DNA of 64,000 bases from Flavobacterium oncorhynchi. GTDB taxonomy: Bacteria > Bacteroidota > Bacteroidia > Flavobacteriales > Flavobacteriaceae. The position numbers were made by a program, and so were the translations under genes. Below are positions 1-64,000 of this stretch, piece after piece. The stretch spans positions 62,001-126,000 of the forward strand of contig NZ_MUHA01000021.1 of NCBI RefSeq assembly GCF_002217355.1. The letters run 5' to 3'. Each line of letters starts with the position of its first letter. Within the stretch, counting starts at the first letter, position 1. A model generated the notes under the pieces. The model worked only from the letters and a program-made list of their open reading frames with translations. It was not told the DNA's origin and did not search any database.

Positions 1-554
1 ATCGTTTAACAACGGGTGATGTTGGAAATCGTTACTTATTTCAAACATTGGCAAGAAACGGAGAAAACGAAACGATGTATAAAATGCATAATCATTATGA
101 TGCGCCAGGTTATGGTTTTCAGATTAAATTTGGCTTGACAACTTTAACCGAACAATGGGATCCGAGAAAAGGAAATTCATGGAATCACTTTATGTTAGGA
201 CAGATTGAAGAATGGTTTTACCAAAGTTTAGCCGGAATTATGTCCGATCCTGAAAAACCGGGTTTCAAACATTTCTTTATTCAGCCAGAAGTAGTTGGCG
301 ATATGACTTTCGCAAAAGCGGACTATCAATCGGTTTATGGAAAAATTGCTTCTTCCTGGGAAAAGAAAGACGGCAAATTTATTCTGACAGTTCAGATTCC
401 AGTGAATACAACTGCGACAGTAAAATTACCAGTCGCTAAAAATTCAGAAATAAAAATTGACAATAAAAAGGTTAGGATAGGTTTTGATGAAAAAGTTCAA
501 AAGCCTGTTTTAGAATTAGGATCAGGAATTTATACAATAGAATGCACAATATAA
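1..554 (+). CDS. alpha-L-rhamnosidase-like glycosidase, C-terminal part
   Basis: The reading frame is open from the left edge (frame of base 3) to a TAA at 552-554, so the true start lies outside the window. The roughly 183 visible residues are the end of an (alpha/alpha)6 catalytic barrel (LTEQWDP, then NHFMLGQIEEWFY and SLAGI) followed by the beta-sandwich C-domain of bacterial rhamnosidases (KPGFKHFFIQP, then a VYGKIASSW-type strand pair). The same C-domain occurs in the complete GH78 gene at 6825-9575, where the base Glu sits in TIWELW; here the equivalent segment reads TTLTEQW. It would release terminal L-rhamnose in the periplasm or at the cell surface. It is the first of ten co-oriented carbohydrate genes. 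The family assignment is good; exact specificity cannot be read from this fragment. Confidence 0.8.
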   Translation, partial: RLTTGDVGNRYLFQTLARNGENETMYKMHNHYDAPGYGFQIKFGLTTLTEQWDPRKGNSWNHFMLGQIEEWFYQSLAGIMSDPEKPGFKHFFIQPEVVGDMTFAKADYQSVYGKIASSWEKKDGKFILTVQIPVNTTATVKLPVAKNSEIKIDNKKVRIGFDEKVQKPVLELGSGIYTIECTI

Positions 555-559
555 TGGAA

Positions 560-681
560 CGCAGATGAAACGGATTTACTTTGTAAAGACGCAGATTTAA
601 ACGGATTTTCTTTTTTCAAAAACAAATAAAAAAATCCGTTTAAATCAGCGTTTTCGCAATAGCGAATCCGTTTCATCAGCG
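560..681. repeat. nested inverted repeat, GCAGATTT family (copy B1)
   Basis: Two nested palindromes fill the gap between the rhamnosidase fragment and the esterase. The outer arms are GCAGATGAAACGGATT (561-576) and AATCCGTTTCATCAGC (665-680). The inner arms around 591-610 and 629-649 read GCAGATTTAAACGGATTTT and its complement. Related copies lie at 2132-2364, 6605-6642, 10873-11055, 11960-12030 and 35170-35205. The RNA would fold into a long hairpin. Confidence 0.8.
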
Positions 682-704
682 TACTAACACACAACAATAT
701 CAAA

Positions 705-2123
705 ATGAAAAAAATAAAATACATCATATTAGTTTCCATTTTTGCTTTGACATTTGCCAATGCGCAAAGCACTTCTGATACGAATTTTAGAAAACCGGTA
801 TCAGAGACTTTAAAGAAAATAGAAACTGTTTTTAACGTCACTATAAACGATGACAGAGGTTTATTAAAAGGAAAAGAACTGGACTATGCCGATTGGAGAA
901 TTGAACCTGGAAATTTAGCAATTTCGCTAACGAACATTTTAGCGCCGTTTGAATTGATGTATTTCAAACAACCCGACGGAACCTACATCATACGCAAGTA
1001 TGAAAACCATAAAGTTTCGGTAGATAAAGGAAAAGAACGTTTGTTTTACTTAGAAAGCCTTTATTCGACCAAAGAAGAATGGGAGAAACGCAAAACGGAG
1101 TTAAAAGCCTGTATGATTGCATCATTTGGATTAGAAAAGGCACCCCCAATGCCCAAGTCTAAACCACTTTTAACTCCAAAGAGAATTTACAAAGACTACA
1201 GTGTCGAAAATATTGCTTTGGAAATTTTGCCTGGTGTTTATGCGACAGGATCGATTTACAAACCATATCCGTTAAATAAAAAAGCAGCAGTTATTTTAAC
1301 TCCTGACGGACATTTTGGTGATGGAAGATACAGAAAAGACGAGCAGTACAGATGTGCCATGATGGCAAAAATGGGTACAATTGTGGTAGGTTACGATTTA
1401 TTTGCCTGGGGAGAATCGTTGCTACAATTTCCAGAAGAAACACATAGAAACAGCATTGCATCTACGGTTCAGGTTTTAACTGGAATTCGTTTCTTGGATT
1501 ATTTAGCAACGGTTAAAAATGCTGATATGTCAAGAGTTGGTGTTACTGGAGGTTCTGGCGGAGGATCTCACACGATGTTTTTAGCAGCGATTGATGATAG
1601 AGTTAAAGTTTCAGCTCCGGTTGTAATGGTTTCGTCTCACTTTTCAGGTGGTTGTCCATGCGAAAGCGGACGTGGTATTCATTTATGTGGAAATGGAACC
1701 AATAATGCCGAAATTTCAGCTATGATGGCTCCAAAGCCACAATTGATTGTTTCTGATGGAAAAGACTGGACATTGGCAGTTCCGGAATTGGAATTTCCTT
1801 TTATCCAAAGAACGTATGAATTATACGGAAAGAAAGATTTAGTCGAAAACGCTCATTTTGCAAAAGAAGGTCACGATTTTGGAGTTTCAAAACGTATGGC
1901 TTTGTATCCGTTTATGGCGAAATATTTAAATCTTGATTTGAATAAAGTGAAGAACGATAAAGGCGAAATCGACGAATCGACTTGTGTGATTGAACCAAAA
2001 GAAAAGTTGTTGGTTTTTGGAGATAAAGGGGAAAAACTACCAGCAAATGCTTTAAAAGACATTAACAAATTATATGAAATGTTCGGAGAAAAAAATCTGA
2101 AAGTTTACGAGGTTAAGAAGTAA
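705..2123 (+). CDS. secreted STN-alpha/beta-hydrolase fusion, probable carbohydrate esterase
   Basis: The 472-residue protein begins with a Sec signal peptide (ends near ANAQ, residue 20). Residues about 30-105 look like an STN domain (secretin/TonB short N-terminal fold): they run from PVSETLKKIETVFNVTI through ISLTNILAPFELMY to QPDGTYIIRK. The remainder is an alpha/beta hydrolase with a nucleophile elbow GVTGGSGGGS (Ser284), a late SDGKDW acid candidate and EGHDFG with the catalytic His. Family relatives include acetyl-xylan-esterase-like and pectin methylesterase-like PUL enzymes, so removal of acetyl or methyl esters is the likely job, periplasmic. The Cys-rich stretch GGCPCESGRG near the active site is unusual. 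The substrate is inference from the rhamnosidase-rich neighbourhood. Confidence 0.75.
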   Translation: MKKIKYIILVSIFALTFANAQSTSDTNFRKPVSETLKKIETVFNVTINDDRGLLKGKELDYADWRIEPGNLAISLTNILAPFELMYFKQPDGTYIIRKYENHKVSVDKGKERLFYLESLYSTKEEWEKRKTELKACMIASFGLEKAPPMPKSKPLLTPKRIYKDYSVENIALEILPGVYATGSIYKPYPLNKKAAVILTPDGHFGDGRYRKDEQYRCAMMAKMGTIVVGYDLFAWGESLLQFPEETHRNSIASTVQVLTGIRFLDYLATVKNADMSRVGVTGGSGGGSHTMFLAAIDDRVKVSAPVVMVSSHFSGGCPCESGRGIHLCGNGTNNAEISAMMAPKPQLIVSDGKDWTLAVPELEFPFIQRTYELYGKKDLVENAHFAKEGHDFGVSKRMALYPFMAKYLNLDLNKVKNDKGEIDESTCVIEPKEKLLVFGDKGEKLPANALKDINKLYEMFGEKNLKVYEVKK

Positions 2124-2131
2124 TTGAGTTT

Positions 2132-2364
2132 GCCACTAATTTCACGAATTGGCACAAATTATTTTTTGCCACAGATTAACAGATTAAAAGGAATTTTTAT
2201 CTCCTTAATCTGCTAAATCTGCGAGAGTAATTTTTTTTTCACGCAGATTTAGCAGATCTGGCAGATTTTTTAATCAGTGGAAATCCATTAATCTATGGCA
2301 AATAAATTAGAGAAATTGAAAAAAAAATTAAAAAAGAAATTAGTGCAATTCGTGTAATTCGTGG
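2132..2364. repeat. triple-nested inverted repeat, GCAGATTT family (copy B2)
   Basis: This element fills most of the gap between the esterase and GH95. The outer arms are GCCACTAATTTCACGAATTG (2132-2151) and its near complement at about 2343-2364. The middle arms run from TTTGCCACAGATTAACAG (2165-2182) to CATTAATCTATGGCAAA (2286-2302). The inner arms are TAATCTGCTAAATCTGCG (2206-2223) and ACGCAGATTTAGCAGA (2241-2256). Three concentric palindromes would make a long cruciform or RNA hairpin between two operon genes. Confidence 0.8.
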
Positions 2365-2382
2365 CTGAAAAAAAAATATACT

Positions 2383-4833
2383 ATGAAGTTAAAAATTAAA
2401 ATAACGGCAATCTGTATCGGAATTTTTTCCTTAACAGCAAAAGCTCAAAACGACCTGAAATTATGGTACGATAAACCAGCATCAATATGGAACGAAGCTT
2501 TGCCTTTAGGTAACGGACGTTTGGGCGCGATGGTTTTTGGCGATCCAGCAGTAGAACGTTTGCAATTGAACGAAGAAACGATTTGGGCAGGTTCTCCAAA
2601 CAGCAATGCACATTCAAAATCAATCGAGGCTTTGCCAAAAGTAAGACAACTTGTTTTTGACGGAAAATTTGATGAAGCTCAGGATTTGGCTACGAAAGAT
2701 ATTATGTCACAAACCAATGACGGAATGCCATATCAGACTTTTGGAAGCGTTTATATTTCATTCGCAGGACATCAAAAATATACCGATTATTACCGTGATT
2801 TAGATATCAGCAATGCGACAGCGAAAGTAAAATACAAAGTAAATGGTGTTGAATTTACAAGAGAAATTTTAACTGCGTTTTCAGATCAGGTAATTTTGGT
2901 AAAACTTTCTGCTAGTCAGCCGGGACAAATTACTTGTAACGTTTTCATGAACAGCCCGATTGATAAAACGGTGGCTTCTACAGAAGGAAACCAGATTATA
3001 CTTTCGGGAGTTGGAACTAACTTTGAAGGCGTAAAAGGAAAAGTAAAATTCCAAGGCCGATTAACAGCTAAAAACAAAGGTGGCCAAATTGATGCCAGCA
3101 ACGGAGTTCTAAGCATCAACAAAGCCGATGAAGTGACTTTGTACATTTCTATTGCAACCAATTTCAAAAACTATCAGGATATTTCAGGAGATGAAATCGC
3201 AAAAAGCAAAGATTATTTAGCGAAAGCCGAAACAAAAGATTTTGAAACGATTAAGAAAGCTCATGTTGACTATTACCAAAAATTCTTCAACAGAGTTGCT
3301 TTAAACTTAGGTTCAAATGATTTGGTTAAAAAGCCAACAAACGAAAGAATCAGAGATTTCTCGAAACAATTTGACCCTCAATTGGCGAGTTTATATTTCC
3401 AGTTTGGACGTTATCTTTTAATTTCAAGTTCACAGCCAGGCGGACAGCCAGCCAATTTGCAAGGAATATGGAACGATATGGTTACACCACCTTGGGACAG
3501 TAAATACACGACAAATATCAATGCCGAAATGAACTATTGGCCGGCACAGGTAACCAATCTACAGGAAATGCACGAACCTTTTGTACAAATGGCAAAAGAG
3601 TTGGCTGTAACTGGTGCAGAAACAGCAAAAACGATGTACAATGCCAGCGGATGGGTTTTACATCACAATACCGATATTTGGCGTGTGACCGCTCCAGTAG
3701 ACTCGGCTGCTTCGGGAATGTGGCCGACAGGCGGTGCTTGGGTTTGTCAGGATTTATGGGAAAGATATTTATATACAGGTGATAAAAAATATTTAGCAGA
3801 AATTTATCCCATCATGAAAGGTGCTGCCGATTTCTTTTTGGATTTCATGGTGATAGACCCTAATACAAAATATTTAGTAGTTGTGCCGTCAAGTTCACCT
3901 GAAAATACACACGCAGGCGGAACCGGAAAAGCAACAATTGCATCGGGAACGACAATGGACAATCAGTTGGTTTTTGATTTGTTTACGCATGTTATCGAAG
4001 CTTCGGCATTGGTTTCTCCAGATGCATCTTATGTGAAAAAAGTAAGCGATGCTTTGGCAAAAATGCCTCCAATGAAAGTGGGAAAACACAATCAGCTGCA
4101 GGAATGGCAGGAAGATTGGGACAATCCGAAAGACAATCACAGACACGTTTCGCATTTATATGGCTTGTATCCGAGCAATCAGATTTCGGCAATAAAAACA
4201 CCTGAATTATTTGAAGCGGCAAAACAATCCTTGATTTACAGAACAGACGAATCTACAGGCTGGTCAATGGGTTGGAAAGTGAATTTATGGGCGAGATTAT
4301 TAGACGGAAATCACGCTTATAAATTAATTCAAGACCAATTGCATTTGGTAACAGCAGATCAAAGAAAAGGCGGCGGAACTTATCCAAATATGTTAGATGC
4401 GCATCAGCCTTTTCAAATTGATGGAAACTTTGGATGTACAGCCGGTTTTGCCGAAATGCTGATGCAGAGTCAGGAAGATGCGATCCATTTATTGCCGGCT
4501 TTGCCAACTGTTTGGAAAGACGGAAGCATAAAAGGCTTGGTTGCCAGAGGTGGTTTTGTAATAGATATGACCTGGAAGAACAATAAAGTTTCGGAGTTGA
4601 AAATCTATTCGAAAATTGGTGGAAACTGCCGATTGAAAGTTGAGAATACGCTGAAAGGCTCTTCTCTAAAAAAAGCAAAAGGAAAAAATTCAAATCCGTT
4701 GTTTTATGATGTAGAAGTGAAGAAACCGATTATTTCTAAAGAAGCAAAATTGCCTAAAGTACAGTTGCCAATTTACAATATTTACGATGTGAATATGAAA
4801 GCAGGGCAGACGTATACTTTTACGGGGAATTAA
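2383..4833 (+). CDS. GH95 alpha-L-fucosidase / alpha-L-galactosidase
   Basis: This 816-residue secreted enzyme (signal peptide ending near AKAQ) has the GH95 layout: an N-terminal beta-sandwich opening with KLWYDKPASIWNEALPLGNG, an (alpha/alpha)6 barrel from about residue 320, and a C-terminal beta domain. The hallmark residues are present: NINAEMNYWPAQ with the catalytic Asn pair near residue 378, PSSSPEN with the general acid Glu507, and FQIDGNFG with Asp680. Family members are inverting exo-enzymes that release terminal L-fucose or L-galactose; L-galactose caps are known on rhamnogalacturonan II. It lies between an esterase and an MGH1-like glycosidase on the same strand. Family certainty is high; fucosidase versus galactosidase cannot be decided here. 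Confidence 0.93.
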   Translation: MKLKIKITAICIGIFSLTAKAQNDLKLWYDKPASIWNEALPLGNGRLGAMVFGDPAVERLQLNEETIWAGSPNSNAHSKSIEALPKVRQLVFDGKFDEAQDLATKDIMSQTNDGMPYQTFGSVYISFAGHQKYTDYYRDLDISNATAKVKYKVNGVEFTREILTAFSDQVILVKLSASQPGQITCNVFMNSPIDKTVASTEGNQIILSGVGTNFEGVKGKVKFQGRLTAKNKGGQIDASNGVLSINKADEVTLYISIATNFKNYQDISGDEIAKSKDYLAKAETKDFETIKKAHVDYYQKFFNRVALNLGSNDLVKKPTNERIRDFSKQFDPQLASLYFQFGRYLLISSSQPGGQPANLQGIWNDMVTPPWDSKYTTNINAEMNYWPAQVTNLQEMHEPFVQMAKELAVTGAETAKTMYNASGWVLHHNTDIWRVTAPVDSAASGMWPTGGAWVCQDLWERYLYTGDKKYLAEIYPIMKGAADFFLDFMVIDPNTKYLVVVPSSSPENTHAGGTGKATIASGTTMDNQLVFDLFTHVIEASALVSPDASYVKKVSDALAKMPPMKVGKHNQLQEWQEDWDNPKDNHRHVSHLYGLYPSNQISAIKTPELFEAAKQSLIYRTDESTGWSMGWKVNLWARLLDGNHAYKLIQDQLHLVTADQRKGGGTYPNMLDAHQPFQIDGNFGCTAGFAEMLMQSQEDAIHLLPALPTVWKDGSIKGLVARGGFVIDMTWKNNKVSELKIYSKIGGNCRLKVENTLKGSSLKKAKGKNSNPLFYDVEVKKPIISKEAKLPKVQLPIYNIYDVNMKAGQTYTFTGN

Positions 4834-4846
4834 AATAATGAATTAA

Positions 4847-4876
4847 ACCCGACAGGTTTGTAAAACCTGTCGAGTT
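4847..4876 (+). terminator. hairpin after the GH95 gene
   Basis: A 10-bp perfect stem CGACAGGTTT (4850-4859) / AAACCTGTCG (4863-4872) with a short loop follows the GH95 stop by about 15 bases. There is no strong U-run, so it may stabilise or process mRNA rather than terminate. A related AAACCTGACAGGTTT element lies at 14822-14838. Confidence 0.5.
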
Positions 4877-4885
4877 TACGTACAG

Positions 4886-5001
4886 TTTGTCATTTCGATC
4901 CCGAAGCTTCGTGAGAGAAATCTTCGTTAGAAGCTTGACAAAGATTGGTGACTTGCTTTGCGGAGTTACTTGCGAAGATTTCTCCTTCGTCGAAATGACA
5001 A
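4886..5001. repeat. dispersed inverted-terminus repeat, GTCATTTCGA family (copy A1)
   Basis: An element of about 116 bp bounded by TTTGTCATTTCGA and its complement TCGAAATGACAA. Internal arms GAGAGAAATCTTCG and CGAAGATTTCTCC also pair, so the whole element folds back. Other copies are at 6662-6767 (reverse orientation), 14861-15001 and 18696-18812, with partial copies at 35225-35270 and 45863-45908. It has no coding capacity; its shape is like a MITE or REP element. Confidence 0.85.
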
Positions 5002-5034
5002 GATTGAGTAAAAAGAATAAAATAAAAACAGAAT

Positions 5035-6603
5035 ATGTTACAACATTTCAAACATAAAATAATAGCACTTTCAATTGTAATCGCTTGTGTAAACAGCGGT
5101 TGCAAATCTGGTGCAGACCATTATCAAAAAGGAAAATCTGTTATTTTAAAAGAAAAAAACTTCAAACATTATGTTGATTATTTTAACACGATGGAAGATG
5201 AAAACTTAAAATTTGCGATTCCGAATGATAGTGCGTGGGCTTGGATGGAAGAGAATATTCCGTTGTTTGAATGTCCACAGCAGAATTTTGAGGAAATCTA
5301 TTATTTCCGTTGGTGGAGCGTTCGAAAACATATTAAAAATACACCACAAGGGTTTGCGATTACAGAGTTTTTGGTTGACCGTTCGTATGCCGATAAATAT
5401 AATATGATTAGTTGTGCTTTGGGACATCATATTAACGAATTCAGATGGGTTCATGATCCGAAATACATTGAGCAGGATCTGAAACTTTGGTATAGAGGAA
5501 ATGATGGGAAACCAATGAACAAATTGTATAAATTCAGCAGTTGGACAGCCGATGCTTTATACAATCGTTATTTGGTGAATAAGGATGAGAAATTCTTATT
5601 GGATTTATACCCGGACATGGTTACGGATTATGCCGTTTGGGAGAAAGAGCGTCAGCGCAAGGACGGTTTGTTTTGGCAGCATGATGTGAAAGATGGAATG
5701 GAAGAATCCTTAAGCGGCGGGCGTAAGGTGCAAAATGCTAGACCAACAATAAACAGTTATATGTATGGAAATGCTGTAGCAATTTCTAAAATGGCTGAAA
5801 TGAAAGGCGATAAGGAAGCGGAAGCAAAATTCAAGGCAAAAGCAGATGTTCTGCAACAATTAGTTGAAACCAAATTATGGAACTCAAAAAGTGAGTTTTT
5901 TGAAACTTTAACAGAAAAAGATACTTTGGCTCAGGTTAGAGAAGCGATTGGATTTATTCCGTGGTATTTTAATCTCCCTGAAAAAGGGAAAAGTTTTGAA
6001 AAAGCCTGGGAACAAATTAAAGACGAAAAAGGATTTTCGGCTCCGTTTGGTTTAACAACGGCGGAAAGAAGAAGTCCAAGATTTAGAACACACGGAACCG
6101 GAACCTGCGAGTGGGACGGGGCGATTTGGCCTTTTGCAAGTTCTCAGACGTTAACAGCTTTAGCCAATGTTTTGAATAATTACAATCAGAATTATGTTGC
6201 CAAAATAGATTATTTCAAACAAATGGATTTGTATGTTCAGTCGCAATATTACAGAGGGAAACCTTATCTTGGCGAATATTTAGATGAAACAACAGGGTAT
6301 TGGTTAATGGGCGACAGAGAAAGAAGCCGTTATTATAATCATTCGACTTTCAATGATTTGGTGATTACAGGTTTGGTTGGCTTGCGTCCTAGAGTGGATG
6401 AAAAAATTGAAGTAAATCCGTTGATTCCTCAAGAAAAATGGGATTGGTTTTGTCTGGATAATGTTCTGTATCACGGCAATATCATTACGATTCTTTGGGA
6501 CAAAACAGGAGAAAAATATAAAAAAGGAAAAGGTTTTAGAATCTTTAAAAATGGGATAGAAATTGCGGTTTCTGAGAAGTTGGAACGAGTGATTTCGGAG
6601 TAA
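5035..6603 (+). CDS. MGH1-like (alpha/alpha)6 glycoside hydrolase, lipoprotein
   Basis: This 522-residue protein opens with a lipoprotein-type signal (MLQHFKHK, then a hydrophobic core and VNSGCKSG with the lipobox Cys near residue 28). The rest resembles the mannosylglycerate-hydrolase-like / GH63-related six-hairpin fold: YYFRWWSVRKH, then DLKLWYRG, SGGRKVQNARPTINSY, GTGTCEWDGAIWPFASSQ and YNHSTFNDLV. Conserved acids in the EWDGAIWPF and FNDLV regions are the catalytic candidates. Enzymes of this type in PULs act on alpha-linked terminal sugars; I cannot name the substrate. It sits between GH95 and GH78 genes with dispersed repeats on both sides. The fold assignment is good and the activity unknown. 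Confidence 0.7.
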   Translation: MLQHFKHKIIALSIVIACVNSGCKSGADHYQKGKSVILKEKNFKHYVDYFNTMEDENLKFAIPNDSAWAWMEENIPLFECPQQNFEEIYYFRWWSVRKHIKNTPQGFAITEFLVDRSYADKYNMISCALGHHINEFRWVHDPKYIEQDLKLWYRGNDGKPMNKLYKFSSWTADALYNRYLVNKDEKFLLDLYPDMVTDYAVWEKERQRKDGLFWQHDVKDGMEESLSGGRKVQNARPTINSYMYGNAVAISKMAEMKGDKEAEAKFKAKADVLQQLVETKLWNSKSEFFETLTEKDTLAQVREAIGFIPWYFNLPEKGKSFEKAWEQIKDEKGFSAPFGLTTAERRSPRFRTHGTGTCEWDGAIWPFASSQTLTALANVLNNYNQNYVAKIDYFKQMDLYVQSQYYRGKPYLGEYLDETTGYWLMGDRERSRYYNHSTFNDLVITGLVGLRPRVDEKIEVNPLIPQEKWDWFCLDNVLYHGNIITILWDKTGEKYKKGKGFRIFKNGIEIAVSEKLERVISE

Positions 6604-6604
6604 A

Positions 6605-6642
6605 TATTTAGCCACAGATTTCACGGATTAAACGGATTTACA
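6605..6642. repeat. partial GCAGATTT-family repeat (copy B3)
   Basis: GCCACAGATTTCACGGATTA followed by an ACGGATTTACACAGAG tract matches one arm of copies B1 and B2, but the complementary arm is missing. It directly abuts repeat A2. Confidence 0.55.
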
Positions 6643-6661
6643 CAGAGTTTTATTTCTCATT

Positions 6662-6767
6662 TTTGTCATTTCGACGAAGGAGAAATCTTCGCAAGTAACT
6701 TCATAAAGTGAATCGCCAATCTTTGTCGAGCTTCTAACGGAGATTTCTCCTTCGTCGAAATGACAAA
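6662..6767. repeat. dispersed inverted-terminus repeat, GTCATTTCGA family (copy A2, reversed)
   Basis: Starts TTTGTCATTTCGACGAAGG and ends CCTTCGTCGAAATGACAAA, a 19-bp near-perfect terminal inverted repeat. The interior matches copy A1 in reverse complement, so this copy is inserted in the opposite orientation. Confidence 0.85.
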
Positions 6768-6824
6768 CAAGACTTAAACTTTGAGACAAAAAATAAAGTC
6801 TCAAACAGCTTAAAAAACAATACC

Positions 6825-9575
6825 ATGAAAAAGTTTTTTTTACATCTAACAATAATATTTTCACTTTTCACATTTTCGGCGAAAGCCCAAACTAAAATCA
6901 CTGTTTTGGATTTAAAATGCGAAATGCTGACCAATCCGGAAGGAATTGATGTTTTACAGCCAAGATTGAGTTGGAAAATTAAAGCAAACGTAAATGATGT
7001 AAAACAAACTTCGTATCAGATTATTGCTTCTTCAAGTTTAGAGAAATTAAATGCTGGAAATGGAGATTTATGGGACAGCGGAAAAGTAAAAAGTGATGCT
7101 TCTGTAAATGTAATTTATAACGGTAAAAAACTAAAAGACCGACAAGATGTTTATTGGAGAGTAATTGTTTTTACAAATAAGGGCGAAGTAAAATCGCTAG
7201 AAACAGCGCATTTCAGCATCGGAATTTTGACTTATGCCGACTGGAAATCAACTCGCTGGATTGGATATGAAAAAACGTCTCCTGGAGATAGTATTTCGCA
7301 ATATTCCAGATTATCAGCCAGATATTTAAGAAAAGAAATTGACTTAAAAAAGAAAGTCAAAAGTGCCAAGGTTTATATCATTGGAATGGGCTTGTATGAG
7401 TTGTATATCAACGGAAATAAAATTGGAGATCAGGTTTTAGCTCCCGTTCCAACGGATTATACAAAGAATGTAAAATACAATGTTTTTGATGTGACTTCGC
7501 AATTGAAAGAAGGAAAAAACGCATTAGGAACGATTTTAGGAAACGGACGTTTTTTCACCATGCGTCAGGATTATAAACCGTATAAAATCAAAACTTTTGG
7601 TTATCCGAAAATGGCTTTGCAGTTGTTTGTAGAATACACAGATGGAAGTAAAGATGTGATTAGAACGGATGATACTTGGAAAATAACAACCGAAGGTCCA
7701 ATTTTATCGAACAACGAATACGACGGAGAAGAATACGATGCTCGTAAAGAAATGAAAGGTTGGAATGCTATCAATTTTAATGACAAAAAATGGCTTTCAG
7801 CAGAATATGTTCAGGAACCAGGCGGATTCTATGAAGGACAGATGTCAGCGAATATGAAGGTGAAACGTGAAGTAAAACCGATTTCGATCAAAGAGACTTC
7901 AAAAGGGACTTATATTTTAGATATGGGGCAAAATATGGTTGGCTGGTTACAATTGAAAGTAAAAGGAAATGCAGGCGAAAAAATCACAATGAAATTTGCA
8001 GAATCGCTTCAGCCAAATGGTTCGTTGTATATTGCCAATCTTCGTGATGCCAAAACGACCGATATTTATACATTAAAAGGCGAAGGCGAAGAAGTCTGGG
8101 AACCTCGTTTTGTTTATCACGGATTTCGATTTGTGGAAATTTCAGGTTTCAAAGCCAAACCAACTTTAGAAAATTTTGTTGGAAAAGTGGTTTATGATGA
8201 TATTGCCACAACAGGAACTTTCGATTCTTCTAATCCAACTATGAATCAGATTTTTAAGAATGCGTGGTGGGGAATCAGCGGGAATTATAAAGGAATGCCA
8301 ATCGATTGTCCACAGAGAAATGAGCGTCAGCCTTGGTTAGGAGACAGAACAACGGGCGCTTACGGAGAAAGTTTCTTATTCGACAATCAGACTTTATATG
8401 CAAAATGGTTAGATGATATTAAAAATGCACAAACTATCGATGGCGGAATTCCTGATGTGGCACCTGCTTTCTGGCGTTATTACGGCGATAATGTGACTTG
8501 GCCGGGAACGTATATCACAGTTGCAGATATGTTGTATCAGCAATTTGGAGACAAAAAAGTAGTAGAAAAACAATATCCATCTATGAAAAAATGGATGGAT
8601 TATATGGAAGAAAACTATTTGGAAAACGATATTATGACCAAAGATAAATACGGTGATTGGTGTGTTCCGCCTGAATCGCTGGAATTAATTCGTTCCAAAG
8701 ATCTTGCTCGTTTAACTGACGGCGAATTGATTTCGAGTGCGTTTTATTACCAGCTTTTAAATATCATGAAGAAGTTTGCTGTGATTGCAAATGCTGAAAA
8801 AGATATTAAACATTATGACGAATTAGCTTCAAGAATCAAAAAAGCATTTAACGCTAAATATTTTAATGCATCAAAAAACAATTACGCTAATAATACTGTA
8901 ACAGCCAATTTATTGCCTTTAACATTCGGAATGACTCCAGAAGGATTACAGCAAAAAGTTTTTGAAAATCTGGTACATGAAGTGGAAGTAACAAAAAATG
9001 GTCATGTAAGCACAGGTGTTATCGGAACGCAGTTTTTAATGCGAACGCTGACTAATTTCGGTCGTGGCGATTTGGCTTTCAAACTGGCATCCAATAAAAC
9101 GTATCCAAGCTGGGGTTATATGGTCGAAAACGGCGCCACTACGATTTGGGAACTTTGGAACGGAAACACTGCCGATCCTGCTATGAATTCACAAAACCAC
9201 GTCATGCTTTTAGGAGATTTATTGATTTGGTATTACGAAAATATGGCTGGAATTAAAAGCAATCCTGAAACTCCGGGTTTCAAGCAAATCATTATGAAAC
9301 CAGATTTTAATGCTGGATTGACTTATGTAAATGCTTCTTACGAATCGGTTTACGGAACAATTAAAAGTGACTGGAAAAAAGATAGAAAAGCTTTGGTTTG
9401 GAATATTACCATTCCTGCGAATACTTCTGCGATTGTGTATCTTCCATCAAGCGATATTACGACTATTTCAATCAATAAACAGATGCTGAATAAGTCATCT
9501 TATGCTTACTCTGTAGAAAAAAATCAAACAGTTGTAACTCTTTCGTCAGGAAATTTTGCTATAAACGTTAAATAA
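6825..9575 (+). CDS. GH78 alpha-L-rhamnosidase
   Basis: This complete 916-residue secreted enzyme (signal peptide ending near AKAQ, residue 22) follows the Bac_rhamnosid layout. An N-terminal Fn3-like domain (CEMLTNPEGIDVLQPRLSW) is followed by a carbohydrate-binding-like beta-sandwich (VYIIGMGLYELYINGNKIG), a concanavalin-like domain (LDMGQNMVGWL), the (alpha/alpha)6 catalytic barrel from about residue 470, and a C-terminal beta domain. The general acid is Glu500 in DCPQRNERQPWLGD and the base is Glu776 in TTIWELWNG. It cleaves terminal alpha-L-rhamnose by inversion. It is a paralogue of the partial gene at 1-554, which suggests two rhamnose linkages in the target glycan. Confidence 0.95.
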   Translation: MKKFFLHLTIIFSLFTFSAKAQTKITVLDLKCEMLTNPEGIDVLQPRLSWKIKANVNDVKQTSYQIIASSSLEKLNAGNGDLWDSGKVKSDASVNVIYNGKKLKDRQDVYWRVIVFTNKGEVKSLETAHFSIGILTYADWKSTRWIGYEKTSPGDSISQYSRLSARYLRKEIDLKKKVKSAKVYIIGMGLYELYINGNKIGDQVLAPVPTDYTKNVKYNVFDVTSQLKEGKNALGTILGNGRFFTMRQDYKPYKIKTFGYPKMALQLFVEYTDGSKDVIRTDDTWKITTEGPILSNNEYDGEEYDARKEMKGWNAINFNDKKWLSAEYVQEPGGFYEGQMSANMKVKREVKPISIKETSKGTYILDMGQNMVGWLQLKVKGNAGEKITMKFAESLQPNGSLYIANLRDAKTTDIYTLKGEGEEVWEPRFVYHGFRFVEISGFKAKPTLENFVGKVVYDDIATTGTFDSSNPTMNQIFKNAWWGISGNYKGMPIDCPQRNERQPWLGDRTTGAYGESFLFDNQTLYAKWLDDIKNAQTIDGGIPDVAPAFWRYYGDNVTWPGTYITVADMLYQQFGDKKVVEKQYPSMKKWMDYMEENYLENDIMTKDKYGDWCVPPESLELIRSKDLARLTDGELISSAFYYQLLNIMKKFAVIANAEKDIKHYDELASRIKKAFNAKYFNASKNNYANNTVTANLLPLTFGMTPEGLQQKVFENLVHEVEVTKNGHVSTGVIGTQFLMRTLTNFGRGDLAFKLASNKTYPSWGYMVENGATTIWELWNGNTADPAMNSQNHVMLLGDLLIWYYENMAGIKSNPETPGFKQIIMKPDFNAGLTYVNASYESVYGTIKSDWKKDRKALVWNITIPANTSAIVYLPSSDITTISINKQMLNKSSYAYSVEKNQTVVTLSSGNFAINVK

Positions 9576-9718
9576 TTTACATTTTTAGTAATTCGGGACA
9601 GTACAGGATACATTGTTAATTTTTTAGTGTTATTTTTACACTTAATAAATGTTTTAACCTAAAAAAATGTTAGGTATGTATTTATAATCGAAAATTTTAA
9701 TTCATAATAAAATTGAGA

Positions 9719-10864
9719 ATGAAAATAACAAAATTAGCATTTGTCTTGTTTGGACTTTTCTTTTTAGGAAGTTGTAAGTCGGCTTTAGAGAAAAAGACTT
9801 GGAAAGAAGGAATTCTTGTAGATGAATTTATTTATGATAAAGCACCTTATCCGTCTTGCCACGCTGTTACAATTGTTGAAGTGACAAATGGTGATTTAGT
9901 TTCATCTTGGTTTGGAGGCACACATGAAAGAAACCCTGATGTTTGCATTTATGTAAGTATTAAACCTAAAGGAAGCGATAAATGGAGCGAAGGAGTTAAA
10001 GTAGCTGACGGCGTTATGAAAGACGGACCAAGATTACCAACTTGGAATCCGGTTTTATATCAAATTCCGGGAGGCGATTTAATGTTATTCTACAAAATAG
10101 GACCAAAACCATCGGAATGGTGGGGTGTAATCAGAACTTCATCTGATGGCGGAAAAACGTGGTCTGAAGCACAAAAAATGCCAGAGGGTTTCTTAGGGCC
10201 AATCAAAAACAAACCTGTTTTATTAAGCAACGGAACATTGTTATGTCCGTCAAGTATCGAAGGCGACGGCTGGAGACTTCGTATGGAATCTACTCCAGAT
10301 TTCGGAAAAACCTGGGTAATGGGCGATACGCTTCCGAGAGGAAAACAAAAAATCAATGCGATTCAGCCAAGTATCTTATTCCATAAAGACGGAAGTATTC
10401 AGGCTATCGGAAGAACAAGAAACAGAGCTATTTTCAGCACATTCTCCAAAGATAACGGAAAAACTTGGTCGGATGTAGAATTAATCGGACTTCCAAATAA
10501 CAATTCAGGAACTGATGCGGTTACACTTAAAGACGGCAGACATTTATTGGTTTACAATCACGTACTTCCTCCAGGAAAAGAAGCAAAAGGACCAAGGACA
10601 CCATTAAACGTTTCGGTTTCTAAAGATGGAATCAATTGGAATGCTGCATTGGTTTTAGAAGATTCAAAAATCAGTCAATATTCTTATCCTTCAATGATTC
10701 AAAGTTCTGATGGAATGGTGCATATTGTTTACACTTGGAGAAGAGAAAAACTGAAATATGTAAAAGTGGATCCAAGTAAATTGATTGCACTTCCAATCAA
10801 AAACGGAATCTGGCCGGGCGACGAAGGAAAAGTGGTAACGGCAGTAAAAGCGGAAGAAGAATAA
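9719..10864 (+). CDS. sialidase-like BNR-repeat beta-propeller lipoprotein
   Basis: I start the gene at ATG 9719 (MKITKLAF) rather than an in-frame TTG two codons upstream, because it gives a clean lipoprotein signal (FFLGSCKSA). The protein of about 381 residues is a BNR_2-type six-bladed propeller with Asp-box repeats SSDGGKTWS, TPDFGKTWV, SKDNGKTWS and SKDGINW. True GH33 sialidases carry an Arg-containing FRIP motif before the first blade; here the corresponding place reads YPSCHAVTIVEVTNGDLV, so the sialate-binding Arg is not evident. In rhamnose/uronate PULs, sialidase-fold proteins can be lyases or hydrolases on other acidic sugars. Fold confident, sialidase activity doubtful. Confidence 0.65.
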   Translation: MKITKLAFVLFGLFFLGSCKSALEKKTWKEGILVDEFIYDKAPYPSCHAVTIVEVTNGDLVSSWFGGTHERNPDVCIYVSIKPKGSDKWSEGVKVADGVMKDGPRLPTWNPVLYQIPGGDLMLFYKIGPKPSEWWGVIRTSSDGGKTWSEAQKMPEGFLGPIKNKPVLLSNGTLLCPSSIEGDGWRLRMESTPDFGKTWVMGDTLPRGKQKINAIQPSILFHKDGSIQAIGRTRNRAIFSTFSKDNGKTWSDVELIGLPNNNSGTDAVTLKDGRHLLVYNHVLPPGKEAKGPRTPLNVSVSKDGINWNAALVLEDSKISQYSYPSMIQSSDGMVHIVYTWRREKLKYVKVDPSKLIALPIKNGIWPGDEGKVVTAVKAEEE

Positions 10865-10872
10865 TAAAGATA

Positions 10873-11055
10873 TAGCCACAGATTAAAAGGATTAAAATGA
10901 TTAAAATGATTTTTTATTCTAGTTAATCTCCAAAATCTGCTACCCGAGCGATAGCGAACAGGCGAAGCAAATCTGCGAGAGTAATTTTTTTTTACGCAGA
11001 TTTAGCAGATGGAGCAGATTTTTTTTATCCATTTAATCTTTATAATCTGTGGCAA
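10873..11055. repeat. nested inverted repeat, GCAGATTT family (copy B4)
   Basis: The outer arms are GCCACAGATTAAAAGGATTA (10875-10894) and the complementary TTATAATCTGTGGCAAA (about 11040-11056). The inner arms contain AAATCTGCGAGAGTAA and ACGCAGATTTAGCAGAT. A GC-richer insert, CTACCCGAGCGATAGCGAAC, interrupts the left arm. It fills the gap before the isomerase-like gene. Confidence 0.75.
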
Positions 11056-11068
11056 AAAATATATAAGT

Positions 11069-11953
11069 ATGAAATCTAAAAGAAATTTAATTGTTGCACT
11101 AATTGTTGTTCTATCAACAACATTTAATAGCTGTGCAACGGCTCAGTCTTCCAATAAAAAGCAAAAATATAAAGTGGCGGTTTGCGACTGGATGATTTTA
11201 AAAAGACAAAAATTAGGTGCTTTTGGTTTGGCAGCAGAAATAAAAGCGGACGGAATTGAACTGGATATGGGAGGTTTAGGAAACCGACCAACTTTTGACA
11301 GCAAACTTGGTGATCCAGTTGAAAGACAGAAATTCTTAGATAAATCGAAAGAAACTGGTGTTGGAATAAGTTCTATCGCGATGTCTGGATTTTATGCACA
11401 ATCATTTGCTACTAGAGAAATCACACCAATGATTACGGATTGTATTAAAGCGATGAAGGATATGAAAGTAAAAGTGGCCTATCTTCCGTTAGGAACGCAA
11501 ACCGATTTAGTTAAAAATCCAGAATTGCGTCCAGAAGTAATTAAAAGATTGCAATGGGCAGGAAAGGAAGTTGGGAAAATTGGCGGTGTAATTGCGATTG
11601 AAACCTCTTTAGATGCGACAGAGGAGAAAAAACTTTTAGACGAAGTAGGTTCAAAATACATTAAAAGCTCTTTCAATTTTGCAAATGCTTTAGATAATAA
11701 AAGAGATATTTCATCAGAATTGAAAATATTAGGAAAGAAATATGTAGCGCAGATTCACGCTTCTAATACCGATCAATTTTGGTTAGAAAATGACAAAGCG
11801 ATCGATATGCCAAAAATCAAACAAACTTTGGACGAAATGAAATGGAGCGGATGGCTTATTATTGAACGTTCTCGTGACGTAACACAAGTGCACAATGTAA
11901 AAGCCAATTACGGCGCAAATGTGGCTTATTTAAAACACATTTTCCAAAACTAA
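11069..11953 (+). CDS. sugar phosphate isomerase/epimerase-like TIM barrel, lipoprotein
   Basis: A longer frame opens at 11009, but that part runs through repeat B4. ATG 11069 gives a proper lipoprotein signal (MKSKRNLIVALIVV, then STTFNSCATAQ), so I use it (294 residues). The mature part matches the xylose-isomerase-like / AP-endonuclease-2 TIM barrel: GLAAEIKADGIELDMGGLG, GVGISSIAMSG, VKVAYLPLG, GVIAIETSLDATE, YVAQIHASNTDQFW and GWLIIERSRDV. The Glu/Asp/His set at barrel strand ends would bind a divalent metal. Enzymes of this family isomerise or epimerise sugars, and exported versions are frequent in PULs. The substrate is unknown. Confidence 0.75.
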   Translation: MKSKRNLIVALIVVLSTTFNSCATAQSSNKKQKYKVAVCDWMILKRQKLGAFGLAAEIKADGIELDMGGLGNRPTFDSKLGDPVERQKFLDKSKETGVGISSIAMSGFYAQSFATREITPMITDCIKAMKDMKVKVAYLPLGTQTDLVKNPELRPEVIKRLQWAGKEVGKIGGVIAIETSLDATEEKKLLDEVGSKYIKSSFNFANALDNKRDISSELKILGKKYVAQIHASNTDQFWLENDKAIDMPKIKQTLDEMKWSGWLIIERSRDVTQVHNVKANYGANVAYLKHIFQN

Positions 11954-11959
11954 AATCAA

Positions 11960-12030
11960 AATATCTGCCAAATCTGCTAGATCTGCGGGAAAAAAAATAC
12001 TCTCGCAGATTTAGCAGATCAAGCAGATTA
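11960..12030. repeat. inverted repeat, GCAGATTT family (copy B5)
   Basis: The arms AATCTGCTAGATCTGCGGGA (about 11973-11992) and CTCGCAGATTTAGCAGAT (12002-12019) pair around an A-rich loop. It occupies the gap between the isomerase-like and alpha-glucuronidase-like genes. Confidence 0.7.
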
Positions 12031-12058
12031 ATCATTTTCCAGAATAAATCATATTACC

Positions 12059-14788
12059 ATGAAATATTTACAATTACTTTTTTTATGTCTTTACGTCTCT
12101 TTAGCAACAGCTCAAAACATCACTGTTGTTAGTGATCCGAGTTCACCGAGAGCAAAATTTGGAGCAGAGAAATTATCAGAAACGCTTTCATCTAAAGGTT
12201 TCAAAGTAGCTTTTGCTGATAAATTCAAAAAATCAAAAGATAAAGTAATTGTCATTGGTGAAAAAGGAACTGATTTTTGGAAACAAAATGCTAAAAGCGC
12301 TAAAATCGACGACAATAAACTGACTAAAAAAGAAGGTTTTCAGATTCGCACTCAAAACAATGTAATTTATATTGAAGGAACAGATGCGAGCGGAGCATTG
12401 TACGGAGCATTAGAATTAACAGATAAAATTAAAGCTTCAGGTCAGCTTCCTTCAGAAATTAATGTTGAAGACAGTCCGGAAATGGTTTTGCGTGGAGCTT
12501 GTATCGGAATGCAGAAACCTGTTTATCTTCCGGGACGTGATGTTTACGAATATCCGTATACACCAGAAACTTTCCCTTGGTTTTATGATAAAGCTTTATG
12601 GGTAAAATACTTGGATATGCTGGTAGAAAACCGCATGAACTCGCTATATTTATGGAACGGACATCCGTTTGCTTCTTTAGTAAAATTAAAGGATTATCCG
12701 TTTGCAGTTGAAGTAAGCGATGAGGATTTCAAAAAGAATGAAGAAATTTATAAATTCCTTACAGTTGAAGCAAACAAGCGTGGAATCTGGGTAATTCAAA
12801 TGTTTTATAACATTCTTGTTTCCAAACCTTTTTCGGAGCATTACAACATTAAAACACAAGATCGTTCAAGACCGATTACACCTTTATTGTCTGATTATAC
12901 AAGAAAATCTATTGCAGCTTTTATCGAAAAATATCCAAACGTAGGATTAATGGTTTGTTTGGGAGAAGCAATCAATACTGTTGATGATGACGTAGAATGG
13001 TTTACAAAAACGATTATTCCAGGTGTTCGTGACGGTTTACAGGCATTAGGGAAAACGGAAGAACCGCCAATTATCCTGCGTTCTCACGATACAGATGGGC
13101 CTTTGGTAATGGAAAAATCACTCCCGTTATATAAAAATCTATACACAGAAAGTAAATACACCGGAGAATCGTTAACGACTTATACGCCAGGCGGTCCTTG
13201 GGGAGAAACGCATAAACAATTAAGCGCTTTAAAATCAATTCATATTGAGAACGTTCACATTTTAGCAAACTTAGAGCCTTTCAGATACGGTTCGCCGGAC
13301 TTTATTCAGAAAACCGTAAAAGCCATGCATAGTGTACACGGAGCTAATGCGCTGCATTTATATCCGCAGGCATCGTATTGGGATTGGCCATATTCAGCAG
13401 ATAAAACAAAAAGTGGCGAGCGTTTATTAGAAATGGATCGTGACTGGATTTGGTACAAAGCTTGGGCGAGATACGCTTGGGACAGCAAAAGAGACCGTAA
13501 CGAAGAAGTGAAATATTGGGATAAAGATTTAGCTGCGAAATTCGGAACTTCTCAGGAAGCGGCAAATAATATTCTAAAAGCTTACGAAGAAACTGGAGAA
13601 ATTGCACCAAAAACATTAAGACGTTTCGGAATCACAGAAGGAAACCGTCAGACTTTATTGTTAGGAATGTTCGAAAGTCAGTTGGTCAATCCATCAAAAT
13701 GGAGAGTTTATCCAGGATTCCACGAATCTTGCGGGCCTGCAGGTGAGTTGCTTTTGGAATATGCTAAAAAAGAATGGAATAAAGAACCGCATTCCGGCGA
13801 ACTTCCAACGCAGATTATTGCCGAAATTACAGAACACGGAAGATTAGCTGTTGAAGCAATTGACAAAGCGGAAGCCAGCGTAACCAAAGACAAAGAAGAA
13901 TTTACACGCCTTAAAAACGACATGCATGCTTACAAAGCTTTCGCCGATTTTTTCTCAGAAAAAGTAAAAGCCGCTTTATTGGTTTTAAGATACAGTTATT
14001 CCAATTATATTGCTGATTTAGACAAGGCAATGCCTCATTTAGAGAAAAGTATTGAGTATTATGAATTGTTGGTAAAACTAACAAAAGATACCTATTACTA
14101 TGCCAACAGTATGCAAACAGCGCAACGCCGAATCCCAATTGGAGGAGATGACGGAAACAACAAAACTTGGGCAGAATTGCTACCGCATTACGAACGTGAA
14201 TTGGCTAACTTTAAAAGAAATCTGGAGAAGTTAAAATCTTCTAAAGATGGTAAAATTGAAACCAAAGAAGGAAAACCTTGGAAATCTGCAGATGTAACTT
14301 TCATCGACGAAAAACCGGGAACGTATCTAGTTAAAACAGGAACAAAAGTGTATGGAACAGATATTTCTGAATTAACTAAAATTGCTCCTGAACTTCAAAA
14401 CCTTAGAGGATATTCGTTTGTAGAAAACGATCAAAACGAAAAAGGAACCCATTTGAAGTTTAGAAACACAAAAGCAGTTAAATTAGTGGTTGGATATTTC
14501 AATTCAGATCAAAAGAGATTTTTGCTGCCGCCAAGTTTAGAAACTGATGCTGCAGGAAATGCTCACGGTCAAGCCGAAGTGATTCTGGCAAGTGCGATGA
14601 ATTTAAAAGAATTACCTCGTGTAAACATTCATACATACACATTTCAACCAGGCGAGAATAAATTAGATTTAGGAAAAGGAAAAGTATTGATTTTAGGTTT
14701 TATCGATGCAGATCAAACGATAACACCACGTGATGTCGGATATATCGATGCAGGAGAAAAAGCGGCGATCGACTGGTTGTTTTATTAA
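12059..14788 (+). CDS. alpha-glucuronidase-like exo-glycosidase (GH67/GH115-type architecture)
   Basis: This 909-residue secreted protein (signal peptide ending near ATAQ) starts with a small alpha/beta domain of the GH67-N / GH20b type (residues about 22-140, ending EGTDASGALYGALELTDK). A TIM barrel follows, beginning PEMVLRGACIGMQKPVY. Barrel-end acids occur in VGLMVCLGEAIN and ILANLEPFRYG, which are candidate catalytic Glu residues. An alpha-helical segment and a C-terminal beta domain complete it. GH67 enzymes are usually nearer 700 residues, so this is a longer relative; removal of a terminal uronic acid fits the neighbouring rhamnosidases. I cannot place it in a numbered CAZy family with confidence; a galacturonidase is an alternative. 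Confidence 0.6.
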   Translation: MKYLQLLFLCLYVSLATAQNITVVSDPSSPRAKFGAEKLSETLSSKGFKVAFADKFKKSKDKVIVIGEKGTDFWKQNAKSAKIDDNKLTKKEGFQIRTQNNVIYIEGTDASGALYGALELTDKIKASGQLPSEINVEDSPEMVLRGACIGMQKPVYLPGRDVYEYPYTPETFPWFYDKALWVKYLDMLVENRMNSLYLWNGHPFASLVKLKDYPFAVEVSDEDFKKNEEIYKFLTVEANKRGIWVIQMFYNILVSKPFSEHYNIKTQDRSRPITPLLSDYTRKSIAAFIEKYPNVGLMVCLGEAINTVDDDVEWFTKTIIPGVRDGLQALGKTEEPPIILRSHDTDGPLVMEKSLPLYKNLYTESKYTGESLTTYTPGGPWGETHKQLSALKSIHIENVHILANLEPFRYGSPDFIQKTVKAMHSVHGANALHLYPQASYWDWPYSADKTKSGERLLEMDRDWIWYKAWARYAWDSKRDRNEEVKYWDKDLAAKFGTSQEAANNILKAYEETGEIAPKTLRRFGITEGNRQTLLLGMFESQLVNPSKWRVYPGFHESCGPAGELLLEYAKKEWNKEPHSGELPTQIIAEITEHGRLAVEAIDKAEASVTKDKEEFTRLKNDMHAYKAFADFFSEKVKAALLVLRYSYSNYIADLDKAMPHLEKSIEYYELLVKLTKDTYYYANSMQTAQRRIPIGGDDGNNKTWAELLPHYERELANFKRNLEKLKSSKDGKIETKEGKPWKSADVTFIDEKPGTYLVKTGTKVYGTDISELTKIAPELQNLRGYSFVENDQNEKGTHLKFRNTKAVKLVVGYFNSDQKRFLLPPSLETDAAGNAHGQAEVILASAMNLKELPRVNIHTYTFQPGENKLDLGKGKVLILGFIDADQTITPRDVGYIDAGEKAAIDWLFY

Positions 14789-14821
14789 GAATAGTGATAA
14801 AGTTAAACATGATGGGTTTTT

Positions 14822-14838
14822 AAAACCTGACAGGTTTG
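14822..14838. repeat. AAACCTGACAGGTTT palindrome
   Basis: A short imperfect palindrome in the gap after the alpha-glucuronidase-like gene, similar to the hairpin at 4850-4872. A T-rich run (GGGTTTTT) precedes it. Its role is unknown; it is another dispersed intergenic motif. Confidence 0.45.
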
Positions 14839-14860
14839 CTCGTAAAATATAAACACAATA

Positions 14861-15001
14861 TTGTCATCCCGAGGAACGGGGGATCTTCGCAAGAAACTCT
14901 ATATAGTTTGTCATTTGCACGTAAGAAGAAATTCCGTCCAGAAATTTAGCCAATCTTTGTAGAGTTCCGTGTGTGATTTCTCCTCCGTCGAAATGACAAA
15001 A
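14861..15001. repeat. dispersed repeat, GTCATTTCGA family (copy A3, composite)
   Basis: Begins TTGTCATCCCGAGGAACGGG, then contains an internal TTTGTCATTTGCACG start and ends CGTCGAAATGACAAA. It looks like one copy inserted into, or fused with, a partial copy that has a different left end (TTGTCATCCCGAGGA). Confidence 0.75.
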
Positions 15002-15060
15002 AGTTGAGTGAAATAAAAACTTAAAAACAACCTTATAATCACTTATATGGTTTTGAAAAT

Positions 15061-18000
15061 ATGAATAGATTAGTTTTTTTTATTTTTTGTTTTTTTTCAA
15101 GTATATGCTTTGTTTGGAGTCAAAGCACAAAAGGTTCGGCGAAAGTTCGAAAGGAAGTTTCGCTGAACTCATCTTGGGAAACCATTATTTTGGATAATCC
15201 CCAAGACGAGAAATCTTTTGTGGAGAATCCAAAATCAAATCAATGGTTAAATGTAAATATTCCGCACAACTGGGATCAGTATTATGGTTTTCGAAGAACA
15301 AAACATGGGAATTTGCATGGTACAGCTTGGTACAAAAAAACACTAAAACTTGATAAAAAAGACAGTTCAAAACAGCATTTTCTTTATTTTGAAGGCGTAA
15401 GTTCGTATGCAACTGTTTGGGTAAATGGTAAAAAAGTTGGCGAACACAAAGGCGGAAGGACTACTTTTACTTTAGACATTACAAAAGCAGTTTCTTTCAA
15501 CAAAGAAAATACTATTTTAGTAAAAGCATTACATCCGTCATTTATTGCCGATCTTCCGTGGGTTTGCGGAGGTTGTTCAGGAGAATGGGGATTTTCTGAA
15601 GGTTCTCAGCCAATGGGAATTTTCAGACCAGTTACTTTGGTCGTTACAAACGACGTTAGAATTCAGCCGTTTGGAGTTTATATTTGGAATGATAAATCGG
15701 TTTCGAAACAAAAAGCGATTCTTCATACCACTACAGAAATTAAGAATTATGGCACTTTAGATCGAAATGTAACGATTGAAAATATCCTTTTTGATGCTTC
15801 AGGAAAGAAAGTTGTTATTATAAAAAGCAATAACAAAATCAATTCGGGAGAAACAAAAAAAATAGCACAGACACTTCCTGAGATTGTAAATCCAAAATTA
15901 TGGTCGCCATCCAGTCCGTATTTGTATAAATTAGTTACTTCAGTTTATGAAAATGGAAAAATAATAGACCAATTAACAACGCCTTACGGAATTCGTTGGG
16001 TGAGCTGGCCTGTTAGTCGTGACGGAAAAGACAATCGCTTTTTTATCAATGATGAACCTTTATTTATCAATGGAACTTGTGAATACGAACATTTAATTGG
16101 AAATAGTCATTCGTTTTCAGATGAAATGATTCATTCTAGAATTGAACAGATAAAAGCGGGCGGATTTAATGCGTTTAGAGAAGCACATCAACCTCATAAC
16201 TTAAAATATCAGGAAGAATTAGACGAAAACGGAATCCTGTTTTGGAGTCAGTTTTCGGCGCATATTTGGTACGATACGCCAGAGTTTAAAGAAAACTTTA
16301 AAACTCTTTTAAGAGAATGGATTAAGGAACGCAGAAACAGCCCATCAGTAGTAATGTGGGGATTGCAGAATGAAAGCACGATTCCAAAAGAATTTGCCGA
16401 AGAATGCACACAAATTATCCGTGAAATGGATCCGTTATCGGCATCGCAAAGAATCGTAACAACTTGTAACGGTGGAGAAGGAACAGATTGGAATGTCGTT
16501 CAAAATTGGTCTGGAACTTATGGCGGAGATCCGTTAAAGTATCATCTGGAAATGACTACTCAGTTATTAAACGGAGAATACGGCGCATGGCGTTCTGCCG
16601 ATTTACATACCGAAGGAGAGTTTGACCAAAAAGGGACTTTAAGCGAAAATCGTTTTTCTCAGTTAATGGAAATTAAAGTCCGCGAAGCCGAATCGGTAAA
16701 AGATAAAATTGCAGGACAATTCAACTGGCTTTTTGCTTCACACGAGAATCCGGGACGTGTTCAAAACGGAGAAGGATTTAGAGATATTGACAAAGTTGGT
16801 CCGGTAAATTACAAAGGACTTTTTACAATTTGGGGAGAACCTTTGGATGCTTTCTATATGTATCGAGCTAATTACGTTTCGAATAAAACCAATCCGATGG
16901 TATATATTGTTTCGCATACTTGGCCAAGCCGTTGGGAAAAACCAGGAATCAAAAACGGAATTGATATTTATTCGAATTGTGATGAAGTAGAATTGTTTAA
17001 TGATGTTAATAAATCTTCTTTAGGAAAACTGAAAAATCCAGGAATCGGACAGCATTTTCAGTTTAACAATGTCAATGTTCAATACAATGTTTTGTATGCC
17101 GTGGGATATGTAAACGGAAAAGCAGCTGCGAAAGATTATATTGTTTTGAATAACTTGCCCAAAGCACCAAATTTCGATGCTTTAATAACTGATAAAGCCG
17201 ATATTACAAAAGCGAAAAGCGGTTATAATTATATTTACAGAGTAAATTGCGGCGGTTCTGAATTGACAGATTCATCTGGAAATATTTGGCTTTCTGATAC
17301 GCACAAAAATGGACAAAATACATGGGGATCATTATCTTGGACAGATAATTTTGAAAAATTGCCAGACTTTTTTGCCAGTCAAAGAACTACTTTCGATCCA
17401 ATAAACGGAACAAAAGATTCAGAATTATTTCAAAGTTTTAGATATGGAGTTGATAAACTGCGTTACGAATTTCCAGCACCAGACGGCGAATATTTAGTAG
17501 AGCTTTATTTCACAGAACCTTGGTACGGAACTGGCGGAGGTTTAGATTGCAAAGGCTGGCGTTTGTTTGACGTAGCAATTAATGATAATGTAGTTTTAAA
17601 AGATTTTGATATTTGGGCAGAAGCAGGGCATGACAATGCATTAAAGAAAACTTTTGTTGCAAAAAGTATAAACGGGAAAATCGTGATTTCGTTTCCTAAT
17701 GCAAAAGCTTCGCAGGCAATTATTTCTGCGATTGCGATTGCGACAAAAAATAAAAATGTAAAACCAGCAGAGGAATCACCTAGAAGTATTCAGAATGTAA
17801 GTTTAGATTCTAAAGATTTTAAAATTGCTTCTTGGTTAGATATTAATTCGAAGCAATTCACAAACTCAGAAGTGATTTTTACTGAATTGCCTTCGGAAGT
17901 TTTTGGAGCAGATTATTTACAGTTTTCATTTAATTCAAAAAACAAAGGTTCGTTTACTCCTAAAGAAGATTCGGAATTATATTTTTTTATAGATAATAAA

Positions 18001-18579
18001 AAATCCAATTTAAAGTCATTTTCGGAGTATAAAAAATTAGAAGAAAATGCAAAAAACAGCAATGGAATTTCATTTGATGTCTTCACTAAAAAAGTAAAAA
18101 AAGGTGAGAAGGTTCTTTTTGATAATTCGGAAACAATTTCTACAATTACCGTTGTTCCAACATATGATATGGGCGAAAAAGACGATTCTAGACCAGTCGT
18201 AATTATCGAAGCCGAAAAGACAAAAACAATGGGAACAGGAATCGAAAAAGGAAATTTCAAAAAAGCAGATTATATTGAATTCACAAAAAAGACAAACAAT
18301 AGCATTGAGTTTGAAGTAAAACCTGGAGTTGCCGGAATTTATTTAATGCGTTTCCGTTTTATGAATAGAAATGAAACACCATTAAAAGTCAAATTTAAAA
18401 TGGAAGATGCCTACGGAATTTTAATGCGAAATGATACGATTGATTTTCCTTCTTCCACAGAAAAATGGAAGATTTTGAATACAACATCAGGAGGATATAT
18501 TAATGCAGGAACGTATAAAATTACGTTGGAGGGAGATGATTTGAAGGGATTAATGTTGGATAATTTTGAGTTTCAATAG
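15061..18579 (+). CDS. large GH2 glycosidase with malectin-like and CBM-like C-domains
   Basis: A 1172-residue secreted enzyme. The N-terminal sugar-binding domain (WLNVNIPHNWDQYYG, ASSYATVWVNGKKVG type) and immunoglobulin-like domain lead into a GH2 TIM barrel starting near NRFFINDEPLFINGTCEYEH. The acid/base is Glu438 in VVMWGLQNEST and the probable nucleophile Glu506 in LNGEYGAWRS. After the barrel come a GH2 C-domain, a malectin-like domain (about residues 720-900: YRVNCGGSE, LYFTEPWYG) and a final CBM6/35-like domain (VIIEAEKTKTM to GLMLDNFEFQ). It should act on a beta-galactoside or beta-glucuronide. The carbohydrate-binding domains suggest anchoring to polymeric substrate. Exact sugar uncertain. 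Confidence 0.88.
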   Translation: MNRLVFFIFCFFSSICFVWSQSTKGSAKVRKEVSLNSSWETIILDNPQDEKSFVENPKSNQWLNVNIPHNWDQYYGFRRTKHGNLHGTAWYKKTLKLDKKDSSKQHFLYFEGVSSYATVWVNGKKVGEHKGGRTTFTLDITKAVSFNKENTILVKALHPSFIADLPWVCGGCSGEWGFSEGSQPMGIFRPVTLVVTNDVRIQPFGVYIWNDKSVSKQKAILHTTTEIKNYGTLDRNVTIENILFDASGKKVVIIKSNNKINSGETKKIAQTLPEIVNPKLWSPSSPYLYKLVTSVYENGKIIDQLTTPYGIRWVSWPVSRDGKDNRFFINDEPLFINGTCEYEHLIGNSHSFSDEMIHSRIEQIKAGGFNAFREAHQPHNLKYQEELDENGILFWSQFSAHIWYDTPEFKENFKTLLREWIKERRNSPSVVMWGLQNESTIPKEFAEECTQIIREMDPLSASQRIVTTCNGGEGTDWNVVQNWSGTYGGDPLKYHLEMTTQLLNGEYGAWRSADLHTEGEFDQKGTLSENRFSQLMEIKVREAESVKDKIAGQFNWLFASHENPGRVQNGEGFRDIDKVGPVNYKGLFTIWGEPLDAFYMYRANYVSNKTNPMVYIVSHTWPSRWEKPGIKNGIDIYSNCDEVELFNDVNKSSLGKLKNPGIGQHFQFNNVNVQYNVLYAVGYVNGKAAAKDYIVLNNLPKAPNFDALITDKADITKAKSGYNYIYRVNCGGSELTDSSGNIWLSDTHKNGQNTWGSLSWTDNFEKLPDFFASQRTTFDPINGTKDSELFQSFRYGVDKLRYEFPAPDGEYLVELYFTEPWYGTGGGLDCKGWRLFDVAINDNVVLKDFDIWAEAGHDNALKKTFVAKSINGKIVISFPNAKASQAIISAIAIATKNKNVKPAEESPRSIQNVSLDSKDFKIASWLDINSKQFTNSEVIFTELPSEVFGADYLQFSFNSKNKGSFTPKEDSELYFFIDNKKSNLKSFSEYKKLEENAKNSNGISFDVFTKKVKKGEKVLFDNSETISTITVVPTYDMGEKDDSRPVVIIEAEKTKTMGTGIEKGNFKKADYIEFTKKTNNSIEFEVKPGVAGIYLMRFRFMNRNETPLKVKFKMEDAYGILMRNDTIDFPSSTEKWKILNTTSGGYINAGTYKITLEGDDLKGLMLDNFEFQ

Positions 18580-18631
18580 GTTTTTTTGAAGCGCAAAGAG
18601 ACAGAGAGGCAAAGGAACAGAGGTTTTCATC

Positions 18632-18812
18632 GTTTGTCAGGCTGAGCGAAGTCGAAACCCACGTTAGTTAATTCCTCAATGTTTATCTCATTAAGTTTGT
18701 CATTTCGATCCCGAAGCTTCGGGAGAGAAATCACACTAGAAACTTGACAAAGATTGGCGATTTGCATTGCGGAATGCCGTGTGTGATTTCTCCCTTCAGT
18801 CGAAATGACAGA
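18632..18812. repeat. dispersed repeat, GTCATTTCGA family (copy A4) with TCAGGCTGAGCGAAGTC element
   Basis: A complete copy runs from TTTGTCATTTCGATCCCG (18696) to CAGTCGAAATGACA (18810). Immediately upstream is TTTGTCAGGCTGAGCGAAGT (18633-18652), a shorter element whose ends resemble the main family. The gap 18580-18844 holds nothing else that I can recognise. Confidence 0.75.
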
Positions 18813-18844
18813 GAAGTTAGTAGAGTAGTATAAAAAACATATTT

Positions 18845-21262
18845 ATGATTAAACATAAAAACATATTTCAAAAAATTACAATTGCCTTATTGTTTTCAGT
18901 ATCAGTTTTTGCACAAAAACAAGTCAGAATTGTAGAAGACTTCAACAAAAATTGGAACTTCAAATTAGGAGATCATCCAGAAGCGACAAATGTTAATTTT
19001 AATTCTTCTGATTGGAGAACACTTCAATTACCGCATGATTGGAGTATTGAAGGGACTTTCGATAAAAACAGTAAAACAAAGCAAGCACAGGGATTTTTAC
19101 CAACTGGAAAAGGCTGGTATCGTAAAGTTTTTACTGTTTCTGCGAATTGGAAAAACAAAACAGTTTCAGTTGAATTTGACGGTGTTTTTAAGAACAGTGA
19201 AGTTTTCATTAATGGAAAATCATTAGGAGTTCGCCCAAATGGTTATATTTCTTTTGGTTATGATTTAACGCAGTATTTGAACTTCGGAAAATCAAATACG
19301 ATTGCTGTAAAAGTTGATAACGATGCACAGCCGAATTCAAGATGGTACACGGGTTCTGGGATTTACAGAAATGTGCGTTTGGTTGCCAGCGAAAAACTGC
19401 ATGTAGGGAAGTGGGGAACTTTTGTAACAACGCCTGAAGTTTCAGCAGAAAAATCAAAAATACATTTAGAGGTTACGATTGATAATGATAATGCTTCGGC
19501 GAAAGAATTTAAACTGGTTACTTCGGTCGTAAATTCTGAGAATAAAGAAGTTGTCAATTTTACTTCAACAGAAAAAATCGGTGCTAAAACATCAGAAAAA
19601 AAGGTACATGATTTGGTTTTGAATCAGCCGAAATTATGGAGTACAGAGAATCCGCATTTGTATAAAGTCATTACCAAAGTTTATGAGAAATCGAAATTGG
19701 TCGATAATTATGAAACGCCTCTAGGATTTAGATTTTTTAATTTCGATTCAGAAAAAGGATTTTCTTTAAATGGCGTTCCAACTAAAATATACGGAGTTTG
19801 TCTGCATCACGATAATGGCGCTTTGGGTGCGGTTGAAAATATTCATGCGGTTAGAAGAAAACTGACTTTAATGAAGGAAATGGGAGCAAACGCTATCAGA
19901 ATGTCTCATAATCCGCATTCGTTGGAAATGATGCAATTGTGCGACGAAATGGGATTCATTGTTCAGGACGAAGCTTTTGACGTTTGGAAGAAGAAAAAAG
20001 TAACCAACGATTATCATAAAGATTGGGATGCCTGGCACAAACAGGATTTAGAAGATTTTATCAAAAGAGACCGTAATCATCCATCGGTTATGATGTGGAG
20101 TATTGGAAACGAAATCAGAGAACAGTTTGATTCGACTGGAATTGCGATTACCAGAGAATTGGCTAAAATTGTAAAATCGTTAGACAAGACACGTCCAGTA
20201 ACTTCGGCTTTGACCGAAAATGTAATTGAGAAAAACTTTATTTACCAATCTGGTGCTTTAGATCTTTTGGGATTCAATTACAAACACGAAGATTACAAAG
20301 ATTTTCCAACACGTTTTAAAGGACAAAAAATATTGGCATCTGAAAGTGTTTCGGCTTTAGAAACACGAGGACATTATGATTTTCCAGACGGAATTAAAGC
20401 TTGGCCGACAAAACACGGCGCTCCGTTTGACGGAAATGCTGATTGGACGGTTTCGGCTTACGATCAGGTGAAATCGTATTGGGGAGCGACGCACGAAGAA
20501 AATTGGAAAACGATCAAGAAACAAGATTTCATGGCGGGAACTTTTATCTGGACTGGATTTGATTATATCGGAGAACCTGATCCATATCCGTTTCCTGCAA
20601 GAAGTTCGTATTTCGGAATTGTTGATTTGGCTGGACTTCCAAAAGATGTGTATTATATGTACCAAAGTGAATGGTCGAAAAAAGACGTTTTGCATATTTT
20701 TCCGCATTGGAATTGGAAAAAAGATCAGGAAGTTGAAGTTTGGGCGTATTACAATAATGCTGATGAAGTGGAATTATTCTTAAACGGAAAATCTCTTGGA
20801 AAGCAATCAAAACAAAATGATGATTTGCATATTTCATGGAAAGTGAAGTTCGAACCAGGAACTTTAAAAGCAATTTCAAGAAAGAATGGAAAAGTAGTTT
20901 TAGAAAAAGAAATCCACACAGCGGGTGAATCTTCAAAAATTGATTTAAAAGCAGACAAAACAATAATCAAAAATGATACTTACGATTTGGTTTATGTAAC
21001 CGTTTCTATAGTTGATGCAGCTGGAAATTTATTACCAAACGCAACTGATTTAATTAATTTTGAAGTGACTGGCGGCGGAAAATTGGTTGGAGTTGATAAT
21101 GGTTATCAAGCTAATTTGGATTCTTTTAAAGCTAGTTCCTGCAAGTTATTCAGCGGAAAATGTATTGCTATAATTCAATCGAATGGGAAGAAAGAAAATA
21201 TTCAGTTGAAGGCTGCTACAGGCAGTTTACCAGTTTCTGTTATTGAAGTAAAAGTACAGTAA
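18845..21262 (+). CDS. GH2 beta-galactosidase-like enzyme
   Basis: An 805-residue protein with a signal peptide ending near VFAQ and the standard GH2 order: jelly-roll sugar-binding domain (RTLQLPHDWSIEGTF, VEFDGVFKNSEVFINGKS), Ig-like domain, TIM barrel starting GFSLNGVPTKIYGVCLHHD, a DUF4982-type domain and a C-terminal Ig/invasin-like domain. The acid/base is Glu423 in MMWSIGNEIRE and the nucleophile Glu500 in ILASESVSA; AIRMSHNPHS is the usual substrate-site strand. It is a retaining exo-beta-galactosidase or related activity. It ends the + strand PUL run, and an inverted-repeat terminator follows. Confidence 0.92.
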   Translation: MIKHKNIFQKITIALLFSVSVFAQKQVRIVEDFNKNWNFKLGDHPEATNVNFNSSDWRTLQLPHDWSIEGTFDKNSKTKQAQGFLPTGKGWYRKVFTVSANWKNKTVSVEFDGVFKNSEVFINGKSLGVRPNGYISFGYDLTQYLNFGKSNTIAVKVDNDAQPNSRWYTGSGIYRNVRLVASEKLHVGKWGTFVTTPEVSAEKSKIHLEVTIDNDNASAKEFKLVTSVVNSENKEVVNFTSTEKIGAKTSEKKVHDLVLNQPKLWSTENPHLYKVITKVYEKSKLVDNYETPLGFRFFNFDSEKGFSLNGVPTKIYGVCLHHDNGALGAVENIHAVRRKLTLMKEMGANAIRMSHNPHSLEMMQLCDEMGFIVQDEAFDVWKKKKVTNDYHKDWDAWHKQDLEDFIKRDRNHPSVMMWSIGNEIREQFDSTGIAITRELAKIVKSLDKTRPVTSALTENVIEKNFIYQSGALDLLGFNYKHEDYKDFPTRFKGQKILASESVSALETRGHYDFPDGIKAWPTKHGAPFDGNADWTVSAYDQVKSYWGATHEENWKTIKKQDFMAGTFIWTGFDYIGEPDPYPFPARSSYFGIVDLAGLPKDVYYMYQSEWSKKDVLHIFPHWNWKKDQEVEVWAYYNNADEVELFLNGKSLGKQSKQNDDLHISWKVKFEPGTLKAISRKNGKVVLEKEIHTAGESSKIDLKADKTIIKNDTYDLVYVTVSIVDAAGNLLPNATDLINFEVTGGGKLVGVDNGYQANLDSFKASSCKLFSGKCIAIIQSNGKKENIQLKAATGSLPVSVIEVKVQ

Positions 21263-21284
21263 ACGCTCTCTCGCAAAGTTTTTG

Positions 21285-21357
21285 AACCATATAAGTTATG
21301 TAAGTTGTTTTAAGTTTAGGCTTGATTGAACTTATATAACTTATATGGTTTGTTTTT
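21285..21357. terminator. bidirectional inverted-repeat terminator
   Basis: Arms AACCATATAAGTTATGTAAG (21285-21304) and CTTATATAACTTATATGGTT (21331-21350) form a stem of about 22 bp, followed by TTTTTTT on the + strand. It separates the + strand PUL from the - strand lipoprotein gene. Confidence 0.7.
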
Positions 21358-21978
21358 TTAGCTTATCCAACTTTGCCATTGTACAATTATTTTCCATTTA
21401 CCGTTTGTTTTTTTTAAATATATGGCTTGTCCACTTCCGCATAAACCACCACATTCGTAATCTAATTCTACATATGCATTTTGTTTGTCAGCAGAGAAAA
21501 TAGGTATTGTCATTTCATAAAATCTTGATCGTTGCCCGTTTTTGCGTCTAATTTTGGTTTTTTCAATTGTAGTTGTGTTTAATTTTTCAACAATAGATTT
21601 TCCAATTTTTAGTTTATCTGGATTTGAATTTTGTTCTAACAGATACAGAGAATCTTTAGAGGAGAAAAAAGTTTGCCCTTTTATTTTACTAGGTATTAAT
21701 TGAGTAATGTATATACCGCCAGAAAGGGGAGGGAGTGCTATAAAATCTTTGCTGTTTTTTTTGTGAGGAATCCATATGTTAAGCTTTCTAAGTTCACTGT
21801 AAAACATTATAGAATCTTCGCTTTTGGAAAAAACATCTAAACTATCCTGAATTATAATTGCTTCTACAATTTCGTTGATATCTTTAATTTGCTCAGAAGC
21901 TATGCTGGTTTTCTCTTTTTTGTTTTGACAGCTGCAAACTGCAAAAATGATCACTATGTAAAGAATTGGTTTTTTCAT
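21358..21978 (-). CDS. hypothetical lipoprotein
   Basis: A 206-residue protein with a lipoprotein signal (MKKPILYIVIIFAVCSCQNK). I do not recognise the domain. The C-terminal third has a Cys pair in YECGGLCGSGQAIYLKK followed by NGKWKIIVQWQSWIS, a pattern seen in small exported Bacteroidota proteins. The middle part (LPPLSGGIYITQLIPSKIKG) is predicted beta-rich. It is transcribed on its own, facing the PUL end, and is separated from the DUF4374 gene by that operon's terminator. No function assigned. Confidence 0.6.
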   Translation of the reverse strand: MKKPILYIVIIFAVCSCQNKKEKTSIASEQIKDINEIVEAIIIQDSLDVFSKSEDSIMFYSELRKLNIWIPHKKNSKDFIALPPLSGGIYITQLIPSKIKGQTFFSSKDSLYLLEQNSNPDKLKIGKSIVEKLNTTTIEKTKIRRKNGQRSRFYEMTIPIFSADKQNAYVELDYECGGLCGSGQAIYLKKTNGKWKIIVQWQSWIS

Positions 21979-22061
21979 GTCTAGATTTTAACGTCTTAAA
22001 GTAAAAGTAATGAATTAATGTTATCTTCTTCAAGCAAATATATTCGAATCAAATTCTTGTA

Positions 22062-22100
22062 TAAAAAAATATTCCGCCCCAAAATAGGAGCGGAATATTT
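22062..22100 (-). terminator. intrinsic terminator of the XusBA-like operon
   Basis: Stem AATATTCCGC (22068-22077) / GCGGAATATT (22090-22099) with a 12-base loop. On the - strand it is followed by a seven-U run. It lies about 50 bases past the DUF4374 stop. Confidence 0.8.
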
Positions 22101-22151
22101 ACCATTTTAAAAAAAAATCAAGAATTATCGCTATAACTCAAGTTATCGTTC

Positions 22152-23486
22152 TTAGAAAACACCAATGTAGTGGTTTCCTGCTTTGTTAACCAATTTAGCA
22201 CCTTTGGTAACAGCGCCAGTTGCAGCATTAATAATGTAAATATTTCCATCTTTACCAACTGGTGTAACTGCAATGTATATTTCGTTTCCGTCAACTACAA
22301 AACCTTGGTATTGACCAAAATCTAAAGCTGTATCATAAGCAATACCTTCAACTAGTTTAGCTGTTTTTGCATTAAGATCGATTCTTGCTACATAACCTTG
22401 GTTTGTACCTTCGTAAGTATAAACAGCATAAGCAATTCCGTTTCCTACGTATCTCCATGCATCAATATAAGAACCTTTAACTCCAAGGGCAGTATCTAAA
22501 CTGAAAACATAAGAGTTATCGTATTCATTGCTTTGGTTGATTTTTAAGATATAAGAACCTTTTTTAGTATCTCTTTGAGTTGCTTGGTAGATGTTTCCAT
22601 CATTTGCTACAAAACTGTTGAAACTTCTGTATCCGCTTGTATCTCCAAAACCAACTGTCGAAGTAATTACTTTAGGGTTTTGTAATGAAGGATAATCAAC
22701 AACAACAGATTTAGAACCTAAACGTTCAAAATCACTTTCGATCAATCCTGTAGAAGGATTCGTTTTACGCATCCAAGTTCCAATGATTAATTTGTTTCCT
22801 GCTTTGTTTAATGTTGGTGCATCTAAACGGAAAATATGGTGACCTAAAGCTTCTTCAGCTGTAGTTAATGCAATTTCATATTGTCTGTAATCAGAAATTA
22901 AGAACTTTTGTAAATCAAGGCTTAAAACGGTTGCAGAACCTCTTGTATATTTATATGTTTTTCCATCTGCTTGTGTAACAACTGCTGGAGTAGTCACGTT
23001 TACTGCTACACCTGTTTTATCACCGTCAAAAAGTTTTACCCATCTAGGAGATGTTCCTGCATATTGAGAGATATTTACTGTTGTTCCTGATTGTGTAAAG
23101 CTTTTTCCTCCATTAACTTTATAAGTCATGAATTCACCACCATTAGCACCAGTATAGGTAATATTAAAAAGTGTGCTTCCATCAACAGACGATTGTAAAC
23201 GAGCTGTTCTTGTTGATTGTACGGGCTCACCATTATCGAAAGCATTAATAGAAATGTTTGGGTTCTTTGCATCTTCTTTGCTAACAGAGAAAACTCTTGT
23301 ACCACCGTTTCCGTCTCCAGGATTCGTTTGCATTAAAGCTCCTGCAACCGTTATCCATCGGTTTTCAGTAACTGGAGGCAATACAGATGGTTCCTCTTTA
23401 TTATCATCACTGCTGCAGCTTGTAGTAAGTGCAAATGTGGTTAAAACCAATCCACATGCAAGTAGTTTAAATGTACTTTTTTTCAT
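22152..23486 (-). CDS. DUF4374 lipoprotein, XusB-like siderophore-binding protein
   Basis: A 444-residue lipoprotein (ALTTSCSSDDNKEE lipobox) of the DUF4374 family, predicted to be a beta-propeller; repeats such as NRWITVAGALMQTNPGD and YQGFVVDGNEIYIAVTP alternate strands and turns. From memory, XusB of Bacteroides thetaiotaomicron, which captures enterobactin-type xenosiderophores, belongs to this family and pairs with a TonB receptor (XusA) and a PepSY membrane protein (XusC). The same three families occur in this locus. It is likely surface-exposed (acidic residues right after the lipid Cys resemble the export signal known in this phylum). It lies 30 bases downstream of the receptor gene, the same operon. 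Confidence 0.82.
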   Translation of the reverse strand: MKKSTFKLLACGLVLTTFALTTSCSSDDNKEEPSVLPPVTENRWITVAGALMQTNPGDGNGGTRVFSVSKEDAKNPNISINAFDNGEPVQSTRTARLQSSVDGSTLFNITYTGANGGEFMTYKVNGGKSFTQSGTTVNISQYAGTSPRWVKLFDGDKTGVAVNVTTPAVVTQADGKTYKYTRGSATVLSLDLQKFLISDYRQYEIALTTAEEALGHHIFRLDAPTLNKAGNKLIIGTWMRKTNPSTGLIESDFERLGSKSVVVDYPSLQNPKVITSTVGFGDTSGYRSFNSFVANDGNIYQATQRDTKKGSYILKINQSNEYDNSYVFSLDTALGVKGSYIDAWRYVGNGIAYAVYTYEGTNQGYVARIDLNAKTAKLVEGIAYDTALDFGQYQGFVVDGNEIYIAVTPVGKDGNIYIINAATGAVTKGAKLVNKAGNHYIGVF

Positions 23487-23516
23487 ATCTATGTGTATTA
23501 AAAAATTAATTATTTA

Positions 23517-25922
23517 CTAAAATTTATTGAGAGTGTAGTTTAATTTTAAATAGAAACCTCTTCCAGGTTTTTGAACAGCAAAGTTGTCGTAGACCTGAAC
23601 ATTTGTAATGTTTTTGACATCAAAACTTGCTATAAATTTCTTGTTTGGAAATGTATAAGTTATCCCTAAATCCTGCGGAAATTGATTTGGTGTTTGATCG
23701 TTTTCAGTTTCTTGCCATGTTGTATAAAATGCACCTACGTAGCCCGCATTGTAATAGAGATTTAATTCTGAATTTTTTTGCAGGATGTCTTTAAAATTAT
23801 ACTGAATGTTACCGTTTACAGTAAAATACGGCTCATTTGGTAATTGCTGATTGTAGTATTCTAACAATAGTCCTTTCTCATCGTATTTCGTTTTATACAG
23901 TGAATTAAACTTCGACATGTTCATCGATACAAATAATCTGTTATTATTAGAGTATTCAGCCGAAAATTCATAACCCAAAGATTGTGCTGTTCCTAAATTT
24001 ACAAATGGAGATGTCTGCAAGGCTTCATTTACACGATTACTAAATGCAAGTATAATTTTATCTTTAGAATTTCTCCAAAACCCAGAACCGTTAAAACTAA
24101 ATTTATGATTGTTAATTTTATACGGACCAAATCGTAAGCCTATATTTAAGTTATCACTTTGTTCTGGTCTTAATCCACTATTTGGTGTTTGATTTTCACT
24201 TGGATTACCAAAGATTTCACCTTCTGAAGGAAGTCTTATTGCTCTTTCTGCAGATAAATTAAACATCATTTTTGGAAAAATAAAATAAGATGAAGCTAAC
24301 CCGTAACCGTAAAAAGTGGTATTGTTCTTTTCTAATTTTTCTTGAATAGTGGTTTGCTCTCCAGAATTAACTATTACTGGTGTTCTTTGTTCTGTTTTTT
24401 GATTGTATCTTTTTCCAAACAAGCTTGTTCTTAAGCGAGAATTAAACGCTTCTAGTTCGTAAGCTAATGATAAAACGCTTTTTTCAAGGTCTCGTTTTTG
24501 CTGAAAATTTCTTTCCAGTTCAGATTTCATTTCGTCATAATCGTCTCGCTCAAAAGAGTAAAGCATACTGCTGAATACAAACTTATGATTCTCATTCAGC
24601 GAATAATTTAAACCTCCTCTGGTGCTAAAAATTTTACTGTTAATGTGCAAGATAGTAGGTGCACCTTGTTGCGCTCCGTAAGGTGATAAAATAGGTTCAC
24701 CGCGAAGCCCCAATGTTTTTTCATTAAACCAGTTGTAATTCCATTTAACCGTATCGCTCAGTACTTCGTTTCTTTGACTGAAAACAGAATTAACCGTAAA
24801 CTCAAGTCCTTTTACAAGAAAATCTTTCTTGCTGTAATTAATGCTTATTACTTTGGCATCAGACTCGGTAAATCGACCTTTGTAAGGTCTTGACATCGCC
24901 TGTCCGTGCTGAATTTCATTATAATCATCAGAAGTATTAAAACCTATCAAGAACGTATCTGCCCAATTAACGTTTGTAAAACCCGCTTCGATTCGACCTC
25001 CGTAAGAACGGTAAGCATCTTCAAAACGTTTTGCTTTAATAGGTGTTTTTTGTCCGTTTGATAAAATGTTGTAGGCAAATTTTCCCCAAATTTCATAGTC
25101 ATTATCAGAGTAATTATAAAAGCCGGAACCTTTTAAAGTAAAACCATTTTTATCTCGATAAGTAGTGTTAAAATTAGATTGAATAGTATTAAACGAACCA
25201 TAAGATACAGATGCGTTTAGGGTGTTTTTAGCTCCTTTTTTTAGTATTACATTAATTGCACCGCCTAAAGCGTCATCTGCCAAATATGCTGGAACAACAC
25301 CTTTGTAAACTTCAATACGCTCAATTAATGCTGGAGGAATACTGTTTAAACTAAACGATGAACCGTAAGTTGAAATTGGAATACCATCAATAAATATTCG
25401 GATTGAATTACCTGTCATTCCGTTTAGGTTATAATTTACACTTGAGCCTAAACCTCCGTTTTGACGAACACGAACACCAACTGATTGCGCTAATAAATCA
25501 TTAGTTTGAATGTTTCTTTTTGCTGCTTCTTGCGTTTCGATTACGTTTACAGAAAATCCTTTATCTATAATCTCTTTTTTAGCCGTCTTTTTAGTGATTA
25601 CTACTTCATTTAAATGTTTAGTATCATTTTTTTTCTCTAATGTAATTGCAACTTGTTGTGAAGTATGATTCAAATGAACTTCGATCATTTTTGTATTTGC
25701 TTCTAGTGAAGAAACTTCTAAAGTGTATTTTTTAAAAGGAAGACCTTTGATTTGAAATTTACCGTCATTGTCAACAATAGCGAATTTTTGTGTTCCTGAA
25801 ACTAATACTGTTGCTCCAAAAGCTGTTTCATGTTTGCCAAATGTCACTTTTCCTGTAATTGTTCCGGTTTGTGACCATCCCGTAATTGTTACCATGAAAA
25901 AGATAAAATAAATAAACCTCAT
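23517..25922 (-). CDS. TonB-dependent receptor, XusA-like siderophore transporter
   Basis: An 801-residue outer-membrane receptor: signal peptide (ITGWSQ), CarboxypepD_reg-like domain (GTITGKVTFGKHETAFGATV, residues about 19-110), plug (VIETQEAAKRN to ALGGAINVILKKG) and a long beta-barrel ending in an aromatic terminal strand (GFYLKLNYTLNKF). Pairing with a DUF4374 lipoprotein 30 bases downstream is the XusAB arrangement. It would import ferric xenosiderophore. Upstream lie a TAAGTTTG -7 box, a 7-1-7-like palindrome and five phased 11-bp repeats, so expression is probably iron-regulated and activator-dependent. Confidence 0.88.
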   Translation of the reverse strand: MRFIYFIFFMVTITGWSQTGTITGKVTFGKHETAFGATVLVSGTQKFAIVDNDGKFQIKGLPFKKYTLEVSSLEANTKMIEVHLNHTSQQVAITLEKKNDTKHLNEVVITKKTAKKEIIDKGFSVNVIETQEAAKRNIQTNDLLAQSVGVRVRQNGGLGSSVNYNLNGMTGNSIRIFIDGIPISTYGSSFSLNSIPPALIERIEVYKGVVPAYLADDALGGAINVILKKGAKNTLNASVSYGSFNTIQSNFNTTYRDKNGFTLKGSGFYNYSDNDYEIWGKFAYNILSNGQKTPIKAKRFEDAYRSYGGRIEAGFTNVNWADTFLIGFNTSDDYNEIQHGQAMSRPYKGRFTESDAKVISINYSKKDFLVKGLEFTVNSVFSQRNEVLSDTVKWNYNWFNEKTLGLRGEPILSPYGAQQGAPTILHINSKIFSTRGGLNYSLNENHKFVFSSMLYSFERDDYDEMKSELERNFQQKRDLEKSVLSLAYELEAFNSRLRTSLFGKRYNQKTEQRTPVIVNSGEQTTIQEKLEKNNTTFYGYGLASSYFIFPKMMFNLSAERAIRLPSEGEIFGNPSENQTPNSGLRPEQSDNLNIGLRFGPYKINNHKFSFNGSGFWRNSKDKIILAFSNRVNEALQTSPFVNLGTAQSLGYEFSAEYSNNNRLFVSMNMSKFNSLYKTKYDEKGLLLEYYNQQLPNEPYFTVNGNIQYNFKDILQKNSELNLYYNAGYVGAFYTTWQETENDQTPNQFPQDLGITYTFPNKKFIASFDVKNITNVQVYDNFAVQKPGRGFYLKLNYTLNKF

Positions 25923-25950
25923 AACTGCGTGTAGTAAATAAATTGTGCAG

Positions 25951-25958
25951 CAAACTTA
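25951..25958 (-). promoter_or_regulatory. -7 promoter element of the XusAB-like operon
   Basis: TAAGTTTG on the - strand is an exact match to the Bacteroidota TAnnTTTG element. It predicts a transcript start near 25945 and a leader of about 22 bases before ATG 25922. Confidence 0.65.
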
Positions 25959-25961
25959 TGA

Positions 25962-25988
25962 GTTTATTTAAATTTAATCTAAATAAAC
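25962..25988 (-). promoter_or_regulatory. palindromic operator, Fur-type candidate
   Basis: On the - strand GTTTATTTAGATTAAAT (25988-25972) matches 13 of 15 bases of the perfect 7-1-7 palindrome at 40290-40306, and the whole 27-bp stretch is itself an inverted repeat. It overlaps the -33 region, a good position for a repressor such as Fur. Confidence 0.55.
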
Positions 25989-25989
25989 G

Positions 25990-26040
25990 AATTAGAAAAT
26001 CATTAGATTTACATTAGAAAATCATTAGAATAACATTAAA
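25990..26040 (-). promoter_or_regulatory. five phased 11-bp direct repeats (response-regulator-type site)
   Basis: On the - strand the heptamers TTTAATG, TCTAATG, TCTAATG, TCTAATG and TCTAATT occur with exact 11-bp spacing, separated by AT-rich tetramers (starts on the + strand at 25990, 26001, 26012, 26023 and 26034). This 7+4 geometry is that of Pho boxes and other OmpR/PhoB-family sites. It covers about -45 to -95 of the XusAB-like promoter. Confidence 0.65.
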
Positions 26041-26213
26041 GTTTCTAATGTTGAGAAGACAAGGAAAACAGAGGTCTTAAGACAAGGTGTAAGTGTCTTT
26101 TTGTTAGTTGTTTACTTGTTTTGTGTATGGTGAAATAGAACAGATAAAACGAGAAGACAGCTTAAAAAGTATCAATAATCGAATATTTTAATCTTTAAAA
26201 TTAGAGACTATCC

Positions 26214-27221
26214 TTAAAGTTTTACCTTGAAATGTTTAATGTTAAAGTTCTTCGATTTGATCACTTTTCCGTTGTCTGTAATCATAAGACAGCTGTATTC
26301 AGGAAATTTTTGCAGTAAGAGCAGGCCGTCCTTCTGACCTAATACCATTAACGAAGTGCTTAATCCGTTTGCAGTTTCTGCATTTGGACCAAAGATGGTA
26401 ACACTGCATAATCCAGTTACAGGATAACCAGTTGCAGGATTTATAATGTGAGAATATCGTTTGCCATTAAAAACAACAAACTTTTCATAACTGCCCGAAG
26501 TAGTTACTGCACCTTGATTTAAAGGTACAACTGTCAAGAGTTTTTCGGGTTTAAACGGATTTGTAATGCCTATTTTCCAGTCTTCTCCATTTGGTTGTTT
26601 TCCCCAAGTACTCATATCTCCAGAACCATTAATAATGCCGGCTTTAATGCCTTTTTCAAGCATCATTGTACGGCATTTATCGGTAGCGTAGCCTTCGCCT
26701 AAAGCACCAAAACCAATTTTCATTCCCTTTAGTTTTAGAAAAATAGTCGATTGCACACTGTCTAGAATAATGTTTTTGTAACCTACTTTTTCTACAGATT
26801 TTTTTATGGCTTCCGCCGAAGGCATTTCGGTCATTGATCCGTCAAATTTCCAAATTCTATCCATCGCAGCAAAACTTACGTCAAAGCCGCCATTTGTTAG
26901 TTCAGAAAATTTGATTGCTTTTTGCGTTAGTTCAAAAACTTCTCGATCCACTTTAATTGGTTTAATTCCTGCATTCTGATTGACTTCAGAAACCTGCGAA
27001 GTTGATTTCCAATCTGAGATTAAATTCTCAATTCGGGTAATTTCGGCAATTACTTCGGTTATATTTTCTTCGGCAGTTAGAGAATCTTTGGCAACAATAC
27101 TAATATCAAAACGACCGCCCATAAGCAGTGTCGTTCTTTTTCGTAAAACCTGCGAATGTGCTGATAAACCACATATTAGGACAAAAAGAATTAAATATAT
27201 GTTCCCGTTTTTTCTAAGCAT
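26214..27221 (-). CDS. apbE: FAD:protein FMN transferase
   Basis: A 335-residue ApbE-family protein with an N-terminal signal peptide (LICGLSAHSQ), so it works in the periplasm. Family motifs are clear: RTTLLMGGRFDI near the start, GFGALGEGYATDK, GIINGSGDMSTWG, TSGSYEKF and HIINPATGYPV. ApbE moves FMN from FAD onto a Thr/Ser of target proteins in an [S/T]GA[S/T]x[S/T] motif. A matching target lies two genes away: the DUF2271 protein at 29598-30080 has TGASVT. The PepSY reductase between them could deliver electrons to that flavin. It is last in the ankyrin-DUF2271-PepSY-apbE run. Confidence 0.93.
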   Translation of the reverse strand: MLRKNGNIYLILFVLICGLSAHSQVLRKRTTLLMGGRFDISIVAKDSLTAEENITEVIAEITRIENLISDWKSTSQVSEVNQNAGIKPIKVDREVFELTQKAIKFSELTNGGFDVSFAAMDRIWKFDGSMTEMPSAEAIKKSVEKVGYKNIILDSVQSTIFLKLKGMKIGFGALGEGYATDKCRTMMLEKGIKAGIINGSGDMSTWGKQPNGEDWKIGITNPFKPEKLLTVVPLNQGAVTTSGSYEKFVVFNGKRYSHIINPATGYPVTGLCSVTIFGPNAETANGLSTSLMVLGQKDGLLLLQKFPEYSCLMITDNGKVIKSKNFNIKHFKVKL

Positions 27222-27311
27222 GAAAAATCTTTTTTGATAAAAATTTTATATTAAAAGTTGCTGTGGAGCACTATTTATAAAAACAATAATGAAGTACTAA
27301 GAATCTACAAT

Positions 27312-29495
27312 CTAATAGCAATCCGTTAATAATTGTCCGTTATTTTTATAATGCATGAGATTTTTGGTTCCATTTACCAGACACAATTCATCAAGAATAG
27401 TTTCAACATCTTTTTGCATGGCAAGTGAACCGCAAATCATAATAACGCCGCCTTGTTTTAGTAAATCTATAAAAAATGCAGCATCTCTTTTTATAAGATC
27501 CATTACATAAATATGTTCAGCTTCTCGTGAAAATGCCAGATGAAAACTTGACAACTTTTGTTTCTGAATCATTTCATCTGTAAACTTTTTGTAACCCGTT
27601 ACAGTTTCTGTCTCCATTCTAAAACCGCAATACAAATGTGTTTCGGTTTTTTTCTTGTTTTGCTCAATCATTCCTAGAAAAGGAGCAATACCAGTTCCGT
27701 TTGAAATTAAAGCCGTTTTTGGAGCTTTTGTTGGAAAATGAAAAGCTTTATTATTGATAATTCTAGCCTTAATTACATTTCCAGGAGTAAGATTATTTAA
27801 ATAACCAGAACCTAATCCGTGTGGATGCAGTTTTACAACTAATTGTACATTTCCAGAATGATTTCCAATCGAATAGAGACGCTCTCGAGTGTCATTAGCA
27901 GGATAAATGGCTAATAAATCGCCAGAGTTAAATTTGGCGCGCATATTAGCACGTAATGTTACAAGAAAAGTATGTTCTTCCTCAGAAATTGCAGTTTTAT
28001 CTAAAACCATTAATTTCTGCAAACCTTTTGGAACATGATTGTATAAAGATGGTGTGGTGGCTAAAGAAATTCCAGTTTTGGCACTCCATAATTTTACCCA
28101 GTTTACAAACTCAACAGCCGATTTATCATTTACAGTCTGCATTTCTAAAACACGTTCTGTCCAGTTTTGATTTTCTAAAAGCTGATCAATTTCAACAGCA
28201 AATTTGCAAAAATCAGGATAAGCAGTAGAACCAAAACCAACTACTGAAAACTTAATTTTCTGTTCTTGATTTTGCTTTTGCAGCAAGGCTTTAAATTTAC
28301 TTCCGTTTGACGGCGGATCTCCCAAGCCATGTGTTGAAGAAAAAACTATAATATGTTCTGCTTTTGGATAAATCGAAAAACTATTCAATTCTGTAATAAA
28401 AGCTTTTTGACCTTGATCTATTAATTGTTTATGAATTGCATTTGCAAATCTAAAAGAGCTTCCATTTTCAGAACCTACTAAAAGTATGTAGTTGCTTTCG
28501 TGCGCTTTGAATTTGTTTTTGATTCGGCTTGATCTGCGTTTTAAAGTAATCGCAAAACCCGAATAAATAAAGAAAAGAATATTAATACAAGCAATGGCCA
28601 ATATTACAGCCCAAACAGCATTAATTCTTCCTGTATGAAGATCAAGACTTAAAGCGGCAAATTGAGCAGTAATTGGCGACTGTTTTTCTGTAATTACAGC
28701 ACCAGTAACTTGGTTTACTTCAATTTCTTTATTTTTTAATGCTATGATATAGTACTCTTCAGGATCATCAGTAAAAGGGAATTCGATTTTCTTTACATCT
28801 GAAAGAAGTGTGCTTTTAAAGATTGAAGTTTTTTTGGCTTCTGCCGAAAGTTCCGTTTTTACAGGTTTGGCTTTTTCATCGCCCATAAAGAAGTTGAATC
28901 TTTCAAGCGTTAAATAAGTTCCTGTTAATGCTATAATTAATATCGGAATTAAAGTCAATCGCCCTAAAACAACATGGTAATACTGTGTGAAGTATTCTTT
29001 AATGACTTTGGAGAAAAAATTACGAATTCCTCTTTGTCTATTCAAAACAAGAGCAAAGCCCGAAATAGAAATAAGGACTAATAGAAAAGAAATAACGCCA
29101 ACAAAAAAACGCCCTGCTTCATGCAGGTTTAAAGAACGATGAAAAGCAGTTACCCATTGAATAAATTCGCTTTTTTTTGCTGGTGTACCTAAAGTTTTAC
29201 CTGTTCTTGGGTCAATATAAGCGTTAATATCATTTCCGTCTTCATCAATTGCCTGAAGTGTAACAAATTGATTATAATCGACACTTAATTCTGTAATTTC
29301 AGGATATATTTTTTTTAATGCTGGCAGCGTTTGCTCCAAGGTTATCGCATCAAAATTTTCGACTTTGTACGGAAGTGTTTTTTCCTGCACAGCATCAACG
29401 GCAAGAATAATACCTGTTACAGAAGCTAAAAGCAGAAATATCGAAGAAAATAGGGCTAAGGCCAAATGTGCGTAACGCCAGAATGAAAGAGTCAT
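27312..29495 (-). CDS. PepSY-TM / flavodoxin / NADPH-flavin reductase fusion (XusC-like)
   Basis: A 727-residue inner-membrane oxidoreductase. Residues 1-330 form a PepSY_TM module with four transmembrane helices (first: FWRYAHLALALFSSIF; others near 135-155, 175-195 and 290-315) and a periplasmic PepSY loop. A basic cytoplasmic linker (KRRSSRIKNKFK) leads to a flavodoxin domain (LLVGSENGSSFRFANAIH, VFSSTHGLGDPPSNG), then an FAD-binding domain (ERLYSIGNHSGN) and an NADPH-binding domain (LISNGTGIAPFLGMIEQ, LYCGFRMETE, VMICGSLAMQKDVE), as in sulfite-reductase/CPR flavoproteins. It should carry electrons from NADPH across the membrane, probably for ferric-siderophore reduction, via the flavinylated DUF2271 partner. 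Confidence 0.88.
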   Translation of the reverse strand: MTLSFWRYAHLALALFSSIFLLLASVTGIILAVDAVQEKTLPYKVENFDAITLEQTLPALKKIYPEITELSVDYNQFVTLQAIDEDGNDINAYIDPRTGKTLGTPAKKSEFIQWVTAFHRSLNLHEAGRFFVGVISFLLVLISISGFALVLNRQRGIRNFFSKVIKEYFTQYYHVVLGRLTLIPILIIALTGTYLTLERFNFFMGDEKAKPVKTELSAEAKKTSIFKSTLLSDVKKIEFPFTDDPEEYYIIALKNKEIEVNQVTGAVITEKQSPITAQFAALSLDLHTGRINAVWAVILAIACINILFFIYSGFAITLKRRSSRIKNKFKAHESNYILLVGSENGSSFRFANAIHKQLIDQGQKAFITELNSFSIYPKAEHIIVFSSTHGLGDPPSNGSKFKALLQKQNQEQKIKFSVVGFGSTAYPDFCKFAVEIDQLLENQNWTERVLEMQTVNDKSAVEFVNWVKLWSAKTGISLATTPSLYNHVPKGLQKLMVLDKTAISEEEHTFLVTLRANMRAKFNSGDLLAIYPANDTRERLYSIGNHSGNVQLVVKLHPHGLGSGYLNNLTPGNVIKARIINNKAFHFPTKAPKTALISNGTGIAPFLGMIEQNKKKTETHLYCGFRMETETVTGYKKFTDEMIQKQKLSSFHLAFSREAEHIYVMDLIKRDAAFFIDLLKQGGVIMICGSLAMQKDVETILDELCLVNGTKNLMHYKNNGQLLTDCY

Positions 29496-29530
29496 TGAGT
29501 GTAATCTATTGAAATGTAATCAAATGTTTT

Positions 29531-29565
29531 AAGCTTTGTCAAAGTTTAAAAACCTTGACAAAGCT
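29531..29565. repeat. 12-bp perfect inverted repeat between DUF2271 and PepSY genes
   Basis: AAGCTTTGTCAA (29531-29542) and TTGACAAAGCTT (29554-29565) pair perfectly around a 12-base A-rich loop. There is no U-run on the - strand, so it is more likely an mRNA processing or stabilising hairpin than a terminator. Confidence 0.65.
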
Positions 29566-29597
29566 TGAATTTCGAGCAAATTAAATGCTTGAATAAA

Positions 29598-30080
29598 TTA
29601 TATTTTATTTAGTCGAACGTATCTGATATAACCTTTACCATCTGTTTTTGCGGCTAAACCTTCAGTAGTAAGAGGAATTTCAAGATCGCTTACATAGTAT
29701 TTTTGATCTTCAACAGCTGATTCAAATCTTAATTTGTAACCTTTGTTTATTTTAGAATTGTCAATTTCTATTGTTGTTATGCTTCGATCTCCGCCAGTTA
29801 CAGAAGCACCTGTTTTAGCACTGATATCTTCGTTTTTCTTAGTTTGAAACTTATTCCATTCTTTTAACGATTTGTACCATTTTTTATCATCTCCCATTAC
29901 ATAAAGAGTTTTTTCGTAGTCGCCGTTTGCATTAACAAGCGATACCACAATATAAGCTCCTTCGCCCATATAATTTGCCATTTGAAGCATGCATTTGTAT
30001 TTGCTTGTTTGCGCGTTTGCCTGAAATGAAATTAGGCAGATAAGAGCGCTTGTAAGAGCGATTTTAAGTATTGATTTCAT
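29598..30080 (-). CDS. DUF2271 periplasmic protein with a flavinylation motif
   Basis: A 160-residue secreted protein (signal peptide ending SFQANAQ). DUF2271 features include KYKCMLQMANYMGEGAYIVV, GDDKKWYKSLKEW and the late GKGYIRYVRLNK. Residues 90-95 read TGASVT, matching the ApbE target motif [S/T/D]GA[S/T]x[S/T], so Thr95 is the predicted FMN attachment site. It is co-oriented with apbE and the PepSY-flavodoxin reductase, with gaps of about 100 bases holding hairpins. From memory, DUF2271 and PepSY systems have been proposed by comparative genomics as flavinylated extracytosolic electron carriers. Function here: electron shuttle to periplasmic iron (inference). Confidence 0.82.
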   Translation of the reverse strand: MKSILKIALTSALICLISFQANAQTSKYKCMLQMANYMGEGAYIVVSLVNANGDYEKTLYVMGDDKKWYKSLKEWNKFQTKKNEDISAKTGASVTGGDRSITTIEIDNSKINKGYKLRFESAVEDQKYYVSDLEIPLTTEGLAAKTDGKGYIRYVRLNKI

Positions 30081-30112
30081 TGAAATATGAGTTATTATAA
30101 GTTATGAATTAT

Positions 30113-30190
30113 AAGTTTTGAGTTTTGAGTTCTGTTTGAGATGAAAAATTTGAATCTATACGCAAACTTACAACTCAAAACTGAAAACTT
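30113..30190. repeat. 19-bp imperfect inverted repeat between ankyrin and DUF2271 genes
   Basis: AAGTTTTGAGTTTTGAGTT (30113-30131) pairs with AACTCAAAACTGAAAACTT (30172-30190) with one or two mismatches. Like the hairpin at 29531-29565, it occupies the intercistronic gap. Confidence 0.6.
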
Positions 30191-30197
30191 TTAAGGG

Positions 30198-31697
30198 TTA
30201 TTTTAAAAATTCTACTGAGACGTTGTTTTTTGTAAGCGACTCGTTTTCTTTTGCTAATGCGTAAGCGCTTTCATCAAATTCTGTGGTTACCTCTTTTTGG
30301 GCACCTGCAGAAACAAGATATTTTAGAATAGAATCATCTTTAGCAACCATAGCCGCTCTGTGTAAAGCTGTTAAACCATCTTTGTTTTTAGCATTTACAT
30401 CTACTTTTAAGTCCGTTATTTTTTTAAGTAGAGAAATATCATTTTTTGGAATTGCTAAATGATATAAAGTATTACCGTCTTTTTGAGCAGCAGCTAAATT
30501 TAATCCTTTGTCTTGAAGTAATTTTGCTTTAGCATCAAAAGGATCTTGTTTTGGTGCAGCTTCTCTATCTCTTCCAGCTGGTCTGTAAGATTGAACAAGG
30601 TAAACACCTAGATTGTTTCCGTCTTTATCAGTAACATTTACATCAGCACCTTTGCTTAATAATAAAGATACAGCTTCAGGAGTTCCTGAACGCACAGCAT
30701 AAGTTAAAGCCGATTCTCCTTTTAGGTTTTGAGAATTTACATTTTTTGCAAGAGGAAGTAATAATTCTAATATAGAAGTGTCTCTTGCCGAAGCCGCGAT
30801 CATTATCGGAGTCGTACCTTCTTTATTGGCTTTATTAGCATCAGCACCTTTGCTTAAAAAGTATTTTACAATTTCAGTTTGATTTGGTTTTCCAGCCAAG
30901 AAATAAAGTACATTTTCGCCTGATTTGTTTTCTGCAGTTGCTTTGATTTTTACTTCTTCAACTAAATATTTATAAGTTTCCAGCGTATTTGATTCTCTAC
31001 GACTTCCTTGCGCTGCAAAAAGTAAAGCATTATCAGTTGGTTTTACACCTTTTGCTAAAAGTTTCTTTAAAAGATCTATGTTTCCAGTTCTTGCTGCATA
31101 TGTAAAAGCAGTGTTTCCGTCGTTATCAACATCTTTAAGAGACATTCCTTTAGTAGTAAAGTATTCCGCTGCTTTTAAATTTTTATCAGCAGGAATTGCT
31201 AAAAGTAATAAGTTAGCTCCGCCTTGGTATTTTTTCTTCGGATTAACCCCAGCTTTAAAGAAAGCTTCATACAAAGCAGGATCAGATTGACCATTAGATG
31301 CTGCAAAATCTACTGGAGTTGTGCCATGACTGTCTTCATAATTTACATCAGAACCTTTTGCAATCAAATATTGTACTAATTCTGTATTGCCTCTATAAGC
31401 CGCCCAATGCAGGTAAATACGGTTATCATGAGTCATTTTATTTATTGGATTCCCAGATTGATCTAGCAAGAATTTGATGGTTGCGATAGGAGCATCATTG
31501 TTAATAGCTAAAGTGGTAACATCAAAAGCATTTGCATTTGCTTCTGCTGGATTGCTGCCTTTTGCTATTTCTGCTTTTACTACAGTTACGTCAGGTGAGT
31601 TTTTCCAGAAAGATTGCTCTAGTAAAGTGTTTTTTTGCTGTGCATTAACAAACAAAACAGCTGTTAAAGCCAATGAAATAAAAAGATTCTTTTTCAT
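30198..31697 (-). CDS. exported ankyrin-repeat protein
   Basis: A 499-residue protein with a signal peptide (LFVNAQQ) followed by about twelve ankyrin repeats filling the whole mature part; typical units are NRIYLHWAAYRGNTELVQYLIAKG, split here as NRIYLHWAAYRG and TELVQYLIAKG, then GTTPIMIAASARD and GLTALHRAAMVAKDD. The repeats give a solenoid for protein-protein contact, here in the periplasm. It is the first gene of the flavin/iron operon, directly behind a TACATTTG promoter with a 7-1-7 palindrome just downstream. The role in iron handling is inferred only from position; possible partners are DUF2271, the PepSY reductase or ApbE. Confidence 0.85.
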   Translation of the reverse strand: MKKNLFISLALTAVLFVNAQQKNTLLEQSFWKNSPDVTVVKAEIAKGSNPAEANANAFDVTTLAINNDAPIATIKFLLDQSGNPINKMTHDNRIYLHWAAYRGNTELVQYLIAKGSDVNYEDSHGTTPVDFAASNGQSDPALYEAFFKAGVNPKKKYQGGANLLLLAIPADKNLKAAEYFTTKGMSLKDVDNDGNTAFTYAARTGNIDLLKKLLAKGVKPTDNALLFAAQGSRRESNTLETYKYLVEEVKIKATAENKSGENVLYFLAGKPNQTEIVKYFLSKGADANKANKEGTTPIMIAASARDTSILELLLPLAKNVNSQNLKGESALTYAVRSGTPEAVSLLLSKGADVNVTDKDGNNLGVYLVQSYRPAGRDREAAPKQDPFDAKAKLLQDKGLNLAAAQKDGNTLYHLAIPKNDISLLKKITDLKVDVNAKNKDGLTALHRAAMVAKDDSILKYLVSAGAQKEVTTEFDESAYALAKENESLTKNNVSVEFLK

Positions 31698-31746
31698 AAT
31701 TTATTATTGTTGTTTAACGTCCCTTTATATATGGGGGATAATGATC

Positions 31747-31780
31747 TATTTAGAATAAATAAAAATAAAGGACAAATGTA
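31747..31780 (-). promoter_or_regulatory. promoter and Fur-type palindrome of the ankyrin-apbE operon
   Basis: On the - strand TACATTTG (31780-31773) is a perfect -7 box. Ten bases further downstream is the palindrome-like TATTTATTCTAAATA (31762-31748). The promoter of the siderophore receptor at 37909-40260 has the same TACATTTG and the same kind of palindrome at nearly the same spacing, which argues for a shared repressor. Confidence 0.65.
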
Positions 31781-32116
31781 AAGATTTATAGTTTTAAATC
31801 AAGTTTTATTGTTGTCAAAAAAAATAATTCTAATGATTTTTTAATGTTGCCTTTTTAGACGCTTTTGTAAAACTGTCGCTTATCTTTTTTAGAAAGCTTA
31901 GATATCAATATTATATTTTGGTTTAAAGTGATCTATAGGTTTTTGGTTTTTTGGGGTTTAAATGTTTGATAAATAGGTAATTGTTTTTTTGTTTTTTTAT
32001 TATGAGGATTGCATTTTTTGTTTTTTATTTTGAAAAAGGGGCATGCTTTTTTTATGAATTATTGACTTTTGTGTTTTGTTAAATAGTAGATTTTTGAGGC
32101 AAAATTTGGAGTTAGA
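31781..32116. other. T-rich intergenic stretch without recognised gene
   Basis: A gap between the divergent ankyrin operon and nrdB. It is strongly T-biased on the + strand. The only structure I see is TCTAATG-ATTT-TTTAATG (31829-31846), two units of the same 11-bp repeat type as at 25990-26040 but in opposite orientation to transcription. Confidence 0.4.
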
Positions 32117-32283
32117 TGTTGATAAGTGCTTTTGAAAATTTGATATTATTTGAGTTTTAATTGTTGACAACTCTATTTAGATTTAGTATAAATAGCTGAT
32201 AATTCAGCAAGTACTGAAAATTATGCACCTGTTGATAAGTAGTTTTTTTACCACTTTTTTGAGTTGCTTTCGGCTGTTGATAA
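32117..32283 (+). promoter_or_regulatory. three DnaA-box-like sites upstream of nrdBA
   Basis: TGTTGATAA, the complement of TTATCAACA (one mismatch from the DnaA box TTATCCACA), occurs three times in the same orientation at 32117-32125, 32230-32238 and 32275-32283. A weaker TGTTGACAA lies at 32162-32170. All are upstream of the -33 element. DnaA control of nrdAB is established in E. coli; the same logic here is inference. Confidence 0.55.
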
Positions 32284-32307
32284 TTGATTGGTTTTTTAAC
32301 ATCAATC

Positions 32308-32340
32308 TTTGGTCAAAAATAGAACTGTGGGTTAATTTTG
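32308..32340 (+). promoter_or_regulatory. nrdBA promoter
   Basis: TTTG (32308-32311) and TAATTTTG (32333-32340), separated by 21 bases, match the Bacteroidota -33/-7 consensus exactly. The predicted start near 32346 leaves a leader of about 75 bases. Confidence 0.65.
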
Positions 32341-32421
32341 TAAGTATAAAAAATAAAGTAATTACCACTTCAGACTTTCGTTTTTTATCTTTTTTTAGTC
32401 ACCACTTAAATAGTATATATT

Positions 32422-33396
32422 ATGTCTATATTTGATAAAAGAGTCAATTATAAGCCTTTTGAATATCCAGAGGTTTTACAATTTACCGAAGCTATAAATA
32501 AAGCGTATTGGGTTCATACAGAAGTTGATTTTACTGCTGATACTCAAGACTTTCATGCGCATTTAACATCAGCAGAAAAAACTGCAGTAAAAAATAGTTT
32601 ATTGGCTATTGCTCAAATTGAGGTAGCCGTAAAAAGCTTTTGGGGAAATATTTATGAGCACTTTCCAAAACCTGAATTCAATGGTTTAGGCAGTACTTTT
32701 GCAGAGTGCGAGTTCAGACATTCAGAGGCATATTCCCGCTTGCTTGAAGTGTTAGGATACAATGATGAATTTGAGAAACTTTTAGACGTTCCAGTTATTC
32801 GCCGACGTTTAGAATATTTGTCAGATGTTCTTAAAGATACTCGTTCGCAGGACAACAGAAAATATATGGTTTCGCTGATTTTATTCAGTATTCTAATCGA
32901 GAACGTTTCACTTTTCAGTCAGTTTGCAATTTTGCTTTCATTTACACGATTTAAAGGTTACATGAAAAATGTGAGCAATATTATAGCGTGGACTTCAATC
33001 GATGAGCAAATTCATGCTAACGGCGGAATTTACATCATCAATAAAATCAGAGAAGAGTTTCCTGATTATTTTGACGAAGCAACTTTAACTCTTGTTAGAG
33101 AAACAGTAAAAGATTCAATTGCAGTTGAAGCAGATATTTTAGATTGGATCTTTGAAGAAGGGGAGATTGAGAGCATCAAAAAAGGCGATTTAGTCAACTT
33201 CATGAAGTTTAGAATTGATGAAAGTTTAAAACAAATTAATATTCCGACCATATTTGATGTAAAAGTTGAAGATTACAAAGCTTTGGCTTGGTTTGAAGAA
33301 GAAGTTTTTGCTAACAGTTTGGATGATTTTTTTGCTAAACGTCCTGTAGAATATACAAAACACGACAAAAGTATAACAGCAAACGATCTTTTCTAA
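32422..33396 (+). CDS. nrdB: class I ribonucleotide reductase, beta subunit
   Basis: A 324-residue radical-generating subunit. Diiron ligands are visible: probably Glu67 (where E. coli has Asp84), Glu97 and His100 in ECEFRHSEAY, Glu160 in LIENVSLF, and Glu195/His198 in DEQIHA. Tyr104, four residues after His100, is at the place of the radical Tyr122 of E. coli, so a tyrosyl radical is expected. It makes dNDPs aerobically with the alpha subunit encoded 14 bases downstream. It lacks the N-terminal ATP-cone found on NrdB of some Flavobacteriia. DnaA-like boxes upstream suggest coupling to replication initiation. Confidence 0.95.
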   Translation: MSIFDKRVNYKPFEYPEVLQFTEAINKAYWVHTEVDFTADTQDFHAHLTSAEKTAVKNSLLAIAQIEVAVKSFWGNIYEHFPKPEFNGLGSTFAECEFRHSEAYSRLLEVLGYNDEFEKLLDVPVIRRRLEYLSDVLKDTRSQDNRKYMVSLILFSILIENVSLFSQFAILLSFTRFKGYMKNVSNIIAWTSIDEQIHANGGIYIINKIREEFPDYFDEATLTLVRETVKDSIAVEADILDWIFEEGEIESIKKGDLVNFMKFRIDESLKQINIPTIFDVKVEDYKALAWFEEEVFANSLDDFFAKRPVEYTKHDKSITANDLF

Positions 33397-33410
33397 AAGC
33401 AAAAATACAT

Positions 33411-35108
33411 ATGAATACAATAGACATAAATGAAGCAAATGATCTTCCGCAAAATGAAAATGGATCTAAAATGTGGTGGAAGAACTCAGAGAGTGAACAA
33501 ATTTTAAATCGTGGTTATCTTTTAAAAGGAGAAACTGTTGAAGGCGCAATTGACAGAATATGTACTGCAGCGGCTAGAAGACTTTATAAACCTGAGTTAA
33601 AAGAATCTTTTGTTGAAATGATCGAACGCGGCTGGATGAGTATTAGTTCGCCGGTTTGGGCAAATATGGGAACCGAAAGAGGACTTCCAATTTCTTGTTT
33701 TAATGTACACGTTCCAGATAAAATTGAAGGAATTACGCATAAACTGGGCGAAGTGATTATGCAAACCAAAATTGGAGGAGGAACTTCTGGTTATTTTGGT
33801 GAACTGCGTGAGCGCGGAAGTGCCGTAACTGATAACGGGAAAAGCAGCGGGGCAGTAAGTTTCATGAAGCTTTTTGATACCGCAATGGATACGATTTCGC
33901 AAGGCGGAGTTCGTCGTGGCGCATTTGCTGCATATTTAGATATTGATCACCCTGATATTGAGGAATTCTTGAAAATTAAAAGCATCGGAAATCCTATTCA
34001 GAATTTGTTTACCGGAATTTGTGTTCCTGATTATTGGATGCAGGAAATGATTGACGGTGACAGTGATAAGAGACAAATCTGGGCAAAAGTTTTAGAAAGC
34101 CGCCAGCAAAAAGGACTGCCGTATATTTTCTTTAGTGATAATGTAAATAAAAGTAAACCACAGGTTTATAAAGACAAGAATCTTAGAATTAACGCTAGTA
34201 ATTTATGCAGCGAAATTATGCTTCCGTCAACAAGTGATGAATCATTTATTTGTTGTTTATCCTCAATGAATTTGGAGCTTTATGAAGAATGGAAAGATAC
34301 TGAAGCTGTAAAACTGGCTATATTTTTCTTAGATGCTGTTTTGCAAGAATTCATCGAAAAAACAGAAGGGAATTATTATCTTTCTGCGGCAAATAAATTT
34401 GCAAAAAGACATCGTGCACTTGGGCTTGGTGTTTTAGGGTGGCATTCGTATTTGCAGAAAAATATGATTCCGTTTGAAGGAATGGAAGCTAAAATGAAAA
34501 CGACAGAAATTTTCAAACATATAAGCGATAAAGCAGATAAAGCAACGCAGGAATTGGCTAGAATTTATGGCGAACCAGAATTGTTGAAAGGTTACGGAAA
34601 ACGTAATACAACAACAATGGCAATTGCTCCTACAACATCATCATCAGCGATTTTAGGACAGACTTCTCCAGGAATTGAACCTTTTAGCAGTAATTATTAT
34701 AAAGCAGGTTTAAGTAAAGGTAATTTTATGCGTAAAAATAAATATCTGAAAAGGCTGCTTGAAGAAAAAGGTTTAGATAATGAAGAAGTTTGGAGAGAAA
34801 TTATGCTAAATGGCGGAAGTGTTCAGCATATGACACAGCTTTCTCAAGCTGAAAAAGATGTTTTTAAAACGTTTAAAGAAATCAGTCAGCTTGAAATTGT
34901 ACAGCAGGCAGCAATTCGTCAGAAATTTGTAGATCAAGGACAAAGCTTGAATCTTAATATTCCGGCAGAACTTCCAATTAAAGAAGTAAACCGTTTAATG
35001 ATAGAAGCGTGGCAGTTGGGAGTAAAGAGTTTGTACTACCAAAGAAGCCAAAGTGTTTCTAAAGAATTAGTAACAAGTTTAGTTAGCTGCAGCAGCTGCG
35101 AATCATAA
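33411..35108 (+). CDS. nrdA: class I ribonucleotide reductase, short alpha subunit
   Basis: At 565 residues this is about 200 shorter than E. coli NrdA because the N-terminal ATP-cone is absent. Catalytic residues are intact: Cys96 in ISCFNVH, the N-x-C-x-E set Asn264/Cys266/Glu268 in SNLCSEIM, the second redox Cys in FICCLSSMNL, the radical-transfer Tyr pair in SLYYQRSQS and a C-terminal CSSCES redox pair. It reduces ribonucleoside diphosphates together with NrdB. Neither subunit has an ATP-cone, so dATP overall-activity inhibition is probably lost. An intrinsic terminator follows. Short alpha subunits of this type form a distinct subclass in the phylum. Confidence 0.93.
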   Translation: MNTIDINEANDLPQNENGSKMWWKNSESEQILNRGYLLKGETVEGAIDRICTAAARRLYKPELKESFVEMIERGWMSISSPVWANMGTERGLPISCFNVHVPDKIEGITHKLGEVIMQTKIGGGTSGYFGELRERGSAVTDNGKSSGAVSFMKLFDTAMDTISQGGVRRGAFAAYLDIDHPDIEEFLKIKSIGNPIQNLFTGICVPDYWMQEMIDGDSDKRQIWAKVLESRQQKGLPYIFFSDNVNKSKPQVYKDKNLRINASNLCSEIMLPSTSDESFICCLSSMNLELYEEWKDTEAVKLAIFFLDAVLQEFIEKTEGNYYLSAANKFAKRHRALGLGVLGWHSYLQKNMIPFEGMEAKMKTTEIFKHISDKADKATQELARIYGEPELLKGYGKRNTTTMAIAPTTSSSAILGQTSPGIEPFSSNYYKAGLSKGNFMRKNKYLKRLLEEKGLDNEEVWREIMLNGGSVQHMTQLSQAEKDVFKTFKEISQLEIVQQAAIRQKFVDQGQSLNLNIPAELPIKEVNRLMIEAWQLGVKSLYYQRSQSVSKELVTSLVSCSSCES

Positions 35109-35116
35109 AGAGCAAA

Positions 35117-35152
35117 GTGGCTGTCCTTACTTTTCGGACAGCCTCTTTTTAT
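35117..35152 (+). terminator. nrdBA terminator
   Basis: Stem GGCTGTCC (35119-35126) / GGACAGCC (35136-35143) followed by TCTTTTTATTT. Confidence 0.85.
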
Positions 35153-35169
35153 TTAAAGTCGTCGAAAGG

Positions 35170-35270
35170 TTTCACGCAGATTTTACAGATTTAAGCAGAT
35201 TTTTAAGCAAAAGTATTTGCATACTGTTTGTCATGTCGACTAAGGAGACATCTCCAAAAGTAACTTCGCA
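35170..35270. repeat. partial copies of both dispersed repeat families (B6 and A5)
   Basis: TTTCACGCAGATTTTACAGA and AAGCAGATTTTTAAG (35170-35205) match one arm of the GCAGATTT family. TTTGTCATGTCGACTAAGGA (35227-35246) is a degenerate left end of the GTCATTTCGA family. Both appear to be decayed remnants between nrdA and the desaturase gene. Confidence 0.5.
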
Positions 35271-35345
35271 ATTATTATTTTTCAATTAAATTCATGCAAA
35301 AAACAAGAAGAAGTAGTAATAATATTCTAATAAAAATTACTCTTT

Positions 35346-36200
35346 CTATTTTAGTTTATAAAAAGTAAAAGACTTATCAAATAAAATACCTCTTAAAGTC
35401 TTTATCGGATTAGAATTTTTCTCACGTTTGAATAAACCAATTGTTAAGGTAAGCCATGAAAGATTAGGATGTTCGTGATGTACATCGTGGTTTCCAATAC
35501 CGAATCCTAAAGGAAACCAGTAGGTGTTTGTCTTATGTTCTAAAGAAGTGCCCATGTGTTCACACCAACTTCGTACTGCCGAAATAATATTCAAAACAAA
35601 AAGGGTAAGCAATACAAAATAGATTGGAGGTTGTACGATTAGAAAAAAAATAACACTGATACATATCGAAAATATAAAATACAGTTTGTTGATTTTTAAT
35701 ACGTTGTTGATTTTTTTTGAATTCTCTCTTTTGTTAAAATCAAGGATTTGATAAAACGTATATAAGGCCGGAATTGATTCCAGTAATATATAAAGGTATC
35801 TGTATTTTTGATATATTATTTTTGACGTCGGTGATGCAAGCGGATCTAAATCAGTGTTAGTATATCCATGATGAATTAAGTGATATTTTCTATAATGTTC
35901 TCCATAAAAAGGCAAAAGGACCAAAGCAGAACTTATATTTAAAATCAAACGATCAAATTTGGTTTTGGTTATTGCTTTATGAGACCCATCATGAACTGTA
36001 ATTATTAAAAAAGAGTGTACAAGAAGACCTGCTGGTAAAAACGCCCAATAAAATCCTGTTTCATATAAATGCATGCAATAACCAATTAAATAGAGCAAAA
36101 TAAAAGCAAATAAAAAAGTGATTAAAGGTATTAGCAAAGGATTTTTTCGCATTTTTTTTTCGATAGAAATCTCTTCTATCAATTGTACATGATTTTTCAT
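35346..36200 (-). CDS. membrane fatty-acid desaturase family protein
   Basis: I start at ATG 36200 rather than the in-frame TTG at 36209, giving 284 residues. It is an integral membrane diiron enzyme with the three histidine boxes of the family: HDGSH (with following K), HLIHHG and HDVHHEHP. Hydrophobic segments cluster as PLLIPLITFLFAFILLYL, FYWAFLPAGLLVHSFLI, LYFIFSICISVIFFLIV and PIYFVLLTLFVL. Members desaturate acyl lipids or hydroxylate carotenoid-like substrates using O2. It is a single gene flanked by nrdA's terminator and a Crp-family gene. The substrate cannot be inferred; cold-adaptive lipid desaturation is the usual role. Confidence 0.82.
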   Translation of the reverse strand: MKNHVQLIEEISIEKKMRKNPLLIPLITFLFAFILLYLIGYCMHLYETGFYWAFLPAGLLVHSFLIITVHDGSHKAITKTKFDRLILNISSALVLLPFYGEHYRKYHLIHHGYTNTDLDPLASPTSKIIYQKYRYLYILLESIPALYTFYQILDFNKRENSKKINNVLKINKLYFIFSICISVIFFLIVQPPIYFVLLTLFVLNIISAVRSWCEHMGTSLEHKTNTYWFPLGFGIGNHDVHHEHPNLSWLTLTIGLFKREKNSNPIKTLRGILFDKSFTFYKLK

Positions 36201-36263
36201 TTTGTTCAAGTAAGATTGTCAAAGTTCTATTAGCTTAATAGTTTATAAGATTAAGCACAAGTA

Positions 36264-36290
36264 CAAACTTAAATGTCTATTTGTGTCAAA
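36264..36290 (-). promoter_or_regulatory. promoter of the desaturase gene
   Basis: On the - strand TAAGTTTG (36271-36264) fits the -7 consensus, with a TTTG (36290-36287) upstream at a shorter than usual 15-base spacing. The rest of 36201-36498 is AT-rich and shows nothing else I can recognise. Confidence 0.45.
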
Positions 36291-36498
36291 GTGGTTGCTA
36301 TAAGTTTTAAAAATATAGAGATAAGACATATTTACTCTTTTTTTTTTGGAGTAAATAAAGCGGCTTAAAAAGTAAATTTAATCTTTGGTTTGTTATTGCA
36401 GCTGCGCTAAACTAGAGAAAAGGAATTTTGTAAATAACTTATACTTAGAGGATTTTTTATTAAATAAATTTGAAACCTAGAATTTGATATTAGAAAAA

Positions 36499-37074
36499 TT
36501 ATGAAATTTTAGACTTCAATCTGCTTAAAGTTTCCTGTGAAATATTGATATACGATGCCACAATTTTGTTTGGAAGCCTTTTTACAATAGTTGGATTAAT
36601 TTTTAAAAGCTGATTGTATCTTTCCAAAGCATCCATAGTGGTAAACGACATTAATCGATTGGCATTATTTACATACGCTTTCTCTAAATAATTGCTGTAA
36701 AATTCCCGCCATTGCGGAATGATTTTCATCAAATGATTGAAATCTTCATGTGTAATTGCAAGTAATTCAGATTTTTCGATTACCTGAATATTTTCTACGG
36801 CAGGCATTTTAGTTATAAAACTAACTAAAGCTGTGGCAAATTGATTTTCGAAAGCAATATATCGAGTGGCGTCTTTTCCTTCTTCATTAATAAAAAAGAT
36901 TCGGACACAGCCTTTACCAACAAAAAAGGTCTGCTGACTAGTTTGTCCTTGCTCTAGCAGTATCTCATTTTTGTTTTTCTTTAAAGGCTTAAAATAGGAG
37001 GATATCGTTTTTAAATCTTCATCAGAAATAGCAATGCTTTTTCTAATATAATTGCCAAGCTGTTCGTATATCAT
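36499..37074 (-). CDS. Crp/Fnr-family transcriptional regulator
   Basis: A 191-residue protein with a cyclic-nucleotide-binding-like beta-roll (KNEILLEQGQTSQQTFFVGKG, reading as a cNMP fold; RYIAFENQFATALVSF) and a C-terminal winged helix with NISQETLSRLKSKI. The recognition helix keeps the E-x-x-S-R pattern of FNR. The usual cAMP-contact Arg-Ser pair is not present, so the ligand is unclear. Its ATG lies one base past the ribB stop, so the two genes are co-transcribed and probably translationally coupled. The targets are unknown. Confidence 0.85.
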   Translation of the reverse strand: MIYEQLGNYIRKSIAISDEDLKTISSYFKPLKKNKNEILLEQGQTSQQTFFVGKGCVRIFFINEEGKDATRYIAFENQFATALVSFITKMPAVENIQVIEKSELLAITHEDFNHLMKIIPQWREFYSNYLEKAYVNNANRLMSFTTMDALERYNQLLKINPTIVKRLPNKIVASYINISQETLSRLKSKIS

Positions 37075-37075
37075 T

Positions 37076-37738
37076 TTAGTTGTAATCTCGCACGAATTTA
37101 CGGTAATAGATAATATCTTCTATCGATAGAACTACTAAATCATGCTGTTGTGCAAAGCTAACGATTTTGTCAAGTTTTGCCATGCTGCCGTCTTCATTCA
37201 TTAATTCACATAAAACAGCTTCAGGTTTTAAATTGGCTAATTTCATTAAATCGACACTTCCCTCAGTGTGGCCATTTCGTTCTAGAACTCCATTATCTTT
37301 GGAACGAAGTGGAAATATATGACCTGGTCTAGCTAAGTCTTCGGGTTTTGCGTTTTGCGCAACAGCCGCTTTAATTGTTGTAATTCTATCAGCAGCAGAA
37401 ACTCCTGTTGTGACACCGATTTTTGCTTCAATTGTAATGGTAAAAGGCGTTTGAAAACTGCTGGTGTTTTCTTTTACCATGTAAGGAAGATCTAATTGAT
37501 CTGCTTTTTCATTCGGAAGGCAAAGACAAACAATTCCGCTGCATTCGCGAATCATAAGCGCCATGTCTTTTACTGTAATATGTTCGGCTGAAAAAATTAA
37601 ATCGCCTTCATTTTCTCGATTTTCATCATCGGTTACAATAATTCCTTTTCCGCTTTTAAGCTGTTCTAAAGCATTTTCTACACGTTCTTTGCTTGTCATT
37701 CCAAATTGCACTAACGGACTTAATTCTGTACTAATCAT
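37076..37738 (-). CDS. ribB: 3,4-dihydroxy-2-butanone 4-phosphate synthase
   Basis: A 220-residue single-domain RibB converting ribulose 5-phosphate to the four-carbon precursor of riboflavin plus formate. Signature stretches are present: [20 protein letters not shown] with the acidic metal/substrate loop, [34 protein letters not shown] and [13 protein letters not shown]. No GTP cyclohydrolase II (RibA) domain is fused; many Bacteroidota have a bifunctional RibBA, so this may be an extra copy. No FMN riboswitch fits the roughly 110-base leader. The next gene is a Crp-family regulator starting one base after the ribB stop. Confidence 0.95.
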
Positions 37739-37848
37739 TTTACTGTATTTTGAAATTGTTTTAGAAATAATTGAATCAGCAAATCTAAAGTTGTTTGTAA
37801 TGTAAAAGTTTGATATAAGTCAATAAATTCAAAGGATATAAAATAGAA

Positions 37849-37881
37849 AATCTCCAGAATCAGGCAGCGATTCTGGAGATT
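37849..37881 (-). terminator. terminator of the siderophore-receptor gene
   Basis: A 13-bp perfect stem AATCTCCAGAATC / GATTCTGGAGATT with a 7-base loop, 28 bases after the receptor stop on the - strand. A T-rich tract follows. It isolates the receptor from ribB. Confidence 0.8.
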
Positions 37882-37908
37882 TCACAACTAACTAATTCAC
37901 AACTAATT

Positions 37909-40260
37909 TTAAAATTTAATAGCCAAAGAAGCTTTAATGGTTCTAGGTGACTGCGGATTGAAGTAATCTCCCCAGTACACTTCGTCAGTAAGATTATCAG
38001 CTTTAATAGCAAAGCGATATCTGGCTTTTTCGTAGAATACAGAAGCGTTTAAAAGATGTACGCTTGAAATTGTTACATCATTTGATGAACTTAAAAAACT
38101 ATTATCTCTGTAATTCCCGCCGAAACCAATTCCAAGACCTTTTGTTTTTCCTTGTTTTGCCGTATAACTTATCCAGTAATTAATGGTGTTTTTTGGAGTA
38201 TAAGCAACATGTTTTCCTGCATCAGTTCCGTTCAAAAAAGTGGCATCAAGATTTGCATATCCTAGCATAATATCTAATCCAGCAATTGGACTGGCAAATA
38301 ATTCTAGTTCAAAACCTTTATTTGCCTGAGTTCCGTCTTGTAAGCTAAACAGCTGATTGTTTGGATCCATTCGCAGTTTATTATCAACTTTAATATCAAA
38401 ATAGCTGGCCATCAAGGTTAAGCGATTCTGAAATAAACTCGATTTAATACCCAGTTCCCATTGTGTTGCTTTTTCGGGATCAGCTTTTTGCATAACGCCA
38501 TTTCCATTTCCGTCATCTTTCAAGAAACTGTTGATGTTTTTATTTCCGCCCAGATAATTTCCAAATACCGATAATTGATCAGGAAGAATTTTGTAAACTA
38601 GTCCAAATTTTGGTGTCCATGCACCTTGATTGTATGAAGCATCTGGATTTTTAGCATTTGGAACTGTTGCGCTGGGAGATACTTCTTTAGAATATTCATA
38701 ACGAAGACTTGTCATTAAGTGCAGCTGTGGCAGAATGTCTAACACGTTTGAAAAATAAGCACTGTAACGATCGTTTACATATCCGCCAGTCCAGAATGTG
38801 CTGGCTTCGATAGCCTTGTCAAAATCTTGTTTAGAAAGATAAGGTGCAATTGCAGTATATTGAAAGGCGTCATAAGCTGATGAACCTCCTACATAAAGTT
38901 CGTCATCTCTTAAATAATCAACACCAACCAATAAACGGTTACGCATTTTTCCAATTTTAAAATCACCATTTACATATTGCTGAATAGTTGTAAAATCGAT
39001 ATCATAACGTGCCGTTCCAACAGAACGCTGCACAGTTTGTCCTGTCACACCGGCACTGATATAATTTGGATTGTATAAACTATAAGAATGTCCATATGAA
39101 GTGGTTGAAGTCCATTGATCATTTAGTTTATAAATGGCATCAACAGAAAATATAGAAGAGGCTTTTTCATATATAATTTCATTTGTCGTAAAAGACAAAT
39201 CATGAATAGGGTTCAGCTCATTTACATTTGTTATGCCTCCTGCACTTAAGAATGGTCTTTGAGTTCCTTGAATTTTGTAGATGTCAGCTTCTAAGACAAT
39301 TTTTAGTTTTTCACTCGCATTATATGTAAATGCTGGAGCTACAAAATAACTTTCGGCCCAGCCGTAATCCTGAAAACTTTTTTCCTTTCTATAGGCTGCA
39401 TTTACACGACCTAGAAAAGCTCCGTCATCACTTAGCGGCGTATTAATGTCGGCAGTTAAGCGATTGTAACCGTAACTTCCGGTAATGTAATTAATGTTTC
39501 CGCCAAAAGTTTCATACGGTTTTTTGGTAATACGATTGATAACTCCGCCGTAATTAGCACGTCCATGACCTCCAAACAAAGTTCCTGAAGGACCTTTAAT
39601 CACTTCAATGTTTTCGATATTTGCCATATCATTTTCGGTCCAGTTTCCAAGCATTTTTCCATCTCTAAAAAATGCCTGTTCATCAAACCCTCTTAAATAA
39701 GAACCTGATCTTACTCCAGGTTCTGAACCGCCAGAAACTACTCCGGCTGCGCTTCTTAAAGCATCATCAAAATTGGTTAAAACCTGCTGTTCGATTATTT
39801 TTGAATTTATAACTGAATACACTTGTGGGTTTTCGAGATTTTTTAGAGGCATTCGGGCTACATAAACACTTTCTTTAGAAGACAGCTTTTTTCGATTATT
39901 TGTTACAATAACTTCTTGTAATTCTTTATTGGATACCTTTAATTGCAAGCTTAGTGCAGTTGTATTGTTTTCTGTTACTGAAACTTCATCTTGTAAGGTT
40001 TCATATCCAGTAAGTGAAACTTGGATAGTGTATGTACCTTGTTTTACTTTATTAAATTCAAAAGTTCCATCTTCATTAGTTATAGTTCCAAATCGGGTGT
40101 TTTTTAAAATAACGTTTACAAATGAAGCGGGATCACCATCAGATGTGGTAATAGTCCCTTTAATTTTTCCATTGTTCTGCTGTGCTTGTGCAATCAGTAC
40201 AGAAAAAAATAAGCATACTGAAAATGCGAATTTGGTAATTCTTAGATTGTTAATATTCAT
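37909..40260 (-). CDS. TonB-dependent siderophore receptor (FhuE/FecA-like)
   Basis: A 783-residue outer-membrane receptor: signal peptide (IAQAQQ), CarboxypepD_reg-like domain (GKIKGTITTSDGDPASFVNV, up to about residue 115), plug (VIEQQVLTNFDDALRSAAGV, YLRGFDEQAFFRDGK, IEVIKGPSGTLFGG) and a C-terminal barrel ending RTIKASLAIKF. The AAGVVSGGSEPGVRSGSYLRG stretch, of the type AAGV...RG, is the siderophore-receptor subfamily plug. It imports a ferric siderophore. The promoter has a perfect TACATTTG -7 box followed by a perfect 7-1-7 palindrome (40290-40306), pointing to iron repression. Confidence 0.92.
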   Translation of the reverse strand: MNINNLRITKFAFSVCLFFSVLIAQAQQNNGKIKGTITTSDGDPASFVNVILKNTRFGTITNEDGTFEFNKVKQGTYTIQVSLTGYETLQDEVSVTENNTTALSLQLKVSNKELQEVIVTNNRKKLSSKESVYVARMPLKNLENPQVYSVINSKIIEQQVLTNFDDALRSAAGVVSGGSEPGVRSGSYLRGFDEQAFFRDGKMLGNWTENDMANIENIEVIKGPSGTLFGGHGRANYGGVINRITKKPYETFGGNINYITGSYGYNRLTADINTPLSDDGAFLGRVNAAYRKEKSFQDYGWAESYFVAPAFTYNASEKLKIVLEADIYKIQGTQRPFLSAGGITNVNELNPIHDLSFTTNEIIYEKASSIFSVDAIYKLNDQWTSTTSYGHSYSLYNPNYISAGVTGQTVQRSVGTARYDIDFTTIQQYVNGDFKIGKMRNRLLVGVDYLRDDELYVGGSSAYDAFQYTAIAPYLSKQDFDKAIEASTFWTGGYVNDRYSAYFSNVLDILPQLHLMTSLRYEYSKEVSPSATVPNAKNPDASYNQGAWTPKFGLVYKILPDQLSVFGNYLGGNKNINSFLKDDGNGNGVMQKADPEKATQWELGIKSSLFQNRLTLMASYFDIKVDNKLRMDPNNQLFSLQDGTQANKGFELELFASPIAGLDIMLGYANLDATFLNGTDAGKHVAYTPKNTINYWISYTAKQGKTKGLGIGFGGNYRDNSFLSSSNDVTISSVHLLNASVFYEKARYRFAIKADNLTDEVYWGDYFNPQSPRTIKASLAIKF

Positions 40261-40289
40261 GGTTTATAATGGTTTGATTTTAATTAAAA

Positions 40290-40322
40290 TTATTTAGACT
40301 AAATAAAAACAGTGCAAATGTA
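40290..40322 (-). promoter_or_regulatory. promoter and perfect 7-1-7 palindrome (Fur-type operator)
   Basis: On the - strand TACATTTG (40322-40315) is the -7 box. Eight bases on lies TTATTTAGACTAAATAA (40290-40306 on +), a perfect palindrome with one central base. The geometry equals that of Fur-family boxes and recurs at 31748-31762 and, less exactly, 25972-25988. A CCTAATG motif lies upstream at 40341-40347. Confidence 0.7.
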
Positions 40323-40567
40323 AAAATTAAAATAAATCATCCTAATGTTTTTTTTGATTAAATGCAGAATATGATTAATGAGTTTTAAATCTGTATATTA
40401 CGTTGTAGAAAGGGTGTAATAGTTCTATTACAATTTGTGTACTTTAATGTAATAATTGATAAAAAATTCAGCTTTGATTTTCTTTGTGATATTTTTATTT
40501 AATTATCATAAAATCTTAATTTAGCACCTAGAAATTATAATCCAAAACCACTAAAAATCAGTAATAA
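40323..40567. other. AT-rich divergent intergenic region
   Basis: Upstream space of the siderophore receptor and the antiporter. Apart from the receptor promoter and operator I see no RNA structure or ORF. A weak TTAATTTAG near 40519 may serve the antiporter. Confidence 0.4.
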
Positions 40568-42169
40568 ATGGAAAACGTCACCGTAATTATAATGCTGCTG
40601 TTTGGCGTCGCTTTTTTGAGTCTTGTAAGCAAAAGATATAATTTCCCCGTTCCAATAGTGCTTGTTCTCTGTGGTGTAATTATCAGTGTTTTTCCAGGAC
40701 TTCCAGTAATATCGCTTAGTCCAGAAGTTGTTTTTATTATATTTTTACCTCCTTTGTTGTATCATGCTGCTTGGTACACAAGCTGGTCAGATTTTAAGCA
40801 ATCTATCCGACCTATAACTTTGGCAGCAGTTGGACTTGTTTTGTTTACAACACTTGCAGTTGCAGTCGCAGCGCATATGCTCATAGATGATGTTTCGTGG
40901 CCGCTGGCTTTTTTGCTTGGAGCAATTGTTTCTCCTCCGGATGCTGTTTCTGCAACTTCGATTACAAAAGGGTTAGGATTGAATCCGAGACTTATTTCGA
41001 TTCTTGAAGGAGAAAGTCTTGTTAACGATGCTAGTGGTTTAGTAGCTTATAAATATGCACTTACAGCCATCACAGCTGGAAATTTTGTGTTGTGGCAGGC
41101 AGGATTAAATTTTGTGCTGATGTCGCTAATTGGAATTGGAATTGGTTTAGTCGTTGGTTTTATAATGAGTTACATTCATAAACAGTTTGTTTGCGATGAA
41201 ATAATCGAGGTTACTCTTACGCTGCTAACACCATTTGCGTCGTATTTGCTGGCAGAGCATTTTCATGGTTCTGGAGTTTTGGCGGTTGTTGCTACAGGGC
41301 TTTATTTATCGGCACGATCAGGTACTATTTTTACGCATGAAAGTCGAATTATGACTGGGACAATTTGGAGTGTTTTAACTAATATTTTAAACGGTTTGAT
41401 TTTTATTTTAATTGGACTTCAGTTAAGACAGATTATGGCTGGTATTAGTAATTATTCTGGAACTTCATTATTTATTTGGGGAGCAGTTATTAGTGCGGTT
41501 GTTATTTTGGTTCGCTTTTTATGGGTTATTCCTGCAACTTTGATTCCTAGATGGCTTAGTAAACGAATCAGACAGAAAGAGGAGTTTGACTATCGCAATA
41601 TGATTATTTTTGGCTGGTCTGGAATGCGCGGCGTTGTTTCTATGGCAGCAGCATTAGCACTTCCTCTTATGCTGAATGAAACGGAAGCGTTTCCGCTGCG
41701 AAATTTGATTATCTATCTGGTTTTTTGTGTTATACTTTCGACTTTAGTAATTCAAGGTCTTACGCTTCCTTGGGTGATTAAGAAGTTAAAAATTGAGCGT
41801 TATTCTATACTTGCCGAGGAATATAATATTCGAAATGTAATTGTGTCAGAAACTATCGCTCATATTGAAGATAATTTTTCATTATTAGATGGTGATTTAT
41901 TGCACAATATAAAAAGTAAATATGAAGTAAAATTTAACCGTTTGCAAAAGACTGAACTGCCGGCTAATTTTTTTGGAAATGGTAAAATGCTGGGAGGAGA
42001 AATTTTTAATGACTTTACAAAACTTCAAATTGATCTTTTAAATGTAGAGCGAGGGAAACTTGAAGTTATGCATAAAGGAGGATCTGTTAATGAAGAGATT
42101 TTTAGAAAAATTGAAAAAGAACTTGATCTTGAAGAAACCAGATTATGGATGGAAATGTATGAAGAGTAG
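40568..42169 (+). CDS. CPA1-type Na+/H+ antiporter
   Basis: A 533-residue protein with about twelve transmembrane helices (first: VTVIIMLLFGVAFLSLV) and a hydrophilic tail from about residue 410. Family signatures: VFIIFLPPLLYHAAWY, GAIVSPPDAVSATSI, EGESLVNDASGLVAYK containing the Asn-Asp transport motif, and FGWSGMRGVVSMAAALALP. It exchanges Na+ (or K+) for protons at the inner membrane. The C-terminal tail is helical and may regulate activity. It is monocistronic, with a hairpin after the stop. Confidence 0.92.
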   Translation: MENVTVIIMLLFGVAFLSLVSKRYNFPVPIVLVLCGVIISVFPGLPVISLSPEVVFIIFLPPLLYHAAWYTSWSDFKQSIRPITLAAVGLVLFTTLAVAVAAHMLIDDVSWPLAFLLGAIVSPPDAVSATSITKGLGLNPRLISILEGESLVNDASGLVAYKYALTAITAGNFVLWQAGLNFVLMSLIGIGIGLVVGFIMSYIHKQFVCDEIIEVTLTLLTPFASYLLAEHFHGSGVLAVVATGLYLSARSGTIFTHESRIMTGTIWSVLTNILNGLIFILIGLQLRQIMAGISNYSGTSLFIWGAVISAVVILVRFLWVIPATLIPRWLSKRIRQKEEFDYRNMIIFGWSGMRGVVSMAAALALPLMLNETEAFPLRNLIIYLVFCVILSTLVIQGLTLPWVIKKLKIERYSILAEEYNIRNVIVSETIAHIEDNFSLLDGDLLHNIKSKYEVKFNRLQKTELPANFFGNGKMLGGEIFNDFTKLQIDLLNVERGKLEVMHKGGSVNEEIFRKIEKELDLEETRLWMEMYEE

Positions 42170-42190
42170 TTTTCTTTAAGAAAAACAGAA

Positions 42191-42213
42191 TAACCTATTA
42201 TTTTGATAGGTTA
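42191..42213 (+). terminator. hairpin after the antiporter gene
   Basis: Perfect 8-bp stem TAACCTAT / ATAGGTTA with loop TATTTTG. Only a weak U-run follows, so termination efficiency is uncertain. Confidence 0.5.
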
Positions 42214-42258
42214 ATAAAAGTTTTGATGTTTTTTGCTTTTTATTTCAAAATAACTCTT

Positions 42259-42266
42259 TAAATTTG
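42259..42266 (+). promoter_or_regulatory. -7 element of the metNIQ transcript
   Basis: TAAATTTG is a perfect TAnnTTTG. The expected transcript start is near 42271-42273, only a few bases before the first leader ATG at 42275, so the leader ORF would be nearly leaderless. Confidence 0.6.
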
Positions 42267-42274
42267 CCGCACCA

Positions 42275-42369
42275 ATGAAAAATTATAACCAGAGAAAAAA
42301 AAATATAGCTGCAGCATGATGATGTGCTGTGTTGTTGCTGTAGGATTGATTGATCTGGCTTGGATATAA
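42275..42369 (+). CDS. Met/Cys-rich attenuator leader peptide(s) for metNIQ
   Basis: Two tiny frames overlap as ATGA. The first (42275-42319) encodes MKNYNQRKKNIAAA. The second (42316-42369) encodes MMMCCVVAVGLIDLAWI. An A9 run at 42295-42303 lies in the first frame; one extra A (RNA polymerase slippage or a -1 shift) would fuse them into a single leader reading KKKYSCSMMMCCVV in its middle. The run of Met and Cys codons followed by an intrinsic terminator at 42389-42422 and then a methionine transporter operon is the classic layout of ribosome-mediated attenuation: shortage of charged Met/Cys tRNA stalls the ribosome and allows read-through. The bases GGCTT (42357-42361) can pair with AAGGCC (42389-42394) as an antiterminator. 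Confidence 0.7.
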
Positions 42370-42388
42370 AAATAATGATATTTATTTG

Positions 42389-42422
42389 AAGGCCTTTCAT
42401 GATTTAATTGAAAGGCTTTTTT
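42389..42422 (+). terminator. metNIQ attenuator terminator
   Basis: Stem GCCTTTCA (42392-42399) / TGAAAGGC (42409-42416), extendable by three pairs, followed by TTTTTT. It lies upstream of metN, between the leader ORFs and the start codon at 42464, so it must be bypassed for operon expression. Confidence 0.85.
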
Positions 42423-42463
42423 ATTTAAAATTTCCATATTCTAAGTAAAATTGAATAGACAAA

Positions 42464-43495
42464 ATGATTGAATTAAAAAATGTAACTAAAACTTTTCATC
42501 AAAAAGACAGGATTGTAACTGCTTTATCTGATGTTTCGCTTACAGTTCCACCAGGAAAGATTTTTGGTGTAATTGGAACTTCTGGAGCAGGGAAAAGTAC
42601 GCTGATTAGATGTGTGAATCTTTTAGAAAGACCGACTTCAGGAGAGATTATTGTAGATGGAAAAGCTTTGATGCAATTGTCAAATGCTCAATTGGCGATT
42701 GAAAGAAGACAAATAGGAATGATTTTTCAGCATTTTAATCTACTTTCTTCTAGAACCGTTTTCGAGAATGTTGCTTTTCCGTTAGAACTTGTCGGCACTT
42801 CAAAATCAGTTGTAAAAACACGTGTTTTAGAGTTACTTCAGTTAGTAGGTTTAGCAGAAAAAGCAAACGATTATCCTGCAAGTCTTTCCGGCGGTCAAAA
42901 GCAAAGAGTTGCCATTGCAAGAACATTAGCTAATAATCCTAAAGTTTTGCTGTGTGATGAAGCTACAAGCGCACTTGATCCCGCAACAACACGATCAATT
43001 TTAAACCTGCTGAAAGATATAAACCGTCGTTTAAATATTACGGTTCTATTAATTACACATCAAATGGAGGTTGTAAAATCAATCTGCGATGAAGTAGCAG
43101 TAATTAGTCACGGAAAATTGATAGAGCAGGGAAGTGTTGGAGAAATTTTTGCAGACCCGAAACACGATTTAACAAAGGAGTTTATTGATTCATCATTACA
43201 TCTTGATGTTCCTGCTGTTTATCTTGAAAAATTGCAAAAAGAGGATAACGGAAATTTAAATCCACTACTAAGACTTGAAATGACTGGAAAATCAGTTAAT
43301 GAGCCAGTTATCTCAGAAGTTTCTAGGCTTTTCGACACTAATTTTAAAATTGTCAGCGCTCAAATGGATCAAGCGGGAGATGTTAATTTTGGCGTAATGC
43401 TGATTGAATTATCTGGTAAACGGGAGAACTACAATGCTGCTATCGAATATTTTATTTCAAAACATATAAAAACAGAAATCATAGGTTATGTCTGA
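42464..43495 (+). CDS. metN: methionine ABC transporter ATP-binding protein
   Basis: A 343-residue ATPase with Walker [10 protein letters not shown]-loop [13 protein letters not shown], signature [16 protein letters not shown], Walker [13 protein letters not shown] and a switch His in ITHQMEVV. The C-terminal 80 residues form the NIL regulatory domain that binds methionine and shuts the transporter. It overlaps metI by eight bases. Together with MetI and MetQ it imports methionine (D- and L-) from the periplasm. Control by the upstream Met/Cys leader and terminator is strongly suggested. Confidence 0.95.
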
Positions 43496-44141
43496 ATCCA
43501 TTATTGACTTATTATTAAAGGGAACTCTAGAAACTATAGTGATGACATTTGTGTCTGGCTTTTTTGGTTTTTTATTAGGTCTTCCAACAGGGATTTTACT
43601 TTTTCTTACCCGAAAAAATCAAATACTAGAACAACCTGTTTTAAATAGAATATTGTCTGTTTTAGTAAATGTTTTTCGTTCTATTCCATTCATTATTTTA
43701 ATCGTTTGGATGATTCCGTTTACACGTGCAATTGTTGGAACTTCGATTGGTGTAAGTGCTGCTTTGGTGCCATTGAGTATTGGTGCCGCACCGTTTATTG
43801 CCCGTCTTGTAGAGAACAGTCTTTTAAGTCTTCCATCAGGATTAATTGAAGCTGCAAGAGCTTTAGGAGCAACTCCTTTACAGATCGTATATAAAGTATT
43901 ACTTCCAGAAGCATTGCCGTCCTTAATAAACGCTGCATCTATAACATTAATTACGCTTGTGGGTTATTCTGCAATGGGTGGTGCAGTTGGTGCCGGCGGT
44001 TTAGGACAAGTTGGTTATCAATACGGATATATTGGTTATGATGCTGTAACAATGAATTCAGTATTAGCATTACTGGTACTATTAGTATTCTTGATTCAGT
44101 TTGCTGGAGATGCTTTATCGAAACGATTTGATCACAGATAA
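43488..44141 (+). CDS. metI: methionine ABC transporter permease
   Basis: A 217-residue membrane protein with five transmembrane helices and the permease EAA loop [19 protein letters not shown]. Family stretches [16 protein letters not shown] and [16 protein letters not shown] match MetI. It forms the inner-membrane channel with two MetN subunits. Its start codon lies inside the end of metN, which indicates translational coupling. Confidence 0.95.
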
Positions 44142-44182
44142 TTTCAATTAAAAATTAAGTAGTAAAAATTAAAAACATAGGA

Positions 44183-45001
44183 ATGAAAAATATAAAAAGT
44201 TTTATTAAAGCAGGTGGAATTATTGCATTGTCATTAGTTTTATCGAATTGCGGAAAAAGCAAAAATAATGACCCGCATCATATCAAAGTGGGCGTAGCAG
44301 CGGGACCTGAATTTGCTGTTGCTCAGGCAGCGCAAAAAGTAGCAAAGGATAAATACGGTCTAGAAGTTGAACTCGTTACATTTAATGATTATGTGATTCC
44401 AAATGAAGCTTTGAGTCAAGGGGATATTGATGCAAATGCTTTTCAGCATAAACCTTATCTTGACGAACAGTCTAAACAACGTGGGTATAAATTGGCAATA
44501 ATTGGAAAAACATTCGTATATCCAATTGCCGGTTATTCTAAAAAAATAAAAAGTCTTTCTGAATTGAAAAACGAAAGTACAGTTATTATTCCAAATGATC
44601 CAACAAATGGAGGTCGTTCATTATTGCTTTTAGAGAAAAATGGTTTGCTTAAACTTAAATCTGGTATTGGTTTATTACCTAAAGTAACAGATATAGTAAG
44701 TAATCCTAAAAATCTGAAAATATTAGAATTAGAAGCGCCACAATTACCTCGCGCTTTAGACGATCAAAATGTAACAATTGCAATTATCAACAATACATTT
44801 GCTTCTCAGGCTGGTTTAGTTCCTGCTCGTGATGCATTGTTTGTAGAAGATAAGGATTCACCTTATGTAAATCTTGTTGTAAGCCGCGAGGACAATAAAA
44901 ATGAAGAAAAAGTAAAGCAGTTTTTACAGGCTTTTCAATCTCCAGAAGTTGAACAGGCTGCAGTTCGCGAATTTAAAGGCGGAGCTGTAAAAGGCTGGTA
45001 A
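44183..45001 (+). CDS. metQ: methionine-binding lipoprotein
   Basis: A 272-residue NlpA/MetQ-family lipoprotein (ALSLVLSNCGKSK lipobox). The mature part shows HIKVGVAAGPEFAVAQAA, LEVELVTFNDYVIPNEAL, DIDANAFQHKPYLDEQ, VIIPNDPTNGGRSLLLLE and AIINNTFASQAGL, all typical of the two-lobed methionine receptor. It delivers methionine to MetNI. The gene is 41 bases after metI and is followed by a strong terminator. Confidence 0.95.
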   Translation: MKNIKSFIKAGGIIALSLVLSNCGKSKNNDPHHIKVGVAAGPEFAVAQAAQKVAKDKYGLEVELVTFNDYVIPNEALSQGDIDANAFQHKPYLDEQSKQRGYKLAIIGKTFVYPIAGYSKKIKSLSELKNESTVIIPNDPTNGGRSLLLLEKNGLLKLKSGIGLLPKVTDIVSNPKNLKILELEAPQLPRALDDQNVTIAIINNTFASQAGLVPARDALFVEDKDSPYVNLVVSREDNKNEEKVKQFLQAFQSPEVEQAAVREFKGGAVKGW

Positions 45002-45025
45002 AAAAACATAAAAAACTATTATTTT

Positions 45026-45049
45026 AAAGGCCTTTAGAGGCCTTTTTTT
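45026..45049 (+). terminator. metNIQ operon terminator
   Basis: Perfect stem AAAGGCCT / AGGCCTTT with loop TTAG and a T-run after it, 25 bases past metQ. Confidence 0.9.
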
Positions 45050-45176
45050 ATGTTCTTATTTTAATTTTTGAAAAACAGAACTATTTGATCTCGAGTGAAA
45101 TAAGTCTTATTTTGTTGTTTTTCAGACGTTTGAGGATTATTTAGATTAAGGTTTACATTTATTTTTGCTGCTGAGA

Positions 45177-45204
45177 AAAATGATTTAGAATATTCTGAAT
45201 CATT
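45177..45204. promoter_or_regulatory. 28-bp palindrome upstream of the L,D-transpeptidase-like gene
   Basis: AAATGATTTAGAATATTCTG plus AATCATTT is a palindrome with a single mismatch pair across 28 bases, 38 bases before ATG 45242. Its place suggests an operator, but no regulator is adjacent and no consensus is known to me. Confidence 0.45.
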
Positions 45205-45241
45205 TGTTATGAAGTAAAAGGTATTCTTAATTAATTCTGTT

Positions 45242-45841
45242 ATGAAAATATTCAATTTAACGCTATTCTTTATTGTAAGTTTTTTTAATGCTCCTGTAGA
45301 ATATATAAGTGACAAGCCAACTGTAATTATTGAAGAGGCAAGACTGACGCAGCAACTTGATGAAGTAAAAGCATTGTTAAAGAATCGGGCTGGATATAAT
45401 GATAAGATTGTTTTTCTGGTTGATATGAAAATCAAATCTGGGTACAATAGGTTTTTTGTTTATGATATAGCCAATAATAAAATTTTAGATAAAGGACTTG
45501 TGGCGAATGGATCAGGATCTGAAACAGCTGTAAAAGGAGATTTGAAATTTAGTAATGAACCCAATTCTAAATGTACTTCGTTAGGCAGATATTCTGTAGG
45601 TAAATCGTATAAAGGAATGTTTGGAAAAGCCTATAAATTAAGCGGTCTTGATGAAACTAATAGTAACGCGGCTAAAAGAGCTGTCGTTTTGCATTCGTAT
45701 TCTGCTGTTCCAAATGATGAACAGGATTATTATATATTCAATAGTCAAGGATGCCCTATGGTAAGTGAGGTTTTCTTTAAAAGATTAGAAAAGATTATCG
45801 ACGGCTCAAAATCGAATATCATCTTGCATATTTTTTATTAA
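45242..45841 (+). CDS. murein L,D-transpeptidase catalytic-domain-family protein
   Basis: A 199-residue protein of the YkuD_2 (murein L,D-transpeptidase catalytic domain) type. It has a short hydrophobic N-terminus (IFNLTLFFIVSFFNAPVEY) for export, then a beta-rich domain with RFFVYDIANNKILDKGLVANGS (in two parts RFFVYDIANNK and LDKGLVANGSG), SLGRYSVGKSYKGMFGKAYKL, KRAVVLHSYS supplying the conserved His, and FNSQGCPMVSE with catalytic Cys171. The His/Gly-Cys arrangement is intact. Family members act on peptidoglycan peptides. The alternative overlapping frame on the - strand lacks any recognisable domain and is rejected. Confidence 0.85.
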   Translation: MKIFNLTLFFIVSFFNAPVEYISDKPTVIIEEARLTQQLDEVKALLKNRAGYNDKIVFLVDMKIKSGYNRFFVYDIANNKILDKGLVANGSGSETAVKGDLKFSNEPNSKCTSLGRYSVGKSYKGMFGKAYKLSGLDETNSNAAKRAVVLHSYSAVPNDEQDYYIFNSQGCPMVSEVFFKRLEKIIDGSKSNIILHIFY

Positions 45842-45862
45842 TTGAAAGCTTTGAGGCTTTTT

Positions 45863-45908
45863 GTTACGGAATTTCGTGTGCGATTTCTCCTTACGTCGAA
45901 ATGACAAA
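45863..45908. repeat. truncated GTCATTTCGA-family repeat (copy A6)
   Basis: ACGGAATTTCGTGTGCGATT followed by CTCCTTACGTCGAAATGACAAAA matches the right end of copies A3 and A4; the left half is missing. The remainder of 45909-46047 shows nothing recognisable. Confidence 0.65.
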
Positions 45909-46047
45909 ATTTGAGAAGTATGTATTAGAAAATAGTTTCGTTCAATTAACTTTTATTGAAAAGAAAACCCATACTGATCTCGAAACTTAGGGATAAGACT
46001 GTCTTTTTAAATAAAATAGTTAGAGCCAGTTAAATTGCATCTAAGTA

Positions 46048-46494
46048 TTATATGCCTCCATATCGAACGCTTGATCCAAGAATAAGCATTGTTACACCTA
46101 TTAAAGTAACACTTACGATTAATACCGCCATTTTATTGATATTATGTTTGCTGAGATTTGGTATTACACTAAATTGAGCAATGAGTGCCAGTAAAAAAGT
46201 AAAGAGTAATAATAAGAGTTTTACGGAAACTACTTTTTCGATTCCGCTGGAAAAACTAAACCAAGAATCAAAAGAAACTCCAAAATCATACGCCATCATG
46301 ATTCCTGTAATAATTAGTAAAAGGAGAGAGCTCATGCCTAGAATTTCAAATTTTTTCTCGTAGTTTAAAATAATTGCAGGGTCTTTTTGCTTTAAAGCTA
46401 AAGGCAGGTATCGAATACTTAAAACAAGATGTCCGCCCACCCAGATTGTTGCTGAGATAAGGTGAATTATCAAAAGAAAGTGATGCAGTTTCAT
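46048..46494 (-). CDS. CopD-like integral membrane protein
   Basis: A 148-residue protein with four transmembrane helices. It begins KLHHFLLIIHLISATIWVGGHL, of the type HLISATIWVGGH seen in CopD and related copper/haem membrane proteins, with His residues in the first two helices. Later segments are SSLLLLIITGIMMAYDF and VLIVSVTLIGVTMLILGSSV. It is the last gene of the nadA-nadB-ric-nrdD-nrdG run, 52 bases after nrdG. A role in metal or haem handling at low oxygen is possible but not shown. Confidence 0.65.
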   Translation of the reverse strand: MKLHHFLLIIHLISATIWVGGHLVLSIRYLPLALKQKDPAIILNYEKKFEILGMSSLLLLIITGIMMAYDFGVSFDSWFSFSSGIEKVVSVKLLLLLFTFLLALIAQFSVIPNLSKHNINKMAVLIVSVTLIGVTMLILGSSVRYGGI

Positions 46495-46546
46495 GAGTTT
46501 TTTAGTTTTAGATTGGTAAAAGGTAAGAGCGAAGTTTTTTTAGAAA

Positions 46547-47275
46547 TTATTCTCTAAAAACAATTTTTACTTTTGATGGAGAAAAATCGGTGCTAGTCAT
46601 TTTTTGATCAGAACGACCTAGAGATGTTAGTGTTGGCACATTATTTCTAAAATGCTGGATATAATAGTTTCCTTCAAAATTTTGAGTTTCAAGATAGGTT
46701 CTCATCTTTAATAATTCAGATTTATTGATAAGATTAGAATGGATTGTAGTGCGCACTTCAAACTGAATTGAAGAGGCTATTAAAAGTAATAAACTTTCTT
46801 CAAATTCTGAGAATAGATTTGATTTTGTAATCTGTTTAAAGGCGTCAGGAAGGCTTTTAAAATCTAAAGCAACATAATCGATCAGTTTTTCAGAGAGCAG
46901 TTTTTTCAGAACATTTGGTTTCGAACCATTAGTATCAACTTTGACTGTAAAACCAAGTGCTTTTATTTCTTTTATAAATGTGATTATGTTTCTATGAATC
47001 GTACATTCTCCGCCGCTAAGTACTACACCATCTAATAATCCTTTGCGTGTTTTTAGAAACGCAATAACAGTTTCAAAATCAGTATTTCCTTTACCAAGAA
47101 CAATATCAGGATTGTAACAATATAAACACCGCATATTACAGCCTGCAAGCCATACAATGCAGGCTGTCTTATCCGGATAATCTAATAAAGTAAAGGGCGT
47201 AATGTTGTAAACTGCCTTATTGGATAGTGGATTCCTTGAAATGGGTACGTTGTTGATGTTCGCCTTTTTTTCCAA
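46547..47275 (-). CDS. nrdG: anaerobic ribonucleotide reductase activating protein (radical SAM)
   Basis: A radical SAM enzyme of about 242 residues with the iron-sulfur motif AGCNMRCLYCYNPD (C-x3-C-x2-C) near residue 50, VVLSGGECTIH and KVDTNGSKP. It generates the glycyl radical of class III ribonucleotide reductase using S-adenosylmethionine. The frame has no ATG before the catalytic core: the best start is TTG 47275, which overlaps the 55-residue glycyl-radical ORF by 59 bases. ITPFTLLDYPDKTACIVW is the expected N-terminal stretch, so only the exact start is uncertain. It belongs to the nadA operon. Confidence 0.9.
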   Translation of the reverse strand: MEKKANINNVPISRNPLSNKAVYNITPFTLLDYPDKTACIVWLAGCNMRCLYCYNPDIVLGKGNTDFETVIAFLKTRKGLLDGVVLSGGECTIHRNIITFIKEIKALGFTVKVDTNGSKPNVLKKLLSEKLIDYVALDFKSLPDAFKQITKSNLFSEFEESLLLLIASSIQFEVRTTIHSNLINKSELLKMRTYLETQNFEGNYYIQHFRNNVPTLTSLGRSDQKMTSTDFSPSKVKIVFRE

Positions 47276-47384
47276 TATTAAAACTTTCTACGGGTCTATG
47301 ATAGCCCATTACTCTTGTGTAAACTAAACATTTACTTCTCTTAACTTGCTGCTGTGCTAGAATTTCATGACATTGTGTTTTCAT
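47217..47384 (-). CDS. separate glycyl-radical domain of class III ribonucleotide reductase
   Basis: A 55-residue ORF starting at ATG 47384, overlapping the last 20 bases of nrdD in another frame and running into nrdG. Its sequence has TRVMGYHRPVESFNIGKK followed by GEHQQRTHF. RVxGY is the glycyl-radical motif that in E. coli NrdD sits at the C-terminus (Gly681); here Gly27 (codon 47304-47306) is the radical site. The 707-residue nrdD product lacks this motif. I recall similar short ORFs annotated near nrdD in some Proteobacteria. It is either a trans-acting radical domain or is joined to NrdD by frameshifting; the frame is also open upstream to 47456. Confidence 0.85.
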   Translation of the reverse strand: MKTQCHEILAQQQVKRSKCLVYTRVMGYHRPVESFNIGKKGEHQQRTHFKESTIQ

Positions 47385-49488
47385 ATATTTCGGATTTTTG
47401 ATTATTCTCGCTGAGTAAAATTTCGTCGCATTTTGGGCAGTATTCATGTTCGCCATTAAGATATCCGTGAATAGGGCAGATACTGAAAATTGGTGTAACA
47501 GTTATATAAGGCAGTTTAAAATTTGTCAACACCTTTTTTACAAAGTTTTTACAGGCTTCGGGACTGCTTATTTTTTCGCGCATGTAAAGATGCAGTACTG
47601 TTCCGCCGGTATATTTACATTGTAATTCGTCCTGAAGTAATAAGGCCTCAAACGGATCTTCGGTATGATCTACTGGAATTTGTGAACTGTTAGTATAATA
47701 GATATTATTGTTTTGACCTGCCTGCAAAATTTCTGGAAAACGTTTTTTATCTTCTTTTGCAAAACGATAAGTAGTTCCCTCCGCAGGAGTAGCTTCTAGA
47801 TTGTATAAGTTCCCTGTTTCTTCCTGGAACTCTTTCATTCTTGATCGAATATGATCTAAAACTTCAGTTGCAAAATGAATCCCAGAATTAGTGGTAATAT
47901 CTTGTTTTCCATCAGTAAAATTAAGTACCATTTCGTTCATTCCGTTCACGCCGATGGTTGAGAAGTGATTTCTGAAATGTTCCAAATAACGCTGTGTATA
48001 AGGATAAAGTCCGCGATCGTACATTTTTTGAATAAAGATTCTTTTTTTCTCCAAAGTCGATTTTGCTTTCTGCAGCAGTTCATCTAAATGATAAAATAGT
48101 TTTATAATATTCCCTTTATGCAAATATCCCAAACGAGCCATATTGATCGTTACTACGCCAATGCTTCCAGTCATTTCGGCACTTCCAAACAAACCGTTTC
48201 CTCGTTTTAATAATTCGCGTAAGTCAAGCTGAAGTCTGCAGCACATACTTCTAACAGCATTTGGTTTATAAGCTTCTGGATTTTCTATTCTGTTGCCATT
48301 TTCATCTAATATATACTGGCTTCCAATGAAATTTTGAAAGTATGAAGAACCAATTTTAGCTGTGTTTTCAAACAGTAAATCTACATTTTCACCCTCCCAG
48401 TTAAAATCCTCTGTTATATTAACTGTAGGAATTGGGAATGTAAAAGGCTGACCATTTGCATCGCCTTCGGTCATGACGGTATAATAAGCCTTATTAATCA
48501 AGTTCATTTCCTCTTGAAAATCGGCATATTTTAAATTCGTTAAAGCTGAAACTCCTCTTTCGTTTGCTTTTTTAACCAAGGTTGGATCATTTGCAGTAAG
48601 AAATAAATGTTCGTTATTTCTAGTAGGAATCTGCTCTTTTAAATCATCAGGAGCAGTCCAATCTAAAGTAATATTCGTAAAAGGAGATTGTCCCCATCTT
48701 GCAGGCACATTTAGGTTGTAAACAAAACTTCGAATCGCTTTTAGAATCTGCTCGTAACTAAGCTGATCCTTAAAAACGTAAGGCGCAAGATAAGTATCAA
48801 ATGAACTGAAAGCTTGAGCGCCAGCCCATTCGCTTTGCAAAATTCCTAAAAAGTTAGCCATTTGTCCAAGCGCTTCTCTAAAATGCGATGGAGGTCTGCT
48901 TTCGACACGACCGCGCACGCCGTTGAATCCTTCGTTTAGTAAAACACGCAGACTCCAACCAGCGCAGTAACCAGTTAAACAATCGAGATCATGAATGTGT
49001 AAATCGCCATTTCTATGTGCAAAACCTTCTTCTTTATTGTAAATTTTATCCAGCCAGTAATTTGCAATTATTTTTCCTGCAGTATTATTAACCAATCCTG
49101 CATTAGAATAAGAGGTATTGGCATTGGCATTAATACGCCAATCAGATTGGTTGATATATTCTTCGATAGTTTGTGTACTGTCGACATACGTTGTACTGTC
49201 ATTGAAACCATCAATATGTTCTCGCTGCAGTTTTCGGGTATGGCGATAGATAATAAAAGAACGCATGGTTTTAAAATAACCATTTTCAAAAAGAACTCTT
49301 TCTATAATGTCTTGAATTTCTTCTACCGGCCATGAATATTTTGATTCAAGACCTAAAGAAACCAGTTTGTATATCTTTTTGTCAACTGGCAGATTTACGC
49401 TCTGAAATGCTTTTTCAATGGCATCTTTAATTTTATAGGCTTCAAAAGGTTTGTAATCGCCGTTACGTTTGATCACATATTTTTCCAT
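47365..49488 (-). CDS. nrdD: class III anaerobic ribonucleoside-triphosphate reductase, large part
   Basis: A 707-residue protein: an N-terminal ATP-cone (EKYVIKRNGDYKPFEAYKI, residues 2-90) giving dATP/ATP control, then the ten-stranded barrel with CLTGYCAGWSL, AVRSMCCRLQLDL carrying the catalytic Cys, GSAEMTGSIGVVTINMARLG and VTPIFSICPIHGYL. The C-terminal zinc site is visible as CPIHGY and CPKCDE. The protein stops 20 residues later without the RVxGY glycyl-radical motif, which is encoded by the overlapping short ORF. It makes dNTPs without oxygen, using the radical generated by NrdG. It is 10 bases downstream of ric in the nadA operon. Confidence 0.93.
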   Translation of the reverse strand: MEKYVIKRNGDYKPFEAYKIKDAIEKAFQSVNLPVDKKIYKLVSLGLESKYSWPVEEIQDIIERVLFENGYFKTMRSFIIYRHTRKLQREHIDGFNDSTTYVDSTQTIEEYINQSDWRINANANTSYSNAGLVNNTAGKIIANYWLDKIYNKEEGFAHRNGDLHIHDLDCLTGYCAGWSLRVLLNEGFNGVRGRVESRPPSHFREALGQMANFLGILQSEWAGAQAFSSFDTYLAPYVFKDQLSYEQILKAIRSFVYNLNVPARWGQSPFTNITLDWTAPDDLKEQIPTRNNEHLFLTANDPTLVKKANERGVSALTNLKYADFQEEMNLINKAYYTVMTEGDANGQPFTFPIPTVNITEDFNWEGENVDLLFENTAKIGSSYFQNFIGSQYILDENGNRIENPEAYKPNAVRSMCCRLQLDLRELLKRGNGLFGSAEMTGSIGVVTINMARLGYLHKGNIIKLFYHLDELLQKAKSTLEKKRIFIQKMYDRGLYPYTQRYLEHFRNHFSTIGVNGMNEMVLNFTDGKQDITTNSGIHFATEVLDHIRSRMKEFQEETGNLYNLEATPAEGTTYRFAKEDKKRFPEILQAGQNNNIYYTNSSQIPVDHTEDPFEALLLQDELQCKYTGGTVLHLYMREKISSPEACKNFVKKVLTNFKLPYITVTPIFSICPIHGYLNGEHEYCPKCDEILLSENNQKSEIYENTMS

Positions 49489-49499
49489 GTTTTGTATGT

Positions 49500-50231
49500 T
49501 TAAGAAACTTTCTCAAATTTTTTCTCGAGATTAATAGCTTTTGGAAACAGTATATTGTTTTCCATATGAATGTGTTTGTGCAGATCGTTTTCAAATTCCT
49601 CCAGCATAGCAAATGTCACTTTGTAGGTATTGCAAGCATCAGCAGGAGGTGAGTAATTGTTGGTCAAAGCAGCAATTTTTTTAAAACGATCACCTTCTGT
49701 ATTATGTTCTTGTTTCATCATTGCTATTGGGTTTTCGATAGTTCCAAAGTGCGGCATTTCTAGAAAATCACCTTTTATTTGAGCCGTTTTCATTTTTCGG
49801 ATAAAAGGAAAAAGTATAACTTCTTCTTTTCTCATATGCGCCGAAAGATCGGCAGCTGATGCAGAGAAAAGAGAATTAATATCGAATAATTCTGGATGTC
49901 TTTCGCCGTGAACATTACATAGTTTATTTAAAAACTGAAATATTACGGGCGTTTTTTCTTTTACATAACGATGATGCGTTTTTTCGATATAATCTGTAAG
50001 CAAGTCAAGCGGCCAGGTTTTATAATCAAACGATTGATTTGCTTCGCTTGCTCGTGTTCTTTCAATTTCTGCAATTAATAACTCTTCATCAATAGCTCTT
50101 TTTTTGCATACTTCTTCGATCGTGCGGTGTCCTTTACAACAAAAATCAATACTGTATTTAGAGAAAGTTGCTGCTGTTCTGAAATCATCTGCCACGATTT
50201 CGCCAATTGTATTTTTTGGTGTTATTTCCAT
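49500..50231 (-). CDS. ric: iron-sulfur cluster repair diiron protein (Ric/YtfE/ScdA)
   Basis: A 243-residue protein with the ScdA N-domain (IGEIVADDFRTAATFSKYSI followed by DFCCKGHRTIEEVC) and a hemerythrin-like four-helix domain with DYIEKTHHRYVKE, GERHPELFD, AHMRKEEVILFPFI, MKQEHNTEGD and LHKHIHMENNILFPKA. The His/Glu ligands of the diiron site are all present. It repairs iron-sulfur clusters damaged by nitric oxide or oxygen and can reduce NO. Placement between nadB and nrdD, with NadA and NrdG as iron-sulfur enzymes in the same operon, fits repair during denitrification. The TATGA-N6-TCATA box before nadA probably controls it. Confidence 0.93.
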   Translation of the reverse strand: MEITPKNTIGEIVADDFRTAATFSKYSIDFCCKGHRTIEEVCKKRAIDEELLIAEIERTRASEANQSFDYKTWPLDLLTDYIEKTHHRYVKEKTPVIFQFLNKLCNVHGERHPELFDINSLFSASAADLSAHMRKEEVILFPFIRKMKTAQIKGDFLEMPHFGTIENPIAMMKQEHNTEGDRFKKIAALTNNYSPPADACNTYKVTFAMLEEFENDLHKHIHMENNILFPKAINLEKKFEKVS

Positions 50232-50254
50232 TTTCTTTGAGAGGTTTTAGTCAT

Positions 50255-51769
50255 TCAATTAGTTAGAATGGGTTCTTTTATTTTTTTACATTGTTTAATG
50301 ATAATTAGGGCTGTGATAAGCATATTACTGAATTCAATAAAAGGAATTGTGATTTTGTCTTTTTCGATTAGAGAAACCGCTGCATTTTTCAGCATTTTAA
50401 TTTTTTCTAATGCGTGATCTTTATTACGATTTTCGCTGGTATAAAAAACGGTAATTAATACTTGCAGTTCTTTTTTTAGAATAGCAAAAGCTTCGTATGT
50501 GCTTGTGTCTGTTTCGGAAAACTTTGGGCGAGGTATTTTTGATGAAAATGCAAAATTTTGTATTGTTTTATCTATTTGTTCTGAGGCTTGATGTGCAAAA
50601 ACTAATGCTTCTAATAGCGAATTGGAAGCTAAACGATTTTTTCCATGTAATCCTGTTCTGGCACATTCTCCTATGGCATATAGATTTTGAATTGCCGTTA
50701 AACCGTTGCGATCAACTTTTATCCCGCCGCATTGATAATGCGCCGCCGGCACAATTGGAATTAAATCTTTTTCGGGCTTTATACCCGCTAGATTGCATTG
50801 TTTTGCAATTACAGGAAACTCTTTGTAAAACTCGACTGGATCTAAGTGGCGACAATCAAGATAAACGTGCTTTTTATTAGTATGCAGCATTTCGCTATTA
50901 ATGGCATGAGAAACGATATCACGTGTTGCTAATTCGCCCCGTGAATCGTATTTAAAAAGGAATCTTTTTTGATCTTCATTAACAACATAAGCGCCAAAAC
51001 CACGAACTGCTTCTGAAATTAGAAAAAACGGATTTTTACTGCCGGCATACAAGGCGGTGGGATGAAACTGGATGTATTGGAGGTCTTCAATTTCGATCCC
51101 AGCGCGGGCAGCCATTGCAATACCGTCACCCGTGGCAATTTCAGGATTGGTTGTGTTCTCAAAAAGCTGGCCGCAGCCGCCTGTACTCAATATGATGGTT
51201 CGGGTTTGTATATATTTTACAGAGTTGCTTTTTTTGTCATAATAAAAAGCACCAGTGCAAAGATTTTCTTCTCCGATTTTTTCGGTATTCAAATCAATAA
51301 CTTGATGGTTTTCGAGTAACTGTATGTTTGAAAGTTCTTTTATAATACTTAGAAGTTTTTTTTCAATTTCTAAGCCAGAACTGTCTTTATGATGCAATAT
51401 GCGATGATTAGAATGACCGCCTTCTAAACCCAAATTCCATTGTCCGAGTTCATCTTTATCAAAGGAAGTTCCAATGTCTAAAAGTTCTTTTAACCTTTCG
51501 GGCGCCTGCTTAATTACCATATTTACAATAGTTTCATCACAGCTTCCTTTGCCTGCTTGGAGTGTATCTTTAATGTGCTGGTCAAAGCTGTCTTTTATCA
51601 AATCGGTTACAACCGCAATACCGCCTTGTGCTAATTGTGTGTTTGTATTTTGAGCACTTTCTTTGGTCATAATTACAATTGACAAATCGGGTCTTTTTTG
51701 AGCTGTTTTCATAGCTAGAAAGAGTCCCGAAATACCTGAGCCAATTATTAAGATGTCAGTTTTAAGCAT
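50255..51769 (-). CDS. nadB: L-aspartate oxidase
   Basis: A 504-residue flavoprotein of the succinate dehydrogenase/fumarate reductase family: GSGISGLFLAMKTA dinucleotide fold, TNTQLAQGGIAVV, GLEGGHSNHRILHHKD, STGGCGQLFENTTNPE, FHPTALYAG and GKNRLASNSLLEALVFA. It oxidises aspartate to iminoaspartate for NAD synthesis, using O2 or fumarate, so it works without oxygen. It is 18 bases downstream of nadA. The unusual point is that NAD biosynthesis shares an operon with ric and class III ribonucleotide reductase. Confidence 0.95.
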   Translation of the reverse strand: MLKTDILIIGSGISGLFLAMKTAQKRPDLSIVIMTKESAQNTNTQLAQGGIAVVTDLIKDSFDQHIKDTLQAGKGSCDETIVNMVIKQAPERLKELLDIGTSFDKDELGQWNLGLEGGHSNHRILHHKDSSGLEIEKKLLSIIKELSNIQLLENHQVIDLNTEKIGEENLCTGAFYYDKKSNSVKYIQTRTIILSTGGCGQLFENTTNPEIATGDGIAMAARAGIEIEDLQYIQFHPTALYAGSKNPFFLISEAVRGFGAYVVNEDQKRFLFKYDSRGELATRDIVSHAINSEMLHTNKKHVYLDCRHLDPVEFYKEFPVIAKQCNLAGIKPEKDLIPIVPAAHYQCGGIKVDRNGLTAIQNLYAIGECARTGLHGKNRLASNSLLEALVFAHQASEQIDKTIQNFAFSSKIPRPKFSETDTSTYEAFAILKKELQVLITVFYTSENRNKDHALEKIKMLKNAAVSLIEKDKITIPFIEFSNMLITALIIIKQCKKIKEPILTN

Positions 51770-51787
51770 TTTGTTGGTTTTTTGGTT

Positions 51788-52720
51788 CTATGATAATTCA
51801 AGCATTCTTTCAATTGGCTGCAAGGCTTTAACCCTTAAAGGTTCAGATATTTTAATTTCTGGACTTTCACTACTTAGGCATTGCAGGAGTTTTTCAAGTG
51901 TATTAATTTTCATAAAAGCGCATTCACTGCAGGCACAGCTGTTGTCTTCTGTGGATGGGGCCGGGATCAACGTCTTATCAGGTACAGTTTTTGAAAGTTG
52001 ATGCAGAATGCCGGCCTCCGTAGCCACGATGAAAACGGAAGCAGGATCCGTTTTAATAAAGTTAATAATACCCGAAGTAGAGCCAATATAATGCGCCGTT
52101 TTCAAAATATGAGTTTCCGACTCCGGGTGAGCGGCAATTTTTGCCGTTGGATTTTTTATATAAATTTCAATTAACTTGTCTAATGAAAAAGCTTCATGAA
52201 CCACACAGGAACCTTCCCAGAGTACCAAATCACGCTGAGTTTCTTTTTTAAGATAATTTCCCAAATTTTGATCGGGAGCAAAAATTATCTTTTTGTCTTG
52301 AGGAATTGATCCTATTATTTTTTTTGCATTAGATGATGTACAAACGAGATCGCTCATCGCTTTTATTTCGGCAGAACAATTGATGTAGGTTACCACAACA
52401 TGATCCGGATATTTTTCTTTGAATATTTTAAAATCTTTCGGATCACAGCCATCAGCAAGTGAACAGCCCGCGTTTAAATCAGGAACGAGTACTTTTTTTG
52501 AAGGATTAAGGATTTTTGCGGTTTCTGCCATAAAATGAACTCCAGCAAAAACAATAATATCAGCATTGGCTGCTTGTGCTTTTTTGGATAATTCTAAACT
52601 GTCGCCAACAAAATCTGCAATATCTTGAATGTCTTCATTTTGATAATAATGAGCTAGAATGACAGCATTTTTTTGCTGTTTTAGGCGGTTTATTTCCTGT
52701 ATCAAGAATTGTTTATCCAT
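51788..52720 (-). CDS. nadA: quinolinate synthase
   Basis: The frame opens further upstream at 52870, but that part overlaps the promoter and operator; ATG 52720 gives the normal start [10 protein letters not shown] and 310 residues. Family motifs: [55 protein letters not shown] and [15 protein letters not shown], which together contain the [4Fe-4S] cysteines. It condenses iminoaspartate with dihydroxyacetone phosphate to quinolinate. It is oxygen- and NO-sensitive. It is the first gene of a seven-gene - strand operon and has a leader of about 120 bases. Confidence 0.95.
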
Positions 52721-52843
52721 TTTTTTTAATCTGTTTTTTTGAAAAAAATCAAGCTGTACTAAAGAAATGCTGCAGTTGGTAAGACTGAAGAATTTAGAGA
52801 ATTTGGTAGTTTTTAGGATGCTTGATTGTAAATTTTGATATCG

Positions 52844-52888
52844 TAAATATATTGCCATCAAAAATTTCAAACTATGATTCCAGTCATA
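52844..52888 (-). promoter_or_regulatory. FNR-like operator and promoter of the nadA operon
   Basis: TATGATTCCAGTCATA (52873-52888) is a TATGA-N6-TCATA palindrome. On the - strand a -7-like TATATTTA occupies 52851-52844, with its TTTA 33.5-36.5 bases from the palindrome centre. The same spacing occurs at the nos and 63262 sites. It predicts activation centred near -41.5 and a start near 52839. Confidence 0.7.
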
Positions 52889-52964
52889 CTGTATTATTTT
52901 TATTTTTTTATGTTCAGTTTAAAAAATGAAACGTAAAACTGGAAAAATGTAGTTCAAAAAAGGC

Positions 52965-54959
52965 TTATCTAAAGTTGAAAGTAAGATTGACAAAGACGTT
53001 ACGTCCCATTCGCGGAATTTTATTCCAATCTGAAAAAGAGGTGTAATATTTATCAAAAATATTTTCGACACCCGTTTGCAGTTTTATTAAATTTTGATTG
53101 TAATGAAACACATATCCAGCATTGAAATTAAAAATCAAATAATCCGGCGTTTTTGTCTGACCGTATGTTGCTGCAAATTCTTTTTGAGCAAGATTTCCTA
53201 AAGCCGAAATTCCTAAATTTAAATTCTGCTTTTTATAGTCAATTCCTGCACTGTATCGTATTGGACTTATAAAAGGAAGATTCTTTCCTTGATTGTCTTT
53301 GCCTAAACTATAAACCAGCTGCGTTTTTAAAAGCCAGTTTTCAAATAGAGAATATTCTAAATTTAAATCAGCATTAAAAATAGAGGCATAGCTTATAGCT
53401 TCGTATTTTTTTACACCAGACGCTCCAATTGTCATAGGCAGAGTATTAGGATCAATTTGACCTACAATAAAATCATTAATATGAAAGTATGATGCTGTAA
53501 TTTTTGTGTTTAAATGATTTGTTTTATAACCCAGTAAAAGATTGGCTTCTAGGGCTTTTTCGTTCTTTAAAAATGGATTTCCAATGTAGTCATAAAAATC
53601 ACTGCTGTTATAAAGATAAAAACCATAACCTTCAGAAACCGAAGGAGCTCTTTCAGCATAAGCACCTCCAAAACCATATTCAAATTTGCCTTTTTTTTGA
53701 GTAAAGTTTGCTGAGAAACTTTTTAAGAAACGGTTTTTTGAAGCCTGCATTTCAGGATAAAAAATACGAAGGCTCTGTAATCCGAAATCATTTGCAACAT
53801 CATTTGAATGAAATCCAACAGAAGTTCCAATTCTCAAAGTAGTTTCTGATGCTATTTTAATATAATCTTCAAGAGACAAGCCGTTGTAAAAAGTTCGTAC
53901 ATCAGGCCAAGTGTACATGAACATTAAATTTTCTGTGGGATCAGCAGGATACATTGTCATTTCGGCAATCGATTTGTTGTAGAAAGCATTCAAGTCTGCT
54001 GTAAAATCATGTATTTTATATTTCCCTTTTAGTTTAGAATAAAATCCATAGGTGTCAGACCAGCCCGGCATATCCATATGAATGGGAACTGATGGTCTTT
54101 TGGTATCATCCATTTTATGAGTTATGCTGTTTCCGTAAACCTTTGTTTCCCAGTTTGAAATAATACCAGAATCAGGGGTATAACGATAGCTTAAAGACAT
54201 AATTTCGGCTTTTGCCAGCGAAACATCCATTGGCAGAGCAGGATAACCTACATTTGTTGCGTTATCATAAATTAGCGAAGCTTCCAGATTATTTCTCTTA
54301 TTTATGAAATATCCGGCAGTTGCAGCAATGTTGTATTTGGTAAATTGAGAAAAATTAATTTCTTGATTTCCGCCGGCTTTATAATTCTCAGCATCACGAT
54401 GCATAAAATCAGCATGAGCGTAAAACTTTTCATTATTGTAACCTAATGAACCTCCAATAATTTTTTGCTGATTGTTACTTTCATAACCTGAGTTAAAACT
54501 GCCATTCCACCCCAAAGTATTTTGACTAAAAACAGAACGTTTTAGATCTATAGAGCCGCCAATTGCCGCACCATGACAGCTTGCCTGCTGACCAGAAGCA
54601 ACTGCTGCTTCTGATAAATTTGAAACTTCAACATATGAGGTTATAGGATCCATTTTATCAGTACAAGCTCCAAAAATGCGCATTCCATCAATAGTAATAA
54701 CAGTGCGTTCTGTAGACATGTTGTTGATTGTAGGTTCCCAGGCATAAGCGCCTCTTTTTATCATATTTACTTTTGTAGATTTTTGCAGATAATCTTCTAC
54801 AGAAGTCAATGATTTTGGCTGTTTTTGATGTAAAGCTGCTTTTTTTCCAATAACAATAATTTCATTTAAATTTTGAGTCGAAAGACTGTCTTTTTGTTGT
54901 TCTTGTCCCCAGCAGATTGTTGAAAAAATAGTTAGAATACATGCTGTTATCTTTTTCAT
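52965..54959 (-). CDS. TonB-dependent copper receptor, OprC/NosA-like
   Basis: I start at ATG 54959, one codon inside the GTG-initiated frame; 664 residues. Signal peptide (ICWGQ), short linker with LNEIIVIGKKAALHQ as TonB box region, plug, and barrel ending in MGRNVFVNLTFNFR. The plug reads MRIFGACTDKMDPITSYVEV, in which Cys99-x3-Met103 matches the CxxxM copper-binding motif of OprC; a later VPIHMDMPGW supplies His/Met groups where OprC has HxM. OprC and NosA import copper, which NosZ needs. It lies next to the nos cluster and downstream of two putative copper-handling genes on the same strand. Confidence 0.8.
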   Translation of the reverse strand: MKKITACILTIFSTICWGQEQQKDSLSTQNLNEIIVIGKKAALHQKQPKSLTSVEDYLQKSTKVNMIKRGAYAWEPTINNMSTERTVITIDGMRIFGACTDKMDPITSYVEVSNLSEAAVASGQQASCHGAAIGGSIDLKRSVFSQNTLGWNGSFNSGYESNNQQKIIGGSLGYNNEKFYAHADFMHRDAENYKAGGNQEINFSQFTKYNIAATAGYFINKRNNLEASLIYDNATNVGYPALPMDVSLAKAEIMSLSYRYTPDSGIISNWETKVYGNSITHKMDDTKRPSVPIHMDMPGWSDTYGFYSKLKGKYKIHDFTADLNAFYNKSIAEMTMYPADPTENLMFMYTWPDVRTFYNGLSLEDYIKIASETTLRIGTSVGFHSNDVANDFGLQSLRIFYPEMQASKNRFLKSFSANFTQKKGKFEYGFGGAYAERAPSVSEGYGFYLYNSSDFYDYIGNPFLKNEKALEANLLLGYKTNHLNTKITASYFHINDFIVGQIDPNTLPMTIGASGVKKYEAISYASIFNADLNLEYSLFENWLLKTQLVYSLGKDNQGKNLPFISPIRYSAGIDYKKQNLNLGISALGNLAQKEFAATYGQTKTPDYLIFNFNAGYVFHYNQNLIKLQTGVENIFDKYYTSFSDWNKIPRMGRNVFVNLTFNFR

Positions 54960-54971
54960 CACTAGATAAAT

Positions 54972-55003
54972 TATAAGAAAGAGACAACTAGAATTGCCTC
55001 TTT
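54972..55003 (-). other. intercistronic hairpin between Met-rich lipoprotein and copper receptor
   Basis: AAGAAAGAGACAACTAG and GAATTGCCTCTTTCTT pair as a long imperfect stem. There is no clear U-run on the - strand, so partial termination or mRNA stabilisation is possible. Confidence 0.45.
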
Positions 55004-55021
55004 CTTGTTAATAATGAGTGC

Positions 55022-55873
55022 TTAAAATTCAATTTCAAAATAAAGACTGCTTGCTGGATTTTCTGTCGTTACAGGTTCTCCTTTTAGGACTTCATCTGAG
55101 GCATTTAAAAGCTGCATATTAATTTTCCAATATCCTGTCATGGTCAATGAAAGTTTTCCTTTATAGAAACTTCCCGCTTGGAATTGTACTAAATCGGTGT
55201 TATTTGGTGATCCGTGATTTCCCATACTTGGCATTCTAGGATCTATTTTTATTTTAAAATTGTTTACTGTGGTAAACGTCATCATATCTTCCATTTTATA
55301 AAGTCCAACAGCAGCATCGTTTACGGCTACTTTCGGATTCTCGGGTGCGATATAAGCCAGTACATATTTATTGCCGTTATTGTCTTTAAATGAGGTTACA
55401 GTACGTTTTGGCGATGCCGTTACAGCAATAGTATCTGCAACGGTATAAACAACATTGTTGATGGTGTAATTAATTTTAAGTTCCCAAAACTCCTTATCGT
55501 TTTGTGCCATCTGAAAAATAATATCACCTGAGTATAAGGTTTTTTTATCAGCCGTTTTGGTTACAGCTGATTTTGGACATGAATGCTGCATTGAAGTCAT
55601 ATGCATAATTGGTGTCCAATCAATTTTAGCATCTGTAATATAGGCGCTGCTTTTTTTGTCTTTTATTCTAATTGTAATGGTATTGTAGCCTTGAATTAGA
55701 GTGCCTTTTTTTGAGTACAGTTCAACAACATGATTGTCATTTGTTAATTCTTGAATTTTTTGAAGTCCAAGTGTTTCATCAGCAGGAATTGAAGTTGAAG
55801 AATCATCATCAGAAGAACATGAGATATAGGTAATTGCTAAAAGGAAAAGGGTAATGTATTTTAAAGTTTTCAT
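55022..55873 (-). CDS. Met/His-rich lipoprotein, probable copper-binding
   Basis: A 283-residue lipoprotein (LLAITYISCSSDDDSS). I do not recognise a named family over the full length, but the C-terminal half resembles YtkA/FixH-like beta-sandwiches with KIDPRMPSMGNHGSPNN, and the first half has WTPIMHMTSMQHSCPKS. These Met/His clusters are typical soft-metal ligands. It lies between a small Cys protein and the OprC-like receptor, all facing away from the nos operon. A copper-capturing partner of the receptor is likely but inferred. Confidence 0.65.
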   Translation of the reverse strand: MKTLKYITLFLLAITYISCSSDDDSSTSIPADETLGLQKIQELTNDNHVVELYSKKGTLIQGYNTITIRIKDKKSSAYITDAKIDWTPIMHMTSMQHSCPKSAVTKTADKKTLYSGDIIFQMAQNDKEFWELKINYTINNVVYTVADTIAVTASPKRTVTSFKDNNGNKYVLAYIAPENPKVAVNDAAVGLYKMEDMMTFTTVNNFKIKIDPRMPSMGNHGSPNNTDLVQFQAGSFYKGKLSLTMTGYWKINMQLLNASDEVLKGEPVTTENPASSLYFEIEF

Positions 55874-55953
55874 AGAATATTAATTTAAATAAGGATAATA
55901 CGATTTCTGCCGAAATAGATTTCGGAGAAAATAAAGTGTAAAACATTGAAAAA

Positions 55954-56325
55954 TTAATAGTTGAAAGCTGGAGGACGAAATACAGAAACTGCGTCTAAAT
56001 GGGAGTATAGGTTTTTATAGACTGAGTTTATTTTTGAGTGGATTGTATGTTCTGTTTCAAAACAAAATACTGGAAGGTTTACGATGAAAAGTACAACTGT
56101 TTCAGCAGTTTCTGTTTTTTTCTCGTTAGACGCAGGAACATCATTTTTATACGCTTTTGCAAGCTCTTTTTTTAAATGACATTTTCCATTACAGCTTAGT
56201 TCTGGAGCATTTTTGTTTTCGCATAACTCGGTAACAATGTAATGGTAGTTTACTACATAATCCAAAAATGGAAAGGCAGGTCTGAAAACCACTGAAAAGA
56301 GAAATATGTAAACAAAAAACTTCAT
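55954..56325 (-). CDS. small Cys-containing exported protein
   Basis: A 123-residue protein with a hydrophobic N-terminus (MKFFVYIFLFSVVFRPAFPF) and a short Cys motif ELCENKNAPELSCNGKCHLK. The C-terminal part has a second hydrophobic stretch, ETVVLFIVNLPVFCF. I recall this Cys pattern in small Bacteroidota proteins encoded beside copper or haem loci but know no assigned function. It is the first gene of the group divergent from nos; its start is only about 13 bases from the transcript start predicted from the shared operator. Confidence 0.7.
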   Translation of the reverse strand: MKFFVYIFLFSVVFRPAFPFLDYVVNYHYIVTELCENKNAPELSCNGKCHLKKELAKAYKNDVPASNEKKTETAETVVLFIVNLPVFCFETEHTIHSKINSVYKNLYSHLDAVSVFRPPAFNY

Positions 56326-56342
56326 CTGTTTATTTTAGAGTA

Positions 56343-56416
56343 CGAAGGTATCATCAACTTTTTCTTTAAAGTATGATCGTAATCATAATTTAAGAAATAC
56401 ATCTTGTGGAACTTTG
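56343..56416. promoter_or_regulatory. bidirectional FNR-like operator between the copper genes and nos
   Basis: TATGATCGTAATCATA (56372-56387) is a perfect TATGA-N6-TCATA palindrome. On the + strand GAACTTTG (56409-56416) and on the - strand TACCTTCG (56350-56343) are -7-like boxes whose last four bases lie exactly 33.5-36.5 bases from the centre on each side. One dimer could thus activate both transcripts at about -41.5. Confidence 0.75.
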
Positions 56417-56449
56417 ACCTGTAGTTTAACAAATAAAAAAAGCAAACAC

Positions 56450-56926
56450 ATGAACAAATTATTTTTAATAGCAATGTTTGGCATTTTCTTTTTCGTGTCC
56501 TGCGGAAAGGATAAATCAAAAACAGATGAAGATTTTTCGACTCCGCAGCCAGCAGAGAAAACTGCGGAAGCTGAATCATACGATCCTCAAAGAGGCCTCG
56601 GGAAATACTCGACTGTAGAATTAGGAGCTTCCTTAGATAAAGCAATGGCAGAAAAAGGGCTTAAAGCTGCCGAAGTAAAATGTACTTCATGCCACAAACC
56701 TACAGATGAAAAACTTGTTGGTCCGGGATGGAAAGGTGTAACGGAAAGAAGAACACCACAATGGATTATGAATTTTATCACAAATCCTGATCCTATGATT
56801 GATAAAGATCCAGAATTGCAGGCTCAATTAGAGCTTTGCATGATTAGAATGCCTAATCAAGGTTTAAGTGATGATGAAGCTAGAAGTATTCTAGAATATA
56901 TGCGTCAGAATGATGGGGTAAAATAA
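56450..56926 (+). CDS. c-type cytochrome lipoprotein of the nos operon
   Basis: An upstream in-frame ATG exists at 56414, but ATG 56450 gives a proper lipoprotein signal (FGIFFFVSCGKDK), so I use it; about 158 residues. A single haem site CTSCHK occurs near residue 78, with a candidate axial Met in CMIRMPNQGLSDDEA. A monohaem cytochrome c just upstream of nosZ is typical of clade II nos clusters, where it donates electrons to N2O reductase. It is 34 bases before nosZ. Confidence 0.9.
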   Translation: MNKLFLIAMFGIFFFVSCGKDKSKTDEDFSTPQPAEKTAEAESYDPQRGLGKYSTVELGASLDKAMAEKGLKAAEVKCTSCHKPTDEKLVGPGWKGVTERRTPQWIMNFITNPDPMIDKDPELQAQLELCMIRMPNQGLSDDEARSILEYMRQNDGVK

Positions 56927-56960
56927 ACACCAAAATAATCGAATTCTAAATAATAACCTT

Positions 56961-58934
56961 ATGAAAAATAACTTTTTAAAATCAGTTTTTGCCATTACTT
57001 TGGGCTGCGCTTTTTTTGTTTCTTGCAAGCCCAAAGACTCTTCAGATACTGTTGACGGCGATGTAGCCAGTAAAGTATATGTTGCTCCCGGTAAGTATGA
57101 TGAGTTTTACAACTTTGTCTCTGGCGGATTCAGCGGTCAAGTTAGTGTTTACGGGCTTCCAAGCGGGCGACTGCTTAGAGTAATGCCTGTATTTTCTGAA
57201 GATCCTCAAAGCGGCTACGGCTATAGTGAGGAAACAAAACCAATGTTAAACACTTCTCACGGATATGTGCCATGGGATGACCAGCATCACCTTGATTTGT
57301 CACAAACAAATGGTGAGGTAGACGGGCGCTGGCTTTTTGCCAATGCAAACAATACGCCTAGAATTGCACGTATTGACCTTAAAACTTTTAAAACGGCTGA
57401 AATTATCGAGCTTCCAAACTGTGGAGGAAATCACTCTTCACCATTTATTACTCAAAATACAGAGTACGTGGTTGGAGCAAGCCGTTTTAGTGTGCCTGCC
57501 GATAATGATAATGGAGATGTGCCTATCAATACATACAAGAAAAACTTTAAAGGACACTTAAGCTTTGTCAAAGTTGGGAAAGAAGGTGAGTTAGATCTTG
57601 CTTTCCAAATTGTAACGCCTGGAGTTAATTTTGATCTTAGCCATCCAGGTAAAAAAGAGTCTCACGGATGGTTCTTTTTCTCTTGCTATAATACAGAACA
57701 AGCAAATACATTGCTAGAGGTAAATGCATCTAAAAATGATAAAGATTTTATCATGGCGGTTAACTGGAAAAAAGCAGAGGAATATATTAAAGCCGGAAAA
57801 GGAAAACGTGTTCCTGCAAACTATGCTCATAATACTTGGGATGAAAAAACACAAACAGCAAAATCTGAAATTAAAAAAGAGGTGCTGATTCTTGATGCTG
57901 CAGAACTTAAAGATATCTGTTATATGATTCCTTGTCCAAAATCACCTCACGGTTGTGATATTGACCCAACGGGAGAATACATTATTGGAAGTGGAAAATT
58001 GGCAGCTTTGATTCCTGTATTTAGTTTTACAAAACTGAAAGCAGCGATTGCTAATAAACAATTTGATGGATCTTATGCGGGTATTCCAGTAGTGAAATAT
58101 GAAGCTGCGCTGCACGGTGAAGTTCAAAAACCAGGATTAGGACCTTTACATACTGAATTTGATGGTAAAGGAAATGCATATACAACAATGTTTGTTTCTT
58201 CAGAGGTTGTAAAATGGAATATTAAAGATCTTAAAGTTCTAGATAGAAAAGCAACTTATTATTCTCCGGGTCACCTTATGGTTCCAGGTGGTAATACAGA
58301 AAAACCTTTTGGAAAATATATGGTGGTTTATAATAAAATTACAAAAGATCGTTTCTTGCCAACAGGTCCTGAATTAGCACAAAGTGCACAGTTGTTTGAT
58401 ATCAGCGGAGACAAAATGAAACTGCTGCTTGATTTTCCAACAATCGGAGAACCGCATTATGCACAAGGAATTCCAGCAGATAAGATTCGTAACAACGGAC
58501 AGTTGAAGTTTTACAAAATGGCTGATAACAAACATCCTTTTGCAGCCAAAGGTGAAAAAGAGACTAAAGTGGTTAGAGAAGGAAATAAAGTACATATTTA
58601 TATGACGTGTATTCGTTCTCATTTTGCTCCAGATAATATTGAGGGAATTCGTGTAGGTGATGAGGTTTATTTCCATGTTACTAATCTTGAACAAGATTGG
58701 GATGTTCCTCACGGATTTGCTATTAAAGGAGCTAATACTGCCGAATTGCTGATTATGCCGGGAGAAACACTTACCTTAAAATGGACACCTCAGAAAAAAG
58801 GAATATTCCCATTCTATTGTACAGATTTCTGCAGTGCATTGCATCAAGAAATGCAGGGTTATGTTAGAGTTTCACCAGCAGGAAGTAACGTTCCAATTAG
58901 CTACAGTCTGGGAACTAATTTACCAAAAGAATAA
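56961..58934 (+). CDS. nosZ: nitrous-oxide reductase, clade II
   Basis: A 657-residue enzyme reducing N2O to N2. The N-terminus is a Sec-type lipoprotein signal (CAFFVSCKPKDS) with no twin-arginine motif, which marks clade II (atypical) NosZ. The beta-propeller holds the CuZ histidines (VPWDDQHHLDLSQTNG, NCGGNHSSPFI, CPKSPHGCDIDPTGEY, LGPLHTEFDG) and the C-terminal cupredoxin domain the CuA site (HGFAIKG, then FYCTDFCSALHQEMQGY with the C-x3-C-x3-H-x2-M ligands). It is exported unfolded and matured by the downstream Nos proteins. Confidence 0.97.
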   Translation: MKNNFLKSVFAITLGCAFFVSCKPKDSSDTVDGDVASKVYVAPGKYDEFYNFVSGGFSGQVSVYGLPSGRLLRVMPVFSEDPQSGYGYSEETKPMLNTSHGYVPWDDQHHLDLSQTNGEVDGRWLFANANNTPRIARIDLKTFKTAEIIELPNCGGNHSSPFITQNTEYVVGASRFSVPADNDNGDVPINTYKKNFKGHLSFVKVGKEGELDLAFQIVTPGVNFDLSHPGKKESHGWFFFSCYNTEQANTLLEVNASKNDKDFIMAVNWKKAEEYIKAGKGKRVPANYAHNTWDEKTQTAKSEIKKEVLILDAAELKDICYMIPCPKSPHGCDIDPTGEYIIGSGKLAALIPVFSFTKLKAAIANKQFDGSYAGIPVVKYEAALHGEVQKPGLGPLHTEFDGKGNAYTTMFVSSEVVKWNIKDLKVLDRKATYYSPGHLMVPGGNTEKPFGKYMVVYNKITKDRFLPTGPELAQSAQLFDISGDKMKLLLDFPTIGEPHYAQGIPADKIRNNGQLKFYKMADNKHPFAAKGEKETKVVREGNKVHIYMTCIRSHFAPDNIEGIRVGDEVYFHVTNLEQDWDVPHGFAIKGANTAELLIMPGETLTLKWTPQKKGIFPFYCTDFCSALHQEMQGYVRVSPAGSNVPISYSLGTNLPKE

Positions 58935-58947
58935 CTACTAACCAAGT

Positions 58948-58983
58948 AAAGGGGACAGAGCATATTCTTTGTTCCCTTTTTTA
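58948..58983 (+). terminator. attenuating hairpin between nosZ and the NosL fusion
   Basis: AAAGGGGACAGAG and CTTTGTTCCCTTTTTT form a stem of about 13 bp with G-U pairs, followed by TTTTTTATTTT. It has full terminator form but lies inside the operon, so nosZ would be made in excess over the accessory proteins. Confidence 0.75.
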
Positions 58984-58995
58984 TTTTGAATTATT

Positions 58996-60003
58996 ATGAG
59001 AAATAATACAATTTCGACATTTTCTAAAATAGTTCTCTTGTTATCAGGATTACTTTTTATTGGATCCATTTTTGTGCCCATGTGGAAAATTGAATTAACT
59101 GCACCTCAATATCCTGAAGGATTGGTTTTAAAACTTCATGCTTCTAAAATTGCTGGTGATGTTGACATTATTAATGGGCTTAATCACTATATTGGTATGA
59201 AAACTTTGCATACTGAAGATTTTATTGAGTTTACAATTCTTCCCATCATTCTAGGTTTTTTTGGAGTTATCGCTTTGGGCTGTATATTTTATAAAAACAA
59301 GAAAATTTTATTTACACTCTTTGGCTCCTTTGTCCTTTTTGGAATAGCTGCCGGCCTTGATTTTTACCGTTGGAATTATGAATATGGTCACAACCTTGAT
59401 CCAAATGCAGCCATACGTGTACCCGGAATGGCATATCAGCCGCCTGTTTTAGGGTATAAACAACTGCTTAATTTTGGTGCTTATTCGATCCCGGATATTG
59501 GCGGATGGATGTTGATTACTGCTGGAGTTTTACTTTTTCTGGCTGTACTAAAAGAAAAGAAAATGCTTTTTTTCAAAACAAAAACAGTATTAAGTATTGC
59601 AATAATGGCCGTTCTATTTTCTTCATGTTCAAATGATAAACCAGTTCCAATTAAATTGAATACGGACAACTGCGATTTTTGCAAAATGGGAATTACCGAT
59701 GGAAAACATGGAGCAGAGATTATTACTGAAAAAGGCCGAGCTTATAAATTTGATGACCTGGCTTGTATGGTAAATTATACTAAAGAGAATCCAGAATTAA
59801 AAGTTAAAGGATATTACGTTCATGATTATACTTTAGAAAATGAACTAATTCCTGCCGAAAAAGCTTTTTATGTCTCTGGCGGTGCAATCAAAAGTCCTAT
59901 GAATGGAAATGTTGCTGCATTTTCTAATAAAAGTCAAGCCAAAGCATTTGAAGCAGAATCTCAGGGACAAGAAAAGGAATGGAGCACTTTTATTGAAAAA
60001 TAA
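58996..60003 (+). CDS. nosL: membrane protein-NosL fusion
   Basis: A 335-residue protein in two parts. Residues 1-190 form a four-helix membrane module (IVLLLSGLLFIGSIFVPMW, ILPIILGFFGVIALGCI, KILFTLFGSFVLFGIAAGL and WMLITAGVLLFLAVLKE) with long extracytosolic loops such as PGMAYQPPVLGYKQ. From about residue 195 a second hydrophobic segment with AVLFSSCSNDK, like an internal lipobox, leads to the NosL copper-chaperone domain (NTDNCDFCKMGITDGKHG, FDDLACMVNY, SPMNGNVAAF). NosL delivers copper to NosZ. The membrane module is usually a separate gene in related clusters, so this is a fusion; internal processing is possible. Confidence 0.88.
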   Translation: MRNNTISTFSKIVLLLSGLLFIGSIFVPMWKIELTAPQYPEGLVLKLHASKIAGDVDIINGLNHYIGMKTLHTEDFIEFTILPIILGFFGVIALGCIFYKNKKILFTLFGSFVLFGIAAGLDFYRWNYEYGHNLDPNAAIRVPGMAYQPPVLGYKQLLNFGAYSIPDIGGWMLITAGVLLFLAVLKEKKMLFFKTKTVLSIAIMAVLFSSCSNDKPVPIKLNTDNCDFCKMGITDGKHGAEIITEKGRAYKFDDLACMVNYTKENPELKVKGYYVHDYTLENELIPAEKAFYVSGGAIKSPMNGNVAAFSNKSQAKAFEAESQGQEKEWSTFIEK

Positions 60004-60035
60004 GAGTACAACAACTCAAAACACAATTAAAAAAT

Positions 60036-61268
60036 ATGAAATTATTTCTAGGTCTTTTTCTATCGCTGTTTTTTTTCAATCTGCAGTCTCAGACTATTGA
60101 GGTTGGGAAAAACAAGGTAATAAAAAGTATAAAAAAAGCTATTGATTTGGCAAACCCTGGCGATACAATCTTGGTTTATAAAGGAGTGTATCGTGAGGGA
60201 AATATCGTGATCAATAAAAGAATTGTGCTGCAAGGAAAGGATTTTCCAATTCTTGATGGACAAAGAAAATATGAAGTGGTTTCTATCAAAGCTGATAGTG
60301 TTGTTGTATCTGGTTTTAAGGTAATAGATTCTGGTTACGGTTCTCTTAACGATCCTTGCGGTATTAAAATTTATGATAAAATAGGTGTAACGGTAAAGAA
60401 TAATATATTGGAGAATAACTTTTTTGGCATTTACGCTCAAAAAGGGAGCAGCTGCATAATTGAAAATAACACCATAAAAGCATATCAAAAAGAAGAACAG
60501 CGCATAGGAAATGGTATTCATTGCTGGAAAAGCGATAGTATGAAGATTATCGGAAACAGAATTTCCGGGCATCGTGATGGTATTTATTTTGAGTTTGTTT
60601 CGAATTCGATTATCTGGAGAAACATTTCTAAAGGAAATATTCGATACGGACTGCATTTTATGTTTTCTAATGACGATTCGTACATCTCAAATGTATTTAA
60701 AAACAATGGAGCAGGAGTGGCAGTAATGTTTACCAAGAATGTAAAAATGTTCAACAATTATTTTGAAGAAAACTGGGGAGACGCTGCCTATGGTTTACTG
60801 CTGAAAGAGATTGCAGACAGCTATATTATTGGAAACAAATTTATACGCAATACTTCAGGAATCTATATGGAAGGCACGAGCAGAGTAATGCTTAATCATA
60901 ACATATTTAAAGACAATGGCTGGGGAATGAAAATTCAAGCAAGTTGCATGGATAACGAAATTTCATTCAATAACTTTCTTGCCAATACTTTTGATATCAG
61001 TACTAACGGAAGTCTCGTTTTAAATCATTTCAATAGTAATTATTGGGATAAGTATGAGGGATATGATTTAAACAAAGACGGGATTGGCGATGTACCTTTT
61101 CATCCATTGAGCCTTTTTGCTGTTCTTACTGAGAATAATCCTTCGGCAATGCTTCTATTCAGGAGTTTTATGATTACGCTGTTAGACAAATCAGAAAAAG
61201 TACTGCCAAGTATTACACCTGATAATTTTATTGATGAAACCCCATTTATGAAATCTCTCATTTTATGA
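60036..61268 (+). CDS. nosD: periplasmic copper-insertion beta-helix protein
   Basis: A 410-residue secreted protein (FFNLQSQ signal end) of the NosD family: a right-handed parallel beta-helix of pectate-lyase/CASH repeats (KSIKKAIDLANPGDTILVYK, NILENNFFGIYAQKGSS, NRISGHRDGIYFEF, NYFEENWGDAAYGLLLKEI). With NosF and NosY it forms the ABC complex needed to assemble the CuZ site of NosZ. Its stop overlaps the nosF start. Confidence 0.95.
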   Translation: MKLFLGLFLSLFFFNLQSQTIEVGKNKVIKSIKKAIDLANPGDTILVYKGVYREGNIVINKRIVLQGKDFPILDGQRKYEVVSIKADSVVVSGFKVIDSGYGSLNDPCGIKIYDKIGVTVKNNILENNFFGIYAQKGSSCIIENNTIKAYQKEEQRIGNGIHCWKSDSMKIIGNRISGHRDGIYFEFVSNSIIWRNISKGNIRYGLHFMFSNDDSYISNVFKNNGAGVAVMFTKNVKMFNNYFEENWGDAAYGLLLKEIADSYIIGNKFIRNTSGIYMEGTSRVMLNHNIFKDNGWGMKIQASCMDNEISFNNFLANTFDISTNGSLVLNHFNSNYWDKYEGYDLNKDGIGDVPFHPLSLFAVLTENNPSAMLLFRSFMITLLDKSEKVLPSITPDNFIDETPFMKSLIL

Positions 61269-61987
61269 TTACGATAAAAAATATAAGCAAAAAGTTTGGA
61301 AAACTTCAAGTGTTAGAACAGGTAAACCTTGAATTTAAAAAGGGAGAATGCATTGCATTAATTGGTCCTAACGGATGCGGAAAAACAACTCTCATTAAAT
61401 CGATTCTTGGAATGGTGCTTCCTGACAACGGCGATATTTTGTTTCAAGAAAATTCTATTTTAAAAGAGTTTAATTACAGAAATAAAATTGGATATATGCC
61501 GCAGATTGGGAGATATCCTGATAATATGGAAATAGGCCAGATAATTAGTATTATTAAAGAAATTAGAAATTCAAAAACAGTTTTAGACGAAGATTTGATA
61601 AAAGCCTTTAATCTTGACAAAATGTATGCTAAACAAATGCGCACACTTTCTGGCGGAACTACTCAAAAGGTAAGTGCGGCACTGGCTTTTCTTTTTAATC
61701 CTGATGTTCTTATACTTGATGAGCCTACAGCAGGATTAGATCCATTAGCGTCTGAAATTCTCAAAGAAAAGATTCTAAAAGAACGTGACGCTGGAAAATT
61801 AATTTTAATAACATCACATTTATTAAGTGAACTCGATGATATGATTACTCAGATTATTTTCATGCAGGATGGAAAAGTACACTTTCATAAAACGATCAGC
61901 GATTTACTTGAATATACAGGCGAAAGCAAAATCTCAAAAGCCATAGCCGCAATCTTAAAAGAGAAACATCATGAACAGAATAATTAA
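61265..61987 (+). CDS. nosF: NosF ABC-transporter ATPase
   Basis: A 240-residue ATPase with Walker A GPNGCGKTT, signature TLSGGTTQKVSAALAFL, Walker B VLILDEPTAGLD and a switch His in ITSHLLSELD. It energises the NosDFY complex that matures NosZ. It overlaps nosD by four bases and nosY by 17 bases. Confidence 0.95.
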   Translation: MITIKNISKKFGKLQVLEQVNLEFKKGECIALIGPNGCGKTTLIKSILGMVLPDNGDILFQENSILKEFNYRNKIGYMPQIGRYPDNMEIGQIISIIKEIRNSKTVLDEDLIKAFNLDKMYAKQMRTLSGGTTQKVSAALAFLFNPDVLILDEPTAGLDPLASEILKEKILKERDAGKLILITSHLLSELDDMITQIIFMQDGKVHFHKTISDLLEYTGESKISKAIAAILKEKHHEQNN

Positions 61988-62738
61988 AATTGTTTTACTC
62001 GATATACTTAAAAATAAGATTGTTGTTAGTTACACCATTATTTTAGCGTTACTTTCTTGGGGATCTTTTGGATTAGAAGACAATTCAGCTAAAGGATTAC
62101 TTACTATATTGAATGTAATTTTGTTTACGGTGCCTTTAGTATCGATATTGTTTTCGACGATTTATCTTTATAATAGTGCTGAATTTATTGAACTTTTACT
62201 AAGCCAGCCTTTAAAGAGAAGAAAAATCTGGATTAGTTTATTTGCAGGCCTTTCGATCGCAATGGTTACCGCGTTTTTTCTTGGAGCTGGAATTCCGCTA
62301 ATAATAAATGCACCAGGTATAGTTGGATTTATGATGCTTTTGGTGGGTTGTCTCATTTCAGTAGTTTTTGTCTCATTGGCTTTTTTAAGCTGTATTTATG
62401 CAAGAGACAAAGCAAAAGGAATTGGAGTTGCCATAATGTTCTGGCTGTATTTTGCAATGCTTTTTGATGCTGTAGTATTGTTTTTACTTTTTCAGTTTTC
62501 TGAATATCCTATTGAGAAAGCTATGGTTGGTGTAACAGCATTGAGTCCTATAGATTTGGCACGTATTCAAATATTACTGCATCTCGATCAATCGGCAATG
62601 ATGGGGTATACAGGAGCGATTTTTAAAGATTTTTTTGGAACAACAATTGGACTGATACTATCTTTTTTATTATTGTTGTTATGGATCGTAATTCCGTTTT
62701 TTATATCTCTTAAAAAGTTTAATAAAAAAGATTTGTAA
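61971..62738 (+). CDS. nosY: NosY ABC-transporter permease
   Basis: A 255-residue permease with six transmembrane helices (first: IIKIVLLDILKNKIVVSY; last: LILSFLLLLLWIVIPFFI). It has the NosY/ABC-2 features FSTIYLYNSAEFIELLLSQP and ALSPIDLARIQ. It couples NosF ATP use to the periplasmic NosD helix. Confidence 0.93.
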   Translation: MNRIIKIVLLDILKNKIVVSYTIILALLSWGSFGLEDNSAKGLLTILNVILFTVPLVSILFSTIYLYNSAEFIELLLSQPLKRRKIWISLFAGLSIAMVTAFFLGAGIPLIINAPGIVGFMMLLVGCLISVVFVSLAFLSCIYARDKAKGIGVAIMFWLYFAMLFDAVVLFLLFQFSEYPIEKAMVGVTALSPIDLARIQILLHLDQSAMMGYTGAIFKDFFGTTIGLILSFLLLLLWIVIPFFISLKKFNKKDL

Positions 62739-62775
62739 AAATATTTTGAACACAAATGAAGAAATAAATTGAAAG

Positions 62776-63147
62776 ATGAAAACAGATATTAAAGACAAAG
62801 ACGATATTATAATCTTAGTAGATGCTTTTTATTTAAAAATTAGAAGTGATCCTACTATTGGTTATTTGTTTACAGAAGTAGCAGCGGTAAACTGGGAAAA
62901 ACACCTTCCGATAATGTATGATTTTTGGGATAATATTTTATTTCATACGGGAAACTTTGATGGAAATCCGATGATGAAACATCGAATGTTAAATCAGAAA
63001 AGCCTTTTGACGGAGGCTCATTTTAAGCACTGGACAAAGTTGTGGAAAAAAACGGTCGATGATTTGTTTGAAGGAGAAAAGGCTAGAGAAGTCAAAATTA
63101 GGGCTGACAATATCTCAAAAGCAATGATGAACAAAGTAATAAGTTAA
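62776..63147 (+). CDS. group III truncated haemoglobin
   Basis: A 123-residue globin of the 2-on-2 group III type: FYLKIRSDPTIGYLFTEVA, WEKHLPIMYDFWDNILFHTG, MMKHRMLNQKSLLTEAHFKH with the proximal His in TEAHFKHW, and a C-terminal helix. It has no signal peptide, so it is cytoplasmic, and may bind NO or O2. It is 38 bases after nosY and so joins the nos transcript. A role in NO detoxification or delivery during denitrification is likely. Confidence 0.93.
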   Translation: MKTDIKDKDDIIILVDAFYLKIRSDPTIGYLFTEVAAVNWEKHLPIMYDFWDNILFHTGNFDGNPMMKHRMLNQKSLLTEAHFKHWTKLWKKTVDDLFEGEKAREVKIRADNISKAMMNKVIS

Positions 63148-63180
63148 AAAAGCGGGAACTATTGAAGTTCCCGCTTTTTT
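63146..63180. terminator. bidirectional terminator of the nos operon and the predicted small RNA
   Basis: A 9-bp perfect stem GCGGGAACT (63152-63160) / AGTTCCCGC (63166-63174) with loop ATTGA, flanked by A6 on the left and T6 on the right, so it works in both directions. Confidence 0.92.
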
Positions 63181-63228
63181 ACTTTAAAACGTTATGAAAT
63201 TTGAATTAATAATTTATCATTTAACCTT
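63146..63228 (-). ncRNA. predicted FNR-like-regulated small RNA
   Basis: On the - strand the operator palindrome at 63262-63277 is followed by GTCCTTTG (63240-63233), whose TTTG sits 33.5-36.5 bases from the centre exactly as in the nos promoter. A transcript starting near 63228 would run about 83 nt into the terminator at 63180-63146. The body is A/U-rich and unstructured and encodes no peptide longer than four residues. This is the layout of an anaerobic small RNA such as E. coli FnrS. It is prediction from sequence only. Confidence 0.5.
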
Positions 63229-63232
63229 TTCT

Positions 63233-63277
63233 CAAAGGACGTGAATATTTGAACCATAGATTATGATTTGAGTCATA
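63233..63277 (-). promoter_or_regulatory. FNR-like operator and orphan promoter
   Basis: TATGATTTGAGTCATA (63262-63277) is the third TATGA-N6-TCATA palindrome. No CDS starts downstream of it on the - strand before the terminator; on the + strand no -7-like box occurs at the matching spacing. It lies just past the 3' end of the Crp/Fnr gene. Confidence 0.7.
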
Positions 63278-63299
63278 CTGCTGTAATTTTTTAGACATT

Positions 63300-63896
63300 C
63301 TAGTAGAATAATTTGTGATCAATTATTTCAATTTTTTTATTCTTTTTCATGAGAGTCAAAGTTCTAATTACAGTTTCAACTCTTAATCCCGTAAAATCAG
63401 CAATTTCCTGACGTGTATATGGAATTTTAATTTTTTGATTCGATTTTGTGCTATGCTGTCTTTTAAAATTATCTAAAAAATATTGTATGCGATGTTCTGG
63501 TTTATGGTTAATAATATTTTTAGAGAAAACGATTTTATTATAAATTCTTGAGGCAAATAATTTCAATATTTTCTTTTGTGCTTCAGGATTTTCTTCAAGA
63601 AAAGAGAAAAAATTAAGTCTAGAAAGTTTTAAAATCACACAGTCTGTTTGAGCTAATGCCGATGCAGGATAGGGCTCGCCAATAATTAACGGCGGTTCTC
63701 CAAAACTATCTCCTTTATTAAATACACCAATAGTAAGATCTTTACCATCTTCGTTAGTGTAGCTCATTTTTACGGTTCCTTCTAAAATTTGAAAAAAGGA
63801 TAACGCGGGATCATTCTCATAAAAAATGATTGCGTTTTTGGGAACTTTTTTTGCAATTGCTCCCCACGTATAGAGCAAATCAGTATCAATGTGCAT
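63300..63896 (-). CDS. Crp/Fnr-family regulator, probable denitrification regulator
   Basis: ATG 63896 is preferred to the TTG-initiated form at 63905; 198 residues. A cNMP-like beta-roll (AIIFYENDPALSFFQILEGT, VFNKGDSFGEPPLIIGEPYP) is followed by a dimer helix and a winged helix with TRQEIADFTGLRVETVIRTL. It lacks the N-terminal cysteines of FNR (one Cys in all), so a haem- or NO-sensing DNR-type mode is more likely than an oxygen-labile cluster. The recognition helix reads E-T-V-I-R where FNR has E-T-I-S-R, consistent with the TGA core and the altered outer bases of the local TATGA-N6-TCATA boxes. It is the best candidate to bind all three. Confidence 0.85.
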   Translation of the reverse strand: MHIDTDLLYTWGAIAKKVPKNAIIFYENDPALSFFQILEGTVKMSYTNEDGKDLTIGVFNKGDSFGEPPLIIGEPYPASALAQTDCVILKLSRLNFFSFLEENPEAQKKILKLFASRIYNKIVFSKNIINHKPEHRIQYFLDNFKRQHSTKSNQKIKIPYTRQEIADFTGLRVETVIRTLTLMKKNKKIEIIDHKLFY

Positions 63897-63972
63897 TTTT
63901 ATCAATAATTAATTTATTAATAAATGATATATGCTCTTCCTTTTTAATTCTACGTTTAACACTCTTATTCAT
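63886..63972 (-). CDS. possible 28-residue upstream ORF overlapping the regulator start
   Basis: On the - strand ATG 63972 opens a basic peptide beginning MNKSVKRRIKKEEH that ends at TGA 63888-63886, overlapping the regulator ATG by a few codons. It could couple or limit translation of the regulator, but short AT-rich frames arise by chance, so support is weak. Confidence 0.2.
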   Translation of the reverse strand: MNKSVKRRIKKEEHISFINKLIIDKNAH

Positions 63973-64000
63973 TATGTTTTGGTTGGTTTGTGGTATTGTT

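Follow-up and report, generated by a model that had tools for sequence, protein, structure and literature searches.

FnrS of Escherichia coli is an FNR-induced intergenic small RNA that acts in trans by short pairing, and the half-site of FNR is TTGAT. In the passages that describe it, NarS of Salmonella comes from the 3' UTR of narK, a gene controlled by FNR and NarL, and RNase E cuts it from the intact mRNA (PMC9438474). MicL/MicL-S of E. coli, as described in the passages concerned, is an RNA of ~80 nt from a 3'-UTR region next to cutC, which targets lpp and is under sigma-E (PMC8216713). For FopS and GibS of Bacteroides thetaiotaomicron, the relevant passages report a conserved single-stranded 5' seed followed by a terminator, a length of ~65-70 nt, action near the start codon of surface-protein mRNAs and control by bile salts and glycans; 14 copies of FopS are mentioned and, according to the same source, FopS has been deposited in Rfam (PMC11697453). 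Within the genus Flavobacterium, transcriptomics has led to the description of the small RNA Rfp18 in F. psychrophilum (PMC9723704) and of small RNA candidates in F. columnare (PMC5395568); the passages on these RNAs mention no Crp/Fnr control, and the term 'fnr' has 0 occurrences in the available text of either paper.

The locus considered here lies in a stretch of 64,000 nucleotides from the genome of Flavobacterium oncorhynchi, which was analysed as a whole and is referred to as the window. It resembles FnrS in its expected activation by a Crp/Fnr protein at low oxygen, in its intergenic place and in its presumed short pairing in trans; unlike FnrS, the small RNA has no sequence match to that RNA, belongs to another phylum, has a TATGA box and lies adjacent to its presumed regulator. 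The initial annotation of this DNA had called the RNA FnrS-like, and this description is appropriate as an analogy of control by a Crp/Fnr-type promoter. It does not extend to homology, as no Rfam family, FnrS included, reaches its gathering score in the window, the 80 sub-threshold matches do not include FnrS either, and the adjacent regulator is without the FNR cysteines. Induction of the small RNA under anaerobic conditions is presumed. With NarS, as far as it is described in the passages concerned, the locus shares the apparent origin of its small RNA in the 3' part of an mRNA under anaerobic control, but at this locus no coding sequence is left between the promoter and the RNA. The likeness to MicL, within the same limits, consists in a length of ~80 nt, a 3'-UTR origin and the mRNA of a small envelope lipoprotein as the aim; the differences are that MicL is under sigma-E whereas Crp/Fnr control is indicated here, that the target is a predicted one, and that the lipoprotein has no Pfam-based link to Lpp. 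FopS and GibS, going by the passages on them, have the same anatomy and come from the same phylum; in contrast to them, the RNA considered here has no Rfam match at the gathering score and is represented by one match with a Crp/Fnr box. Rfp18 and the F. columnare candidates belong to the same genus and are likened by their description only. PaiI of Pseudomonas aeruginosa and a circuit of Paracoccus denitrificans also involve small RNA regulation in N-oxide respiration, but they are proteobacterial and depend upon other regulators, and their sequences were compared via Rfam only. In the passages cited above, no parent mRNA that has lost its coding sequence is mentioned. Our overall assessment, based on sequence analysis, is that there is a high likelihood that the locus is a regulated small RNA gene, that the origin proposed for it below is likely, and that the odds for the lipoprotein target are even.

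Promoter and flanking genes

The two genes flanking the predicted small RNA gene (Table 1) are both directed into the gap between them, and therefore the box and the promoter in this gap serve neither of them, in agreement with the original statement that this palindrome is not upstream of any gene. The box TATGATTTGAGTCATA (63262-63277) is a perfect palindrome of the form TATGA-N6-TCATA with 0 mismatches, and the element GTCCTTTG is located on the - strand exactly 21 nt past it. As had also been noticed earlier, this distance from the box to the -7 element is the same at nos, and it is found as well in the ten relatives set out in the identity comparison described below. A -7 box at -12 to -5 has been mapped in F. 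psychrophilum, according to the passages concerned (PMC9723704); with the -7 box placed at these positions, the predicted start is at 63228 and the centre of the box at -41.5. The perfect palindrome and its spacing are confirmed; the designation of the box as FNR-like requires correction, as the box is of the TATGA type and the adjacent regulator has one Cys. The FNR consensus TTGAT-N4-ATCAA, when considered as the operator, showed no enrichment in the window (102 found vs 95 expected).

Table 1. Positions of the features of the small RNA locus and of the sites compared with it
Feature	Position	Strand	Remarks
Small globin-like gene	62776-63147	+	Convergent with the small RNA, behind the nos genes
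Bidirectional intrinsic terminator	63146-63180	both	Common to the nos-globin side on the + strand
Predicted small RNA	63146-63228	-	81-83 nt; single-stranded 5' part and terminator hairpin
Core block (block 2) UUAUUAAUUC	63203-63212	-	Complementary to GAAUUAAUAA, +1 to +10 of the lipoprotein leader
5' block (block 1) AAGGUUAA	63221-63228	-	Complementary to UUAACCUU, +11 to +18 of the lipoprotein leader
-7 promoter element GTCCTTTG	63233-63240	-	Bacteroidota sigma-A type, consensus TAnnTTTG
Crp/Fnr-type operator TATGACTCAAATCATA	63262-63277	-	Centre at about -41.5, class II activator position
Crp/Fnr-family regulator gene	63300-63905	-	Upstream of the small RNA
nos operon box (comparison site)	56372-56387	+	GAACTTTG after the same 21-nt spacing
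18-nt leader GAATTAATAATTAACCTT of the lipoprotein mRNA	G000:C7:86746-86781	-	Behind the TATCTTTG promoter; L243-L246, L257-L286

Perfect boxes number 18 in the 4.73-Mb genome of F. oncorhynchi, so that about 5e-4 of them are expected per 120 bp; as the reversed control contains 13, many of the copies elsewhere in the genome may be due to chance. Three perfect boxes are present in the window, all inside 10.4 kb. When up to 2 mismatches to the TATGA pattern are allowed, there is no enrichment in the window (53 found vs 51 expected), and outstanding in it are only the perfect TATGA boxes and their spacing. In the entire genome, TTTG occurs at 21 or 22 nt from 8 of the 36 oriented boxes, compared with about 0.31 at each of the other offsets, and the spacing between box and TTTG is other than chance. 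These 8 boxes precede nos, nirK, ccoS/ccoNO, the small RNA, the genes for a P-type ATPase and a TonB-dependent receptor, an ORF with a second globin gene behind it, and a peptidase-like gene, where the name nirK is from NCBIfam, those of the receptor and the globin are from Pfam, and the others represent our own reading of the sequences. The third perfect box of the window (52873-52888) adjoins the listed start of nadA, and neither strand has TTTG at 21-22 nt from it; the true start of nadA may be further inside the gene.

The regulator encoded at 63300-63905, as read from its sequence, contains a single Cys in the whole protein and is therefore without an FNR-type cysteine cluster. Several Crp/Fnr proteins are encoded by this genome; another of them starts with MSKCDQC, and it could be the acting regulator instead of the adjacent one. 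The globin-like protein (62776-63147) has no match of its own in Pfam or NCBIfam, and it shows 37% identity to a Pfam-confirmed globin encoded elsewhere in the genome (L011; G000:C23:265300-268000). At L011, a second Crp/Fnr gene is followed by a box, a 94-aa ORF and the globin gene, a layout paralleling that of the locus in the window.

The predicted RNA and its conservation

The predicted start gives an RNA whose length accords with the ~83 nt originally estimated. The terminator consists of a perfect 15-bp stem (63146-63160/63166-63180), is accompanied by A and T tracts and can be used in either direction; an 88-nt piece which includes it folds at -25.3 kcal/mol (z -6.3), and the RNA upstream of the hairpin is nearly unstructured (-1.0 kcal/mol). 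The RNA has no usable ORF, since its first 75 nt contain a single start codon, which opens a 4-codon frame (MINY-stop). For the regulator gene, which is on the same strand and uses the same terminator, this stretch serves as the 3' UTR as well. The core block lies inside AATTATTAATTCA (63202-63214), which is present in 8 copies in this genome vs 1 in the reversed control, with some of the copies located downstream of genes; ATTATTAATTCA (see below) may be a 3'-UTR element of wider use.

The conservation of the interval was examined in 16 Flavobacterium loci picked by similarity of the regulator protein and not of the RNA. In these loci the convergent globin gene is kept in all 16, as is a hairpin at the terminator position (read by eye). 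An exact box is found in 14 of them, L084 departs from it by one mismatch, and L090 has lost it. It had been suggested that conservation of the interval beside nos clusters should be looked for, and nos genes adjoin it in 14/16 loci, the exceptions being L080 (F. johnsoniae CI04) and L084, in which the RNA is present but the fetched stretch contains no nos genes. The combined loss of box and terminator where the neighbours are kept was likewise a point raised earlier; such a loss is seen for the box alone and in one of the 16 loci (L090).

Pairwise identities were calculated for 11 representatives, leaving out L077, L078, L086, L087 and L091, which are close to others, and the boxless L090. 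The mean identity is 0.98 for the box arms, 0.58 for the 6-nt box core, 0.47 for the 21-nt spacer (which is of fixed length), 0.83 for the -7 box, 0.85 for the core ATTATTAATTC and 0.52 for the next 15 nt, with the third codon positions of the regulator (0.60) serving as the baseline. A second count, with 15 representatives, gave 0.47 for the spacer, 0.92 for AAATTATTAATTCA and 0.58 for the 5' AAGGTTAAA; the low value for the latter is in our view a misalignment arising from length changes. In 10 of the 11 sequences, reading by eye places GGTTAA at the 5' end or a few bases from it; L088 and L091 are without AGGTTAA at the usual place, and the cores of L080 and L084 are degraded. The seed of the small RNA is conserved and is mostly unpaired. 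The terminator stem shows paired changes (e.g. GGGAAC/GTTCCC vs GGGCGC/GCGCCC), and in 18 aligned sequences 4 of its 11 pairs are changed on both sides, a covariation not equalled in any of 500 shuffles. Coding potential was considered and rejected, as no start is conserved and no reading frame is conserved among 24 sequences.

A covariance model of the RNA (R1) was also run over 398 Flavobacterium genomes, 64 of which contain matches at E <= 0.001; under stricter filters the F. oncorhynchi genome has one match. Thirty loci were read from these matches, and 20 of them (L101-L119 and L124; one genome each, with F. oncorhynchi included) have the small-RNA arrangement, the box being exact in 18, with one mismatch in L118 and lost in L119. 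Of the other 10 loci, at least 8 are the 3' UTRs of FAS1 genes, L122 is something else, and L128 was assigned to neither class. The conserved box arms, the fixed spacing, the core, the terminator and the lack of a conserved frame all support the initial prediction of an intergenic small RNA of the Crp/Fnr type, which is very probably transcribed under the control of a protein of this family.

Relationship to FAS1 genes

In other members of Flavobacterium, the slot occupied by the small RNA has the order regulator, a 405-aa membrane protein, box, TACTTTG or a similar element, FAS1, stop codon, ATTATTAATTCA and terminator. The convergent globin gene is also present in slots of this type, except in G118 (L060), which has other convergent genes. 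In 15 distinct FAS1 3' UTRs of the genus (protein identity >=71%, identical UTRs counted once), the exact ATTATTAATTCA is found within 7 nt behind the stop codon in 12, although this proportion is inflated because most of these UTRs were fetched through their similarity to the small RNA; two others (L127 and L123) carry it with one change and it is missing in L143. In FAS1 loci chosen otherwise, the element is present in 7/10 (L141, L142, G036, G032, G012, G023 and G002; missing in L143, G009 and G013), where, for the genomes designated by G, which came from a search with the regulator, it was read in L019 and L065 and deduced from slot matches in the other three. The element is missing in 7 outgroup FAS1 genes and in 10 paralogues from the small-RNA genomes.

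Seven loci (L144-L150) from a different family within the order also show the neighbourhood of regulator, 405-aa protein and FAS1, with FAS1 inverted, and due to this the FAS1 state is probably the older one. In a tree of the regulators, the 17 of the small-RNA type form one group with support of 100/99 and a long stem; as this tree comes with a warning that long branches meet, and does not show whether the FAS1 types are paraphyletic, it is on the outgroup that the direction of change is based. FAS1 matches are present in 19 of the 20 small-RNA genomes (none in G202), the best with 56% identity, and no FAS1 gene is located at the slot in any of the 20. In F. oncorhynchi the slot contains no FAS1 gene from which the presumed parental mRNA could come, and the best FAS1 of this genome is a 54% relative on another contig, which has neither a perfect box nor the element. 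No FAS1 relatives were found in viral contigs. Judged by its sequence, the small RNA looks like a FAS1 mRNA minus the coding sequence, and the simplest reading is that the 405-aa and FAS1 coding sequences were lost and the promoter became joined to the 3' end. Synteny and sequence link the two types of loci, the presumed direction of change is from FAS1 to the small RNA, and a derivation of the small RNA from FAS1 mRNA appears probable.

The 405-aa membrane protein, which has no Pfam or NCBIfam match, has a Crp/Fnr regulator on one side and a fasciclin gene on the other in two families of the order (L018-L024 and L141-L150), and a 30% relative of it is encoded near nirK in F. oncorhynchi (G000:C17:24522-25595).

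A lipoprotein leader as the predicted target

Eight small-RNA genomes were searched for the complement of block 2 (GAATTAATAAT) followed after 0-30 nt by ATG, which gave 95 rows, some of them representing one place with two ATGs. A single match recurs in all 8 genomes, viz. GAATTAATAATTAACCTTTTATAATAAAGTAAG-ATG in the leader of a small Ala-rich lipoprotein (MKKVFLSLAVVAVLTVVSCKKADA...). The complement of block 1, TTAACCTT, which was outside the search, abuts the block 2 site in this leader and in 0 of the 87 other rows. The two blocks of the RNA together are complementary to an uninterrupted run of 18 nt with which the mRNA is predicted to begin. The leader starts four bases past TATCTTTG in 29/29 leaders read, and because it is preceded by TATCTTTG and these four bases, its beginning (GAATT...) is the predicted +1 of the lipoprotein mRNA. 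The lipoprotein, which belongs to no Pfam family, is 71-74 aa in the four genomes read and 63-78 aa where complete, with a C-terminal part that varies; in our own reading it has seven-residue Val-Asp-Ser-Ala repeats and a terminal Lys, giving an impression of likeness to Braun's lipoprotein.

The complementarity of the RNA extends from +1 to +18 with a bulge of 6-8 nt on the RNA side, and both partners are nearly open in the pairing region. In F. cutihirudinis (L088) and F. denitrificans DSM 15936 (L091) there is a contiguous match of 17/18 with no bulge, and one change in block 2 of L079 leaves a G-U pair. The pairing energy is -16.5 kcal/mol (z -3.1), a modest value reached by 3 of 200 shuffles. 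Among 37 leaders of the window, the lipoprotein leader ranks first for 10 of 24 small RNA sequences (rank 6 for L080 and rank 14 for L084), one leader sequence having been used for all species. A scan of 42,647 windows of 33 nt had the 5' part of the RNA as the best partner of the leader, but this is partly circular and is not counted as proof, because the leader was found with block 2, and it is the adjacency of block 1 that constitutes the independent part.

An exact copy of the 18-mer is present in 40 of the 42 genomes chosen, comprising 19/20 with the RNA and 21/22 others, mostly FAS1 types; G100 and G213 lack it. If up to 3 mismatches are allowed, the 36-nt leader is present in 81 of 150 evenly drawn genomes of the genus, where variants with a shifted tail fail the pattern. 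In F. oncorhynchi five places are within 3 mismatches of the 21-nt start of the leader, and the leader alone is perfect. Genomes that lack the small RNA conserve the leader to the same degree, so that an additional cause must underlie its conservation. From the complementarity we infer the pairing and its outcome; the small RNA fairly likely acts in trans by pairing, and whether the lipoprotein mRNA is its true target is evenly balanced.

Other candidate targets were also considered. The leaders of nosZ, nirK, cco and the regulator are unremarkable among 53 leaders, in which the strongest pairings are those of the gene 21358-21978 (-21.9 kcal/mol, z -4.2), which has no Pfam match and pairs via the unconserved middle of the RNA, and of 50255-51769 (-19.0 kcal/mol, z -3.5), which encodes an FAD-binding protein. 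As a target signal before ATG, TTTTAACCTT shows no excess over the reversed control in 6 genomes, and two other matches to it that recur between species are inside coding sequence. The doxX-like genes keep TTTAACC(T) shortly 5' of the ATG in most of 29 genomes read (L201, L214-L242), and this site is kept both with and without the RNA, so that there is no co-occurrence.

Proposed mechanism and alternative interpretations

In the mechanism that we propose, low oxygen or NO would cause a Crp/Fnr activator, most simply the adjacent one, to bind the box at -41.5 and to turn on the 81-83-nt RNA along with nos, nirK, the cbb3 oxidase and other genes in which the same layout is observed. The FAS1 coding sequence would have been lost, while the promoter, the 3'-UTR element and the terminator stayed. 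The single-stranded 5' part of the RNA would pair with the first 18 nt of the lipoprotein mRNA, at -33 to -16 of the start codon, and the loading of ribosomes would then be impeded or the mRNA laid open to decay, the result probably being repression; alternatively, the 5' end might be protected and the lipoprotein raised. Taken as a whole, this account of a free-standing, Crp/Fnr-activated small RNA, which is a relic of a FAS1 mRNA and pairs with the lipoprotein mRNA, is the explanation that we moderately favour. A further step, suggested only tentatively, is that the FAS1 3' UTR already held a seed against the lipoprotein mRNA, and that after loss of the coding sequence in one clade this seed was kept and completed to give a dedicated small RNA.

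If the promoter, the UTR piece and the terminator of the lost FAS1 gene were still making an RNA without function, with the terminator being kept since it ends the nos-globin and regulator transcripts, the locus would be a dying remnant. The presence of FAS1 in the slot of other species, the loss of the box in L090 and the damaged cores of L080 and L084 are in keeping with this; however, a relic should keep the terminator only, whereas the box arms, the spacing and the core are kept above the level of the spacer and of the third codon positions of the regulator, and we consider this interpretation unlikely. Less probable again is that the stretch merely forms the 3' UTR of the regulator mRNA, or is processed from that mRNA, with the promoter unused. 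Its position downstream of the regulator, on the same strand and with a shared terminator, would suit such a role, but a conserved box at a fixed distance from the -7 element would be purposeless in a plain 3' UTR, and the loci of the FAS1 type have the same kind of box before a gene.

The same RNA may also have targets other than the lipoprotein mRNA, e.g. the doxX-like mRNA with its UUUAACC leader. This is possible though somewhat doubtful: the doxX-like motif is widespread in the genomes read, and some AU-rich leaders, such as the two with the strongest pairings noted above, pair as well or better, but the doxX site is present without the RNA too and uses block 1 only, the pairing of 21358-21978 relies on the unconserved middle of the RNA, and among the 95 rows of the search only the lipoprotein leader uses both blocks and recurs in all 8 genomes. 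That the locus is a gene for a small peptide is highly improbable; L052, L057 and L058 do have an ATG at the 5' end with at least 11 codons, but neither start nor frame is conserved, MINY-stop is all that the window sequence and its two nearest relatives contain, and an ATG close to the 5' end is lacking in most of the 24 sequences.

Significance and related observations

Among the matches listed in the literature, subscription papers aside, there was no Crp/Fnr-controlled small RNA from Bacteroidota and none tied to nosZ in Flavobacterium. The F. oncorhynchi genome carries nosZ, and post-transcriptional control at this locus would therefore bear on N2O turnover. If the more tentative scenario, with a seed already in the FAS1 3' UTR, is correct, a small RNA born from a relic ties N-oxide respiration to the composition of the cell envelope. 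The locus also offers a before-and-after series, viz. a FAS1 mRNA with a seed in its UTR vs the RNA alone, and so makes it possible to test how a small RNA arises from a lost gene. That the 18-nt leader is invariant while the protein drifts is a puzzle which such an RNA may help to explain.

Two further elements were observed elsewhere. In F. oncorhynchi, AATTATTAATTC is located before a terminator in an intergenic position (L098; G000:C45:29657-29669), and GAATTAATAATTATTTATG, representing the other strand of this element, recurs in 5 of 8 genomes; L098 is possibly another RNA with an anti-leader block. In another genome, AAGGTTATATGAAAAATTATTAATTCAAA occurs together with another terminator and without a perfect box (L067; G274:C79:3823-3851), and this is a possible relative of the small RNA in another setting.
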